A DNA stretch of 64,000 bases from Eutreptiella sp. 'Long Island Sound 2002' (lineage: Eukaryota; Euglenozoa; Euglenophyceae; Eutreptiales; Eutreptiaceae), in contig OZ038384.1 in NCBI GenBank assembly GCA_964036045.1, positions 63,709,355 to 63,773,354 of the forward strand. Reading direction: 5' to 3'. The notes beneath the pieces were generated by a model. It searched no databases, was not told where the DNA came from, and was given only the letters and a program-made list of their open reading frames with translations. Below, piece after piece: positions 1 to 64,000 of this stretch. The position numbers were made by a program, and so were the translations under genes. Numbering within the stretch: the first letter of the stretch is position 1; each line of letters starts with the position of its first letter.

Positions 1-857
1 TACACCTGCGGCGCCATTCCATACTCCGTGAGCTGAACTCCACGGTCTCCTCTGGACTTGGCACCCACAGCTTGCACCGCTTGGACGATCCGATCCTCTT
101 CCTCAGCATAGTCCGTGGACAGCCATGTGAGGCATTCATCATCCTCACGGACCAGCGTTGCACGATGGGGAAGGGCTCCAATGGCGTTTGCCACCATGAA
201 GTCATACCCCATGATCATGTCCCAATCTGTAATGTCGGCCACATAGAAGTTCCCGGATAGAGTGCTTCTCTTCGCCTGATTAGGGCGGTTCAAGCCCTCA
301 TGCTCCGAGAATTCCATACTGATGGTGGCCTCATGGGTGCCACCACCCATAATCTCTCCGTTGGCGACCTTCAGGCGGACCGGTCTCCGGCTGGGCTGCA
401 GGAGTTCCTCCTTGAACAACCCTCTCCGGACCAGGCTCACCTGGGCACCCGTATCCACTAACACATCCACCACCTTCTCCTCTCGTCCGCACCGTACTCG
501 CACTTTCAAGTGCAACTGCCGCTCGTCGCCATGCGGTGTATGGACGACTCTCACAGCATGCAACTCTAGCACGTCCGGGTGCATCAGGACTTCAAGGGTA
601 TGGTCACGGATGGTGTAGATCTTGGGTTGGTCCTGCCCGTCCACGGGGCTCTCCGTGGTCGCTTCTTCCTTCTTGCCATGTCCCGTACCCACATGTACTT
701 CCCTTGGCAGGGCGCTCCAGGGGTTGGGAGTGGCAAAGCTCAGTGGTTTTGGCTCTTCTGGAGCCTTCTTCGGCACCCGATGTGCCTTCGCTTTCTCTGG
801 GATTCCACTGATTTTCGGAGGAGAGACCTCCGAGGTCCCACTCCCGTGGGGGCTCCT
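1..857 (-). CDS. Element A: retropepsin region of gypsy pol (partial)
   Basis: This is the protease segment of a Ty3/gypsy polyprotein. It would act as a dimeric aspartic protease cleaving Gag-Pol in the particle. On the minus strand the frame is open from the gag stop at 858-860 to the window edge, at least 285 codons. The catalytic D-T-G triplet lies at 447-455 in the context VLVDTGAQVSLV, followed by the RPVRLKVANG segment, which is also found in elements B and C, and a DWDMIMGYDF segment. RT, RNase H and integrase would lie before base 1. It is in the same frame as the end of gag, separated only by an amber codon. Assignment as retropepsin is secure from the motif; whether the element is active cannot be judged from a truncated copy. 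Confidence 0.85.
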
Positions 858-860
858 CTA
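858..860 (-). promoter_or_regulatory. Candidate readthrough amber codon between gag and pol of element A
   Basis: The zinc-knuckle frame of gag ends in TAG. It is followed, in the same frame, by AGG AGC CCC and then an open frame running into the protease. Element C has TAG CGG AGC CCC at the homologous position, although its gag is otherwise strongly diverged. Element B has TGG there. Conservation of an amber codon plus the downstream R-S-P codons suggests Gag-Pol synthesis by stop-codon readthrough, but two independent mutations cannot be excluded. Confidence 0.45.
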
Positions 861-3800
861 GACTTGGCTTCCCGCAGCCCCTTCCGGCTGCGATCCGCCA
901 GGACTTTGTCCACCACGTTGCTGGGCTTTGAGTTCCTCCAACGTTTTCAACATTTCCTCAGCAACCTCCTCGATCGACCTCACTCGTCGGTCTTGGCCAG
1001 GTCCACCACCATAGCCTCTTCCTCCGCCTTTTCCTTGGCCTTTGCCTTGGCCTTTTCCCCCGTCTCCGCCCTTCGCCTTCCAGTCGGAAATCCGCTGCTC
1101 CTTGGGCTTCTTCTCGGGGTGGGCGGCGAAGTAGGCCTTCTTGTCCGCCTCATACACCTTGCACTGACGGTGGTCATGTGCATGGTTGTTTCCCTTGCCA
1201 TAACAGACCCAGCACCCGTCGTGCTGAGACCTGTAGGGTTCCCGATCCTCCTTGGTCCTTCTCTGTTCTTCCTGGGTCCCACCTGGCGCCATCTGCACCG
1301 ATCCTGCCCATGGTTCCTCACGTTGTGCGCCACAAACGCGAAGAAATGGGCCTCCTCGTGATCCTCCCGGGACCAGTGGTCTTGGCCACTTCCACTACCA
1401 TCCTCCGCGGAGTTGGCCGTGTCCTCCTGGATTTCCCGATGATGGCGGTCTTCTCGGTGGCCTCGTTGTCCATGACCATGTCGATCCTGTACGTGGGCCT
1501 CGTTCTTCGCATTGAGCTTCAACTCTACCGTGATGTACTTCACGATCTCGTCAAGGCTCATGCGGGCGAAGATTACCTGCATCCTCAGCGGCTCCCCGCG
1601 CCTCCACTCCACGTTGTTGAGGCGCAGCAACCTTTGCCCCATGGAGTCTCCGAACACCTCCACGTACACGGCGTTCTTCAGTCCCAACATCCGGTTGGGC
1701 TCGCCCAGGTTCCTCCTGAAGAACTCCATGATACCCGCCTGGGTATCCTCCGCCGCCATGATCCTCACCGCCACGCGCTTCTTCGCCCTCTTCTTCTCCT
1801 CGTCCTCCACTCTCCTCTTCCAATTGCCGGGGAGGACGTCCTTCAGCAAGTGGGGGATTTCACTGGCCTCGTTCCAGTCTTCCACCAACTTGAGGCATCT
1901 GCGGTACTTCCGCAGATACCGGTTCCACTCCCGGACCCGCAACTCACCGCGGTCCAGCGGCAGCGGAATGGACCACAGGTCCTCCAGCTTCTGATTCGGA
2001 GCGTCCACCCGCTCCTCATCCTCCAACCACTGGAGGCAGGCCTGCTCCGTACGGATCAATCCTTCCCGGTTCTCATCCCGCAGCTCCTCCTTCAGGTCCT
2101 GCGCCAGTTGGTGTGGGAATGTCCGACATACCCACTTGTCCCGCGGCGCTCCCCGCATCTCGCCGACGACCTCCTCGGCGAAGTCCTCCCAGTCCAGGAT
2201 GAAGTCATCCAGCTTGGAAGGGTTGCCATCGTAGTAGGGGATTTTGATTCCCCTGAGCTCGTCGATCCTGATGGCGTCTCCGACGTCTCCAGTCACCACT
2301 CCACCGAGACGGATACCATCTGTGGCCGGGGGGTGTGAGTACACTCCCCGTACATCCCTCTCCTCCATGGAGTGCGGTCCAGTTGGGCCTGAACCCATGG
2401 GGTTTGGAATGCGGGAAGGATTTGCTCCATCGGCCGTCCATATCCCCGTATTGGGGTCCTTCGCCCACAGGTTTCCGCCTGGATGACCTCGACCATGTCC
2501 GTCGGCGCTTCCCATGGTTCGCCCCTGCATGGTGTGGTTCTCGATCTTCTCTTCCGCATACACTACCATATTCGTCGTGATCGGTACATCCTGGGCGGCA
2601 TGGGGCATCTGTACCGTCAGGCTCCTCGGGTCCGTGGTTACGTGCCCTTCCCGCATGGACCCAGCCGGTGCCGTGTGTTCCCCGAGCATTGTCAATTCGT
2701 TGAACATGGGAACAAATGGCAGCGCACCCGGGTCAACACGCGGAGGCGCGTAGGGTGCCTCTGCGGGGCCGCCCATGGGTTTCTCCATGGCGCTCCTGAG
2801 GGTCTTAACCCGCTCCACCAGCTCTACCGCGGCCGGCTTTGCCGGGAGCTCCGGACCCGAGGCGAGGGGCTGTCGCTCCTCTAGCCTTCTCAGGCGTCCC
2901 GACATGTCCTCCACTAAGTGGAGGAGGCTGTCCACCACTTGCTGCTGCTTCTGCAGGGCCAGCTCCAGATTCTCCCGGTACCGGGCCTGATCCGCTCGCA
3001 GCTCCTCCATGTGGTTCTCCGCGGCTGACTGGTCGTCCAGGATCCCCGCGACGTCCTCCTCTAGACCGTCCTTGGCGTTGTCCAGGCGGTCAAGGCGATG
3101 CACGATGGCGTCCATCCCCATCTTCGGGTACTTGCCCATGAGGAAGGACACGTGCTCGCAGTGGCACTCAGCGTGCTTTCCGCCGGATTCAGCGCATCCC
3201 GCGGTTCCCGGCACCTCAGACTCATCACCCATAGGCGTATCGCCTATGGCGTCCGTCTCTGGTCCCGTGTGCCGGGGCACAGGTGCCGTCCGGGCCCTGG
3301 CTGGCCTCTCCAAGCCCTCGGCATCGTGCTTCAGGGCGGGCTCGGGGGCCGTATGCGCCCTGGCGATCGGCGCGGACATCTCCGGCTCCGAAGGTGGCTC
3401 GTAGGCTGTCCGATAGCCCTCGGAGTGCCCCTCGGATTCCCACAGCCTGACCGGGCTGGGGTCCGTGTCCATAGCCCTGGCGTCCCTTGCTGCGGACTTG
3501 GGTGACCCGCGCTTCCAGTAGCGCCGGGCCCGTCCTCCACTGCTGCCTGAATGGCAGGCCTCATCAGAGTCCTCCGCGGCGGAGCGGAGGTTGCATGCCT
3601 TTCGGAAGCGACGCTCACACATGGAGACCAGGTCCTCCATGTCACGTCCACCTCTTCCCGACTGTCGTATTTCTCTTCGGGCTTCAACTTCCGGAGTTCG
3701 CCATGCTCTCGAACGTCTCGGTTCTTCTATGGCTCCAATCTCCGGCGTGGTCTCCACCGAGTCCACAATACGCACCCGGGGCGTACTTGGGCAGGGCTCA

Positions 3801-4021
3801 TAAGGGCCCAAGTCCCCGGGTCGGCGGTTGGTAGGGGCAGCAGGTAAGCCTCTGCTACCATAAAGAAAGTCCCTACCAGGACCGGCCCCCGCTGTGCCCT
3901 TCCGCCTGTAATCCCTGCTGATTTGCTCCTGATCAATGCTTGCATTTCTCAAAGTTCCGGGTCCAAAATCCAAAAATATAGAAAATCGAAAATACAATCC
4001 TCCTTCAACCCTGAGCAGCAA
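858..4021 (-). pseudogene. Element A: gag polyprotein, frameshifted near its zinc knuckle
   Basis: A minus-strand frame of 1,013 codons (4021 to 980) is a Ty3/gypsy Gag. The first ~330 residues are charged and low complexity. A helical region with LRRLEERQ follows, and the retrotransposon gag domain starts near the IKIPYYDGNPSKLDDF motif (around 2190-2250) and ends in the LEDEERVDA stretch that has counterparts in B and C (LNEQERVDA). The nucleic-acid-binding knuckle (CWVC, then HDHRQC, about 1159-1213) lies in another frame (1298 to 858), so one frameshift separates capsid and nucleocapsid near 1290. C reads both in one frame, so this is probably a private mutation. The knuckle spacing, C-x2-C followed by a His-rich gap and Cys, is wider than the usual CCHC box. 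Confidence 0.8.
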
Positions 4022-6060
4022 TCAGATCCCACAAATGCAGCAATAACCCGATCCACAATCCAATCCAAATGGCGGGCCTTCGTTCAGCACATCGATGGTC
4101 TCACGATGGTGGGCATGTACAAGAATTGCACCAAGGAAGAAAGCCCTGAAATTGACATATGAACACATATCAAGCAAAGTTGGGGATAGAGGTAAACATA
4201 CACATTCACAGCCATAAACCCCTCATTCCCTGGACTCAAGACCTTCCACTGACTCACCAACATATTACCCTGAACCAGGTCAAATGAGATGGCTGACTGC
4301 CATGTGTCACAAGTCACTACACAAACCCCAAAAATGTGTTCACTCCCAAGCCTCTGAATCCTAGCCCAATAGGGGAGGTGGCGTGTCATGGCATAGAGTG
4401 GCACTCAGGACCATGCCCTACCCTGACATAACCTTGGATGGACTTGGAGTCGAATGGGCTTAGAGAAAAGACCTATGAGTTTGAACTCATAACATGTCAA
4501 AAAACTGCCAATTCACACCATATTGGCCATATATCAAATATATGCTCAAAATTGAAGTTACTACTTATCCAAAGGCTCAAAGCATGCATGGATTCCGGGT
4601 CTAGTATTCATGGAGGATAGAGACCAAAGGCCAATGCCCATGTACATCCCCACTTTACCCTCGAAACCCCTTCGGATATGGGCGCCACGCACTGCCCAAG
4701 TCAGCCCATGATCTTGAGACCAATTCTTGTAATCCTTCATGCGCCAAGCCAAATGGAGTACGCGATCCGGCATGTGGTGGTGTTCAACTCCAAAGCCTCT
4801 GCCAACATATGAACAACATACCATGGTTGGACTCCCCATAGGCTTCTTGCTGTTTGCCGACCAGGTAAGTACACAAAACGCAAAAATGAGCAAAAATTGA
4901 GGTCAAAAACATGAAAATATGACCAAATACAAAGTTGTCATGATAGTATATCTCTATGCTCACCCATGATATCCGCTCATGATTCAATACACAAATGATT
5001 GGAACCATTTGCGAACAATTCCCCCACTTGGATCCCCAATCAGGGGCATGGAGATACCTTCGCCACTAATATCTACATGCCCCATGAAAATGGGAGTGCA
5101 CCCATGGATCTCTTTGTCAAACATACCATGAGCAATACATACGCGGTAGACTTGGTCTAGCGCTTTGAATTCCACAATTGGGACATGGGCAAAACCCTTG
5201 TCACGTATGGCTCCCCACCTCTTCGGCCACACGAAGATATATAACATGGGCGTGAGCATATCAAGACATATACCATGCATATAAAACATACCCTCAAAAG
5301 TGGCTCCCACCATGATATGCCATGCCCCTCCATGGGCATAACCTGACGTTAAAAATACGTAGGAACCCAACGAAAGTATCTATGCAACCCCAACACTCAT
5401 GCGGTACACTCCAAAGTCGCATTAAAATATTCGGTTGCACGGTCCAAGAGTTATATATCACTTTATACCCTCTTGACCATTATTCCTTGCTACACCGGGC
5501 ATGTGTACACACCAAAGGCGTTTGATGCTTCCCAAATTAACTTCAGACCAATGCGCTTGCAACGCAACCCTCTTTATTCTCTTTCCTCACACTCGCGCGT
5601 GGATATGGCTCTTCAAAGTGGTCCCACGATTCACTTTTGTTTCCCTTATATCTCCAAGTCAAATGGGTGGCAAGTATAAGGGAAACCTGATTCGGGCATA
5701 GGGAAAAGAGTATGACCACTTGAAGAAGTCCAAATCAAGTGCGGCGATGTCGAAGTCGAAAATCCGATTTCGACATCGCGAAAAATTCAGAATAAAATTT
5801 CGAGTGCTTATTTAGAAAATTGCGGAAGCAACGAACCCTTTGCTGATGAAATCTGACCCTTCAACGGAGTATCCGCCAAAATATCTGGAAATAACAGTTA
5901 ACCAATCGGTTGACGCAAAATCGCGAGCCAACTGACGGTCGCCGATACATTGACCATCAGAACGAAAGGCTGAAAAATTACGGAAACATCATGATAATAA
6001 AACCCTGTTGATTCCTGATATTCTCATATATAAATCTTCGCTGGCGGCGCCTCGGTTCTG
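4022..6060 (-). repeat. Element A 5' LTR and leader (AT-rich, no gene)
   Basis: This AT-rich stretch upstream of gag A has no credible ORF. Read on the minus strand it begins around 6060 with a block (GATTTATATATGAGAATATC) homologous to the LTR blocks at 7540, 38205 and 62705. It also shares the ATGCCC...GGGGCAT hairpin near 5320. The first ~180 bp seen in the other LTRs is missing, so it abuts the end of B's 3' LTR without a clean boundary. LTR ends and primer-binding site could not be placed. Confidence 0.55.
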
Positions 6061-6870
6061 AATATGGCTGCTCATGGCCGGAATGGCCAAACCTATCACA
6101 CTATCACATCGGGTTAGATCAGGTGGATGGGAGAGTATGATATCAGCCAATGGCGGCTTGCCGGCACATAGATACACACCCCAAGTGACCCCAAGATGGC
6201 CACGGGGGTCCGAACCGGCTTCACAACATGGCGGCCACGGTGTGCCAAGCCCAAGAGGAGTTATTCGCCGGGTCCAAGATATGTTGGGCACCGAAGTATG
6301 TACCCTCATATCATACTTGGGTCATGATGTCAATTGAGCGCAACGTTGGAAAACACGGTCGCCACTTGATATCATGACGGGCCAAAAACGGCAAAATTGG
6401 CACAAAGATACACAAAAGTGCCTTGAAAGGCGCACAATTATATTAGAATATATTCAGCATGGATCGTGCAATCAACTAATCCTTCTAAACATAATGACTT
6501 GACACCAATGACCTCCGATCCCACATATGTGCTCCACTTGGGGCGCTTTGAAAGGTTACGAGCGCTGCCTTCCAAGTGGGCACATGAAAATATGGGAAAT
6601 TGCAAAACACACACCTTGCTCCCAACGCATCGCTTTGGGATCGCCACACAAGCTTCCCTTCACGAATGTTAGGCTTGCAATTGATCGTGGGGAGTATGGA
6701 GAAGGGGCTTACACAATATGAGGTCCATTGGCGGGTTCGGCTTGGAACGATGGACCCGCCAAATGGGCACGCAACACAACACATGGCACATACGACATAT
6801 TGCCCAAAAAGGTAGCTCCCCCCACGATATGTCATGCCCCTCCAAGGGCATAACTTTGTGTCAATCGCTC

Positions 6871-6895
6871 ATAGGAACTCAAGGAGAGTTCCTAT
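6871..6895 (-). other. Conserved LTR hairpin (element B copy)
   Basis: ATAGGAACTC and GAGTTCCTAT form a perfect 10-bp stem around a 5-base loop. The same stem with a different loop is found at 38861-38885 and 63358-63382 in element C. Confidence 0.7.
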
Positions 6896-7634
6896 GCAAC
6901 ACCAACACTTGCGCGCTACACTCGAAAGTTATCTTAACGCACGCAATATCATGGCCATAGAGTTACAACGCAAACTCTACCCTCTTGACCATGATCCATT
7001 ACACTAGCGCGCACGTGTGGAGACGCAAGGCATATGATGCTTCCTAAATTACGTCGGGAGTATTGTGAATACATCCCACGTTTCCTTATTGTCATTCCTC
7101 GCAAGCAACACGAGATATGACCTTCACAAGTGGCCTCAGGAATCAACTGTGTTTTGCCCATATCTTTAAGACAAATGGAGGGCAGGATAAAAGGAAAGTT
7201 GATTCGTGCATAGGGAAGCACGTAGGTCCACTCGAAAGAGGTCAAATCAAGTGCGGGGATGTCGAAGTCGAAAATCTGATTTCGACATCCTGAAAAATTC
7301 GGATTAAGGTTGCGAGTGTAAGATGTGAAAATTGCGGAAGCATCCATGCAGTTCCTGAAGACTTTGGAGCCTCCGTGACGGATGGCGTTAAAATTTCCAT
7401 TAATAACAGTGAAACTGGCGGTTACGCTAAAGTCGCGATCCAACCGCCAGCAGTCAAAACAGTGAATGTCAGAACGGAAGCGTAAAAATTGACGGAAACA
7501 ATATGAAAATAAAACCCTGTTGATTCCTGATATTCTGATACACAAATCTCCGCTGGCGTTGCATCGGTTGCCGATGCGGGGCTTTACGGCACGGAACACG
7601 CCCCTGCCGGGCTCGCACCGGGCGTCAACGGGCG

Positions 7635-7707
7635 CCTTCCGTACATGGGGTTAGTGGACCGGAGACCGGTCTTCCCTTCCGTACTTGGGGTTAGTGGACC
7701 GGAGACC
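7635..7707 (-). repeat. Two 33-bp direct repeats in the B LTR
   Basis: Units at 7635-7667 and 7675-7707 repeat a GGTCTCCGGTCCACTAACCC core with a 40-bp period. The same pair occurs at 38049-38121 and 62546-62618 in element C. One B unit has a single change (ACTTGG for ACATGG). They precede the TATA-like block in every LTR copy. Confidence 0.8.
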
Positions 7708-7740
7708 GGTTGTATGCCGTAACCTAGCCATGGGGTTCTG

Positions 7741-8692
7741 GGTACCGCTTCAAGGACACCGGAGGTCGCCACCCGACTGCAACTGCGTCTGCGAGTCGGT
7801 AGGCTCACACTGGGGCTGACAGTGGCGGAACGCTGGGAGTGTAGTCAGGCAACTGGGCCTCCCGCCTGGCGCCATCAGGATCTCAGCACATCACAGCCAC
7901 TAGGTCACACGGTATCACGGGCACTCAAACATGACAATCTGTACTTCGGTACTGGTCCAGGCTGGACCTCATGTAAGAGCATGTACACAGCAACTCAAGC
8001 CGCCCTCGTATTCCGATTCATGTCCCCTGGGGGGGGAAAAAGTCCACATTTCGGTGATGGGCTGATAACACTTAACATACAGATGCACATATCCTGGGGG
8101 GCGGGAAAGTAAGCAAGAAATGGGTAAATAGGCGTGTAAACACACTCTGGATAGAGCGCCAAACCACGCCCCGGTTAGGATGAGGCATATGCAGGAGGGT
8201 GGACAGAAAAACGCCTGAGTTCAGGCCATATATAGTCTGCAGACACACATAGACTGGTCTGGATCCCGCAAGTGCCATGGGACCAGACCACACATCCAGA
8301 AATCGCAATGCCGATGACAGCGGCATCCGGTGCGCAACGTCGTATGGGCCTTAAGGCCTCAATCTGGGATAACGAAGGGGGGGCCATCCGCCCTGGTTTC
8401 CAACGAATTCAACAGGGGGGTATGGCCGTCCGAGCGCGCTAGGGAAATGTCAGCAGGAAAATGCTTACGGACAATGTTTGCCGAAAGCATCTAAGCCTGA
8501 GCTGAGCACCCGGCGTGTGCACACTCCAGCCCCCTCAAATTGCAATGATATGCTTTGCAATGTCATGGAGCGTGGATTCCTCTACACTGGAAGGTCCAGT
8601 GATGCTCACAGGGGAGAGCCCAGGGCGGTGATCAGGCACCTCTGGCTGCAATTGCCCGGGTGAGTGCTGCCAAGTCCGAGACATGGAGCTTG
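7741..8692 (-). other. Element B pol tail (8632-8692) and 3' UTR
   Basis: On the minus strand the last ~20 codons of the chromodomain integrase (KLHVSDLAALTRAIAARGA, stop at 8632-8634) continue the frame that is broken off at 16858 by the LINE-like insertion. The remaining ~890 bp is 3' untranslated sequence that aligns by eye with 61019-61860 of element C, including the CCACTGTCAGCCCCAGTGTG segment. I see no gene in it. Confidence 0.7.
8676..8692. repeat. 17-bp target-site duplication, left copy
   Basis: CCGAGACATGGAGCTTG is repeated exactly at 16858-16874. Outside both copies the sequence is gypsy chromodomain tail, so the bases between them are an insertion. Confidence 0.85.
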
Positions 8693-11453
8693 GTCTTGTG
8701 GTTTGAGGTTTGAGGTTTGATTTTGCGGGTACTAGACGCCTTTCGGCCCTGGGGGGCCACCTGGTCGGGCCGAGTGATATCCTCCCTACGGGTCCTAGTG
8801 GGGGGCCCTCCAAGACGCACCTCCTGCCTGGTAGCGGAGTCCCCCGGGCTCACAGGGCTCGGAGCTCCGTCCTTCCCCGGCTTCCCCGTTTCGCCACTCC
8901 CCGGTCAGTGCATCAATTCGCAGCGGTCGCTGCGGGCGCTTACCCACTGCGTCGCCCCCCTAATGCGTGGTCGCCCGGGGCGCCGGCGCCGCCGGGCCCG
9001 TGCTACTGGCTTGTCGCCAGTGGGACCCCTTTGGGCTGGCGCGGAGGCTGCCTAGCCTAGGGGCTGGGGCGTGGCGCTGTGCGCCACTACTGCCTTGGCG
9101 GTTGCAGTGCCCCGTCTGTGTGTTCGCGGCGCTCGCGGCCGGTTCGGGGGGTTCGGGCCGCCACCTCTTGTTGTGTCTCTCTCGTTTCCCCCTTCCCGCC
9201 CCGCGTGTTCCGCGCTGCGTGTGGCGGGCCGTCCCCTCCGGGTGTCCGTTACCCTCGCTCGCTGGTATGCCATTCCACGCGGTCTGTGCGTTCCGCGCGC
9301 TCGGTCCGGTTGCCCTTCTGGTAGTCCCCGCGTGCCCCTTTTGTGTGTGTGCGCTCGCGCTCCCGCAGCTTCCGCCCCCCCCCCCCTGGGTGGTGTGGCG
9401 TGCGCACCTCGCGTGGTCCCGGCACTGGGCGCTGGTAGGGCCGTTCCACGTGGTCCGTGCCCCTCCGTGTGTCCTGCCCCGGTCCCTTGCTCCGTCTGGC
9501 GTGCTTTGGGGGGGGCGGTCCGGTCCCGGTTCCCCCCTACTTGGCTTGGGGTTGTGGGGGTGGCGGTAGGGCGTCCCCGGGGGGGGGTGCCTTCTACTGT
9601 TGCGAGGGGCGTCTGGGGTCAGGCGCTCCCCCTCCCCCGACTGCCCGCCCACTGGGCAGGCTGTTTGGGTCCGCGATCCACGTGTTGTGGGCGCGGGCGT
9701 GCGGGTGTGTGGGCCCTTCTCTGTCCCCTCGGCCTGCACGCCCTGTGGGGGCTGCGCGCCGCGGGGCGGGTCCGTGGCGTTCGTGTGCCGGGGGGCGGGC
9801 TGGGGGGGGGGGGGGGTGTGCGCCGTACCCCCCGTTTGTGCGGCCGGGGGGGGGCCTGTAGGGCGGGGGGTCGCTCTGCCTCGTTCCGTCCCTCTGCCTT
9901 CCCTGGGCAGGCGACAAAGCGGGTGTCACTGGCGTCGTGCTGTCCATGGGGGGCGTGGCCCCCCATACCACTCCGGTTTGTGCTCACCCGCCTTCTCTGT
10001 GCGCGATCTGTGCGGCGTCCTGGCGCGTTGGCGCGGGCTCCCTTGTTTTCCGCGGCCCCCGTGGGAGCCGGCGGCTGGGGCGGGGGGGCGGGTCGCGCTC
10101 TGGCTCCTCTCTCGGCCGGGGGGGGGACCATCCCCCCTGCCTCGGGGGGTGGGGGCCGGGGCTACCGCGGCTCGCGGGCCGGTGGGGGGGTGGGGGGGGG
10201 GGGGTCGCGCCGCGGCCTCTGTGCTCCCTGGGTGGCAGCCTGCGGTACTCAATCCCGGCCCCCCTCGTGTCGTCGGCGCACTCCCTTCCGGCGTGCGCGT
10301 GCGGTCGGGGTCGCAGTGCCCCTCCGGGTCGGGGGGGGGTGAGGGGCGGCCCCTGAACCCCCCCTCTGCCCTCCCTGAGTGGGCTGTGGTCACAGGAGGG
10401 TCATGTGGGGCGCGGCCCCCATACTGTTCTGTTGCGCGCGTTGCTCCGGCACGCTGGTGTGGGCTCGCCCCGCGGCCGCGACCCCCGCGGGAGCAGGTAA
10501 AGCCGCATCCCCCCCCCCCGCGTCGCGGTCCCTTCTGGGGGGGGGGGGGCGTCCCCTCGGCTCCGGTGGGGCGGGGGGCCGCCCCTGTGGCTCCCTAGCT
10601 GGGGGGGATGCCGGGGGGGGGGGGCTTGGGGGGCCGCCCCCCCGCCCCCCCGCCCCGTCGGGCGTCGGCCTGCCTTCTGTTGCCCCAGGCGTGCCTCCCC
10701 GGGGTATACTCGTGCCGTGGGGGTTGCCGGGCGGCCGCGGGCGTCGGGCGCGGTCCGGTCGGCCGCAGACGGGTTAGTGCGGCGGGACGGGGGGGGAGGG
10801 GGGGGGAACCCCCCCGCCCTGGTTCGCGCCCCCGTCTTCCCCGGGCCGGCCTCTGATAAGGCCGCTTCTTTTGCGCCGTCCTGGGCATCGCCGATCCGCT
10901 GTCGGCCGGCAGCAGGCAGGGCGTGTGGGCGCCTGCCTATGCCGTGGTGCCCCCGCGCCCCGGGTGCAGCGGCCTCTTCGGGGGGGGGGTGGGGCCGCCG
11001 TTTCTTCGGTCTGCCTCCGTCCGCTCTGGGGCCTGGGTCGGAGGGGGGGGGGGGAAGTGGGGGGGGCCCTCTGGTCCCCTGGCGACGCCTCCTGACGGCC
11101 GGGGGGGGGGCGGCATGGCGGTCCCGGCCCCGGGGGCCAGCCATCGGCTGGGGGGTCGCACCCTTCCCCCGCCCCCCTCTACCTAGAGCGGGACCCTCGT
11201 GCAGGCCCTCGCTGGGGCCCCTCATCCCCCCGGCCGTCGTCGTGTGGCGCTGGCCGGCCGGGGGCGGCCGTGAGGGTTAGCGGTCAGCGGTTAGCGGGCT
11301 GCGGGGCAGCAGGTTCCCCCCCGCGCTCGTTGTCTCCGCCCTCCCCCCCGCGGGAGGTGGCGCGCTCTCCTGCGTCATGCCGTACCGTGGGGGGGGCGTG
11401 GGTCGGGGGGCCTAGCTCCCCCCCCCACTTTCACGCGTCCGCCGTCTGGGCCG
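8693..11453 (-). other. C-rich 3' part of the LINE-like insertion, no credible gene
   Basis: This ~2.7-kb stretch has extreme strand asymmetry, with long G runs on the plus strand (for example near 9806, 10195, 10540, 10615 and 11050). It lacks stops in several frames simply because of composition. ORFs of 100-420 codons on both strands here are proline/arginine or glycine/alanine strings without recognisable domains. I treat it as untranslated 3' sequence ending in the TCAAACC tail. Confidence 0.55.
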
Positions 11454-11819
11454 TCACCTGCGCCGCCGCTTGTGTGGGGGCTGGGGCTGTGGCGGCGGCG
11501 GGTTGCGCCGGCGGTAGCGCCAGTGGGCGAGGGCGCTGCGCAAGGCCCGGGGGAGCCAGTTGTTGGCGTCCGCATCCGTGATGCGGAGCACCGCTCCCCC
11601 TTCCAGGAAGGCCGGCCACGTCGGCTCCCTGTTGGGCCACGCCGCCCGGATCACTGACCTGAGGACCCTCTCATGGTCCTCTGGGGCTGCCCACCCCCCC
11701 GGGGGTACCTCTCGGTTTCCTCCGTCTCTCCGGAGGAGCACGGCATCGAAGGGCCGGTTCCTCAACCCCCTGGTGGTCCCCTGTTTGGCCCAGCACAACC
11801 ACCCGTACACCTCCCCCAC
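11454..11819 (-). CDS. LINE-like insertion: small ORF with ordinary protein composition
   Basis: This is a 121-codon minus-strand ORF. The frame reads like normal protein upstream of the start as well, with WDWGTVPDP before it. It includes CWAKQGT, DAVLLRRDGG and LPRALRSALAHWRYRRR, and ends in a basic tail. It is probably the C-terminal part of the second ORF starting at 14770, reached after one or more frame changes. I do not recognise a family. The normal amino-acid mix contrasts with the surrounding low-complexity frames, and that contrast is the main reason to list it. Confidence 0.35.
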   Translation of the reverse strand: MGEVYGWLCWAKQGTTRGLRNRPFDAVLLRRDGGNREVPPGGWAAPEDHERVLRSVIRAAWPNREPTWPAFLEGGAVLRITDADANNWLPRALRSALAHWRYRRRNPPPPQPQPPHKRRRR

Positions 11820-12073
11820 CAGGGGGAGGGCCTCCTTCCCCAGAGGGTCAGGGACCGTGCCCCAGTCCCAGTCCGACGGCCGGGCCCCCTCTGCCCCTCG
11901 CGCCGGCTCCCCTTGCTACCCCTGTGCCTGCGGCGCCGATGCCGCGCCCCGCCCCCCCTCTGCCGAGGCCATCCGCGCCGGCTCCGCTCTCGGCGCGGGT
12001 GGGGCTGGCTCGTGGTGGGGTCGTGGGGGTTTGGGGGGGACGAGCTCGCCAGCGTCAGGGTCGATGTTGTAGA

Positions 12074-12106
12074 GGTGGTGGTGGTGGTGGTGGTGGTGGT
12101 GGTGGG
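12074..12106. repeat. (GGT)n microsatellite
   Basis: About eleven GGT units lie on the plus strand. On the minus strand they encode a polyhistidine run in a frame (12548 to 11916) that continues toward the small ORF at 11454-11819. Confidence 0.9.
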
Positions 12107-12148
12107 TGTGGTGCGCCGGCATCTGTTGGATGCCGGGGGGGATGCACC

Positions 12149-14770
12149 TCACCGGCTGCACGTCCGGCTGCGGGGGCGCCCCGCTCCCCGCCCCCCTCCC
12201 TTCGGCCCGCCCTCCCCCCCGGGCTCCCATGCCCCGTCTCGCCTGTCCCTTAGGGCCCGCGGCGCCCTTGCCCTTGCCCTTGGGCCCCTTTCCAGCCCCC
12301 TCCCCGTGCCGTGGGTCCCGCCCCCCGTCCCCCACGCCCTGGCCCGCGCCCCTGCGCGCCCTTCCCGTGCCCTGGTCCCTTCCCGGCCCCCTGCCCTGAG
12401 TCGCGCCGTCCGCTGCCTGCGCTCTGCCCCCCCCCGCTGCTGCGCCCTTGCTCCCTGCCGCGCGTGCCCTGGCCTGCTCCTTGCGCGCACTCCTGGGCAC
12501 TTCCCCTGTCGCCTCCTGCCCCCCGTTCCGCGCTCCCGTGGCTGGCACGCAGCTCTGCCTGCGCGCCCTCCCCTCCTTCCTGGATCACGCGCCGGGCGTC
12601 CCGCTGTCTTTGCAGCTGCGGCAGCGTGACGCCCGGCGGCGAGCGCTCGGGCGCCGGGGGGCGGACGTGCCGCGCCCGCCCCGGGGGGAAGGGCTTGGGG
12701 GGGAACTGCTTGAGGGGGCTGATGTGGGTGTGGTTGGGGTCGGCGTGGGCGCGGTACTTCGCGCTCTCCCTGCCCACTGCTGCTGCTGCGGCGGCCGCCG
12801 CCGAGGCGCCCGTGGCCCGTGCGGGGTCCGTCCTCCGCTTTCGCGGTGTGCTGGGGGTCGCGGCGTGGCCGGCCGAGGCGGTGGCGCGGCCCGCCGGGGC
12901 CACGGTCGCAACCCCTCCCGCGCCCGACTCGCTCTTCTCTGCTGCTGTGGCGGCCGCCGGCGAGGCGCCCGTGGCCCGTGCGGGGTTCGTCCCCCGCTTT
13001 CGGGGCGTGCTGGGGGTCGGTGCGTGGCCGGCCGAGGCAGTGGCGCGGCCCGCCGGGGCCGTGGTCGCAACCCCTCGCGCGCCCTCCTCGCTCTCTTCTG
13101 CGGCTGCGGCAGCCCTCGGCGATGCGCCCGGTTCCTGCGCCGGGGCTACCCCCCTGTGTCGGCGGCGTGCCGGGGGCCGCGGTCGGGGCTGCGGCGTGGC
13201 TCGCTGGGGCTGCGGTCTCCGCTTCCTGCGCGTCTCGGGACCCCTCCCGGGGCAGGGCGGAAGGGCTTGCTGCTTGGGCGGCGGGGGCGGTCACCTCGGC
13301 TGGCTGAGGCTCCCGACCGGCAGCGGCGGCCCGACCAGCACCGCCACCTCCGCCAGCCTCCGCTCTTCGCGCTCCGCGAGGGTCTCCCCCGTCCACTCCG
13401 GGGAGGCGGGGGAGCGGGAGCGGGACCGGCGGTGGTGGCGGTCGTCCCGCTGGGTGAAGCCATCGGAGTCTGCCCTCACTGTTGTCCTGGTAGGCATGCG
13501 TGGTGGCAGGCGCGCCCTTCCCACTACCTCCCGGTGCATCAGTGCCGTGCCGTGGGCAGTGCCGTGTCGTGCTCTGCGGGGGGGAGGGGGGGAGGGGGTG
13601 GGGGGCCGGCTCTGGCGTCAGCTCCGCACGGCCGGGGCCGGCGGCCATCCATTGGCATTGGGAGGGGAGGCGGGGGAGCCATGCGGCCCACGCGTCGCGC
13701 CACAGCTCCGAGTCTGGGGCCGGGCCCGGGGCCCTGGGCCCCCGGGGGTCGTCGGGTGGTTTCGGGGGGAGCCGCACTAGGTGGACCCCCGTAACGGCGG
13801 TGACCTCCTGTGTTCGCAGGAAGGTGTGTACTCCGTCCCGCGCCGCGGGCGCCGGGAGGGGGGGGCGGGGTACGGATGCTGCCCCATAGAGGTCGGGGGG
13901 GGTGATCACCAGGACCCGCCCCGGGTCCCCGCGGATCGCGACGACGAGGAGGAGCAGGGGGGTGCCAGGGCACTCTTGCCAGAGGACCTGCCCCATGTGG
14001 TGGGCACCCCTTGTTCTGGAGAGGGGGGGGGACAGGGCTGGGTTACCCCAGCCGCGGGGCGCGTGCGTCGCCGGCGGGAGGGCGGGGCACCAAGTGGGCT
14101 CCCTGGGGAACGCCTCGCATGCGATGGCGTACGGGGGGGTAGGCCTGGTGCCGTCGTACACCAGGTTGGTCGGCCGGGGGCGGGCGGACGCCTCGTCCGC
14201 GCCTTCCACGAACACCGTGATCCCGCCCACCTCCAGGTCCTCGTCCGGTGGGTGTAGAAGGTGGAGCTCCGCATCCAGCTCGGACACTCCCCCCGGGTAC
14301 GTGGCCCGTGCCTGGTTCAGGTACGGGGCCGCGTCCCCGGGGTAGCACGTCCTGAGGGCGTGCAGCAGGGCTGGGGCGCTGCTGCGGAGGGACATGGCAG
14401 ACCCTGCTCCCGTCAGCCGCAGGGTGTCCCCCATGGACAGGGGCCGGCCCGACTGGTTGGACTCGCGCCACTCCATCCAGTGCCCGTAGAGGGCCGCCTC
14501 CGGGCTGATGAGCCCCGGCTGGACGGCGTTCACGATCCAGTGCATCGCTTGGAGCAGCGTAGGGGCCCCTGCTCCGTTCAGGGCGCGGACGGCCGGGAGG
14601 GCGGTCTCGTTGAGGAAAGCCCTCGCACTGCCCGTCAGGTCACACCGTGCGGCAGCGTGCGCCTCCTGCGCCTCTGCCACCGCGTCCGTCACCAGGCCCC
14701 GGACGGCCGCCTCCTGCGCTTTGCGGTGGGCCCTGGTGTGTCCCGGCCCATCCCCCCGTCGGCGTGGCAT
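12149..14770 (-). CDS. LINE-like insertion: second ORF (873 codons, unknown function)
   Basis: The minus-strand ORF starts with MPRRRGDGPGH, about 220 bp downstream of the end of the pol-like segment. Residues ~20-420 look like a folded protein, with FLNETALPAVRALN, LQAMHWIVNAV, YGHWMEWRESNQ, ALLHALRTCYPGD, GGITVFVEG and LLLLVVAIRGDPGRVLVITP. The rest is low complexity, including 53-residue tandem repeats (bases 12790-13140) rich in Gly, Arg and His. I recognise no domain. LINEs normally carry their accessory ORF upstream of pol, so a long ORF after the post-RT region is odd. It could be ORF1 of a second element inserted in tandem, or a genuine 3' ORF of this family. Opposite-strand ORFs of similar length here are compositional shadows. 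Confidence 0.45.
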   Translation of the reverse strand: MPRRRGDGPGHTRAHRKAQEAAVRGLVTDAVAEAQEAHAAARCDLTGSARAFLNETALPAVRALNGAGAPTLLQAMHWIVNAVQPGLISPEAALYGHWMEWRESNQSGRPLSMGDTLRLTGAGSAMSLRSSAPALLHALRTCYPGDAAPYLNQARATYPGGVSELDAELHLLHPPDEDLEVGGITVFVEGADEASARPRPTNLVYDGTRPTPPYAIACEAFPREPTWCPALPPATHAPRGWGNPALSPPLSRTRGAHHMGQVLWQECPGTPLLLLVVAIRGDPGRVLVITPPDLYGAASVPRPPLPAPAARDGVHTFLRTQEVTAVTGVHLVRLPPKPPDDPRGPRAPGPAPDSELWRDAWAAWLPRLPSQCQWMAAGPGRAELTPEPAPHPLPPSPPQSTTRHCPRHGTDAPGGSGKGAPATTHAYQDNSEGRLRWLHPAGRPPPPPVPLPLPRLPGVDGGDPRGARRAEAGGGGGAGRAAAAGREPQPAEVTAPAAQAASPSALPREGSRDAQEAETAAPASHAAAPTAAPGTPPTQGGSPGAGTGRIAEGCRSRRRERGGRARGCDHGPGGPRHCLGRPRTDPQHAPKAGDEPRTGHGRLAGGRHSSREERVGRGRGCDRGPGGPRHRLGRPRRDPQHTAKAEDGPRTGHGRLGGGRRSSSSGQGEREVPRPRRPQPHPHQPPQAVPPQALPPGAGAARPPPGARALAAGRHAAAAAKTAGRPARDPGRRGGRAGRAACQPRERGTGGRRRQGKCPGVRARSRPGHARQGARAQQRGGAERRQRTARLRAGGREGTRAREGRAGARARAWGTGGGTHGTGRGLERGPRARARAPRALRDRRDGAWEPGGEGGPKGGGRGAGRPRSRTCSR
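12790..13140. repeat. 159-bp tandem repeat
   Basis: A unit starting at the GGCGGCCGCCG motif at 12790 recurs at 12949 and, more diverged, near 13108, a period of 159 bp (53 codons). The first two units are nearly identical over their length. The repeats lie in the low-complexity half of the 873-codon ORF and keep its frame. Confidence 0.75.
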
Positions 14771-14992
14771 GGTACTGCGGGCTCTGCAAAGGGCGGCGGC
14801 GGGTGGGGGTCAGGGCGTGAACACGTGCGACAGGTGCGCAACGGATGTGGGGTCCCGTAGGTGCACGTGGATCCACAGAAGGGCAGCGCCCGCAGGGCCC
14901 GCGCGTTCGTGTGAGGGGGTGTGTGCCCCCCCGATGCGCCGGTGCAGGGCCTCCTCCTCTGTGCGCCTGCGCGGGCCTGCGGGAGGTTCGGG

Positions 14993-16857
14993 CTAGGGGC
15001 ACGCGGCCACCTGGGCGCACCGCGCGCACCTGTTGGCGCCTGTCGACGCTGCGAAGGACACCGTGTCACATTCCCCGCAGAGCCGGCAGGTGTGTGGGAG
15101 GTGGGAGGGCGGCGACCAAGGGTCCAGATGCCGGAGCCAGAGGTCGGCCCAACTCTGTCGGAGGGGGTCCCGGAACTCCAGCAGGCGGGCGCGGACGCGG
15201 CGCCGGTAGTCCCTGCCAAGCGTCTTCCGCTGGACCTCCCGCCACGTGTCGTCGGGGAGGATCCCGTGGTCGTGGAAGGCGGCGATGAGGTCCTCCCACG
15301 CGGGGCGGGGGTGCCCCTGGGGGGGGGTTGCCGTGTACACGTGGCGCCCGGTGAGGTGGGGCGTCAGCGCATCCCATCGGCACCCGTTCGCGGTGTCCCG
15401 CGGTGGAGGAGGGCCAGCAGGGTGCCGTCCGCGACTGCCTCCCATCCCACTCGCAGCCCTTCGCAGCCATCCAGCTCCTGGCGCAGCGCGGCTGCAATGT
15501 CGGTGGGGAGCATGAGGAGCAAGGGCCTCTGGGTGTGGCCCAGCCGGGACAGGGCGTCGTCGTATGCCGGCCCCCCAGCTTTGAAGTGCGCCACAGCGAG
15601 CTGGGCGGCCCCGCCCTCTGGGGGGTGCCACCGGACGGTGGCCGCGGCGTGTCCCCATGTGCGTATCTCCATAGCCCGGAGTACGTTGGCGGCGTGAAGG
15701 ACGATGCGGGGCGGGACGGGTGTCCTGACGAGTGAGAACATGTCCCCAGTCCATCCCGTTTGCGGCCCCGGGGCCGCCTGCAGCCATTCCCCCGTCGCCG
15801 CGTCCCACGGGTGGTCAGGTCCCGCCCCGCGGATCACCGTGGGTCTCGGCCGGGTGTCCGGCCCCCATCCCTTGAGCGGGATGGCGGCGTATCGTTGCGC
15901 AGGGGTCTCCAAGGCGCGCGTGGCGGCGCACCACTGGCCCCAATCGCGGGCCCATTCCTCACCCACGATGCGCGCCTCCCACGCGGTCATGGAGCCGCGT
16001 CCGATGATCCACGGTGGGAAGAGGGCGTCTTGTAGGTGCTCCGAGAACCCCCCCGGCAGGTCCTGGTACGGGTGGGGGCCCTCTTGGGGCGGGCACTCCA
16101 GAGTGCCATTCACGACACGGAGGGAGGCTACGAAGTCCTTGTCAGGGCGCGGGGGAGGGGGAGGGTGGTCGCCTTCCGCCGCAGTGAGCCACCGGTGTCC
16201 CCGGGCCGCCGCGCTTTGGGGCTCGCGGAGGAGTTGCTCCAGCCGGTGGTTGCGAAGCTCCCATGCGAAGTCCCACAGCCGGAGCATGTGGTGGAGGAAA
16301 TCGTCCACAGAGGTCCCTGCCGGCGGGTCGTAGCGGGCTATGGCGCGGAGCTGCGCCTCCGCGTCCTCGGGCACCAGTCCGGAGCAGAAGACTTCCGTCC
16401 ATGTGGCGCCTGCGGAGCGCCACGAGGCCACCAGGGGTGTTGGCCCCGGGTGGGAGGTGGCGGGCCGCCTCGTGTACCGCCTGGCGGTAGTGGGGCCAGA
16501 GGAGCTGTGAGTGGGCGCACCCCACGTGCATGTGCACCGGGGTCTCCTCCGGGCCGCCGCATAGGAGGCACGGTTGTGGGATGACGGCGACGCCAGAGAG
16601 CCGCTCCTTACGGACGCGGAGCCTGCGCTCCACCGGCGTGTGGCCGTCTCGGGCCCGCAGCGCCCGGCGATTGGTGGCCGTCGCGGTGAGGTCCCGGGCG
16701 TGGACATAGGCTGTGGCGTGGACCGTGCCCAAAGGTGTGTGTCCCCGGTGCGTCAGCGCATGGTCCGTCTGCGCCCGCTGCGCGACCTCGCCGAGCACCC
16801 GCATCGTGGGTGGCCGTAGGTTGAGATGGCCGTCACGGCCGGCGACAATGAGTTGGG
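14993..16857 (-). pseudogene. LINE-like insertion: C-terminal part of a pol-like polyprotein
   Basis: Three successive minus-strand frames (16857 to about 16450, about 16440 to 15364, and 15364 to 14993) read as one protein broken by two frameshifts. The first part contains CLLCGGPEET-x2-H-x4-C (bases ~16518-16573), the zinc knuckle that follows many LINE reverse transcriptases. The second contains LWDFAWELRNHRLEQLL and an uncharacterised domain with WTGDMFSLVRTP and NVLRAMEIRTWG. The third ends in a cysteine-rich segment (CRLCGEC and CARC). The RT is missing through 5' truncation. Assignment to a non-LTR element rests on the knuckle, the 3' tail and the target duplication. Confidence 0.55.
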
Positions 16858-16874
16858 CCGAGACATGGAGCTTG
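16858..16874. repeat. 17-bp target-site duplication, right copy
   Basis: This is an exact copy of 8676-8692. The element B coding sequence resumes immediately to its right (the minus-strand upstream side). Confidence 0.85.
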
Positions 16875-17524
16875 TCCTTGTGCTTGCGGATGTAGTCCAT
16901 GAAGGGGGTGTTAATCCGCGGCACAAGCGAGGAGACATGTTCCCAGGTGTCGTGGGACGGCCCATAGCCTCTCCAACGAACCTTGAACTCCAGGCCTCCG
17001 GGTGCCGAGGCGTTCGGACGCTGGGCCAGGATCTTCTCAACGCTATAGTCTTACTGCTCAGCGTAGTCGTCGTCCGAATCACCCTCATGTGCGGCGTAGT
17101 CGAGGGACACATGTTGGCCACGGAGGTCGGGTTCCGGCACACGGAGTTGACTCTCGTGGCGCTCCCGGAACTGTCCGTGACCCACCTTGATGCGGTAGGT
17201 GTCCTCACCAATCCTGCGGACCACCTCTTCGGGCGTGAACCAGGTTTTGGTGCGGTAGGTGCCCATAGGGCGGGGTCTGATCACCCACACCGGGTCTCCC
17301 ACCCTGAACTTTTGTGCTGTCGAGCTCGGGGCGGACTTCTGACGCTTGGCATGCTCCTTCTCGAGCTCCTGGCAGATGTCCCGCGCCGTTGCCTCTTGCC
17401 GCGCAAAGAATTCCTTGGCGTCCATGGCCATACCATCATCCGACAAGGGAAGTCCCCGACCCAGGGGGTCCCTGCCGAACAAAATCTGATGAGGGGAAAA
17501 AACCATCCAGATTGGGGGTGTCAT
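16858..17524 (-). pseudogene. Element B: integrase C-terminal domain and chromodomain
   Basis: The minus-strand frame contains the integrase C-terminal SH3-like module (FRVGDPVWVIRPRPMG, then TWFTPEEVVRRIGEDTYRIK). An acidic linker follows, then a chromodomain (VEKIL, FKVRWRGYGPSHDTWE). The chromodomain defines a chromovirus-type gypsy element and would steer integration to modified histones. A stop at 17051-17053 separates linker and chromodomain; C reads Asp there. The LINE-like insertion cuts the last ~20 codons, which reappear at 8632-8692. The module lies in the +1 frame relative to the integrase core, exactly as in element C. Confidence 0.85.
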
Positions 17525-18629
17525 GATGGGCCTTCAGAGCGGGCCACATCTCCTCGTACCAGTTCTGACGTGGATTGGTGATGTGAATCTTGCGTAGTTT
17601 CTCGAACAGCTGTCTTCCAGCCACTTCAGCCCAGCCGTTGGACCGGCTGAGCCAGGCAACGCTCTTGGCATGACGTATTCCCATGAGGGAATACATAGCC
17701 TTGAACCAGCCACCAGTAAACTGGGGCCCTCGATCACTGCAAATGGTTCGGGGGATGTCAAAGACGGTCGGTCAATGACGAATCATCATGACTACCACTT
17801 CCTTGGCAAGCAACCCCCTTTTGCGTGCCAGAACGGCTACTACGTAGCCGCTTTGGCGGTCCACACAAAGGACCACACAGTCAAAGATCTCCTTGCCTAT
17901 GTGAACTTCGGGCATGGAGAAGACGTCCATGGCCACGCTCTCCATGGGCTGGTCAGGCACCGGAGTCCATTGGGCTTCCCCCTTGACGTTCTGGTTGTCG
18001 GGATTGCAGGCCTGACAGACCGAGCAACCCTTTCTGACCTTCTTGATAGCAGTGTAGAGACTGATCTGGTCGATTTCGAACCGGCGCTGCATATCCAGGG
18101 CTTGCTTCCTGACCCCTGGGTGCATCATGTGCTGGTGCCAAGCCTCACATAGCTTGAGCACTCGGGACTCTGGGACCAGCAGCTTACCATTCCGGTAGAG
18201 CTTGCCATCCTCCTCAGTCAGCCCCTTTGACCACTTCTGCCCGTCATCAGGGTCGGTCACAGCCCTATACTCGGCCTCAAAGGCCTCAGACTTGGCGTAG
18301 TTGTCGGTCCAGTCGTCCTGGAGGCAAGATTCAGCGAAGAGGTGCTTGTCGGACTCGGCTCCTTCGGGGGCGAGTACTCTGACCGCTCTGCCCATCCTCC
18401 TTCCGAGGGGGGCATTCGCAGCCATGACGACGAAGCATTTAATACCCTCCTCCTCCATCAGGCGCTCCATTTCTATGATCCTCTTGGCCTCAGTGGTCTT
18501 AGCCTCATCGCCATGGGCGGAGACATCCGTCATGCCCTTGCTGGCGGGATAGGCCCACCTACTGAGACAGTCCACCACGGTGTTGTCCTTGCCAGGAACA
18601 TACACAACCGTAAGGTCGAACTTGGCCAA
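17436..18629 (-). pseudogene. Element B: RNase H end and integrase core, with a stop
   Basis: From 18629 the frame reads the RNase H to integrase connection (AKFDLTVVYVPGKDNT), the integrase zinc module (AWHQHMMHPG, then CSVCQAC) and the core with AMDVF as first acidic residue. A TGA at 17772-17774 replaces the Trp codon seen in C. The same frame continues with CSDRGPQ (second Asp) and NGWAEVAGR (catalytic Glu) to 17436. The D-D-E triad is therefore complete apart from the nonsense codon. It is preceded by another TGA at 18651-18653 that replaces an Arg codon. Confidence 0.85.
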
Positions 18630-18650
18630 GGTCTCATGCCATCTTGCCCG

Positions 18651-20893
18651 TCAGGAGGCGGGACCAGAGGGGGTGTCCACGTGCTCTTTGTGCCACGACT
18701 GCAGACTCTGATGGTCGGTGCAGACGGTGACGGGATGAAGGGCTATGTACCCAGCCCATTTCCTGAGAGCCATGACGATGGCATACGCCTCGTTTTCTCG
18801 GGGCGTCCACGTCCGTCTCTGGCCTTCCGCCAGGACTCGGCTCCGGAAGGCCACTGGCACGTGCCTCCCATCGTCAAGCACTTGTTCCAACACAGCGCCA
18901 ACGGCGTAGTCGGAAGCGTCGGTGCGCAGGACAAACCCTCGGTCAGGATCCACAAGGTGCAGACCCACTGCGAATAGCAGCGCCTGCTTCATCCCCTCAA
19001 AGGCACGGTCGGACTCTTCATTCCAGACCAGAGCCTTCTTGGACCCCTTCTTGGTCTCCTCTCGGTTGTCCTTGAGCATGGTCGTCATGGGGGCTGCATA
19101 CTCGGCATACATCTTGATATACCCTGAGTAGTAGTTGCAGAACCCCAAGTATGCCCGTAGCTCAGAGACCGTCTTGGGCTTTTCCCAGTGCTCAATCGCA
19201 GCAACCTTGCCAGGTATGGGCTTCCGCTGCCGGTTCCCGACTACGTGGCCAGCGAAGACCACCTCGCTCACCGCAATGGTGGCCTTGTCACTGCTGCCCG
19301 TGAGTTTGTGCTGAACCAGAAGGTCCAGCACTCTGGTGACGTCCCTCTCATGTGCCTCCAGGAGCTCCTCATAGCTCAGACTGGGGTCCCCGGACGCGAT
19401 GATCACGTCATCCACAAAGGGGTCCGCACAGTTACGCACCGGCTCAAGCAGGTTCTCCAGCATCCGCTGAAAAGCCGCATTGCCGTTGGTATTGCCCATG
19501 GGCATCACCTTCTACTGAAGGGGTCCAAGTGGGATGCTCATTGCTGTGCAGGCACGGGACTCCTCGGCGAGAGGCATCTGATGATAACCATGTTTCAGGT
19601 CAATCACCGTGAAGATCCTCCGCCGCTGTTGCTTTTGCAACATGTCCTCAATGAGGGGCAGCATATAGCTGTCATGCTGCGTTTGGGCGTTTAGGCCGCG
19701 GTAGTTGACCACGAGCCGCGACTCTCCGGCCACCTTCTTGGGTACGATGAAGCAAGGGGTGGCCCATTCGGAGTGGCACGGCTCAAGCCAGCCCCACTCG
19801 ATGAACTCACGGAGGATCTTCTCCATGGCCTCCTTCCTCTCGCGCCTCAGGGCGAACTCCCGGTGTCGGTACACACGGGGGTCCGGCTTCAGCCGTATCT
19901 TGGCCTCACCATACGGTCCACGCACCGGTGGGGAAATACACGCTTTCCGCTGAGGAAGGTATCACCACACTTCTGCTTCAGCCTGGCTCTCAATGCCTGC
20001 ATCTTGGGGCACTCATTGGACTCCGCCTTGGCCTTTCCGGGCACCTGAACCACTGTGCTTACTTGCGGGGTACCACCGCATGGTTTCGGCTCAGGTGGTC
20101 TCCCCAGGTGGCCCAAAGGGTCATTTCTGGTCTTGCCTCGGAACAAGTCACCGTAGGTGGGTGGGTTACCGCTGATTGGCTCGTCCTGGCTGGACATGTG
20201 GTCCAGCACCCTCCTTACGAAGGTATCCCCATCATAGGAACCAGAGACGATGGAGTCCACTTCCGACCAGGCTTTGTCCTGGCCCTTGCCCTGACGCTGG
20301 CTTTCCCAGTCGTGAAAGGGCCGATACATATACCCCTGAACCAGGTCCAGCTCCTCTTCAGTGAGGAGGTCCTCCGGTTCTCCGATGTCAACAGGGGAAA
20401 CCGCAAAGCATTGCCGCCAGGGCTCCGCTATGATGCGGTTGACACACACGAAGTCCGTGGTGTCGGCCTGCTCAAGGCCCCCATCCACATAGTGGAATTC
20501 CGTTGGCCATCTCTGGGGTGGCATGGGCTGTCCCTTAGCGTCCTGATAGACACTCTCTCCAGCCGGTAGGGCGACCTTGTTTAAGGTCATGTTGGTCAGT
20601 GAGGCCACCCAATTCCGGGTGCCTTCCTCCTCGGTGCATCCCATAGGAACAACCAGCACTGCCTTGGAGCGGTCCTTGCGAATCTTCGCTACCGCCCTTG
20701 GAATGTCCCATCGGGGGCAATGGATCCACATCAAACCCTGATGCGGACCCCAGTGCTTCTTCCACGCGGAGTCCTGGGCCCTCCAGTACATCTCACAAAC
20801 CCAAAGATGGGCGGAGGTTCCTGAAGAGAATCCATCCAGGGCTAGATCCGAAGCTCCCAGGTCCCCAACCACTCGGCTCGCAACTTCCGGCAT
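18651..20893 (-). pseudogene. Element B: reverse transcriptase and RNase H, with nonsense codons
   Basis: The pro-RT linker and RT fingers (20893 to 19889), RT palm (19925 to 19512) and the rest of RT plus RNase H (19508 to 18651) are in successive frames. Palm motifs are VVNYRGLNAQTQ, FTVIDLKHGYHQMPL and FVDD (19407-19418, the YxDD-box equivalent). RNase H has TDASDYAVGAVLEQ and the CTDHQSLQ segment. A TAG at 19512-19514 replaces the Trp codon that C has after PLGPLQ. A base change or indel separates the 19889 and 19925 frames. The gene is dead in this copy but gives the uninterrupted reference for the transposon insertion in C, whose site corresponds to about 20582. Confidence 0.88.
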
Positions 20894-21641
20894 TACGCCG
20901 TACTCCTGGTTTGCTGGCCCAGCTGGCTTCAGTCCCCAGCGCGGCTACTTCGAGCTGATTGCATTCCGGGTGGATCCATTGGCACTCTACATGGTGCTCA
21001 GGTGACGAAAGCCACGAGAGCTTGTCGTCCTGGTACAGGGTCGTGGAGGCCTAGGCCGGGAGAACGCCGGAGTCCGTCTCCATCGTGAAGTCCTACCCAA
21101 CGATCATGTCCCAGTCCATCTGGGCCTCGTAGAAGCGACCTTGCAGGAGGATTTCCTTGCCGAGGTCCGGGCGGCTCAGCTCACGGTGGTTCACGAACTG
21201 CAGCCCAACGGCTGCTTCCCTCGTGCCTCCCACCATGTACTGGCCGTTTGCCACCTTCAGTCTGACAGGCCTCCGACTGTCGGTCAAACACTCTGGCGGG
21301 AGTAGGCCAGCCTTGACCAGGCTGACTTGAGCTCCCGCGTCAACCAACACGTCGAAGAACTTCTCCACTTCCCTGCATAGGGCACGGACCTTAAGGTGCA
21401 ACTGTCGCTCACGCCCAACACGGCGCACGGCGTGCAAGCTCAGGATCTCCGGCCGTTCCAGAAGCTCAATAAGCGCCTGGTGCAGGTCGTGGACAATGGG
21501 CTCAGGCTGCTTATCTGCAGCATCCAGCTGCGGCCCGGTTGATCCTCCGATACTCTCGGAAAGATCTTGAAGCACATCAAACACGTTCTTGGTCGGGAAG
21601 GATGGACGGGTGCAAGGGTTCGTGCCTTCACTTGCCCCCAC
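20894..21641 (-). pseudogene. Element B: retropepsin with D-A-G active site
   Basis: The minus-strand protease region (start of homology 21641, stop 21093) contains VLVDAGAQVSLVKAG, so the active-site triplet at 21333-21341 is D-A-G, where A and C have D-T-G. RPVRLKVANGQYMVGG and DWDMIVG follow. After the stop at 21093 the same reading continues with GVLPA and is broken again before 20893. Ala for Thr at the second position is unusual for a functional aspartic protease, and together with the stops it fits a decayed copy. Confidence 0.82.
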
Positions 21642-21884
21642 CCTGCCACTGCGACTGTCTTTCGTCTTGGGTGTCGGACTGGGCCTTCCGCCCGCGGCAA
21701 TCCCTTTGTGCTCAATGTCTCCCGAATGGGATGGTGTGGCGCTTCCCGCAACACCATCCTGCTACCGCCCTAGCTGGGGCCCTTGGCTGCAGGGGCTCCG
21801 CCAAGGGGCGTCCCTTGTGGTAGTAGGGGTACTCTCCTCTGCATCAACCTCGTTGACACTCTTCTTCTTTCCCCCTTTCTTTCC

Positions 21885-24800
21885 CTACTTGTCCTTGTCC
21901 TTGTTCTTATCGTCCGACTTGTGGACCCAGGACCTCTTGATCTCCTGGATGTCTTTCGTCAACTCGGTCCCCACCGACATCAGCTTCGAGAGCTCGTCCT
22001 TGGTGACCTCCACCTTGGTCTCCCGGATACCCACGGGTGCACGCTTCTTCGACCCGTGCACCTTCTTGTAAGCCTCCGTGTCGGCCTTGTGGATGGGACA
22101 TGTCCGGTGGTCATCCTTGAATCCTTTGTTCCTCCCAGAACACACGAAGCAGCCCTGAGGGTGAGTTCGTATGAACTCCCCAAAAGACAGCGGAGGGTCG
22201 CCCATGCGGCGTGGCTCCTTCTTCTCCATCTTCCTCCAACCCTTCTGCAGGGGCTTCCAGCTTCCCCGGGTGCTCCCCGTGTTCAGGTTGTTGGCTACGA
22301 AGGCACAAACGGCTGTCTCGGCGGGCTCATCGTCGTCATCATCATCGTCGAGGGCCTCATCGCCTTCCGTTCCCGCCAGGTCCATGGCAGATTCCCCGCC
22401 AGACCCTTCGCCAACATGGTTGACATCACGGTCACCGGCCTTCAAACCGCGGGTTTGGTGGAGATTCCTGTACTCTTTGAGCACTTCCTCTCTGACCCAC
22501 TCCAAGACCTCGTTGCAGGTCATCCGCGCCGGGATGGCCTGCAGATGGAGGGTCTGGCCGCCCACGTCACACTCGTCCAGGCGCAACATCGCGGTCTTCT
22601 CGCGATCGCCCGTGACGGTGATGAGGAGGGCGTTCCGCAGCTCTCGCCGCTTGACATCCCGCGCCACATGCTTCTTTGTCCAAGCCACCACGTTTGGGTG
22701 ATACTCCTTTGGGAGCATCATCTTGAACGTGTGGTTGGACTTGGCTCTCTTGGCTTCCTTCTTGGTGACTCTCTTGATCCATGCTTCCGGCAGCATGGAG
22801 AGCAGGCAGGCCTGCTCGTCACCCTCGTTCCAGTCCTCCACGTTGTGGCGGAACAGGGTGTATTGCCCCCGGAAGTCTCGCCAATCCCGTAGGCGGATCT
22901 CCCGCCCATCATGCTGAAGCCCTGATGGCCCTCCACCGCTTGGCAGCCACCTGCGGAGCGTCCACCCGCTCCTGCTCGTTGAGCCACTTCTTGGCTTCCT
23001 TGAGGGTCTTGATTTTCCCCTCCTTGGTCGCCACGAAGTATAGCACCTGGAGCACCTCCGGCAGGCACCACCTGAACCGTTTGAAGACATATTTCTCCGC
23101 CTCTGCAGGATCCTTGTCTTCAGTGACGGTCATCCCCGAATCAACCAGCTTCTCCAAGAAGCGGTCGAGGTTGAGGGGGTTGCCATCGTACGTGGGGGGC
23201 TTGATGTCCTTCAGGTCTTCCCACACGGCGGCATCCGCGGCCTTAGAGACCATGAACGCAGGCCGCAAGGTCGACCGAGGTTCCCATCGGCGGCCCCCAC
23301 GTACTCCCACGGCTGCCACTTCCACCTCCTCCGCGGTATCCATGTGGCTACGCCGTGGTTCCTCCATGTACGCCGAACCTAGATGTTCACGCCGTACTCC
23401 CTCCATGTACACCTACTCATCACGGCGCCGGCGGCTGCGCTCAGCGGCCTCCCGTCGTACACCACGCGGCGGGGTAATGCCGAACTCCTCAAGGTCTTCC
23501 TCGCCTCCGCCGACATCCCACTCCACGTCCCCTCCAAGGACCTCACCTCTGAGTCCACCGTATCGCCCCCCAGCCATTGGGATTGGCTCTTCGACTGGTG
23601 CGGGGCGTCGGGGGCGTACCGGTGTCCGCGGTGGAGCACGGCGGTTGTGGTACTCCGCACTGAGCCACTCGTCACGCCACTCTTCACTGCCACCGCCGGG
23701 CGGCACACGCTCGTTACGGCGGCCCGCGCTGTGATGAGAGGGGGCGCTGAGAGAGGGGGCACTGGTGCTGGGGCGAATCCTGGGGGCTCCGCCAGGGGCG
23801 TGGGCTCTGCCCGGACCTGGTTCAGGTCCCCAGCCGTCGTCCGATGAGCTGGATTCCAGGGATGGGTGGTCGCTGCCGACGCTCCCACGGCCTTCCAGCC
23901 TGTCGAACCTCTGCTGCAGGCCATTGATGACCTTGTTCAGTAGCCTGGTCTCGCCCCTGGCGATGTGCAGCTCCTTCTGGGCGGCGCTGGTGACCTTGGC
24001 GATCTTGACCATCTCTGTCCTGGCGATGTGCAGCTCCTTCTGTGCGCCCGCGGCGACCCTGGCAATGCGGATCATTTTGCTTCTGCCCGTGTCTACCTCG
24101 CGCTCGAGGGTCTGGACCCTGCTGCGGAGGTAGACGATCCACCGCCAGGTGGACTCCAGGTCATCCTCTCCCGGTCGGCCGTCAGGGTCTCCAAGGGGTC
24201 CTCCAGGAGGGCCTCCGCCGGGCCCGCCCGGTCCAGGGGGTCCTCCCCCGCCAGGGGGTCCGCCTTCGGGGGTCCACTTGGTGGACGTCCTCCAGGGGGT
24301 CCTGACGGGCCTCCGCCATGGGGTCCCGGTGGGTCTCTGCCAGGTTGCCTCGGTGGGTCCGAGGATGGGGGCTTCTCGGTGTAGCCGAAGTCCATGTCAT
24401 CATCCTCGTCCATGTCGCCCCACCTGGCCGTCTCGGTCTCGCACGCGGTGGACTCCGAGCTCCGGTAGGGAGGAGGGAGATCCTCACCCTCACCCTTTGG
24501 CTCCATGGGGGCATCTCCGCCTCCTCCGCCAGCCGTTCCCGGACGATGTCGGCGGTCTCGTCTGTCCCCATCGCTGGCGGTGAAGAAGGGGTCGGAGTCG
24601 TGGGGATGTCCGTCCGCTGGCCTCCGTGCCCTCTCAGGGGTCTTCCCCTTACCCCTCCTTCGTCGGTAGGCGGTGGGGCCACTGTCCCCACTGCTGCCCG
24701 TGTCGTCCTCCTCCGGGTCCAGCTTCATCTTGGAGGAGGCGTCTCCTTCGAAGAGCTTTCGAAGGGTCTCCAATCTGGATCCTCTTGGGGGTGTCTCGCG

Positions 24801-26144
24801 CTGAAGCTTGGCCTCCGCCTTCTCCATTGCGGCGGCCGTGGCTGCAGCAGCTCGCCTTTTGACCTCCTCTCCGGCACGGGCAGCCTTGGCTTCCCGAGCC
24901 CGCTGCAGCCGGGCCTTCTCCGCTTCTAACGCTGCCAGCTCCGCCTCCGTCCTGGCCCTCTCCTCAGCAACCTTCCGTCGCGCGGCCGCGATGGTGTCTC
25001 TCCTGGCGGTGTCCTCTTGGGCCTTGGCCGTTGCTTCGGCATGAGCCCTTTCCTCCGCCTCCTTCCTTGCCCTCTCTTGGGCAAGCGCCTCTTCCAACGT
25101 TTTCACCTCAGCCCCCTTACGGGCAATGGCCTCCTGGGCCAGGCTGGCTTCCTCACTCCTGACCTGGGCAGCGGCTGCATCCTGTGCGGCTGCAGCCGTG
25201 ACTCCGGCCGCAATGGCCGCCACGGCCGGGGCGTGGAAGGCCATGCCTCTGCCCCAATCGCCAGCCTCATGCTGGGCGATGGTGACGGCGCCCTCCACGG
25301 CCGCGTTCTGCTCCATGTCCCGTTGCCGGGCAACCCGAAGGTTGCAGGGCACCCCGCAGGCACGCTCGCAGGCGCGAGCCACGTCCCTTTAATCGGGAGC
25401 GACGCTGCTGCTGGAGCTGACCTCGTCAGCCGGCATCCTCCCACGGTGGGCCGAGTCCACGTCGCTGCTGGGGCCTGACTTCCTCAGGTGCAGCTGACGG
25501 GGCTTGGCCTTGGCCTTCTTGGCGACTCCAAGGAAGTCGCCAAGGGTGGTGTGGCCGGGGTGGTGACCACCACTGGCCTGTTGGGGGCTGGGGGCTGGGG
25601 GCTGGGATTCCGCCCTTGGTCTCGTTCTCCGCGGCTTGGGCGGCTTCGGCGGCCAGGGACTCCTGGTACTCCCGCCATTTCTTGTCCCGCTTCTTGTCCG
25701 CGGCGGATCGCTTCTCCTTCCCAGGCGACACGCTGCTGTTGCTGCCCTGCAGCGTACGCTCGTCCCCCGGTTCTCCGAAATTCTTTTCGATCATGTCCCG
25801 TATAGAGACGTTGATCGTAGTGCCCGACGGGTACTTGTTGGGGTTCTCGTCCTCATCAATCCTGTCGGGGCGCAGCCCTTCGCCGGGCTGGTCCGGTCGG
25901 GTCCAAACCCTCCAGCGCTTCTGTCGGAAGCGTAGGCGTATCCTTCCGCCCGCAGCCAGTCTTCCACTGCCTGCGGGCGGTCGGCGCCCATATCCTCGCG
26001 GAGCTCCAAGCTCCCGGGCATGCCGCCTCTGCACCGGGGGTTGCTGTGGCGGTAGTGCTGACCCCACACCAACCCACGCAGCAGGTACACAGCATGGGGG
26101 TGGGGCAGCGGCCATGTCTTACCCGCCTCTTGCCAGTTCACCAT
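21885..26144 (-). pseudogene. Element B: gag with long N-terminal extension, decayed
   Basis: Read 5' to 3' on the minus strand: a short N-terminal module (MVNWQEAGKTWP from 26144), a segment with NPNKYPSG and DMIEKNFGEPGDE (frame 26115-25426), a long Ala/Glu/Lys/Arg coiled coil (25382 to ~24750), a Pro/Gly-rich segment (24093-24400), a second helical segment with LNKVINGLQQRFDRLEGRG (23413-24075), the capsid-like domain with IKPPTYDGNPLNLD (22909-23412) and the C-terminal half with the knuckle CFVCSGRNKG, then DDHRTC (21885-23090). Frame changes near 25400, 24085 and 23090 and a stop at 23413 break it. Most of this is one frame in C. Confidence 0.82.
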
Positions 26145-27610
26145 CGGCGCTCGTTCCCCTGGATGGACTAGTCCTGGGGCTGGCTGTTGAGGCGGTTGTT
26201 GCGGTCCACTCTATCTACAGGGCTGGGACCCAGACGCCGGATGGTGGTTGTGGAGGTGGGTGAGACGGCTGGGAGTGCGGCCGGTACTGGTCGGCCGAAG
26301 AGAGTCGCTGACGTCGGAGTTCTGGTTGCTACACCTTCTTCACGGACTCGGCGCTGTTGCTGACGCTCGGGGCGATGCTCCGGGCGGCGCTGCGAAGCCC
26401 GTGGTGCTCGGGGTTCAGGCGGTGAAACGCTTTGAACGTGTTCCCCTGGGGGGGCCGGGCCACGGGACGCTGCGGCAGACACGCACAAGCAAGCAGGCAG
26501 GCAAACCACTGCGCTCACAGGGGCATCCTCATGCTCATGTCATGTGACAAAGCGTTTCAGGATCCTTGCCACTCTGAGACAAGGGAACAAAAGTATGTAC
26601 AGCAACACATCAGGATATGTACACATGGGGTTAAGACTGGACTGGGGGAAGGGCATCACAGGACAATAGACACTCAGTCCCAACTCATACCCCAATACCA
26701 GGGCCGACCCTCTCGGTGGCTGGCAGGGGCGGGGGCTCAAACACAACCCATGCCCTGCTCAGTCCGGACCCTGAAACCCTGCCCATAGGGGAGGGTGTTG
26801 CGCCCAGCCACAGGCGAGTTCCTGGGAACCAAGTGACTCCAAGGCCAACCAACAGTGGCCCCCTATGCTCCCTGAAAGGCAGGTCCCAACTCCCCCTTGA
26901 GCCAGAGATCAGGCCCCGCCATTATCCCCTAGGAGTTGGTAGCTGAAAATGGGCTGTTTCAGCCCAAACTGATATTAGCTCGAATAACTCCAAAATTGAC
27001 CCCTCGTCCGGACCAGCCAGAGGTAGGGACGAGGCAACTGACCCCATGCCCTTCAAGTGGGAACTTTCTGGACGTTTCACCCAACCTGGTTCCCTCTGAG
27101 GCCCCGGCATCAGGGCGCCACAGATTCGCCACGTGGGGTCATGATGCCTAAATTGCAAAAATTGGAGTCATTCCCACGGGCGGCTTGCTCGACCAGGGCG
27201 AGGCCAATGGGTCACAGGATAGGAGGCAGGACCTGGGACCTATATCTAAGTGCACAAACTAAAATTGGGTCCGGGCTTCCCATGGGGACAGAGATATGGG
27301 GCCGCCAATAGACCACACGGGGGGGTGAAATTGGGGTCCCAAAAGGGGGTCATTTTGGTTACCCAAAATGAGCCAAAAATCAAAGGTATCCGCAATGGTA
27401 TATATCCACGCCGGCTTGGAGATCGGATCTGCCGTTCCAGATGCGATCACCCGGGAGTCCGATGGAGACTCCCATGCTCTTGGCTCCCAAAGATCTCCAT
27501 GCCGCTCGGTGTGGTGACGGTCCAAACTAGATCCACAACTGCCAAAATGGCAAAATCGGCCGTCTCGGGCTACTGTCCAGGGTAGAAAACCTTGGCGATT
27601 TTGTCGCGCC
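26145..27610 (-). other. Element B leader and LTR 3' part shared with element C
   Basis: No gene seen. From about 27600 down to 26430 the minus strand matches 39890-41040 of element C, including the segments around GTCACATGACATGAG and GAAACAGCCCATTTTCAGC. The closeness of the match and its position directly before gag indicate the 5' leader and probably the end of the LTR. I could not place a primer-binding site. Confidence 0.55.
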
Positions 27611-29350
27611 AAGCCCTGATTCACGACCCTTCATACTCTCTTTGGTCCCATGCCCTGGGTTATGGCTTGCTGTCACACTGGCTGCTTACTGTTCACCGAA
27701 GGGATGAACACACGGATAGGGCAGAAAGCAGCATGCGGTGCAAAGGGATCATGGATCGCACCAAACGTTGAATAACTCCAGATGAGCCGGAGGAGCAAAT
27801 ACGAAAACTCAATGGCGTTCATCCCTTGGTCATATGCTACAATACTTGCACTTTGTCCCTGGCTAGGTCCCTTGCCTCATGGAGATACGGTAGTTCCAAT
27901 ATGGCATACAATGGCAAAAAGAGCGAAATTTGGCCAAAATAGCCCGCACTCATGATTCCATATCTCCATGGCCACGGCGAGGATCCTTCCAACCAAAGAT
28001 GCTATAGACACATGGGACTTAGGTCCCAATCTATGCCACTTGCCAACCCTCATGGTCGCCTCTAGCTATTTTCCCCATTGGTGGGAAAATGACGCACAAA
28101 TGGGGCAGAATGGCGCAGCATATATCCATGGGTCGTTGAAGAGCAAAAATATGAGTAAACATGTTTGGAGTAGGCCCATAGTAGGTGCCTTCAAATATGC
28201 ACACCATGGTTAGATTGTCTCCTTCCACTCGTGTCATTAGTGTTTGCATATGAGCGCGTGTGCTAAAGGGCACTATGGCACACGTGCTCACAAGGCGACG
28301 TTATATAGAATAAAAGACAAGGTTGCAAAAATCAACCAGGCAATCCAAGATGTCCTTCGTGGTCTCTACGTTACATATTGTCTTAGTTCAAGGCTCAACT
28401 CTCCATAGGCTTCGAGTACGAGGCTCGCGGGATTCGCCGTTTTGGCCTAATTTTCGACCAAAATTTGCCCTTTTTCAAAAAATGAGTTTTGGTGCGCATT
28501 GAATTGCGTGGGGCCATCGTTGAGTTGGCTCGAAAAACAATAATGGCCTGGGCCCTTTGGTCTTGTGAGCATTGTGTTCGGTTTTTAATGTGCATGCTCA
28601 CAAGGCCACAAAGTTAGCGTTTGTGCACGCAAATAACTTGGGTTTACAACACCCATATGCTGCCTAAAACATCCCCATTGCCCGCTTCCCTATACAAAGT
28701 GATATGCCCACGTGAAAGGGGCATGGATGAAAGGCACTGGGGGGGAATGTAGGGTTCCGTCCGAACTCATGGTCCTTGAGAACCATGAGTTCGAGCGATC
28801 GACGGAAAAGCTTGCGCGCTGATTTTCTCTCAGACGCAACGGCGAAAATTTCTGGTGAATACACCAGATGAAAGTACAAGAAAAACCCTCTAGATCCAGC
28901 CCTTAAGTTCCTTTAGAACCTCAAAGGTACTCGAGAAAAATCCATCACAAAAATCGCCGAGGAGAAGCGACGAAGGCGCGCGAACAGGCGACAACAGGCG
29001 CCGATTTCACGACGATTGGAAATGGCGGTAGAAATCAGGTATTTCACCGATTTCTAACCGAAAATCAACCAAGACAGTAAAATTATGGTAATTCTACATC
29101 GTTTTAATGGTTAGGGATCGGATTCCAGATCTCGCGGATTAGAGAACAGGGATATCCCGCTGACAGCCGGTGTCAACGGCTTCCACACGGGTGTGACGGC
29201 TCACAGGCCTCTGGGCCACGGGCCGTAGGTTCTGGGTACCGCTTCAGTGATGCCCCGCGAGACCCACAGCTTCCGTCAAATTGATCTTGGGACGCTGCCT
29301 CGGGTGGATCCAAAACAGTTCCGAGCGGTTGGTGGCTGGGACCGCAGAAC
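27611..29350 (-). repeat. Element B 5' LTR-like region, different subfamily
   Basis: This AT-rich region has no credible ORF. It carries the GAAGCGGTACCCAGAACC segment (minus strand, about 29245) also found at the LTR start zone of C, then a different AT-rich middle. 28390-29050 is an inverted copy of 30200-30870 in element D. A 12-bp hairpin sits at 28762-28793. This LTR differs from B's 3' LTR, so B may be a recombinant between subfamilies. Confidence 0.5.
28762..28793 (-). other. LTR hairpin, second subfamily
   Basis: CGAACTCATGGT and ACCATGAGTTCG form a perfect 12-bp stem with an 8-base loop. The same stem occurs at 30438-30469. Confidence 0.7.
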
Positions 29351-30437
29351 AGATTGGACCGTAGCGTTGTTGTACACCGGCGCTGTGGGCCAGACGGCCT
29401 ACTGAGAGGAGTGTTCTCAGGTGTGCGACGAGATTCGTCTTGCTCTAGCGGAGGGAAGACGGAGGACTCCCCTTGCTGGTCTGCGTGGGACCCCCGGGGA
29501 ACGACGCCAAGCCCCATGGTCCGTGGAACCGCATCAGCCGCTCCTTCTCCTCCCCCTCATCCACAAACACACCACCGGTGGGACCACCTTGGTCGTCGCG
29601 TCACGCCTATGTTGGCCGTGTATGCCACTGCCACTGTGGTGGTGACCGTCGCCGGCACCCGGTGTGCCTGGTTTGAGTTAATGGGTCCTTTGGATGCCGA
29701 ACAATGGCCGCTAGGACGGGAAATTTGGTACTTCATACTTTACCATCATTCGCATGCTTTTACAGGTCTCACTTCTTGACTTTTGGAAATTGCCATCCTT
29801 TTTTGGGGAACTATTGACGTTTGCGTGGGATATGGGAGTCATGTGGAGATCCTGACCCGAGTATGTGCCTGAGGAGGGGAGCCCCCCGCCCCCCTAGCGC
29901 TTGTCTTGAGTACCCGCTGCCATGCTTAGGTGTGATCGAGCCCTCCCGTGGTTTGTCCAAACGAGGCGGGTGAAGCGGTACCCAGGACCCCATGGCCCAT
30001 ATGGTGAATGTCCAACCTTCCCCGTCATGCACGGCTATCCTCCATCCTGGTTGTGGGGATATGCTTTCTCTAGAGCCTTGGGAACCAACATGCGACCGAT
30101 CCGGTCCCTAACCTTTCCGATCGATTAAATCGATCTGGATTTGTTAGAACTTCAATTGGATAATCGAACTTGGCGGAAAATCGATTGAAATTGATTGTTT
30201 TGATGCAATTTCTCGACGCGCTGAAATTGCCGCCTGGCGTCGCCTGCGGGCGGTTCGGCGCCGACTTTCGGTCGCAACTTTTGTTTTGGCTTTTTCTCCG
30301 GTACCTTTAAGGGCGGAAAGGAAGTTACGGGCTGGATGTGTAAGGCTTTTCATGTACTTCCATCTGGTGTACTCACCATAATTTTTCGCCGTCGCGTCTG
30401 AGAGAAAATCGACGCGCAAGCTTTTGCGTCAAGTGAT

Positions 30438-30469
30438 CGAACTCATGGTTACCATAGACCATGAGTTCG
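30438..30469 (+). other. LTR hairpin in element D
   Basis: This is the same 12-bp stem as at 28762-28793 with a different 8-base loop. Confidence 0.7.
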
Positions 30470-30934
30470 TTGGGACATCTCCATCTCCCCCCTTTGCCTT
30501 TCTTTCATAGCCCTTTCACCTGGGCATATCGCTTTCTTTGAGGAAGCGGTTTACGACGGTGTTTTGGGGCACATATGCGTGCGAAAAACTAAAATTGTTA
30601 TCGTGCCCAAACGCTAACTTTGTGTACTTGTGAGCATGAACGTAAATGACTTAACACAATGCTCACAAGACCAAAGGCCCGAGGCCATTTTTGATTTTGG
30701 AGCTAACTGAACGATGGCTCCACGCAATTCAATGCGTACCAAAACATGGTTGTTTGAAAAGACCACTTTTCCTCCAAAACTTGGCCTACATGGCCGTGGC
30801 GCGAAGACTCGTTCTCGAAGCCAACGGCGAATTCAGCCTCGAACCAAAACGATATGAAAAGTAGAGACCACGAAGGACATCGTGCATAGGTTGTTTGATT
30901 TTTTCCAAGCTTGTCTATTTGATGTGCGGGGGTC

Positions 30935-30985
30935 ATGTGTGTGTGTGTGTGTGCGTGTATGTGTGTGTGAGCGTGTGTGTATATG
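30935..30985. repeat. Imperfect (TG)n microsatellite
   Basis: A TG/CG-rich dinucleotide run, about 50 bp long with a few interruptions, at the end of the D LTR-like region. Confidence 0.9.
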
Positions 30986-31090
30986 TGGGCAATGTGCTCA
31001 CTATTTCACTTACATCACATAGAACTTTATCTTGAAAGCCAATTGGTTTTTGGTGTCCATTGAGGTGTAGGTCCCCCACTCAGGACAGCA

Positions 31091-32147
31091 TTTTTGGGGC
31101 TAAAATTTCTTTTGGCTTTTGACCCATGTGAATGAATTGCCCAGCCAAGTCACCTCAATGGCCTGCGGTGCATATTCCGGCTCAGACAACCCACTAAGGA
31201 AGTTCGTTGACCAGGCTTCAAAGCGCCTAAACAAGTCCTTCGTCTTTGGCCACATTACGTGCATAATTACCGTGCCCAGAAAGACCCCCCGCCTGGGGCA
31301 AACAATTTCTGCTACACACAGCATGTCCATGATGAAATGTCTTGTGAACACACTGCGCGTGCACAGCCATAGACAAACCGACGGCAACAATTCGCCTCAT
31401 CAAAGGGAAGGTGAAAGATGAACTGGCACAGGGGATAAGGCAGATTCCTTGCAAGTGCGCGGCTCTAGTCAAAAATACCCCTACCTTTTGCCGGAAGGAT
31501 AGGACCATATGGTGCTGAGGAAGCAAGAACAATTGGTGGAGGTGTTAACGCCAGTACAAATGCGCTGCGCGATCCAAAACGTTCGCAATGTCACTTTGCC
31601 CACGAAGAACTTCGACAACAGCCACGTATCTGTCGGACGCCACACAAGCCATTATCATGGATGATGATACGATCACGCGCGCCATTGACACACACAATGC
31701 CACTACGGTTGCAGGGGCAAATCCTAGTATGTAAACCAAAGGCTAAGTTCAGAACGTGACGTCACCGTCTCGTGGAGAGGCGGTTCTTTTTTCCTCTTGG
31801 AGAGCAACACTGGGGCACGAAAAGGTTCCCTCGGTTTTTGCTACTCATGGATATGTCGCAGAAATTGCAGTTTTTCGAAGACCCATGAATTTCGCGGTTC
31901 TGCGCGGCTGCCCGTTAGCGAAGGAGGCGGGGGGGGGGGCGGGAGGGAACGTGTGCATTGGACATAGGTCTTTCACCATGACCCCCCTCCCTATTTTCAG
32001 GGTGCCAGATCCAAAAAGAAGCATGGTTGGGCGCCATATGCCGCCTAGAGACTTTTAACTTCCCAAGTGACTACCCCTTGGTCCCAGAAGCACAACCTGC
32101 AGCAGAACACTACTGTATCACTATACAAGCTACAGAATGAGGAGGTA
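31091..32147. other. Gene-free stretch beside the unknown transposase-like ORF
   Basis: Only short frames are present. Minus-strand frames at 31100-31390 and 31545-31739 have ordinary composition but no recognisable domain, and may be decayed coding sequence of the same element. I found no terminal repeat that defines its left end. Confidence 0.35.
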
Positions 32148-33719
32148 TTATTCCTCTTGCGATGTGGAATACTTTCTCTGCCTCATAGGAGGAGCAAATC
32201 GCGGACTGCATGCCTCGGATTTTTCAATCGCCATGTACAAATCTTCCCCTGTGCCCTCACCAGCTCTGCGGATGCCAAGAACATCATGCTCACTAGCAAA
32301 TCTCATCTCCAAAGAAGCAATCACCTTCCCCAGAAAGGTCTCAGCATCCCAACCACTTTGTTGAGCAACTACCTTCACTTGGTGTCCCATTGCCTCGACG
32401 GCTTGGCAAACAAATGCATCAACACCAACACCATGGGACATATGTACATGCCGCAGCTCGCGAGACAGCTCAACATCACACATATGCCAGTAAGGAAACA
32501 TATTATCAGGCGTTGGCCAAATGAAATGGATAGTGTCAGCGAGTGTGGATGTAAATTCACAAGCAACCTCCACCTCATCACAACTCAAGCGAAATGCACA
32601 TAACAAAGGCACCAGGTTGCAAAATGCAGCGACTATGGTCCTAACCTCGTCCGGTAACTCAGGATGGCTAACAACGGAAGGCAATACATCGCGAAGCTTT
32701 GCAACATGCCGGCCCAAGAGCTTCAAGTCACTTACCTCACCTGCCTTCAAGCCCACACTACTCAAATGGCTAGTTGTGAATGCTTCATATAGGGAATTTG
32801 CAGCCTCACCACCAGCGGCAACACAATATCCTTCAACGATTCGGATAACACGGATACCAATGTTCGTGAAGAAATGCAAACCAAAATCAACATGGACATT
32901 CATGGGTGCATACATGAAAATAAAAACAGATGCATCAACAAGAGCTGTCTTCGGTTGCAAGCCATGTGTGTTCGGCTTGGCATTACACCGAAAACATCGA
33001 TTCGAAGAGTTGAAATACGTCAAGCCACGGAAAGCGAAAAAAGCAACTAGGTCGGCGCTTAAACAGTTAGTGAAGAACACCATTATCTCCGCTTGACCCA
33101 CTTTAATTGATCGGCCACCGCTAAAGGAGAGAAGGTCGTTTACCACCTCTTTCAACCTAGTGCTCAAATACTCGGGCGAATCCTTCCCAAAATACAAGCA
33201 CAAAAGGTGTCGGAACCAAACCGAGCGAGATGAAGGCCCGTATTGGAGAAAAGAAATAGAGAAATGCGTTATAGACTTCTTAAGCAGCGAACCATACGGG
33301 CAAATAGGTAGGGCGTCGACCCCACCAAGGGCATCCAAGTGAACTTCCTTTGCACCATCGGCCACACCAAGTTGCTTCCTCAAAGGGGCACATGCAAGAA
33401 GATTGGAGAGCAACACGGAAGGTAGGCGATACAAATATAATGCACCTTCAAAAGCCTTAGTGATGCCCATTACTTCTTACCAACTACACAAAATCTTTGG
33501 GAATGGCACACCAAATGAGGTCATCCTACGATCACCCGATGGAGCATATAGAAACTCCTGATACAAAGCACGCCATGGGGGACGACATACCCGTGCCGTT
33601 TGCTTGACAATCACGGAATGCATTACATCAAATTGTGCCTCGACCTCCCGAAATGCTGTAGCGACACTTTCCTTATTTAGGCCTAGCTGAAGAGATGTCT
33701 TTTCCAAGAGGCTCCGCCA
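32148..33719 (-). pseudogene. Transposase-like ORF of unrecognised family
   Basis: A minus-strand frame of about 520 codons is interrupted by a single stop at 33477-33479. The part after the stop is 440 codons. Visible features are a CFRCNAK two-cysteine motif, an acidic/His segment (MNVHVDFGLHFF), a Leu-rich helical domain (PLLCAFRLSCDEVE) and a C-terminal WHMCDVELSREL...QAVEAMGHQVK segment. The last recalls the final catalytic Glu region of some DDE transposases. The frame begins exactly where the neighbouring gag loses homology after its zinc knuckle, as expected for an insertion junction near 33720. No terminal repeats were found. The function is unproven; a DNA transposon is my best guess. 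Confidence 0.4.
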
Positions 33720-35586
33720 ATGCGGCATTCGTCCTCGTAGTGACGACGTTTGCCACAGTAACCACAGGTGATGGTACACCTGAAATGGTCCTGATGGGTC
33801 ACAGTTTTCCCATCTTTGGTATGCTGCTGACGTTTCATCTGCAGCATACAGCCACTGCGGAGATCGCAGTCAGAGGCATGACAAGGTCCCCCCTTGTCAT
33901 TGACAGGTCTGCAGTAGAACAGGGGGGGTGTACCTGCATCAGGTTTAACCTCATTCATGGCACGTAGGTTACCCCTCCCTTTACCACCTCCCTGGTTGGT
34001 GTTAGTGGGATTTTTATGCCCTTTCCCTTCGCCACGTAGGGGGGTAGGGGTACCACCTCGTCCCAAATGCTTCTTGAGGAATTTCTCCATGTGGGAGTCA
34101 TTCTCTCTCTCAAGAGCTAGCTAAATCCAGAGATCCACCAGTTCATCGTACGAGTGGGTCCTGCTCTTCCTCTCAGAGGTGGAGCGGCAATCATCCCACG
34201 TACGTTGGGGGATCTTACTCATTAGCCACAGGTGGGGCTTAGTGGCTCCGTAGGAGCCCACGTTCATCCTCGAAAACAAGTACTCCAAGTCGCACACATA
34301 TTCAAAAATTCGCGCAGCGGATGGAAACTCAGGGAGCATAGGTAGCTCCTCGATCTGTGTGCGTACGCTGAGGTCAGTCTCATAGACTGGAAATGTTTTT
34401 TCCAACCTCAGGATTACTTCTGCCCAGGTAGAACAGGTTTTCACAATCTGTTTCACCTGTTTTTGCAAAAAAAAATTTTGCATGAGCGTTTTAGCAGTGA
34501 ACATTTGGTGGCCACATCCACATGGGATTGGCCAGTCAACAAAAGGAACTCTGCAAATTCTTCTGCCCATTTGGGCAGATTTTTGGGGTCGAACTCCGGC
34601 AGTTCCAGCTGGATGTTCGCCTGGGCAATTGGTCTGCCCGTCTTCCCAACCCCCGGAGTTAGGCCTGAAGGCGACACGCCGGCAAGAGGTGCCAGGGCTG
34701 ACAGCCCTCTTCTCTCAATCTCTGTGACAGGCACGTCCTGTAGATCAGCCATAGGCACTGTCCTGGCACGGGGGTGAAAGGGGCTGGGGCAGGTGACCTT
34801 AGGCAACAGCCTTGAGACCCTTGATCTCTTGAGATCATCGGCCAGGGTACTCAGTCCTGGAGAGAGAGAGGGCAACTCTGGCTTGGGTAAGGGTTCTGCA
34901 ATACCCAGTTTAGCCTTAAAGGCCTCCGATAGGGCCGTCACATCTGGATCTTCTGATCCAGACAGGAGTTTGGCCAACAGCTCGGCCGTATGATCCAGGG
35001 CACCGTAGGTTGGCCTCGGATGATGTTGTTCTTCGACTCGAGTCGGGCCCACTTCGGGAGCCCTTGGGGTTGGACAACATGGTCTTGGATACTCAGGTCT
35101 TGGTCGTCTTGGCAGGGATGCAGTCTCAGCTCTGTCGGACGGCGGACCAGAGTGTGCGTAGGACCCTAGGTCTGTACGTGGTCTGGATCCATGTACAGCC
35201 AATGGCTCCTCTCCATCTTCCCCACGTATGGATTTGTAGTACTCCTCATGTAGGATGTACCCATCCATCTTCTTCCTCAGTTCCTCATACTCCTCAGGGC
35301 CTTCAATCGCTGTTGAGGATGAAGCCGGACAGTTGGATCTGGATACTGAGGCAGCTACACGTCTGTGGAGGTGACTGAAGCTGTCTCCACCGTGTGCTGC
35401 TAAGGCCTCGGTGGTAAGGCCTTTATTTTCTTCCGCCCTTCTGCGTTCTGGATCTCCTTGGGACCCAGATGCGCCACTGAGATGTTGTGGAGCTCGGTAA
35501 GGTGGTTCACTCATAGGTTGGGCCATGCTGCCTATTTGCACTTGGACAGTTCTGATGGGCCAGGTCCTGACGCTTGGCGTGGACAT
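33683..35586 (-). pseudogene. Gag of another LTR element with CCHC zinc knuckle
   Basis: From 35586 the minus-strand frame reads a Pro/Ser-rich N-terminus, then the start of a gag domain (LELPEFDPKNLPKWAEEFAE). A nine-T run at 34467-34475 shifts the frame. The next frame (34570-34121) carries the rest (STWAEVILRLEKTFP). After a stop at 34121-34123 the same frame gives FYCRPVNDKGGPC, HQDHFRCTITCGYC and a canonical C-x2-C-x4-H-x4-C knuckle (CGYCGKRRHYEDEC, about 33725-33766). Sequence identity is lost immediately after it. The knuckle context resembles gag proteins I associate with dinoflagellate retroelements, from memory rather than a search. Confidence 0.7.
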
Positions 35587-36377
35587 GATGAACTTGTTGT
35601 TGAGCTTTTGTGCTGCACTTCTTCTCAGGGTCGGTTCAAAAGGTCACAAGGGACTGTCTCTGCTACCGGAAAGATGTCCTTGCTTTATGCCCTAGATATT
35701 TTGATGTATTCCTGCAGGTTTTGTAGTTGAAAACCCAAACCAAAGCAGCAAGTAGAGCACGAACAGGATGCGGATCGAATCAATGATTGGTTTTGGAATC
35801 CAGTGTAACACAGAAGGGCTGCAGATAGACAAAGCAGGTTTATACACATAGATTCAATCACAAATGGATAATACAAAAGATTTTATATGAAAATTGGTCT
35901 GACTCTTGCCTCAGAGGTTGCATTAGGCACTTCAAGTGCACTCTTTTGGGTGAAATGGTGCTGGCTAGGAATGTGGGGCATAGATGTCAGGACCACACAG
36001 AAAATGACTTGGCCACGCAACTGAATTCAGAAACAGTTACAAAGTAGGACCACAATAAGTGGTAGAAACAATTGAGTATAGGGGTCTTGGGGTGGGAGAC
36101 CACTAGGCTTAACCTCCAAGGCCTAAAGCATGAAATGCCTGTTTTCTTTCTGTATATCCCCCATGAAGGAAGGTACCTCCGCTCAGTTGAGTGGTAGGGG
36201 TGAACTTCATGGGGGGCTAGGGTCACAACCCTAGTTACTTTCAGAAAGTGTACTTTAGGCAACAAAGGAGGGATAAAAACACTTCAGTTTGTCTTAGCAT
36301 CAACAAAAAGGGTTTTAAGGGGGGCTTGGCCTGGATCAAGCCCTCCAAGAAAGACATGGCAGTGACTTTTTCTTACT
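35587..36377. other. Gene-free stretch between gag remnant and element E
   Basis: No ORF with recognisable content on either strand. It probably contains the leader of the minus-strand gag and 5'-truncated sequence of element E. No LTR boundary or primer-binding site could be identified. Confidence 0.4.
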
Positions 36378-37090
36378 GCTTGGTTCTTCAAAACCCCCTT
36401 TCCTGAGGACTTCAAGAGCCCTGTGGGAGATTGGCTGGAACACAAGCAGTCTCTGGCTAACCAGGCTGGTACTAACCTGAGACACATTCGTTAAAGTGAA
36501 CAGAGCCGAGGGAACCGCCTACGGCAACCTGCCAGCTTCAAGGTTGGTGACCTTGTTTTGGTACACCATTCACGCCTACCCTCCTGGCCACGTAACTGCC
36601 TACAGGACCCTTACTTTGGACCCTATCGTATCATCAGGATAGATGGATCCAGGATCCATGTCAGGTGCAGTCCACGTCTAGGTGGTGAACTGCTGTGTGC
36701 ACCTAAGCAGTTGAGGCACTATCACTCCCCTGACGACTTGTCTTGGGATGAGTGGCGGCTCAGCGACAGTGAGGTTGAGCGTATAGACCTAGAGAACGCT
36801 GCCAGTCCAGAGGAGGCAGACGAACTCGAAGAGATGACTGCCGATGAGATGGCAGTCGATGGTTACTACGTGGTTGCAGGTATTGCTCGCCACGAGTATA
36901 AACAGGGATGGAAATCCTAACCCTGTGGGATGGCTATGGGTTATCTGAGGCGACCTGGGAACCTATGTCAGCCTTCATACAACCAGATGGGAGTATCTAC
37001 CCCATCTTCCGCACTTACCTCGTTGAGAACAACGAGGGGCAGCTCCTGACCCGTGCTGAGACTATGTCCCAGCGTAAGAAGCGAAACTAA
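36378..37090 (+). pseudogene. Element E: integrase tail and chromodomain remnant
   Basis: The plus-strand frame reads SPVGDWLEHKQSLANQAG, a TAA at 36492-36494, then FKVGDLVLVHHSRL and DPYFGPYRI of the integrase C-terminal module, and an acidic linker. The chromodomain starts at YYVVAGIARHEYKQGW. A frameshift at about 36910 moves the rest (LTLWDGYGLSEATWEP) to another frame, which ends at 37090. It belongs to a gypsy family distinct from A to C. RT and integrase core are absent, so only the 3' end of this element survives. Confidence 0.75.
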
Positions 37091-38021
37091 TCTCCCTGTG
37101 TCAGTCTACTGACAGGTGCAGTGAGCACTCTTCTGCAGACGTTCCTGTGTATGGGTGTAAGAGCAGTTGTCACAGTTGCCCCGCATTGCATCGCAGGACA
37201 AAACCGATAGCCCCCCGTGACAACTACTCCCTGGCCGAAGGCCATTGGTTTTTTCACAGACTACTGCTTACTGAGCACTGCACTGACCCTGTCTGTGCCC
37301 TGCAGACCCATGCCTATGGTTTCCAGTGTGAGCCAGGTGGCCGCTTATCAGGATTGCAGCCACCCAGCGAGTGTGTGCCTTGTTGACCATGTGTTGCATG
37401 GGTACTGCCCTAATGTAATGACCTTGGAGAGCCAACGAAGAACGGTGGCTTACTACACCAGGGGGGAATGACAAGCAAGGTGTTATGAGGCAAGGTGTGT
37501 CTTCCCTCCTTGGGGACAAGCGAGCCCACAGTTAGGACCCCTGACTGATCCAGACCCATGGGGTTCTACCCTTCCTTACAGGGTTTACCATACCCCTATG
37601 TGTGCTACGTATGTCTGTGTGTGTCTCACTTCTCTCCCCAGCGTGGCTCCCGGAGACCGGGCTTCGCTGACGTCGAACCGAAGGTCCTAATCAGGTACTA
37701 TTACCACTCTTATGGCGCCCAATTTCTGTGCTGGCGCCTATCCTTGGGGTAAGACGGCAAAAGCCCTACCTACTAGAGGGGAGGGGTGGCCAACTGTGCT
37801 AAGGGCATACAAAACGCCCATTTTTGCTACAGGCCAAAAGCTAACGCACTCCCCTGCCCACGAGTAAAAGCACGCGGGACAGGAGACACCACTACACTAC
37901 ACTCACTAACGCCAGCACCGGCCTTCGAAGGCAGGGTGAGCACTCATCACTTGCACTCAACTCCTGCCAGGCCTGCTGACCCTAACCCCTACACACGCTA
38001 CTGGGTGCTGCTGTCGAAGAA
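37091..38021 (+). other. Element E 3' flank, no gene
   Basis: About 930 bp of mixed composition with no credible ORF, probably 3' UTR and LTR of element E. It joins element C's LTR at about 38022, where C homology begins at CCCATGGCTAGG. Confidence 0.4.
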
Positions 38022-38048
38022 CCCATGGCTAGGTTAGGGCATATAACC

Positions 38049-38121
38049 GGTCTCCGGTCCACTAACCCCATGTACGGAAGGGAAGACTGGTCTCCGGTCC
38101 ACTAACCCCATGTACGGAAGG
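38049..38121 (+). repeat. Two 33-bp direct repeats in the C 5' LTR
   Basis: Identical units at 38049-38081 and 38089-38121 (40-bp period) lie upstream of the TATA-like block. Confidence 0.9.
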
Positions 38122-38205
38122 CGCCCGTTGACGCCCGGTGCGAGCCCGGCGGGAGCGTGTTCCGTGCCGTGAAGCCCCGCATCGGCAACCGATGCACCGC
38201 CAGCG

Positions 38206-38219
38206 GAGATTTATATATC
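38206..38219 (+). promoter_or_regulatory. TATA-like block in LTR
   Basis: GATTTATATATCAG is conserved at 62704-62717 and, with changes, in the A and B LTRs. Its placement downstream of the paired repeats suggests a core promoter element. No start-site data are available. Confidence 0.35.
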
Positions 38220-38860
38220 AGAATATCAGGATTCAAGAGGGATTTTTTTTCATATTGTTTCCGTCAATTTTTACGCTTCCGTTCTGATACTCACTGTTTT
38301 GACAGCTGGCGGTTAGCTCGCGACTTTAGCGTAACCGCCAGTTTAACTGTTATTAATGGAAATTTTAACGCTATCCGTGACGAAGGCTCTAAAGTCTTCA
38401 GGAATTGCATTGATGCATCCGCAATGTTCACATTCTACACTCGTAACCTTAATCCGAATTTTTCAGGATGTCCAAATCGGATTTTCGACTTCGACATCCC
38501 CGCACTTGATTTGACTTCTTTCGAGTGGACCTACGTGCTTCCCTATGCACGAATCAACTTTCCTTTTATCTTGCCCTCCATTTGTCTTAGAGATATGGGC
38601 AAAACAAAGTTGATTCGTGAGGCCACTTGTGAGGGTCATATCTCGTGTCGCTTGCGAGGAATGACAATAAGGGAACGTGGGATGTATTCACAATACTCCC
38701 GACGTAATTTAGGAAGCTTTATATGCCTTGCGTTTCCACACGTGCGCGCTAGTGTAATGGATCATGGTCAAGAGGGTAGAGTTTGCGTTATAACTCTTTG
38801 GCCATGATATTGCGTGCGTTAAGATAACTTTCGAGTGTAGCGCGCGAGTGTTGGTGTTGC

Positions 38861-38885
38861 ATAGGAACTCCCCTTGAGTTCCTAT
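38861..38885 (+). other. Conserved LTR hairpin (element C 5' copy)
   Basis: A perfect 10-bp stem, ATAGGAACTC with GAGTTCCTAT, and a 5-base loop. The loop differs from the copies at 63358 and 6871 while the stem is unchanged. Confidence 0.7.
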
Positions 38886-39880
38886 GAGCGATTGACACAA
38901 AGTTATGCCCTTGGAGGGGCATGACATATCGTGGGGGGGAGCTACCCTTTTGGGCAATATGTGGTATGTGCCATGTGTTGTGTTGCGTGCCCATTTGGCG
39001 GGTCCATCGCTCCAAGCCAAACCCGCCAATGGACCTCATATTGTGCAAGCCCCTTCTCCATACTCCCCACAATCAATTGCAAGCCTAACATTCGTGGAGG
39101 AAAGCTTGTGTGGCGATCCCAAAACGATGCGTTGGGAGCAAGGTGTGTGTTTTGCAATTTTCCATATTTTCATGTGCCCACTTGGGAAGTAGCGCTCGTA
39201 ACCTTTCAAGGCGCCCCAAGTGGAGCACATATGTGGAATCGAAGGTCATTGGTGTCAAGTCATTGTGTTTAGAAGGATTAGTTGATTGCACGATCCAAGC
39301 CGAAGATATTATAATATGCACCTTTTCCGCACCTTTCAATGCACTTTTGTGTGTCTTTGTGCCAATTTTGCCGTTTTTGGCCCGTCATGATGTCAAGTGG
39401 CGACCGTGTATCTCAACGTTGCGCTCAGTTGACATCATGACCTAAGTATGTTATGAGGGTACATACTTCGGTGCCCAACATATCTTGGACCCGGCGAATA
39501 ACTCCTCTTGGGCTTGGCACACCGTGGCCGCCATGTTGGCAATTTGGGACTATCCCAAATCATGGGCTCACTTGGCGACCCTGCCATTCCCAAAACCGGA
39601 GGAGTTGGGCGACGCCCAAAAGATATGTTGGACACATATGACTTGATACCAATCCTATGGCACACTCTGGTCCAAGTCGGGCATGTGCCTCATCTGCCCC
39701 AACCATGAGTGTGCGCATTTTTGGCCATTTTGAGCAATTTTCCACTTTTGCTGCCCGTCGTGCACTATGTTCAGCCTACCCGTGCACGCCGGACGCATGG
39801 ACCAATGGACCATATATGACGTGGGTGTTATGCATATTGGTCCCCATGGTTCACACACCACGTGGGCGAAGCGGAGCAAC

Positions 39881-41469
39881 CTTCGTTAAGGCGCTAGCCC
39901 AAAGTGAGTGTTGGCAATTTTGCCATTTTGGCATTCGTGGACCCAATTGGGATCGTCACCACGCCAGGTGGCATGGAGATCTTTGTGAGCCAAGGGCATG
40001 GGAGTCATAGTTGGACTCTCGGTGGATGGCGTATGGGATGGCGGATCCGATCTCCAAGCCGGCGTGGAGATATACTATTGGGAGCACCCCGAATTTTGGC
40101 TCATTTCGAGCAGCCAAAATGACCCCATTTTGGGACCCCAATTTCCCCCTTCCGTGTGGTCAACTGGCGGCCCCATTTCTCTATGCCCACAGGGAGCCCG
40201 GACCTAAACCCAAGTTGTGAACTCAGATATAGGTCCTAGGTCCTGCCTCCTAACCTGTGAGCCATTGGCCTTGCCCTGGCCGGGCGAGCCACGCGTGGGA
40301 ATGACTCCAATTTTGGTGATTTTGGCATCATGACCCCACTTGACGAACCCGTGGTGCCCTGATGCCGGGACGTCAAGAGGAACCAGGTTGGGTGAGGGCT
40401 CCAAAAAGTTCGTACTCAAAAAGCATAGGGTCAGTTGCCTCGTCTCTACCTCTGGCGGGTCCGAACGAGAGGTCAATTTTGGAGTTTTCGGAGCTAATAT
40501 CAGTTTGGGCTGAAACAGCCCATTTTCAGCTACCAACTCCTAGGGAATAATGGCGGGGCCATATCTCTGGCTCAGAGGCGAGTTCAGACCTGCCGTTAAG
40601 GGAGCATGGGGAGCCACTGTTGGTTGGCCTTGGAGTCACTTAGTTTGCAGGAAATCGCCTGTGGCTGGGCGGGACAGCCCCCCTATTGGCAGGGTTTCAG
40701 GGTCCGGACTGAGCAGGGCATGGGTTGTGTTTGAGCTCCCGCCCCCACCAGCCACTGAGAGGGTCGGACGTGGGATTGGGATACGAGTTCGGATTGAGTG
40801 TGTATTGTCCTGTGATGCCCTTACCCCAGTTCAGTCTTAACCCCATGTGTACATATCCTGATGTGTTGCTGTACATACTTTTGTTCCCTTGTTTCAGAGT
40901 GGCAAGGATCCTGAAACGCTTTGTCACATGACATGAGCGCATTGATGCCCCTGTGAGCGTAGTGCTTTGCCTGCCTGCTCACCTGCGCGTGTCCACCGCA
41001 GCGTCCCGTGGCCAGGCCCCCCACGGGAACGCGTCAAAAGCGTTTCACCGCCGCGGGGTTACCCATCCCCCGCGTGCCACTCGGGGCCACCAACCCCGAG
41101 CAGCGCGGCGCAGCAGCTCGCAGCTCGCAGCTCGCAGCGCAGCGCAGCAGCTCGCAGCGCAGCGCAGCAGCTCGCGGCGCCGCCCAGCGACAGCGCCGAG
41201 TTCGTCACGGAGCCCGCAGCGCCGTCAAGAGCATCGCCCTGACCGCGCAGCGACCGTGAAAGACGGGCACAGACCAGGACTCCTGCATCAGCGAGTCCCA
41301 TCGGCCGACCAGCAAGGCCGCGTCAACCACCTCCACAACCACCGGCTGACCAGCACCAGCCGCACTCCCAATCCCGTGCTGCAGCACCCGCCTCAACAAC
41401 CACCACCAGTTCGTTGAGTGGAACGAGTGCACACCAAGGACCTCAAGACCAAGTACGCCCCCCGCTGCC
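39881..41469 (+). other. Element C leader region, no gene
   Basis: 39890-41040 matches B's leader (27600-26430). From 41040 to 41469 the sequence is GC-rich and includes the tandem repeats at 41101-41175. No primer-binding site could be assigned with confidence, and I see no gene in it. Confidence 0.5.
41101..41175 (+). repeat. GCAGCTC / GCAGCGCA short tandem repeats
   Basis: About 75 bp of imperfect 7- to 8-bp repeats (GCAGCTC and GCAGCGCA units) lie in the leader of element C. Confidence 0.8.
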
Positions 41470-43006
41470 ATGGTAAACTGGCCAGAAGCTGGCAGGACGT
41501 GGCCGTGGCCCCACCCCCATGCAGCACACCTGCTGCGTGGGTTGGTTTGGGACCAACACTACCGCCACAGCCACCCCCAGTGCGAAGGCGGCATGCCCGG
41601 GAGCTTCGAGCTCCGCACGGACATGGCCCCCGACCGCCTGCAGGCCGTGGAGGACTGGCTGCGGGCGGAAGGGTTTGCCTTCCGCTTCCAGCAGAGGCGG
41701 TAAAGGACCTGGACCCGGCCGGACAGGCCCGGCGAAGGGCTGCCCCCCTGACGGGATCGAGGAGGACGAGACCCCAAACGAGTACCCGTCGGGCGCCTCG
41801 ATCAACGTCTCCATGTGGGACATGATCGAGAAGAACTTCCCGGAACCGGGGAGCGAGCGCAGGCTGCAGGGCAGCAGCAGCGCGTCTCCGGGGAAGGAGA
41901 AGCGGTCCGCCAGGGACAGGAAGCGGGACCGGAAGTGGCGGGAGTACCAGGAGTCCCTGGCCGCCGAAGCCGCCCAAGGCGCCAAGGGCGGAACCCCAGC
42001 CCCCAGTCCCCAACGGGCCAATGGTGGTCATCGGCCCGGCCATGCCACCCTCGGCGACTTCATCCAAGTCGCCAAGCAGACCAAGGCCAAGCCCCGTCCG
42101 CTGCTCCTGAGGCCCCAGCAGGCCCCAGCAGGCCCCAGCAGCGACGTGGAGTCGGCCCAGGGCGGGAGGATGCCGGCCGGCCAGGCCAGCTCCAGCAGCG
42201 GCGTCGCTCCCGACAGGGACGTGGCGCGCGCCTGTGAGGGGTGCCCTGCAACCTTCGGGTTGCCCGGCAACGGGCCAGGCAGCACAGCGCTGCTGTGGAG
42301 GGCGCCGTCGGCATCGCCCAGGAGGAGGCTGCAGAGTGGGCGCATGGCATGGCCATCCACGCCCAGACCGTGGCGGCCATTGCGGCCGGACTCACGGCCG
42401 TAGCCGCCCATGGGGCAGCGACTGCCCAGGTCAACGGTGAGTTGGCGGCAGCCGACGAGGAAGCCCGCCTGACGCAGGAGGCCATTGCCTGCAAGGAGGC
42501 CGAGGTGAGGGCGCTGGAAGAGGCGCTTGCCCAAGAGAGGGCAAAGAAGGAGGCGGGAGAAAAGGGCCCACGCCGAAGGAACGGCTAAGGCCCAGGCGGA
42601 CGCCGCCAAGAAGGACGCCATCGAGGCCGCGCGACGGAAGGTGGCTGAGGACAGGGCCAAGACGGAGGCGGAGCTGGCGGCGTTGGAAGCGGAGAAGGCG
42701 CGGCTGCAGCGGACTCGGGAAGCCGGGGCGGCTCGTTCCCAGGAGGAGGCTGAAAGGCGAGCTCCTGCAGCCACCGCCGCCGCAATGGAGGAGGCAGAGG
42801 CCAAACTCCGCCGCGAGACTCCCCCGGGAGGATCACGAGTGGAGACCCTTCGAAAACTTTTCGAAGGGGACGCCTCCTCCAAGATGACGCCGGACGAGGC
42901 CGACACGGGCAGCAGTGGGAGCAGTGGCCCCACCGCCCATCGACAGAGGAAGGTCAAGGGGAAGACCCCCGAGAGGCCACGGAGGCCAGCGGGCGGACAC
43001 CCCTAG
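41470..43006 (+). pseudogene. Element C: gag N-terminal extension, frameshifted
   Basis: The N-terminal module begins MVNWPEAGRTWP (41470-41703). The next segment (ASINVSMWDMIEKNFPEPG, SPGKEKRSA) is in another frame to 42403. The Ala/Glu/Lys/Arg coiled coil occupies 42241-42588 and, after a frameshift, 42527-43006, ending at a TAG (43004-43006). The frame before that stop is the same as the downstream 905-codon gag ORF, and B has His-Asp where C has the stop, so the stop is a private mutation. A long coiled coil ahead of the capsid domain is not typical of Ty3/gypsy Gag; it could drive particle assembly or bind a host factor. Confidence 0.7.
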
Positions 43007-43078
43007 GACAGTGACCCCTTCTTCACCGCCAGCGACGGTCCAGCGACAGGGGATGAACGAGGCCGCCGACATCGCCAA

Positions 43079-45796
43079 GTGGTGGCTTGGACGGGCGGAG
43101 GAGGCGGAGACGTCCCCATGGAGCCGGAAGGTGAGGATGAGGATCTCCCTCCTCCCTACCGGAGCTCGGAGTCTTCCGACACCGAGACGCCCAGGTGGGG
43201 CGACATTGACGAGGATGACGACATGGACTTCAGCATCACGAAGAAGCGCCCATCCTCGGACCCACCGAGGCGACCCGGCGGAGACCCACCGGGACCCCCT
43301 GGCGGAGGACCATCAGGACCCCCTGGAGGACGCCCACCAAGTGGACCCCCTGGAGGCAGACCACCGGGCAAGGGAGGACCCCCTGGACCGGGCGGACCCG
43401 GCGGAGGCCCTCCTGGAGGACCCCCTGGGGACCCCGACGACCCACCAGGGAATGGCGACCCAAATACCACCTGGCGGTGGATTGTCTACCTCCGCAGGAG
43501 GGTCCAGTTCCTCGAGCGCGAGGTAGACACGGGCAAGGGCGAGATGACTCGCATCTCCGAGGTCGCCGCGCGCGCGCAGAGAGAGCTGGACATCGCCAGG
43601 GCCGAGACCAGGCAGCTGAACACGGTCATCAGCTGCCTGCAGCAGAGGCTGGACGCGCTGGAAGCCCGTGGGAGCGTCGGCAGCGACCACCCACCCCTGG
43701 AGTCTGGCTCGTCGGACGACGGCTGGGGACCCGGACCAGGTCCAGGCAGACCCCACGCCCCCGGCGGAGCCCCCAGGAGTCGCCCAGGCGCCAGTGCCCC
43801 CTCTCTCACCGCCCCCTCTCGCCACAGCGCGGGCCGCCGCAGCGAGCGCGTGCCGCCCGGCAGTGGCAGTGAGGATTGGTGTGATGAGTGGCTCAGCGCG
43901 GAGCACCGCAACCGCCGTGCTCCACCGCGGACACCGGTACGCCCCTGGCGCCCCGCACCAGCCCTGGAGCCAATCCCAATGGCTGGTGGACGTTATGGTG
44001 GACTCAGGGATGAGGTTCCCAGAGGAGACGTGGAGTGGTATGTCGGCGAAGGTGAGGACCTGGACCTGGGCCTGGAGGAGTTCGACATCAGCCCGCCGCG
44101 TGGTGTACGACGGGAGGCCGCTGAACGCAGCCGCCGGTGCCATGATGAGGAGGCATACATGGAAGGAGTACGGCGTGAACATCTGGGTTCAGCGTACATG
44201 GAGGAACCGCGGCGTAGCCACATGGATTCCATGGAGGAGATGGACGTGGCGGCCGTGGGAGTCCGTGGGAGTGGCCGATGGGAACCTCGGTCGACCTCGC
44301 GGCCGGCGTTCATGGTCTCTAAGGCCGCGGATGCCGCCGTGTGGGAAGACTTGAAGGACATCAAGCCCCCCATGTACGACGGCAACCCCCTCAACCTCGA
44401 CTGCTTCTTGGAGAAGCTGGACGATTGGGGGGTAACCGTTACTGAGGACATGCATCCCGCTGATGCGGAGGGGTATGTCTTCAGACGGTTCAGGTACCGC
44501 CTGCCGGAAGTGCTCGGAGAGCTATACTTCCTGGCGACCAAGGAGGGGAGAATCAAGACCCTCAAGGAAGCCAAGAAGTGGCTCAACGAGCAGGAGCGGA
44601 TGGACGCTCCGCAGGTGGCTGCCAAGCGGTGGAAGTCCATCAAGCTTGAGCATGATGGACGGGACATTCGCCTACGGGACTGGCGAGACTTCCGAGGGCA
44701 TTACACCCTCCTCCGCCGCAACGTGGAGGATTGGAACGAGGGTGACGAGCAGGCTCGCCTGCTCTCCATGCTGCCGGAAGCATGGATCAAGAGGGTCACC
44801 AAGGAGGAATCCAAGCGGGCCAAGTCCAACCACACGGTCAAGATGATGCTCCCCAAAGAGTATCATACGAACGTGGTGGCTTGGACGAGGAAGAACGTGG
44901 CCCGGGATGTCAAACGGCACTCCCTGCGGAACGCTCTCCTCAGCACCGTCTCGGGCGATCGCGAGAAGACCGCGATGTGGCGCCTTGACGAGTGTGAGTT
45001 GAGCGGCCAGACCATCCGTCTGCAGGCCATCCCGGCGCGGATGAGCTGCGACGAGATCCTGGAGTGGGTTGGAGAGGAGGTGCTCAAGGAGTACCGGAAC
45101 CTCCACCACACCCGCGGGTGGAGGCCCGGCGACCGCGACTTCAACTACGTTGGCGAGGGACCTGGCGGGGAAGCTGCCATGGACCCAGCGGGAGCTGACG
45201 GCGATGAGACTCTCGTCGACGATGACGACGACGATGAGCCCGCCGAGGTGGCCGTTTGCGCCTTCGTGGCCAACAACCTGAGCGCGGGGAACAACCGGGG
45301 AAGCTGGAAGCCCCTGCAGCCGGGTTGGAGGAAGAAGGAGAAGAGGGACCCTCGCCGCGTTGGGGACCCTCCGCTGTCCTTTGGGGAGTTCATACGAGCT
45401 CACCCGCAGGGTTGTTTCGTGTGTTATGGTAGGAAGAAAGGCTTCAACCATGACCACCGAACATGCCCCACCCACAAGGCCGACACGGAGGCTTACAAGA
45501 AGGCGCACGGGTCGACTAAGCGTGCGCCCGCGGGTATCGGGGAAGCCAAAGTGGAGGTCGACAGGGACGAGCTCTCCAAGCTGGTGTCGCAGGGGACCGA
45601 GTTGGCCAAGGAGATCCAGGAGATCAAGAGGAACTGGGTCCCCAGGTCGGACAACAAGAACAAGGAGAACAACCAGAACGACCAGAACAAGGACAAGAAC
45701 AAGACGACTAGAAAGGAAAGAAGGGAAAGGAAGAAGGGCGTCAACGAGGTTGATGCCGAGGAGACTTCCCCTACTTCCACAACCGACGCCCCCTAG
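43079..45796 (+). CDS. Element C: gag core ORF (905 codons)
   Basis: This is the main Gag frame of the best-preserved gypsy copy. The listed first codon is GTG and is probably not a true start, because the frame is open upstream to 43007. Order of features: acidic segment (DEDDDMDF), Pro/Gly-rich repeats (residues ~60-130), helical segment (LEREVDTGKGEM; LQQRLDALEARG), charged linker, capsid-like retrotransposon gag domain starting at IKPPMYDGNPLNLD (about 44363), an acidic patch (DDDDDDEPAEVA) and a nucleocapsid-like knuckle CFVCYGRKKG then HDHRTC (about 45413-45468), and a Lys/Asn-rich tail. Gag would form the cytoplasmic particle. It ends in the amber codon discussed at 45794, with protease in the same frame. 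Confidence 0.88.
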   Translation: MVAWTGGGGGDVPMEPEGEDEDLPPPYRSSESSDTETPRWGDIDEDDDMDFSITKKRPSSDPPRRPGGDPPGPPGGGPSGPPGGRPPSGPPGGRPPGKGGPPGPGGPGGGPPGGPPGDPDDPPGNGDPNTTWRWIVYLRRRVQFLEREVDTGKGEMTRISEVAARAQRELDIARAETRQLNTVISCLQQRLDALEARGSVGSDHPPLESGSSDDGWGPGPGPGRPHAPGGAPRSRPGASAPSLTAPSRHSAGRRSERVPPGSGSEDWCDEWLSAEHRNRRAPPRTPVRPWRPAPALEPIPMAGGRYGGLRDEVPRGDVEWYVGEGEDLDLGLEEFDISPPRGVRREAAERSRRCHDEEAYMEGVRREHLGSAYMEEPRRSHMDSMEEMDVAAVGVRGSGRWEPRSTSRPAFMVSKAADAAVWEDLKDIKPPMYDGNPLNLDCFLEKLDDWGVTVTEDMHPADAEGYVFRRFRYRLPEVLGELYFLATKEGRIKTLKEAKKWLNEQERMDAPQVAAKRWKSIKLEHDGRDIRLRDWRDFRGHYTLLRRNVEDWNEGDEQARLLSMLPEAWIKRVTKEESKRAKSNHTVKMMLPKEYHTNVVAWTRKNVARDVKRHSLRNALLSTVSGDREKTAMWRLDECELSGQTIRLQAIPARMSCDEILEWVGEEVLKEYRNLHHTRGWRPGDRDFNYVGEGPGGEAAMDPAGADGDETLVDDDDDDEPAEVAVCAFVANNLSAGNNRGSWKPLQPGWRKKEKRDPRRVGDPPLSFGEFIRAHPQGCFVCYGRKKGFNHDHRTCPTHKADTEAYKKAHGSTKRAPAGIGEAKVEVDRDELSKLVSQGTELAKEIQEIKRNWVPRSDNKNKENNQNDQNKDKNKTTRKERRERKKGVNEVDAEETSPTSTTDAP
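45794..45796 (+). promoter_or_regulatory. Candidate readthrough amber codon between gag and pol of element C
   Basis: TAG is followed by CGG AGC CCC, and the frame stays open into the protease region. A CGG codon 3' of a stop is a context known to favour readthrough. Element A has TAG AGG AGC CCC at the same place, and B has TGG CGG AGC CCC. Confidence 0.45.
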
Positions 45797-47007
45797 CGGA
45801 GCCCCTGCAGCCAAGGGCCCCAGCTAGGGCGGTCGCAGGATGGTGACGTGGGAAGCGCCGAACCATCCCAGTCGGGAGTCGATAAGCACAAAGGGACTGC
45901 CGCGGGCGGAAGGCCCGGTCCGGCACCCAGTCGCGGAGGCGGGGTGAGGGCAAGTGAAGGCACGAACCCTTGCACCCGTCCGTCCTTCGCGACCAAGAAT
46001 GTGTTTGATGTACTTCAAGATCTATCCGAGAGTATCGGAGGATCACCCGGACCGCAGCTGGATGCTGCAGATGGGCAGCCTGAGCCCATTGTCCACGACC
46101 TGCACCAGTCGCTTGTTGAGCTTCTGGAACGGCCGGAGATCCTGAGTTTGCACGCCGTGTGCCGTGTCGGTCGCGAGCGGCAGTTGCATCTTAAGGTCCG
46201 TGCCTTATGCGGGGAAGTGGAAAAGGTTTTCGACGTGTTGGTCGACACGGGAGCTCAAGTCAGCTCGGTCAAGGCTGGCCTACTTCCACCAGAGTGTCTG
46301 ACGGACAGTCGGAAACCTGTCAGGCTGAAGGTGGCGAACGGCCAGTACATGGTGGGAGGCACGAATGAAGCGGACATTGGGCTGCAGTTCGTGAACCACC
46401 GTGAGCTGAGCCGCCCAGACCTCGGCAAGGAAATCCTCCTGCACGGTAGCTTCTACGAGGCCGAGATGGACTGGGACATGATCGTTGGGTACGACTTCAT
46501 GATGGAGACGGACTCCGGCGTCCTCCCGGCCCAGGCCTCCATGACCCTGTACCAGGACGACCAGCTCTCGTGGCTTTCGTCACCTGAGCACCATGTGGAA
46601 TGCCAATGGATCCACCCCGAACGCAATCAGCTCGAAGTGGCCGCGCTGGACACTGAGCCCACTGGGCCAGCAAACCAGGAGTACGGCGTAATGCCGGAAG
46701 TGGCGAACGGAGTGGTCGCGGACCTGGGAGCGTCGGATCTGGCCCTGGATGCGTTCTCTTCAGGAACCTCCGCCCCTCTTCGGGTATGTGAGAAGTACTG
46801 GAGCGCACAGGACTCCGCGTGGAAGAAGCACTGGGGTCCGCATCAGGGCTTGATGTGGATCCTTTGCCCTCGATGGGACATTCCAAGAGCGATAGCGAAG
46901 ATTCGCAAGGACCGCTCCAAGGCAGTGCTGGTTGTTCCTATGGGATGCACTGAGGAGGAAAGTACCCGACATTGGGTAGCCTCATTGACCAACATGACCT
47001 TAAACAA
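45797..47007 (+). CDS. Element C: retropepsin and start of RT linker, cut by a transposon
   Basis: The frame is open from the amber codon. The aspartic protease motif VLVDTGAQVSSV has its D-T-G at 46244-46252, followed by RPVRLKVANGQYMVGG and DWDMIVGYDFMMETDSG. The linker (QDSAWKKHWGPHQGLMW, VLVVPMGCTEE) matches element B. After LTNMTLN the frame runs into the terminal inverted repeat of the DNA transposon at 47008. The pol gene continues at 52964. Unlike B, this protease segment has no internal stop and a normal active site. Confidence 0.88.
47006..47007. repeat. 2-bp target-site duplication (AA), left
   Basis: Element B shows the undisturbed site as TTAAACAAGGTC. In C the left flank ends TTAAACAA and the right flank begins AAGGTC, giving a duplicated AA at 47006-47007 and 52962-52963. 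Confidence 0.85.
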
Positions 47008-47031
47008 CCCTAGTGACCCCTTTTGCACACC
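47008..47031 (+). repeat. T1 left terminal inverted repeat (24 bp)
   Basis: Starts CCCTAGTGACCC and ends TTTTGCACACC. It is the exact reverse complement of 52938-52961. Confidence 0.95.
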
Positions 47032-47042
47032 TTTGAGCGTAG

Positions 47043-47185
47043 CGGTTGAACAGCGGTTGAACCCAGTTGAACAGCATGTTGCTGTTCAACCCCCCAGTTG
47101 AACTCGGTTGAACGCGGTTGAACAGTTCAACTGGCCTATCGCGCCAATCGGTGGCGCGTGCTCTCGCGATCACGCGTTCAACAGT
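47043..47185. repeat. T1 left GTTGAAC cluster
   Basis: By eye eight GTTGAAC/GTTCAAC heptamers lie within about 95 bp, with a ninth near 47178, in both orientations and mostly preceded by CG or CA. Such subterminal arrays are transposase or accessory-protein binding sites in CACTA-type elements; that role is inferred here. Confidence 0.8.
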
Positions 47186-47557
47186 GGTTAATTGGTAAAT
47201 GTAGCCTGTCCCACAATTTTGGTTTTGAGCTGTTCCCTAAAACCCAGTTAAAACCTGGAACCTACTACCAATGGGCAGGTGGCGGTGTGGTGACCACATA
47301 CATGAAAACTGGAGCCGGCACGTGGTGGCCAACACGTGGCGGTAAAGGGAATGCACATGGTGTGTAGTAGTTGCCACCTGCTCGCTTTTTACTATATACA
47401 TGACGCATTGAATTGAAGAATATTTAATTTCACCTTTGTGCAATATGGTAGTGTCACCAAAAATAACGTAACAATAAGAACAAATTAGAGCACCAAGAGA
47501 TTCTCCATTGTGGTTTCTTACTTGTATGCAAGGATCCCTCTCATTTTACAATCAAAA

Positions 47558-47908
47558 ATGCCAACGTCAAACTTGAAGCAATGTATTGCAGATCACTACA
47601 CTGGATTACAATCGGATGAATTGATGAGTGATTTGGTCAACTTGTTCACCGCATCCAAGGGTGGTCGTACACTATGGGAACGCCTCAAAACTAGAATGGG
47701 TAGTGGGCGGCGTGGTCGACGCAATGACCGGAAGGTCATGGAAAGGGTGTTTACACCCAAGGATGCCGTCCGGTTGATCCTTGACTTGGAAATGCCGAAA
47801 AATAGGTGCTCTACATGTCCTACATGCATACCATGGTGCGTTGCATGTATGCAAGGAGTGTTCAACCGTATGCGAGATGCGTTCAAGTGTGCGGTTGAAC
47901 ACATATGA
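47558..47908 (+). CDS. T1 transposase 5' exon-like ORF
   Basis: The ATG at 47558 (AAA ATG CC) opens MPTSNLKQCIADHYTG, a helical, basic segment (SGRRGRRNDRKVMERVF) and a cysteine cluster (CSTCPTC, CVAC) like a small zinc-binding module. The frame ends at 47908, about 160 bp before the main transposase ORF. I read it as the N-terminal DNA-binding exon of the transposase, joined by splicing at an undetermined site. A separate small protein is the alternative. A GTTCAAC motif and its inverse occur near its 3' end. Confidence 0.45.
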   Translation: MPTSNLKQCIADHYTGLQSDELMSDLVNLFTASKGGRTLWERLKTRMGSGRRGRRNDRKVMERVFTPKDAVRLILDLEMPKNRCSTCPTCIPWCVACMQGVFNRMRDAFKCAVEHI

Positions 47909-48065
47909 AACAAATGCGACTCATGTTTGTGCAACATAGAGTGCCTACCTAGGTTTCATCGAACTATCATGTATATGTCTTCTTCCACATGCAATTGTGG
48001 CCCCATTTACATGCTACCATCAAGTGTTTTTGCATGAAAACAACAAATTGAACATTTGTTAAAGT

Positions 48066-48105
48066 CATGTTCAACTGCCCGGTTGAACAGGTTGAACGAT
48101 TTCAA
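48066..48105. repeat. T1 internal GTTGAAC cluster 1
   Basis: Three GTTCAAC/GTTGAAC motifs lie within 40 bp, overlapping the start of the transposase-like frame. The presumed intron between the first exon and the transposase therefore also carries them. Confidence 0.6.
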
Positions 48106-49548
48106 CCAACGCTCACGTTGTGCACCAACGTTCACGTTGTGCGCGTCACTTTGTTCGAATTAACATGCCTCAAATTTAGGTACAAGAATCTAATATCTTG
48201 GGCCAACCGGCGAACAAAAGCTGCCCAAGAAAAGTTGGATGTTCATTGGGTGCACCCATTTCCATCTTTCAAGCGTATGCACCGTGAATGGCAACGATTG
48301 GGTAAGGCGCAAAAATTGGAAACCACTATTCACAATGGCAAAGTTGGTGTACGATGGGACTTACCGCATTTCTTTAATTATGTCGCAACACAAAAGGAGC
48401 TCATGGAGTCCATGGACTTTCCAATGATCGATGGCGAGCAATTATTCGTCATCATAATTAGAGGCGACGGGTTCCCATGTGGCTCACGCCCATGGGTGCA
48501 AATTGCGATTGGCTTTGCCAATCACATGGAAAAGGCCCGCACTCTTCAATATAATTGGACATTGGATGTCGCATTGACATCTGAACATGACGACGAAGCA
48601 ATGCGTGTCTTTTTTTGTGCCACGTTGCAACACATCCAAACTATCATTGATAGTGGATACATCCAAATGAATAATGTTTATTATCGTGCACGAATCATGT
48701 TGGGTGGAGACTCTCCGTGGTTGCGTCTACTTTTAGGATTGTCGCCTTACTATGCCATTGGAAACATCTACTCTTTTTCCACATGGTGTAGTAGGCGTGA
48801 ACGATGGATGAACACTAAGGTGCGGCGCACAACGCACCTTGATGGAAAATTCCGCGCTTTGTACGATAAAGGTTTGGATTGCACTACGGCCAAAGGCTGC
48901 ACTTCAAAACCAATGCTCCGCGTGGATGACCGCACACGGTTCATTGTGATGTGCATTTTGCACTTGGTGATCCGACTTGGCGACTACCTTACACACTTCA
49001 TTCGCGCGTTTTGCAAACGTTTGCCGCCTCTTGTCCGTGCACGCGTGCAAACCGTGTTGAATGAATCCATGACTAATATTAGTCTCAAAGGTAAAGCAAG
49101 CCCGGACGGTGAGGAGACATGGCGTCTCCTCGCTAACTGGACAATAATAGGTAAGACCATGAAGTTGCCTCCAAAGTATATATCTGTTGTACAAGAAATG
49201 GCAAACCTTTTGACGGCCATGCAATCATGGCGCTACGAGGCCGCGGCCCTTTCAAAGTGTAAACGTGTGGCACGTCGATTTCAGAAATTAATTTGTCCGC
49301 ATAAGCGGTCACCTTACCTTTTGTGGCTTAGAAGAGAGGCTACGGAGGTTCTGAAAAATATTTACCCATGGGGGGCGGGAATGTTTAGTGGGGATATAGT
49401 AGAATCACTAAACTATATATTAAAAGACCACTTCTTATGCTCAAGTCGGTTTCGGTCGGTCGGTCGGTTTCGCACCTCAACCCCATTCAACCGCTCATCT
49501 CTCTTAGTTGTCGGCCCAAGACGTCCCACCCCACATGTTCGTCATTGA
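48067..49548 (+). CDS. T1 transposase-like protein
   Basis: A 493-codon frame; the first ~25 codons overlap a motif cluster and are probably not coding. Conserved-looking blocks are IIIRGDGFPCG (Asp codon 48466-48468), MLGGDSPWLRLLLGLS (Asp codon 48709-48711), HLVIRLGDYLTHFIRAF and FSGDIVESLNYILKD (Glu codon 49402-49404). Two Asp-containing beta-strand-like blocks and a late Glu in a helix fit an RNase H-fold DDE transposase, and location inside perfect inverted repeats supports this. After YILKD the frame degrades into Ser/Arg-rich sequence, and the next ORF overlaps in another frame, suggesting an intron or a frameshift near 49440-49507. I cannot name the superfamily. Confidence 0.6.
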   Translation: MFNCPVEQVERFQPTLTLCTNVHVVRVTLFELTCLKFRYKNLISWANRRTKAAQEKLDVHWVHPFPSFKRMHREWQRLGKAQKLETTIHNGKVGVRWDLPHFFNYVATQKELMESMDFPMIDGEQLFVIIIRGDGFPCGSRPWVQIAIGFANHMEKARTLQYNWTLDVALTSEHDDEAMRVFFCATLQHIQTIIDSGYIQMNNVYYRARIMLGGDSPWLRLLLGLSPYYAIGNIYSFSTWCSRRERWMNTKVRRTTHLDGKFRALYDKGLDCTTAKGCTSKPMLRVDDRTRFIVMCILHLVIRLGDYLTHFIRAFCKRLPPLVRARVQTVLNESMTNISLKGKASPDGEETWRLLANWTIIGKTMKLPPKYISVVQEMANLLTAMQSWRYEAAALSKCKRVARRFQKLICPHKRSPYLLWLRREATEVLKNIYPWGAGMFSGDIVESLNYILKDHFLCSSRFRSVGRFRTSTPFNRSSLLVVGPRRPTPHVRH

Positions 49549-50707
49549 CAAACGCGGACCGGCGGTCATGCTCCATGGAGCATGGCCGCCATTACCCATC
49601 GATGAATGGTGGCATGGGCCAGGTGCACGGGTTTCCGATCGCGACGCCCTCGTGAAGAAATGGACCCGAGGACTCCATCGCGCACTCCAAGAGCTTGCAC
49701 ATGGCGGGTCCCCACATGCGATTGACACACATGCGATTGGCACACCCATGGAGTCCACCCCAAAGCATCGGAGTCAGTCGGGCAAGGCGAAGCAATTCCC
49801 CCAACCAATGTTTGGCGTGAAGGAGGAATTGAGGGATGAAATGAACACCGACGATGGCACGTGGTGGGAGAATTCTAATGCATGGTTTGCGCCGGATCAT
49901 GGAGACGTGGAGAGTGAAAATCCCGTGGTCGACGAGGCAGAGAGCTCAACATCACCCTTCCGAGAAGAGCCAAAAGTCCACGTCCCCATTCGTGGACTCT
50001 TGAAGCCTCCACCAAAGGCAATTCCACAAGCAAAGGGAGGAAGTGCAAGCCCAAAGGTTTTGCTCCTCCAAGCGCAAACTGCGCTCAAACAAAGGGTGCA
50101 AGACAAAACCGACAAGAAGAAGAAGAAGGACGGGCGGGGAGTGCATTCCAAAAAGCGGCAACGGGTGGCAACGTCAGCGGACTCGTCGTCCGACTCAAAA
50201 GGGTCAAGTGCAAGCCAATTGTCGGACAATGATGAGGGGTGGACACCTCCCAAGAAAAAGGAGGCTCCCAAGGCAAACAAGAAGAAGAAGATCGAAGCAA
50301 AACCAAAGAAGGACAAAAATGACAAGGACAAGAAGGAGAAGGCATCTCTGCGGCCCAAAGACGCCAACAACGCAAATGTGGGAGCAAAGGAAGGACAACG
50401 GTCAACACCGAACGTGACGGAGGCAAGTGGCACAGCGAAGGCAAGTGGCACGACGAAGGCAAGTAGCGCGATGGAGGCAAGTGGCGCGACGGAGGCAAGT
50501 GCCGCGACAGAGGCAAGTGGCGCGATGGAGGCAAGTGGCGCAATGGAGACAAGTGCAAGCACACGTACCACGGTGCAAGCAAGCGCACCAGCGGAAGAGG
50601 TGATGTCCCCATGTTCCTGCGTATGCATATGCCTCTACATTTGGTTGCAATGCGCCTTCACAACGTCGAAGCATGCCGGTGCTATAGTGTGTGGCGGTAC
50701 GTCGTGA
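49508..50707 (+). CDS. T1 Lys-rich low-complexity protein or transposase tail
   Basis: The frame has a first ATG at 49535 (MFVIDKRGPAVMLHG). It continues with a folded-looking segment (PLPIDEWWHGPGARVSD, WTRGLHRALQELAHG), then Lys/Pro-rich charged sequence (KKKKDGRGVHSKKRQR) and a six-residue repeat array of the ASGAxE type (bases ~50420-50570). It overlaps the end of the transposase frame in the +1 frame. An AG just before 49508 could be a 3' splice site, making it the C-terminal part of the transposase. Alternatively it is an independent basic accessory protein. No domain is recognised. Confidence 0.45.
   Translation: MSAQDVPPHMFVIDKRGPAVMLHGAWPPLPIDEWWHGPGARVSDRDALVKKWTRGLHRALQELAHGGSPHAIDTHAIGTPMESTPKHRSQSGKAKQFPQPMFGVKEELRDEMNTDDGTWWENSNAWFAPDHGDVESENPVVDEAESSTSPFREEPKVHVPIRGLLKPPPKAIPQAKGGSASPKVLLLQAQTALKQRVQDKTDKKKKKDGRGVHSKKRQRVATSADSSSDSKGSSASQLSDNDEGWTPPKKKEAPKANKKKKIEAKPKKDKNDKDKKEKASLRPKDANNANVGAKEGQRSTPNVTEASGTAKASGTTKASSAMEASGATEASAATEASGAMEASGAMETSASTRTTVQASAPAEEVMSPCSCVCICLYIWLQCAFTTSKHAGAIVCGGTS
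50420..50570 (+). repeat. Hexapeptide-coding repeat array
   Basis: About eight 18-bp units (AGTGGCRCRAYGGAGGCA type) encode ASGAME/ASGATE-like hexapeptides. Confidence 0.75.
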
Positions 50708-50790
50708 AACACGGTTGAACACGGTTGAACACTTCAACCGGCTGGTTGAACACGGTTGAACGCGGTTGAACTCGGTTGAACTCTCTGCAA
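50708..50790. repeat. T1 internal GTTGAAC cluster 2
   Basis: Six GGTTGAAC motifs and one partial inverse copy lie in the 100-bp gap between the two accessory genes. This may be a promoter or internal binding region for the element's own proteins. Confidence 0.75.
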
Positions 50791-50806
50791 CGCTTTTGCA
50801 TAGGAG

Positions 50807-52300
50807 ATGGTGAAAGTGCAACGATTGGAGGAAAAACGCCGCCTCGACGAGAAGCGCCAAGAGGCACGTGAGAAGTTCGGGTTGCCAGCGGGATCCGCAG
50901 TACGGTGGGTGCTGACCGAGGGTCCAGACAAGCGCCTCCGCATCGCAGTGGGCGCCGTGGCAAAGCCAACGAAGGACGACCCCAAGCCACGGAAGGGGGA
51001 GGAGATGGTGAAACTCCCCCCCCAATGGCCCGGAGAGCAGAGTGAGGCCAACGTCACGTGGCCAGTCATTGTGCGCCTCCGCCACACAGCGTTCACGAGC
51101 GAGGATGAGGCAAAGGCCATGTTGGCGAAGTGGGAGGAGAACATGGAGAAAGCGACCAAGGAAACCGAGAGCGGAGATGCAAGACATGGAGGCCCTGACA
51201 AGGAAACCGAGAGCGGAGATGCAAAACATGGAGGCCAAGACGCGGCAACCGAGAGCGGAGATACAAAAGATGGAGGTCAAGATGGGGCAAGCACGGAAGC
51301 AATCGCAAGCACGGAAGCAATCGCGGGAAGTACCACCAATGCGTCGGACAATGGCACCAAGGAGGACTCCGAGGATCCCATGAAGGAGAGCACTTCAAAT
51401 GACGTGGACGATTCCAACAAGGAGGGCATGTCCGTGGAGGATTCGAACAAGGAGGGCACGTCCGTGGACGATGCCAACAAGGAGGGCATGTCCGATGTCC
51501 TCAACAACCCCAAGGTGGAGCACGATGCCAAGGAGAATGAACGACCTCATGTTGGAGATGATGCAAAGGAGGAAGGTGGACCTCAAGACGGCATGCACGA
51601 AGGTGGGAGCGAAAGGGCAATGGCGAGCACAAGGGAGAAGGAGTGTGCCGATGATGGGAAGGAGGAGGTCGGACCGGAGACGCAAGCGCTATGGGCCGTG
51701 GACGCAAAGTGACTAGCCGACAAGGTCCATGAAGCCTTACAAGGCTTGAAGGGATGGCTCCACAAGAAGAAACATGGAGGAGAGTACCGCCGGATCCTAT
51801 GGGGAGCAACAAGGAAGTTTCCGACGTTTACACACGTGGGCATGTCTAAGAGGACACATGATGATGCACATGTTGTGCGCCTTGTAAATAATTTCCTCAC
51901 GGTTTGTTTACCGTCCCTCAGTTACACCGCAATTTCCATCGTGTGGGGCAACGGATGTGCACCCATGGATGTACACAAACATCCAAGGGATGACTCCGCG
52001 TTGAGTGGGGTGGTGGCGGTGGGTGATTTCCGTGGTGGTGGTTTCTTTACTACGGCGTGGATGGGTGGTGGGGGGGAGGGGGGGGCGCAGCGTCAAGCAT
52101 GGATGCAATGTGGGCGTCAAATTGTGCAAGGGGTTGTTGTGGATGCACGAAAGGGGGTGATTTTCAATGCGTGGCGTACGCATGGGCCGGAGCGATGGGA
52201 GGGCGAAAGGTATGCCATCGTGGCGTATACATCTATCGCGTGGCACCGCCTTCCCGCTCCGATGCGCACTGAACTCCTGGACCTGGGGTTCCCATGGTGA
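50807..52300 (+). pseudogene. T1 cargo: TET/JBP-like dioxygenase with one stop codon
   Basis: One frame of 498 codons is interrupted only by TGA at 51710-51712. The N-terminal part (from ATG 50807) is charged (MVKVQRLEEKRR) with VRWVLTEGPDKRLRIAVG, then repeats of an ESGDxxHGG type and a DSNKEGMSV type. The C-terminal ~180 residues resemble the double-stranded beta-helix of 2OG/Fe(II) dioxygenases of the TET/JBP kind: PMDVHKHP where HxD is expected (51962-51970), VAVGDFRGGGFF, then RTHGPERWEGERYAIVAYTS with the distal His and the 2OG-binding Arg. The proximal His position is Pro (CCC, one base from CAC). TET/JBP enzymes oxidise 5-methylpyrimidines in DNA. This copy looks inactive, while its family members may not be. 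Confidence 0.55.
51160..51500 (+). repeat. Protein-coding tandem repeats in the T1 cargo gene
   Basis: Three ~50-bp units (ETESGDA-K/RHGG type, 51160-51285) and three 30-bp units (DSNKEGMSV type, 51408-51495) give acidic, flexible linkers. Confidence 0.75.
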
Positions 52301-52397
52301 CAGGCACTGGGATTGTTCATCCAATTTGACGTGAATTGTTGGTGCCATTGTTGTGTGATTGCGATTACGTGCGGCATTTCTCCTAACGCGCTCCAGT

Positions 52398-52922
52398 GTG
52401 TGTTCAACCGTGTTCAACCGTGTTCAACCGTGTTCAACCGCGCGGTTGAACACGCAGTTGAACATGGCCGAACGCGTATGGGCGGCAATATGAAAGTAGC
52501 AGAAAATCCATGGTTTTGTGGTTATAATTGATTTGGATAAGGCAGGTGCACACTGCAAAAACCTCTGAACACCATCCACGATAGAATGGAAGCCAAAGGA
52601 CCACAATGAAGGTCAAAGCTTAGGGGAATGTGTCAAGTGGGGTGTTCAACCGCATGGTTGAACACCAAGGCGGCGTTGACGCTACTCTTGGACATGATAG
52701 AAAGGGAGTGGCAATGTGAGGGGTATGGCATGGAATAGTGCATTGGGCTTTAGTATGTTGTTAAAAGCATGGTACATCGTCATGGATGGTTTGGAATGGC
52801 ATGGTGATACGTCAAAAGTTTAATTTTTGGTAAAATTGCACTACGCGCGGTGGGGGTGTTCAACCGCTGTTCAGGGGTGGTTCAAGGGCCCAGGTGAAGT
52901 CAGTTGAACACCGGTTGAACAT
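52398..52922. repeat. T1 right GTTGAAC clusters
   Basis: Six motifs lie at 52398-52462 (four GTTCAACC, then two inverse), an inverted pair at 52642-52668 and four more, one imperfect, at 52857-52922. The opposite predominant orientation to the left end makes the element roughly symmetric. No gene lies between 52300 and the right terminus. Confidence 0.75.
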
Positions 52923-52937
52923 AGGACATGGCACCAT

Positions 52938-52961
52938 GGTGTGCAAAAGGGGTCACTAGGG
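52938..52961 (-). repeat. T1 right terminal inverted repeat (24 bp)
   Basis: Exact inverse of 47008-47031, followed by the duplicated AA at 52962-52963. Confidence 0.95.
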
Positions 52962-52963
52962 AA

Positions 52964-54218
52964 GGTCTTCCTACCGGCTGGAGAGAGTGTCTATCAGGAC
53001 GCTAAGGGACAGCCCATGCAACCCCAGAGATGGCCAACAGAATTCCACTATGTGGATGGGGGCCTTGATCAGGCCGACGCCACGGACTTCGTGTGTGTCA
53101 ACCGCATCATAGCGGAGCCATAGCGGCAATGCTTTGCGGTTCCCCCTGTTGACATCGAAGAACCGGAATCGGAAGACCCCCTCACTGAAGAGGAGTGGGA
53201 TCTGGTTCAGGGGTATATGGATCAGCCCTTTCACGACTGGGGAAACCAGCGTGAGGGCAAATGCCAGGACAAAGCCTGGTGGGAAGTGGACTCAATCGTC
53301 TCCGGTTCCTATGAAGGGAATACCTTCGTTCAGAAGGTGCTGGATTACATGTCCAGCCAGGACGAGCCGCCTGGCGGTAACCCACCCACCTACGGCGATC
53401 TGTTCCGAGGCAAGACCAGAGATGGCCCTTTGGGCCACCTTGGAAGACCACCTGAGCCGAAACCGAGCAGGGTCGCTACCCCTCAAGTAAGCTCCGTGGT
53501 CCAGGTGCCCGGAAAAGCCAAGGCGGAGTCCGATGATTGCCCCAAGATCCAGGCATTGAGGGCCAGGCTGAAGCAGAAGTATGGGGACACCTTCTTCAGT
53601 GGAAAGCCTGTGTTTCCCCCACCGGTGCGTGGACCGTATGGCGAGGCCAAGATACGACTGAAGCAGGACCCCCGTGTGTATCGTCACCGGGAGTTTGCCC
53701 TGAGGGGCGAGAGGAAAGAGGCCATGGAGAAGATCCTCCGTGACTTCATCCAGAGAGGCTGGCTCGAGCCGTGCCACTCCGAATGGGCCTCTCCGTGCTT
53801 CGTCGTCCCCAAGAAGGTTGCCGGTGAGTGGCGGCTCGTGGTCGACTACCGCGGCCTGAACGCCCAAACGCAGCACGACAGCTATACGCTGCCCCTCATT
53901 GAGGACATGCTGCAAAAGCAACACCGGCGGAGGATCTTCACGGTGATTGACCTGAAACATGGTTATCATCAGATGCCTCTCGCCGAGGAGTCCCGTGCCT
54001 GCACAGCCATGAGCACCCCACTAGGACCTCTCCAGTGGAAGGTGATGCCCATGGGCGTTACCAACGGCAATGCGGCTTTTCAGCGGATGCTGGAGAACCT
54101 GCTTGAGCCGGTGCGTGACTGTGCGGACCCCTTCGTGGACGACGTGATCATCGCGTCCGGGGACCCCAGTATGAGCTACGAGGAGCTCCTGGAGGCACAT
54201 GAAAGGGACGTCACTTGA
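52964..54218 (+). pseudogene. Element C: RT N-terminal half after the transposon
   Basis: The pol frame resumes with FLPAGESVYQDAKGQP. A TAG at 53121-53123 replaces the Trp codon that B has (in EPWRQC). The frame then reads through the linker and RT: EKILRDFIQRGWLEP, FVVPKKVAGEWRLVVDYRG, FTVIDLKHGYHQMPL, VMPMGVTNGNAAFQRM and FVDD (54132-54143). It ends at TGA 54216-54218, where B has an Arg codon (CGA-type change). All catalytic RT residues are present. The copy is inactivated by two nonsense codons and the 6-kb insertion. Confidence 0.88.
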
Positions 54219-56093
54219 GTGCTCGACCTTCTGGTTCGGCACAAACTCACGGGCAGCAGTGACAAGGCCACCATTGCGGTAAGCGAGGTGGTCTTCGCTG
54301 GCCACGTAGTCGGGAACGGGCAGCGAAAGCCCATACCTGGCAAGGTGGCTGCGATTGAGCACTGGGAAAAGCCCAAAACGGTCTCTGAGCTACGGGCGTA
54401 TCTGGGGTTCTGCAATTACTACTCGGGGTATATCAAAATGTATGCCGAGTATGCAGCCCCCATGACGACCATGCTCAAGGGCAACCGAGAGGAGACCAAG
54501 AAGGGGTCCAAGAAGGCTCTGGTCTGGGATGCTGATTCCGACCGTGCCTTTGAGGGGATGAAGCAGGCGCTGCTATCCGCAGTGGGTCTCCACCTCGTGG
54601 ATCCCGACCGAGGGTTTGTCCTGCGCACCGACGCTTCCGACTACGCCGTTGGCGCTGTGTTGGAGCAAGTGCTTGACGATGGGAGGCACGTGCCCGTGGC
54701 CTTCTGGAGCCGAGTCCTGCCGGAAGGCCAGAGACGGACGTGGACGCCCCGTGAAAAGGAGGCGTATGCCATCGTCATGGCTCTCAGGAAATGGGCTGGG
54801 TACATAGCCCTCCATCCCGTCACCGTCTGCACCGACCATCAGAGTCTGCAGTCGTGGCATAAGGAGCACGTGGACACCCCCTCAGGTCCCGCCTCCCGAC
54901 GGGCAAGATGGCATGAGACCTTGGCCAAGTTCGATCTCACGGTTGTGTATATTCCTGGAAAGGATAACACCGTGGCGGACTGTCTCAGCAGGTGGGCCTA
55001 TCCCGCCAGTAAGGGCATGACGGACATCTCTGCCCATGGCGATGAGGCTGAGACCGCTGAAGCCAAGAGGATCATTGAAATGGAGCGCCTGATGGAGGAG
55101 GAGGGTGTGAAATGCTTCGTCGTCATGGCTGCGGATGCCCCCCTCGCGTCGAGGGTGAGCAGAGCGGTCAGTGTACTCGCCCCTGAGGGAGCCGAGTCCA
55201 ACAAGCACCTCTTCCCGGAGTCTTGCCTCCAGGACGACTGGACCGACGATTACGCCAAGTCTGAGGCCTTTGCGGCCGAGTATAGGGCTGTGACCGACCC
55301 TGACGACGGGCAGAAGTGGCCAAAGGGGCTGACCGAGGAAGATGGCAAGCTCTACCGGAATGGTAAGCTGCTAGTACCGCAGTCCCGGGTGCTCGAGCTT
55401 TGTGAAGCTTGGCACCACCACATGCTGCACCCAGGGGTCAAGAAGCAGGCTCTTGACATGCAGCGTCGGTTCGAGATCGACCATATCGTTCTCTACACCG
55501 CCATCAAGAAGGTCAGGAAGGCTTGCTCGGTCTGTCAGGCCTGCAATCCCGACAACCGGAACGTCAAGGGGGAAGCCCAATGGACCCCGGTTCCTGACCA
55601 GCCCATGGAGAGCGTGGCCATGGACGTCTTCTCCATGCCCGAAGTGCACATTGGCAAGGAGACCTTTGACTGTGTGGTTCTTTGTGTGGATCGCCACAGT
55701 GGCTACGTAGTAGCCGTTCCGGCACGCAAAGAGGGGTTGCTTGCCAAGGAAGTGGCAGTCATGATGATTCGTCATTGGCTGACCGTCTTTGACATCCCCC
55801 GCACCATTTGCAGTGACCGAGGGCCCCAGTTTACTGGTGGCTGGTTCAAGGCTATGTGTTCCCTCATGGGAATACGTCACGCCAAGAGTGTCGCCTATCT
55901 CAGCCGGTCTAACGGCCGTGCTGAAGTGGCTGGACGGCAGCTGTTCGAGAAGCTGCGCAAGATCCACATCACCAATCCACGTCGGAACTGGTTTGAGGAG
56001 ATGTGGCCTGCTCTGAAGGCCCATCATGACACCCCCACTCCGGGCGGTTTGGCCCCTTCACCAGATTCTGTTCGGCAGGGACCCCCTGGGTAG
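54219..56093 (+). CDS. Element C: RT thumb, RNase H and integrase core (624 codons)
   Basis: Continues the RT frame after the stop: GHVVGNGQRKPIPGK, LRAYLGFCNYYSGYIKMY, RNase H with TDASDYAVGAVLEQ, REKEAYAIVMALRKW and CTDHQSLQ. The integrase zinc module (WHHHMLHPG, CSVCQAC) follows, then the core with AMDVF, CSDRGPQFTGG and SNGRAEVAGR as the D-D-E triad. It ends at 56093 after RQGPPG. The following module (integrase C-terminal domain and chromodomain) is in the +1 frame and overlaps by 68 bp. Converts element RNA to cDNA and inserts it in the nucleus. Confidence 0.9.
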   Translation: MLDLLVRHKLTGSSDKATIAVSEVVFAGHVVGNGQRKPIPGKVAAIEHWEKPKTVSELRAYLGFCNYYSGYIKMYAEYAAPMTTMLKGNREETKKGSKKALVWDADSDRAFEGMKQALLSAVGLHLVDPDRGFVLRTDASDYAVGAVLEQVLDDGRHVPVAFWSRVLPEGQRRTWTPREKEAYAIVMALRKWAGYIALHPVTVCTDHQSLQSWHKEHVDTPSGPASRRARWHETLAKFDLTVVYIPGKDNTVADCLSRWAYPASKGMTDISAHGDEAETAEAKRIIEMERLMEEEGVKCFVVMAADAPLASRVSRAVSVLAPEGAESNKHLFPESCLQDDWTDDYAKSEAFAAEYRAVTDPDDGQKWPKGLTEEDGKLYRNGKLLVPQSRVLELCEAWHHHMLHPGVKKQALDMQRRFEIDHIVLYTAIKKVRKACSVCQACNPDNRNVKGEAQWTPVPDQPMESVAMDVFSMPEVHIGKETFDCVVLCVDRHSGYVVAVPARKEGLLAKEVAVMMIRHWLTVFDIPRTICSDRGPQFTGGWFKAMCSLMGIRHAKSVAYLSRSNGRAEVAGRQLFEKLRKIHITNPRRNWFEEMWPALKAHHDTPTPGGLAPSPDSVRQGPPG

Positions 56094-56736
56094 GGGACTT
56101 CCCTTGTCTGGTGATGGCATGGCTATGGATGCCAAGGAATTCTACGCGCGGCAAGAGCAAACGGCGCGGGACATCCGCCAGCAGCTTGAGAAGGAGCATG
56201 CTGAGCGTCAGAAGTCCGCCCCGAGCTCGACAGCGCAGAAGTTCAGGGTGGGAGACCCGGTGTGGGTGATCAGACCCCGCCCTATGGGCACCCACCGCAC
56301 CAAGACCTGGTTCACACCCGGCGAGGTGGTCCGCAGGATTGGTGAGGACACCTACCGCATCAAGGTGGGTCACGAACAGTTCCGGGAGCGCCACGAGAGT
56401 CAACTCCGTGTGCGGGAACCCGACCTCCGTGGCCAACATGTGTCCCTGAGCTATGGCGCACATGAGGCTGACTCGGATGATGACTATGCTGAGCAGGACG
56501 ACTATACCGTCGAGAAGATCCTGGCTCAGCGTCCGAAAGCCTCAGCACCCGGAGGTCTGGAGTTCAAGGTTCGTTGGCGAGGCTATGGGCCGTCCCACGA
56601 CACCTGGGAACCCGTCTCCTCGTTCGTGCCGCGGGTCAATACTCCCTTCATGGAGTACATCCGCAAGCACAAAACCAAGATCCACGTTTCGGACTTGGCA
56701 GCACTCACCCGGGCGAGGGCAGCCAGGGGTGCCTGA
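56026..56736 (+). CDS. Element C: integrase C-terminal domain and chromodomain
   Basis: Overlapping the core frame, this +1 frame reads HQILFGRDPLGRGLPL, a helical basic stretch, the SH3-like FRVGDPVWVIRPRPMG module, TKTWFTPGEVVRRIGEDTYRIK, an acidic linker (DSDDDYAEQDD) and a chromodomain (YTVEKILAQRPKAS, FKVRWRGYGPSHDTWEPVSS). It stops at 56736 after ARAARGA. The arrangement is that of chromoviruses. Element B has the same frame relation with no length difference at the junction, so the shift is ancestral to both copies and may be translated by frameshifting. Confidence 0.88.
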   Translation: MTPPLRAVWPLHQILFGRDPLGRGLPLSGDGMAMDAKEFYARQEQTARDIRQQLEKEHAERQKSAPSSTAQKFRVGDPVWVIRPRPMGTHRTKTWFTPGEVVRRIGEDTYRIKVGHEQFRERHESQLRVREPDLRGQHVSLSYGAHEADSDDDYAEQDDYTVEKILAQRPKASAPGGLEFKVRWRGYGPSHDTWEPVSSFVPRVNTPFMEYIRKHKTKIHVSDLAALTRARAARGA

Positions 56737-57158
56737 TCAGCGCCCCGAGCTCTCCCCTGATGCGTTTTGAGCTCTTGTGAGGCCGACAGATCGTCCCTTA
56801 CTTGCTTGCTCTCTTCCATCTTCCGGTGACCTGCCATCAGAGTGGCCATATACCCCCCCCTGCTGAATCCAGAGGAGGATGGCCCCTCTCTTCTTCTATT
56901 CGTCACTCCCCCCCTGCTGAATCCTTGGGAAGCCAGGTAGGGCGACTGACCTTCATATTTCTGAGCTCTTGGGGCCTTGAAGCCCATACGACGTTGCGCA
57001 AAGGATGCCGCTGTCATCGGCATTGCGATTTTTTGGTGTGTGGTCTGGTTCCATGGCACTTGCGGAATCCAGACCAGTCGACGTGTGTCTCGAGACTATA
57101 TATGGCCTGAACTCAGGCGTTTTCCTGTCCACCCTCCTGCATTTGCCTTATCCTGACC
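56525..57158 (+). repeat. 634-bp flanking duplication, left copy
   Basis: It covers the chromodomain codons and the first ~420 bp of the 3' UTR, and recurs without indels at 60807-61440 with about nine substitutions by my reading. The inserted block 57159-60806 lies between the copies. Confidence 0.85.
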
Positions 57159-57159
57159 A

Positions 57160-57820
57160 TCCACCACCCCCAGCCCCCGCCACCACCACTCCCGCTCCCC
57201 CGGACGCCACCGAGCGCGCCACCGCCGCCCCATGTCCACCTCCCCCTCCCGCTCCCCCCTCCGCCCGTACCCGTCCTCCACCCCCAGCCCCCGCCGCCGC
57301 CGCTCCCGCTCCCCCAGGCACCGCCACCCCCGCCACCACCGCGGGTCCACGTCCTCCCCCCGCCGCACCACGACCACGGGCACGGACCCCTCCCCCCCCC
57401 CGGGCCCCCGCCTACCTCGCCTGGTGGTCTCCCTCCGCTCTGCAGGAGCTCCGCCGCTGGGTGAAGTGGGCCGGAGGAGCGGGAAGGCACGAAGGGGTAC
57501 ACATGGTGCATACCTTCGAGGAGGTGCGCACCCGCACCCCCGCAAACCCCAACGAGGCCGCCCCGGAGGCCATCATGCCGCAAGCGGCATGGGAGGCCCT
57601 CCTCCGCGATGCGGTCCAGGGCCTCCGCCCCCCCTACACCCCCAAAGCCCTCCACCAGTGGCTCCAGGCCACCCACCCCCAGGCCTGGGCCGCCGGCGCC
57701 CCCTCCCCACCCCGCCCCTCCCGCCACCACCACACCAGGAAGGGGCAGGACAAGGGCAAGGGAAGGGCAAGGGGCACCAAGGAGCACTCAGGCAAGAGGG
57801 CACGGAAGGGCCCCAAGTGA
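57160..57820 (+). CDS. Pro-rich ORF at the left end of the insertion
   Basis: The frame enters from flanking sequence. It is nearly all Pro/Ala/Thr/Arg for 90 codons, then turns ordinary: APAYLAWWSPSALQELRRW, GVHMVHTFEEVRTRTP, MPQAAWEALLRDAVQGL, ALHQWLQATHPQAW, with a Lys/Arg/Gly-rich tail, stopping at 57820. The composition shift suggests the C-terminal end of a real protein, possibly an element-encoded RNA-binding ORF, truncated at its 5' end. The overlapping 445-codon frame from 57232 is a compositional shadow until it meets the phosphofructokinase homology. Confidence 0.35.
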
Positions 57821-58353
57821 GGGCAGGCACACGCAGGGACAGGGCGCCGGAAGCGACACCACATGGGGGCAGGAAACCACCCAAGATCCAGGAAGGGGCG
57901 GGAACGGGGACCAAGACACGGAGGAAATGGGCACCACGGCAGGCACCACGACCCACACCCAGGAAGGGCACACCACGACGGGGAGACCAGCGCCGCCCCA
58001 GCCCCACCAAACACCCCAACACACACCACCGAAGCAAACATCGGACGCCATGCGGATCACACCAGCGCACGCCCACCGGCCACCGGAAACCACACGGAGA
58101 ACGGAGGGCACACCTACACGGGGAGAACAGGCCACAGCCACAGAGGAAGCCGCAGGGAACGCCGCCGCACGGCGCACCACCACGCCCTCACCGCCAGGCG
58201 ACGACCCCGGCCACCACAAAGGCCACCTCACAGGCACCGGAAGAGGACGAAGACACGGCAGCGGCACCCATGACTAGGGACCGAAACCCCCAGAGGACAC
58301 GGGACCAAGGCACAGGCCCCCAGGGAGGGCAACCCCACGGACCGTCACGCGAC

Positions 58354-59020
58354 CACGCCTTTGGCTATAAGGGCCGGGCTGCGTTACCGTCGCGGTTTGA
58401 CGCAGAGTATTGCTATGCACTTGGATTGACGGCCGGGGGCTTGATCTCAGCTGGTCTGACGTCCGTGAGGGCGTCCGTCACCAACCTGTTGCGTCCAGTG
58501 GAGGAATGGCACTGCGGCGGCACGCCGATCCCGTCCATGATGAATTTCGAGCGCCGCAAGGGGAAGTGAAAGGCTGTGACCGATCGCGAAGGCCTTGCTG
58601 CTGCTGGACAGTGCCCCCTTCAAGGCCTTGTCCGAGCGCCGTGAAGACTGGAAGTGCCAAGATTACTACCGGTGCCCCGGACCCCTGCAGTTCAGCACCG
58701 GAGATATGGACATCCCCCTGACCCTGAAGTATGAGCTCATGCCTGCCGGCGGCACCGACCCGGACCCTCATGTCCCTGCCAGCGCAGCTGAGCTGCAGTG
58801 CAAGCCTTTCGCCACTGGAACGGCGTTCGGAAGCCACCTCCACCGTCCGACTCCTGATTTCTGTTTGTCTGCCTTGGAGAAGGAACGCCTTTCCTACACC
58901 CCGAGTACGCCTGCCTATCTGCGAGGCCCGGTGAAGATTGAGTCCATGGGTGAGAGTCAGCGTGCACGCCCCAAGGACACCGTGATCATTCAGCAGAATT
59001 TCCCGAAGACCTACCCGACC
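58354..59020 (+). pseudogene. C-terminal fragment of PPi-dependent 6-phosphofructokinase
   Basis: Two frames joined by indels at about 58562-58600 match the end of pyrophosphate:fructose-6-phosphate phosphotransferase. They are FGYKGRAALPSRFDAEYCYA, SVRASVTNLLRP, EEWHCGGTPIPSMMNFERR and, in the second frame, LLLLDSAPFKALSERRE, YYRCPGPLQF and ALEKERLSYTPSTPAYLRG. The enzyme interconverts fructose 6-phosphate and fructose 1,6-bisphosphate using PPi in the cytosol. No introns are visible over ~670 bp. The N-terminal catalytic half is absent. It is best read as a host mRNA fragment captured by, or co-inserted with, a mobile element and since frameshifted. Recognition is from memory of the family, without a search. 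Confidence 0.72.
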
Positions 59021-60806
59021 CACCAGCCCGAGCGGCACGCCCAAGCCCCCACAGCACGGACCCAGCGAGCCACCCACACCTGACCGCACCCCCCAACCAC
59101 CAGCCGGCCACACTCCGGCCCGCACTCCGCACCACGACACAGGCCAGGCTGACCTCCACTGACCCACCGCAGCACCACGCGAGACCACGGCACACCGCAC
59201 CACAGCGCGCCACAGTGCAACGCACCACAGCACGACGCGACGCGACGCGGCACAGAGCGGCACAGCACGACACAACTGACCCTAACCTGAGGGACTAACC
59301 GGAGCGAGCCACCGCACACCCTGGAAGGCGCCGCGCCACCACGTCACACACCAGCACCGCAGGCCACACACGGGGCCACAGCGCGCCAGGCGACAACGGT
59401 GGCGGACCACCCAGAAGATTACAGCCGGCACCGCAGAGGGGAAAGGACACGAACAACCCCAGCCCCCTAACCCAAAACCACAAGCAGCCGCCTGGCGCAG
59501 CCGCCCAGCCGGCAGAGCCAGGACCTAACCCGGCAAGAAGGGGCGCCGAGCCAACCGTGTACAAAGCCCACCCGACCCATGGGGCCGGAACGCGGCCACA
59601 CAGAACGCAACTGAAGACAGCAGCCCGGAAGACAACACTGAATGCAGGCCAGTGCGTGCGCCAACCCAGGGAAGGCAGAGGGAGGAACAGGCAAGCCCCC
59701 CCCCCCCCAAAAAAAAGGAGGGGGGAGGGGGAAAAGGCACGAAAACAGCCCACAGCCGCCAAACCGCCCGCCAACACCACCACAGGCGGCCAAGCCCCCC
59801 CCCAGAAGGCACCGAAGACAGGACCCCCACAGAGGCACAGGGGGACCACCCACCCAAAACCGGCAACACCAAGCCAGTAACAGCGGACCACGGGGAAAAG
59901 GGACACGGAAAAAAAAAGAGAGCCACCAGCCCAGCCCGAAAGAAAGGGGATGGAGGGACAGGGACCACAAAGCCGGACAAAAAAAAATAGGAAAGAAAAA
60001 ACCAAAGCGCAAAAAACACACCCCGACAACCCAGCCAAGAAGGGCTGGGCACAGGCGAGACCCGGGCCCAGCACACACGCCCACACCGCACGCCGGAACC
60101 GGAAAAGGCGGGGGGCAAGCGGGGCGCCCACGAAACCACACACGTCACAAAAGCAGGCCGAAACCGAAGCCCAACCACGAACACCACAAACAGCCGACAC
60201 TAGAGGGACAACACCACAAACCATGCCCAAACACACCCACCCAAGACCCAAGCCAGGACTGGCGGGGTTAACAAAACCCGCACCCAACCGCCAACCGGAC
60301 CCAAACACAAACGCCACACAACAGTAGCGAAACCCAGTGCCCACAGCCCGGGCACTGAGGCAGCCCGTGCCATGCAGGTGACCCGGCCAAACGAGATCCG
60401 GAGACCGGGGGTAAGGCTGCATCCTAAGGCCTGCGCTGCTTTGGGACTCAAGGCGGAGCGTGCGACACCCAAGTGCCTCGGAACCCTAGTACCAAGAATG
60501 TGCATGCACGCCTTGAGAACGGGATACGCCATGAAGTCCGGTGAACCCCTAGGGTTCCGCCCAAAGGAGGGGACGTGCGCAAGCACGGGGGCACACCCTC
60601 CCGGCGAGACAAGCATGTCACGCTGGCGGCGATCAGCCCTCCCGGCGTAGCCCGGGGCCGCTTTGTTGGGGGCCAACAGTCAGGCCTAGCGGGAAGTAAG
60701 CCGCCTCCCCTCTTCACGCACGAAGCCTCTTCCTGTTCGTCACAGGGGCGACGCCAGGGGGAACCATGGGGCGCCTCTCCACGACCGAGTGCACCTACCT
60801 ACCTAC
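59021..60806. other. Noncoding 3' part of the insertion
   Basis: About 1.8 kb, C/A-rich on the plus strand, with no ORF of normal composition. The end (60330-60806) has more balanced composition and may be the element's own 3' UTR, finishing in ACCT repeats. The 375-codon minus-strand ORF (60422 to 59295) is a compositional artefact. Confidence 0.5.
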
Positions 60807-61440
60807 CTCAGCGTCCGAAAGCCTCGGCACCCGGAGGTCTGGAGTTCAAGGTTCATTGGCGAGGCTATGGGCCGTCCCAGGACACCTGGGAACCCGTCTC
60901 CTCGTTCGTGCCGCGGGTCAATACTCCCTTCATGGAGTACATCCGCAAGCACAAAACCAAGATCCACGTTTCGGACTTGGCAGCACTCACCCGGGCGAGG
61001 GCAGCCAGGGGTGCCTGATCAGCGCCCCGAGCTCTCCCCTGATGCGTTTTGAGCTCTTGTGAGGCCGACGGATCGTCCCTTACTTGCTTGCTCTCTTCCA
61101 TCTTCCGGTGACCTGCCATCAGAGTGGCCATATACCCCCCCCTGCTGAATCCAGAGGAGGATGGCCCCTCTCTTCTTCTATTCCTCACTCCCCCCCTGCT
61201 GAATCCTTGGGAAACCAGGTAGGGCGACTGACCTTCATATTGCTGAGCTCTTGGGGCCTTGAAGCCCATACGACGTTGCGCAACGGATGCCGCTGTCATC
61301 GGCATTGCGATTTTTTGGTGTGTGGTCTGGTTCCATGGCACTTGCGGAATCCAGACCAGTCGACGTGTGTCTCGACACTATATATGGCCTGAACTCAGGC
61401 GTTTTCCTGTCCACCCTCCTGCATTTGCCTTATCCTGACC
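60807..61440 (+). repeat. 634-bp flanking duplication, right copy
   Basis: Same length as 56525-57158. It repeats the chromodomain codons and stop (61016-61018) and continues into the intact 3' UTR, so the right copy is the one joined to the native downstream sequence. Confidence 0.85.
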
Positions 61441-62406
61441 GTGGCGTGGTTTGGCACTCTGTCCTGAGTGTGTTTACACGCCTATTTACTCAGCTTATTG
61501 CTTGTCTTTCTGTTCCACAGGATATGTGCATTTGTATGTTGCGATTGTCAGCCCATCACCGACGGATGGACTGTTTTTTCCCCCCTGTGGGAATGCGAAT
61601 CGGATTACAGGGGCGCCCTGAGTCGCCGTTTACATGTTCTTACATAGGGTCCAGCTTGGACCAGTACATAAGTACAGATTCTTCTGTTTGAGTGCCCGTC
61701 ATACCGTGTGCCCCATTTGCTGTGATGTGGAGATCCTGATGGCGCCAGGCGGGAAGCCCAGTTGCCTGACTACACTCCCAGCGGTCCGCCACTGTCAGTC
61801 CCAGTGTGAGCCTACCGATTCGCAGACGCACTTGCAGTCGGATGGCGGCCTCCGGTGCTCCTGACCTCGGTCAGTCTGCCTGGGAAACTGGTGGTTTGAG
61901 GAGTCGACGCCTCCGCCCACACTGCATGAGGACTCCCTCATGTATGGCCTTCGTGGTAATAGGGCGAGGGAAAAGACGGCCTTGATGCCCGATCCCTTAA
62001 GGAGGAGCTCGTTCGGCTGTAACACTCTGGACTCGCGTCGTATGGATATGGACATGGTGCGCCCGAGGAAGGACCCGTGGGGACTCTCCCCAGTCGGCGG
62101 GCCTTGGGAAGCTTGGGGTAGCCTGCTGGATCTTTGTGGTCGCTCCCGACCTGTGGGACCACCTCGGTCGTCGTGTGTCGCCTATGTTGGCCGTGTATGC
62201 CACTGCCACTGTGGTGGTGACCGTAGCAGCCGGCACCCGGTGCGCCTGGTATGGGTTAACGGGTCCTTTGGATGCCGAACAATCGCCGCCAGGACCCGGG
62301 ACTTGATACTTGATACTATACCTGCAGTTACTATCAATTACAGCATCATACCTGTTTTACTGTGAGATTTGGGCGATCTAACCTGGGAATCAGCCTGAAG
62401 GGAGGA
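61019..62406 (+). other. Element C 3' UTR and polypurine tract
   Basis: 1.4 kb without a gene. It aligns with B's 3' UTR (8630-7757, minus strand) and partly with D (29570-29720). A purine run, GAAGGGAGGA, at 62397-62406 directly precedes the TGTGACACCC start of the LTR, as expected for the plus-strand primer of an LTR retrotransposon. Confidence 0.7.
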
Positions 62407-64000
62407 TGTGACACCCCCCCTTCAGGAGACGGTCCTGGGTACCCGCTGCCATGCGTGGGCTTTATCGAGCCCCCCCCAGGGTTTGCTCCAAGGAGGGGGG
62501 TGAAGCGGTACCCAGAACCCCATGGCTAGGTTAGGGCATATAACCGGTCTCCGGTCCACTAACCCCATGTACGGAAGGGAAGACCGGTCTCCGGTCCACT
62601 AACCCCATGTACGGAAGGCGCCCGTTGACGCCCGGTGCGAGCCCGGCGGGAGCGTGTTCCGTGCCGTGAAGCCCCGCATCGGCAACCGATGCACCGCCAG
62701 CGGAGATTTATATATCAGAATATCAGGAATCAACAGGGTTTTATTTTCATATTGTTTCCGTCAATTTTTACGCTTCCGTTCTGATACTCACTGTTTTGAC
62801 AGCTGGCGGTTAGCTCGCGACTTTAGCGTAACCGCCAGTTTAACTGTTATTAATGGAAATTTTAACGCTATCCGTGACGAAGGCTCTAAAGTCTTCAGGA
62901 ATTGCATTGATGCATCCGCAATTTTCACATTCTACACTCGTAACCTTAATCCGAATTTTTCAGGATGTCGAAATCGGATTTTCGACTTCGACATCCCCGC
63001 ACTTGATTTTACTTCTTTCGAGTGGACCTACGTGCTTCCCTATGCACGAATCAACTTTCCTTTTATCTTGCCCTCCATTTGTCTTAGAGATATGGGCAAA
63101 ACAAAGTTGATTCGTGAGGCCACTTGTGAGGGTCATATCTCGTGCCGCTTGCGAGGAATGACAATAAGGAAACGTGGGATGTATTCACAATACTCCCGAC
63201 GTAATTTAGGAAGCTTTATATGCCTTGCGTTTCCACACGTGCGCGCTAGTGTAATGGATCATGGTCAAGAGGGTAGAGTTTGCGTTATAACTCTTTGGCA
63301 ATGATATTGCGTGCGTTAAGATAACTTTCGAGTGTAGCGCGCGAGTGTTGGTGTTGCATAGGAACTCTCCTTGAGTTCCTATGAGCGATTGACACAAAGT
63401 TATGCCCTTGGAGGGGCATGACATATCGTGGGGGGAGCTACCCTTTTGGGCAATATGTGGTATGTGCCATGTGTTGTGTTGCGTGCCCATTTGGCGGGTC
63501 CATCGCTTCAAGCCAAACCCGCCAATGGACGTCATATTGTGCAAGCCCCTTCTCTATACTCCCCACGATCAATTGCAAGCCTAACCTTCGTGGAGGAAAG
63601 CTTGTGTGGCGATCCCAAAACGATGCGTTGGGAGCAAGGTGTGTGTTTTGCAATTTTCCATATTTTCATGTGCCCACTTGGGAAGTAGCACTCGTAACCT
63701 TTCAAGGCGCCCCAAGTGGAGCACATATGTGGAATCGAAGGTCATTGGTGTCAAGTCATTGTGTTTAGAAGGATTAGTTGATTGCACGATCCAAGCCGAA
63801 GATATTATAATATAATTGTGCACCTTTCAATGCACTTTTGTGTGTCTTTGTACCAATTTTGCCGTTTTTGGCCCGTCATGATGTCAAGTGGCGACCGTGT
63901 ATCTCAACGTTGCGCTCAATTGACATCATGACCCAAGTATGTTCTGAGGGTACATACTTCGGTGCCCAACATATCTTGGACCCGGCGAATAACTCCTCTT
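62407..64000 (+). repeat. Element C 3' LTR (runs off the window)
   Basis: Begins TGTGACACCC after the polypurine tract and is followed by TACCCGCTGCCATGC, the paired 33-bp repeats (62546-62618), the TATA-like block (62704-62717) and the AT-rich body. It matches 38022-39530 closely. The hairpin lies at 63358-63382. The end is not in the window. Confidence 0.8.
63358..63382 (+). other. Conserved LTR hairpin (element C 3' copy)
   Basis: Perfect 10-bp stem (ATAGGAACTC / GAGTTCCTAT). The loop TCCTT differs from CCCTT in the 5' copy. Confidence 0.7.

Follow-up and report, generated by a model that had tools for sequence, protein, structure and literature searches.

DNA transposons carrying genes of the TET/JBP type are described from fungi only in the parts of the literature drawn on here, where ESTA and the other TET-bearing elements represent three lineages (Kojima 2025, PMC12730594). 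In the same sections, ESTA features a RAG1-related transposase with CMCT zinc motifs, CA..TG termini, a 2-bp target duplication of TA and, in linkage, a gene of TET/JBP type that is presumed to counteract silencing, the KDZ (Kyakuja-Dileera-Zisupton) transposons produce target duplications of 7-8 bp, and the fungal PE types carry HxE instead of HxD and are barely recognisable by sequence (PMC12730594). The wider CMCT clade (CACTA, Mirage, Chapaev, Transib, RAG1, Plavaka and ESTA) has 5'-CA..TG-3' termini in most of its members. Transib and RAG1 have a DDE fold, the residues in D-D-E order and the stretch from the second D to the E largely helical, together with C(2)C and H(3-4)H motifs, and their target duplication is 5 bp. 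Readthrough of UGA CUA is, for its part, documented in MDH1 and LDH and in fungal and animal metabolic enzymes, at least in the excerpts used here (PMC5133446, PMC4359377, PMC4207609).

Here, we describe a multicopy element from Eutreptiella sp. 'Long Island Sound 2002', contained in a stretch of 64,000 nucleotides that was analysed as a whole and is called the window below. Its ends, insertion site and noncoding repeats are as follows.

47008..47031, + strand: left terminal inverted repeat, 24 bp, starting CCC (repeat comparison; genome count)
52938..52961, - strand: right terminal inverted repeat, 24 bp, ending GGG (repeat comparison; genome count)
47006..47007, no strand: target duplication AA, left copy (empty-site comparison)
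52962..52963, no strand: target duplication AA, right copy (empty-site comparison)
20577..20578, no strand: empty site in a related retroelement copy on the opposite strand (insertion flanks overlap by 2 bp)
47045..47182, no strand: GTTGAAC/GTTCAAC repeats, 5' noncoding (repeat count)
47860-48097, 50714-50781, 52402-52463, 52644-52663 and 52858-52920: further blocks of these repeats (repeat count)

The two 24-bp ends form a perfect inverted repeat, as the initial annotation had stated, and the genome (2.28 Gb) holds 228 + 224 exact matches to it, whereas the 24-mer in reversed letter order has 0 + 0. The 2-bp AA/AA duplication around the window copy was likewise borne out by comparison with the empty site, and the five stretches with both ends among the 20 fetched all carry one as well (CG, CC, CA, AG and CT), giving a 2-bp target duplication in 6/6 copies with both ends, the window copy included. 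With its inverted ends, target duplication and many copies, the element is a cut-and-paste TIR DNA transposon. The GTTGAAC/GTTCAAC repeats occur 31 times in the window element, 31/31 of them in the 5' end, the introns and the 3' end and 0 in predicted exons.

For the transposase, the following features were recorded.

47558..47835, + strand: exon 1 of the transposase, predicted (splice sites placed by eye, inferred)
48180..49448, + strand: transposase exon 2, truncated in the window copy (homologues, alignment, fold comparison)
48466-48468, 48709-48711 and 49402-49404, + strand: candidate catalytic D, D and E (codons checked)
49449..49460, no strand: deletion junction, ~1.46 kb absent (comparison with fetched copies)

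The transposon had at first been called complete, but between 49449 and 49461 the window copy is missing ~1.46 kb that encodes the transposase C-terminus and one exon of the neighbouring gene 2. As this segment is found in other copies, in full in 10/20 fetched stretches and partially in about five more, the window copy counts as a family member with an internal deletion. Many other copies are deletion derivatives as well.

The transposase-like frame with its D, D and E residues, already annotated at 48466, 48709 and 49402, has 64 homologous matches, and over 32 rows of these the three residues are conserved in 18/21 (D134), 30/31 (D215) and 19/21 (E446). At the predicted exon 1 junction, similar RYK/RYR residues open the exon-2 part in relatives. 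The predicted model (mean pLDDT 60.9) resembles the RAG1/Transib fold, with the D-D-E order and a mostly helical insert between the second D and the E as in Transib and RAG1, and fold comparison of this model shows a transposase of the RAG1/Transib-fold DDE type. The C(2)C and H(3-4)H zinc motifs of the CMCT clade, present in Transib, RAG1 and, as CMCT motifs, in ESTA, are absent between the second D and the E in the alignment of 32 rows, where the only Cys/His columns at >=50% are 221, 278, 296, 299, 398, 410 and 437; C278, C296, H299, C398 and C410 are conserved in their place. Neither the window ORFs nor the 32 transposase relatives gave a credible Pfam match, and no transposase relative was confirmed in scans of viral contigs. 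The suggestion of a different, possibly undescribed family has thus held up, since the RAG1/Transib fold, together with 32 relatives that all lack a credible Pfam match, points to a transposon lineage that is apparently undescribed. It shares with ESTA the RAG1-related transposase, the 2-bp duplication and a linked, here putative, TET/JBP-type gene, whereas ESTA, as far as the consulted sections go, differs in its TA duplication, its CA..TG termini and its zinc motifs (PMC12730594). The CCC..GGG ends likewise set the element apart from most of the CMCT clade, as does its 2-bp duplication from the 5 bp of Transib and RAG1 and the 7-8 bp of KDZ, transposons that travel with TET/JBP genes, as the element putatively does, and differ further in that the element has no credible Pfam match.

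Downstream of the transposase, gene 2 and the domain that follows it occupy these positions.

49508..50599, + strand: predicted gene-2 exon of low complexity, basic/acidic (the exon 5' of it is missing from the window copy)
50804..51712, + strand: predicted last exon of gene 2, ending at TGA 51710-51712 (copy comparison)
51710..51721, + strand: TGA CTA GCC GAC, stop and readthrough-type context (copies of family 1 and subfamily 3)
51713..52300, + strand: in-frame extension, a 195-aa oxygenase-like domain with HxHxxDD, GDFxGG and FNA..H....W.GER (subfamily comparison)

The cargo gene of the initial annotation stands as a linked, conserved and selected domain, but its reading frame is cut by a TGA at 51710 that had been missed and that is common to 23/23 distinct window-family copies, in every one as TGA CTAG. 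The same 12 bases, TGA CTA GCC GAC, recur in the subfamily-3 copies L059, L060, L061 and L068; across subfamily 3, TGA CTAG was found in 6/10 copies and UAA in one, while subfamily 2 has TGA CCTT or TGA CTTT, i.e. UGA C but no CUAG. UGA CUA is a known high-readthrough motif, and the leaky context UGA CUA G is present in family 1 and subfamily 3. The window family and subfamily 3 keep UGA CUA GCC GA despite ~52% nucleotide identity over the domain, and in 3/3 subfamilies the domain lies directly 3' of, and in frame with, the stop of the preceding gene. This comparison covers the window family and subfamilies 2 and 3, with the P0027 and P0057 types left out, and the copies read represent 2/150 scored subfamily-2 places and 10/150 scored subfamily-3 places. 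When the stop was translated as a residue, a search of the protein database gave no full-length gene-2/domain protein without a stop. We consider it slightly more probable than not, and the best explanation, that a RAG1/Transib-fold transposon carries a leaky UGA in gene 2, readthrough of which adds a domain of the 2OG/Fe(II)-oxygenase type. Counting against it are the subfamily-2 context without CUAG, the near-neutral variation within the family, the missing zinc motifs of the transposase, and a domain that has no canonical HxD and is recognised by no family library or PDB sequence. Gene 2 would then resemble MDH1 and LDH in having a leaky UGA and a C-terminal extension with a functional part, here putative, and differ from these, as the cited excerpts present them, in its DNA transposon host, in the ~195-aa length of the extension and in being predicted from sequence.

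It is unlikely that the TGA is instead spliced out, possibly by alternative splicing, which would make the domain a normal terminal exon of gene 2. GT-AG introns (predicted by eye) do join the remaining gene-2 segments, CTAG stands directly 3' of the stop in families 1 and 3, and the old copy L037 drops homology at an AG. Subfamily 2 has a donor CAT/GTAAGC 83 nt 5' of the stop and CTGAC with a pyrimidine-rich CAG 18 nt 3' of it, but this strong pair spans 104 nt and breaks the frame. In-frame donor/acceptor pairs of 678 and 297 nt in L057 and of 1017 nt in the window were found as well. The donor pattern of this search was strict enough to pass over GTGATG, the donor predicted for gene 2, and in subfamily 3 the search covered ~120 nt upstream only. 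Over the whole domain, however, no AG is shared, by alignment column and phase, by the window with one or more copies from each of the other subfamilies, none of the repeats found in the introns and at either end of the element lies near the stop, and splicing leaves a single stop in one common frame unexplained.

The domain, common to the three subfamilies and 43-46% identical between them, is under protein-level constraint in between-subfamily comparison, as is the stretch just 3' of the stop, with the caveat that a value of 0.60 was likewise obtained for one of the frames in the 3' noncoding part. Its frames are open despite near-saturated synonymous divergence between subfamilies, and many copies retain it, so that the family as a whole does not lack the gene, although deletion derivatives exist. 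Within the family, variation looks close to neutral, the post-stop stretch having 0 synonymous against 11 nonsynonymous changes, and dN/dS at this level was set aside for that reason and because most copies had been chosen for an intact protein, the sample being biased by picking copies on a protein match. The constraint and the persistently open frames make it very unlikely that the stop is an old nonsense mutation and the domain a relic or a product separately started at a downstream ATG; deletion derivatives are common, and the first ATG (51842) does open a 152-aa ORF (P0001), but its Met is not conserved in P0005, L057, L058, L059 and L061. That the UGA is read as selenocysteine or as a sense codon is extremely improbable: UGA rather than UAA or UAG stands in nearly all copies examined, yet the domain itself ends with UGA in the window, L057 and L059, the transposase frame of L020 also does so, the 7 Rfam matches at 51500-52961 include no SECIS, and the one UAA copy of subfamily 3 fits poorly.

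The motif blocks reported earlier are in the sequence at 51713-52300 and recur in the three subfamilies, in the order HxH.., GDFxGG, G-x-I-F-N.., H, G-x-R and hydrophobic-x-x-YT by eye, a pattern suggestive of a 2OG oxygenase. HxHxxDD stands in place of the HxD/HxE iron pair in the window, L057, L058, L059, L061 and L064; the site varies in decayed subfamily-3 copies (L062 has HTD), and P0005 reads YNHRED. H90, D93 and H157, the last a candidate distal His, are invariant across the 6 rows of alignment A8, and GxR, with a candidate 2OG-binding Arg, is kept in 5/6 (L059 has GES). Of the closest known proteins, CcTET, NgTet1, CMD1 and the phage Tet_JBP proteins, those compared (all but CMD1) have the same block order, with equal spacing from the second His to GxR in CcTET (HGVPEVDGER) and the window (HGPERWEGER); they differ in having HxD, and gave no significant sequence match.

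The checks proposed for a dioxygenase gave no significant match in Pfam, PHROGs or NCBIfam, chance-level matches only in PDB sequences, and no confident structure model (pLDDT 32.6; 6 sequences, five of them near-identical over the covered parts), so that the first of the conditions set to refute the annotation applies by half. Tet_JBP (PF12851) had no match among the tested ORFs of the transposons, which included P0005 and P0069, and genome-wide hit only one minor contig, while 7/8 phage proteins used as positive controls matched at E <= 0.003, with 1 above the curated cut-off. Against phage records the domain gave only matches of E >= 2, and no relative of it was confirmed in scans of viral contigs. 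In profile-profile comparison with the TET profile A5, alignment A6 scored 12.25, with 135/200 shuffles as high (controls: reversed A6 13.01, transposase A3 16.55), and A2 gave P 0.19; A7 scored 18.19 (6/200 shuffles) when three of its four rows were used and 14.61 (28/200) when all 4 were, both non-significant. With 5/6 rows of A8 (the frame-shifted P0005 out) and a trimmed TET profile, also used as a 3-row subset of that profile, 0, 0, 0 and 1 of 100 shuffles were as high, at a single-test E of 0.005-0.017, and hhalign aligned the domain with TET members in the correct register. Pairwise, CcTET gave z 2.1 (11/300; 2.0 in the global setting) and a 2OG-FeII_Oxy_3 phage protein z 2.5 (5/300), both non-significant, with negative pairs reaching z 2.2. 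Because suggestive scores are thus mixed with non-significant tests and controls, TET/JBP identity is a lead and not a result: the 2OG-oxygenase-like blocks of the annotated enzyme stand, the enzyme type is unproven, and block order and profile-profile comparison are suggestive of a TET/JBP-like domain. A real and selected domain of some fold other than a 2OG oxygenase is somewhat unlikely; the negative libraries and PDB sequences, the HxHxxDD where HxD is expected and the low pLDDT would fit it, against which stand the oxygenase-like block order and spacing and the correct register with TET members.

Under the readthrough explanation, the gene-2 product would mostly end at the leaky UGA, and a small share of ribosomes, judging from the comparison, would read through it, yielding a minor fusion of accessory protein and oxygenase whose C-terminal domain may be TET/JBP-like in block order. 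The rest of protein 2 would bring the oxygenase to transposon DNA or the transposition complex, where base oxidation would ease silencing or excision; DNA demodification to escape silencing, as initially proposed, would be in line with this. The domain is likely a readthrough tail of an accessory protein, unlike in ESTA as the consulted sections describe it (PMC12730594). More tentatively, and a little less probably than not, we propose a lineage apparently outside the described CMCT families in which long-term programmed UGA readthrough would append a DNA-oxidising, TET/JBP-like 2OG/Fe domain with HxHxxDD to an accessory protein, endowing a small fixed share of the machinery with anti-silencing or DNA-modifying activity.

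The locus would combine a domain recognised by no profile tried with an apparently new transposase lineage, beside the TET/JBP-carrying transposons that the cited sections report from fungi (PMC12730594). Should the leakiness of the stop be programmed, a transposon could in this way control how much of an accessory enzyme is made. Viruses and a few cellular genes are known to set dose by readthrough, and among the titles and abstract openings listed from open-licence papers none describes a transposon example. The locus also allows a direct test of whether oxidases carried by transposons act on the DNA of the transposon itself. Additionally, pieces related to gene 2 occur in other ORFs, namely to the exon 49508..50599 in P0044, where the piece is fused, and to the last exon 50804..51712 in P0049 and P0064.

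The transposon carries, directly behind the stop codon of its second (cargo) gene, an oxygenase-like domain that continues in the frame of that gene, and for this junction programmed readthrough is the probable explanation, judging from the pattern of conservation across copies and subfamilies.

Features of the element (window coordinates, forward strand)
47008-52961, the DNA transposon
51710-51712, TGA stop of gene 2
51713-52300, in-frame oxygenase-like domain
47858-48110, 50714-50781 and 52400-52460, GTTGAAC/GTTCAAC repeats, often palindromic, in introns and subterminal regions

In family 1, the element and its close genomic copies, the stop reads TGA CTAG in all 23 distinct copies, and UGA CUA G is termed the 'high-TR motif' in PMC12233894. 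Subfamily 2 has TGA CCTT or TGA CTTT, in frame with the domain (2/2 copies). Of ten subfamily 3 copies, eight have TGA as the homologous codon, one has TAA and one has lost it through a small deletion; four have exactly TGA CTAGCCGAC, as in the window. The gene-2 tail and the domain share one frame in 8/10 subfamily 3 copies, the others (L066 and L068) having an indel. Between families 1 and 3, nucleotide identity over the domain is 0.51-0.52, and the same codon is used at 31 or 32 of 80 identical residues. Downstream of the stop, the nearest ATG (51842) is absent from the other alignment rows, and homology starts well before it. An Rfam search of the element's 3' part (51500-52961) gave no SECIS. 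Splicing could instead take out the TGA, and pairs of sites that keep the frame do exist, though they are unshared, and the strict donor pattern of the splice search is blind to the predicted gene 2 donor GTGATG; we nevertheless consider this unlikely, as the strongest pair detected in subfamily 2 shifts the frame and, across the whole domain, no AG is shared in both aligned column and phase by the window and the two other subfamilies.

The domain frame matched 150 scored genome places (of 3831 first-look candidates) at 96-100% identity. Subfamily 2 likewise had 150 scored places, of 1306 candidates, with a commonest open frame of 187 codons; over 186-187 residues, the domains of its copies L057 and L058 share 45-46% identity with that of the window (best E 3e-50), and its protein P0069 is a natural deletion fusion of transposase and a piece of the domain, the transposase part showing 51% identity across one third of the query. 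Subfamily 3, linked to P0064/P0049-type transposases that are 56-61% identical over aligned parts, has domains up to 46% identical in copies L059-L068, ten of its 150 scored places. Since three transposase subfamilies have the domain, its association with this transposon group appears, on these comparisons, to be older than the divergence of the transposases to 50-60% identity. Between 51783 and the right end, the DNA of an old copy, L037, is 70% identical to the element; upstream of its position 1500 (reverse strand) the homology breaks off at an AG that precedes TACCGCC and gives way to unrelated DNA, which marks a deletion junction or else the border of an exon.

Between the window and L037, dN/dS was 0.395 in the domain frame, whereas the two alternative frames gave 1.08 and 1.19; the three frames of the 3' noncoding part gave 0.60, 0.94 and 0.93. 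When subfamilies are compared, synonymous sites are close to saturated (pS 0.74-0.77; pN 0.39-0.44), and for the 38-43 codons directly 3' of the stop the window gave dS 2.17 and dN 0.69 against L057, and dS 1.65 and dN 0.67 against L059. Variation within family 1, for which most copies were picked via protein match, appears near neutral (all 11 changes in the stretch just after the stop are nonsynonymous) and does not support current constraint.

The initial annotation of the domain as a TET/JBP-type dioxygenase held in part: the motif blocks are present by eye (in the window and subfamily 2 as VHxHPxDD, GDFxGG and GVxFNAxxxHxPxxWxGxRxxxVxYT), but Pfam, PHROGs, NCBIfam and PDB sequence searches did not recognise the domain and its iron pair is not HxD. 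The blocks follow the order typical of 2OG/Fe(II) oxygenases. In A8, a six-row alignment across the three subfamilies, H90 and D93 are invariant and H88 is missing only from the related frame P0005. The distance from the second His to the Arg equals that in CcTET, which has HGVPEVDGER where the window has HGPERWEGER. Profile comparisons with TET were non-significant before the three subfamilies were combined; the combined profile reached E 0.005-0.017, with shuffles scoring as high in 0, 0, 0 and 1 of 100. PMC12730594 describes fungal types, with HxE, that are just as difficult to recognise. These comparisons suggest that the domain rather likely has an oxygenase fold; a putative action on DNA bases is a more tentative proposal. 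The single assembly match to Tet_JBP (PF12851) at E <= 0.001, which scores above the curated cut-off, falls within a frame of 534 codons (G000:C2034:19243-19665); the contig, a minor one, is possibly a contaminant or viral.

The perfect 24-bp inverted ends were confirmed, as was the 2-bp target duplication. The retroelement that hosts the insertion has another copy in the window with an empty site, where, on the opposite strand, 20577-20928 corresponds to the left flank (46656-47007) and 20373-20578 to the right flank (52962-53167); because these matches overlap by two bases, the insertion duplicated AA. The host sequence is retroelement-like (46656-47007 and 52962-53464; other copy about 16858-24441, opposite strand), with a reverse transcriptase-like ORF seen by eye at 53124-54218. 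Both ends were present in 5 of 20 fetched stretches around other copies, all five with 2-bp duplications (CG, CC, CA, AG, CT). Across the 2.28-Gb assembly there are 228 forward and 224 reverse exact matches to the end, against 0 for its backward control. Among the 100 places listed, most neighbouring facing ends lie 0.8 to 7.4 kb from each other, the spacing that full and deleted copies should give, and some are farther apart (e.g. 18-24 kb). In L035 (G000:C10:25543287-25549131) the element's right part stands three times in tandem, with a period of 2,630 bp and a right end on each: a deletion derivative arrayed head to tail.

The window copy, earlier described as complete, is an internally deleted family member, because other copies hold about 1.46 kb more between 49449 and 49461, in full in 10/20 fetched stretches and partially in about five more, the remainder being deleted there or ending before reaching it. 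The extra DNA of the related copy L020 contains the remainder of the transposase frame, which then runs for 506 codons stop to stop, and an exon-like ORF starting MEGQQ. Introns with GT-AG ends were predicted by eye within gene 2, plus one in the transposase. The 31 GTTGAAC/GTTCAAC repeats are confined to the introns and the two ends, 5' and 3' (0/31 in predicted exons), and may be binding sites that have spread over the noncoding parts.

Searches of open-licence papers, judged by title and abstract start, listed no case of a transposon with readthrough, nor, among TET/JBP transposons, one with a readthrough tail. The nearest described systems are Transib/RAG1 and fungal TET+ transposons, ESTA in particular; the element differs in its termini, free 2-bp duplication, zinc motifs, HxHxxDD site and probable readthrough tail.
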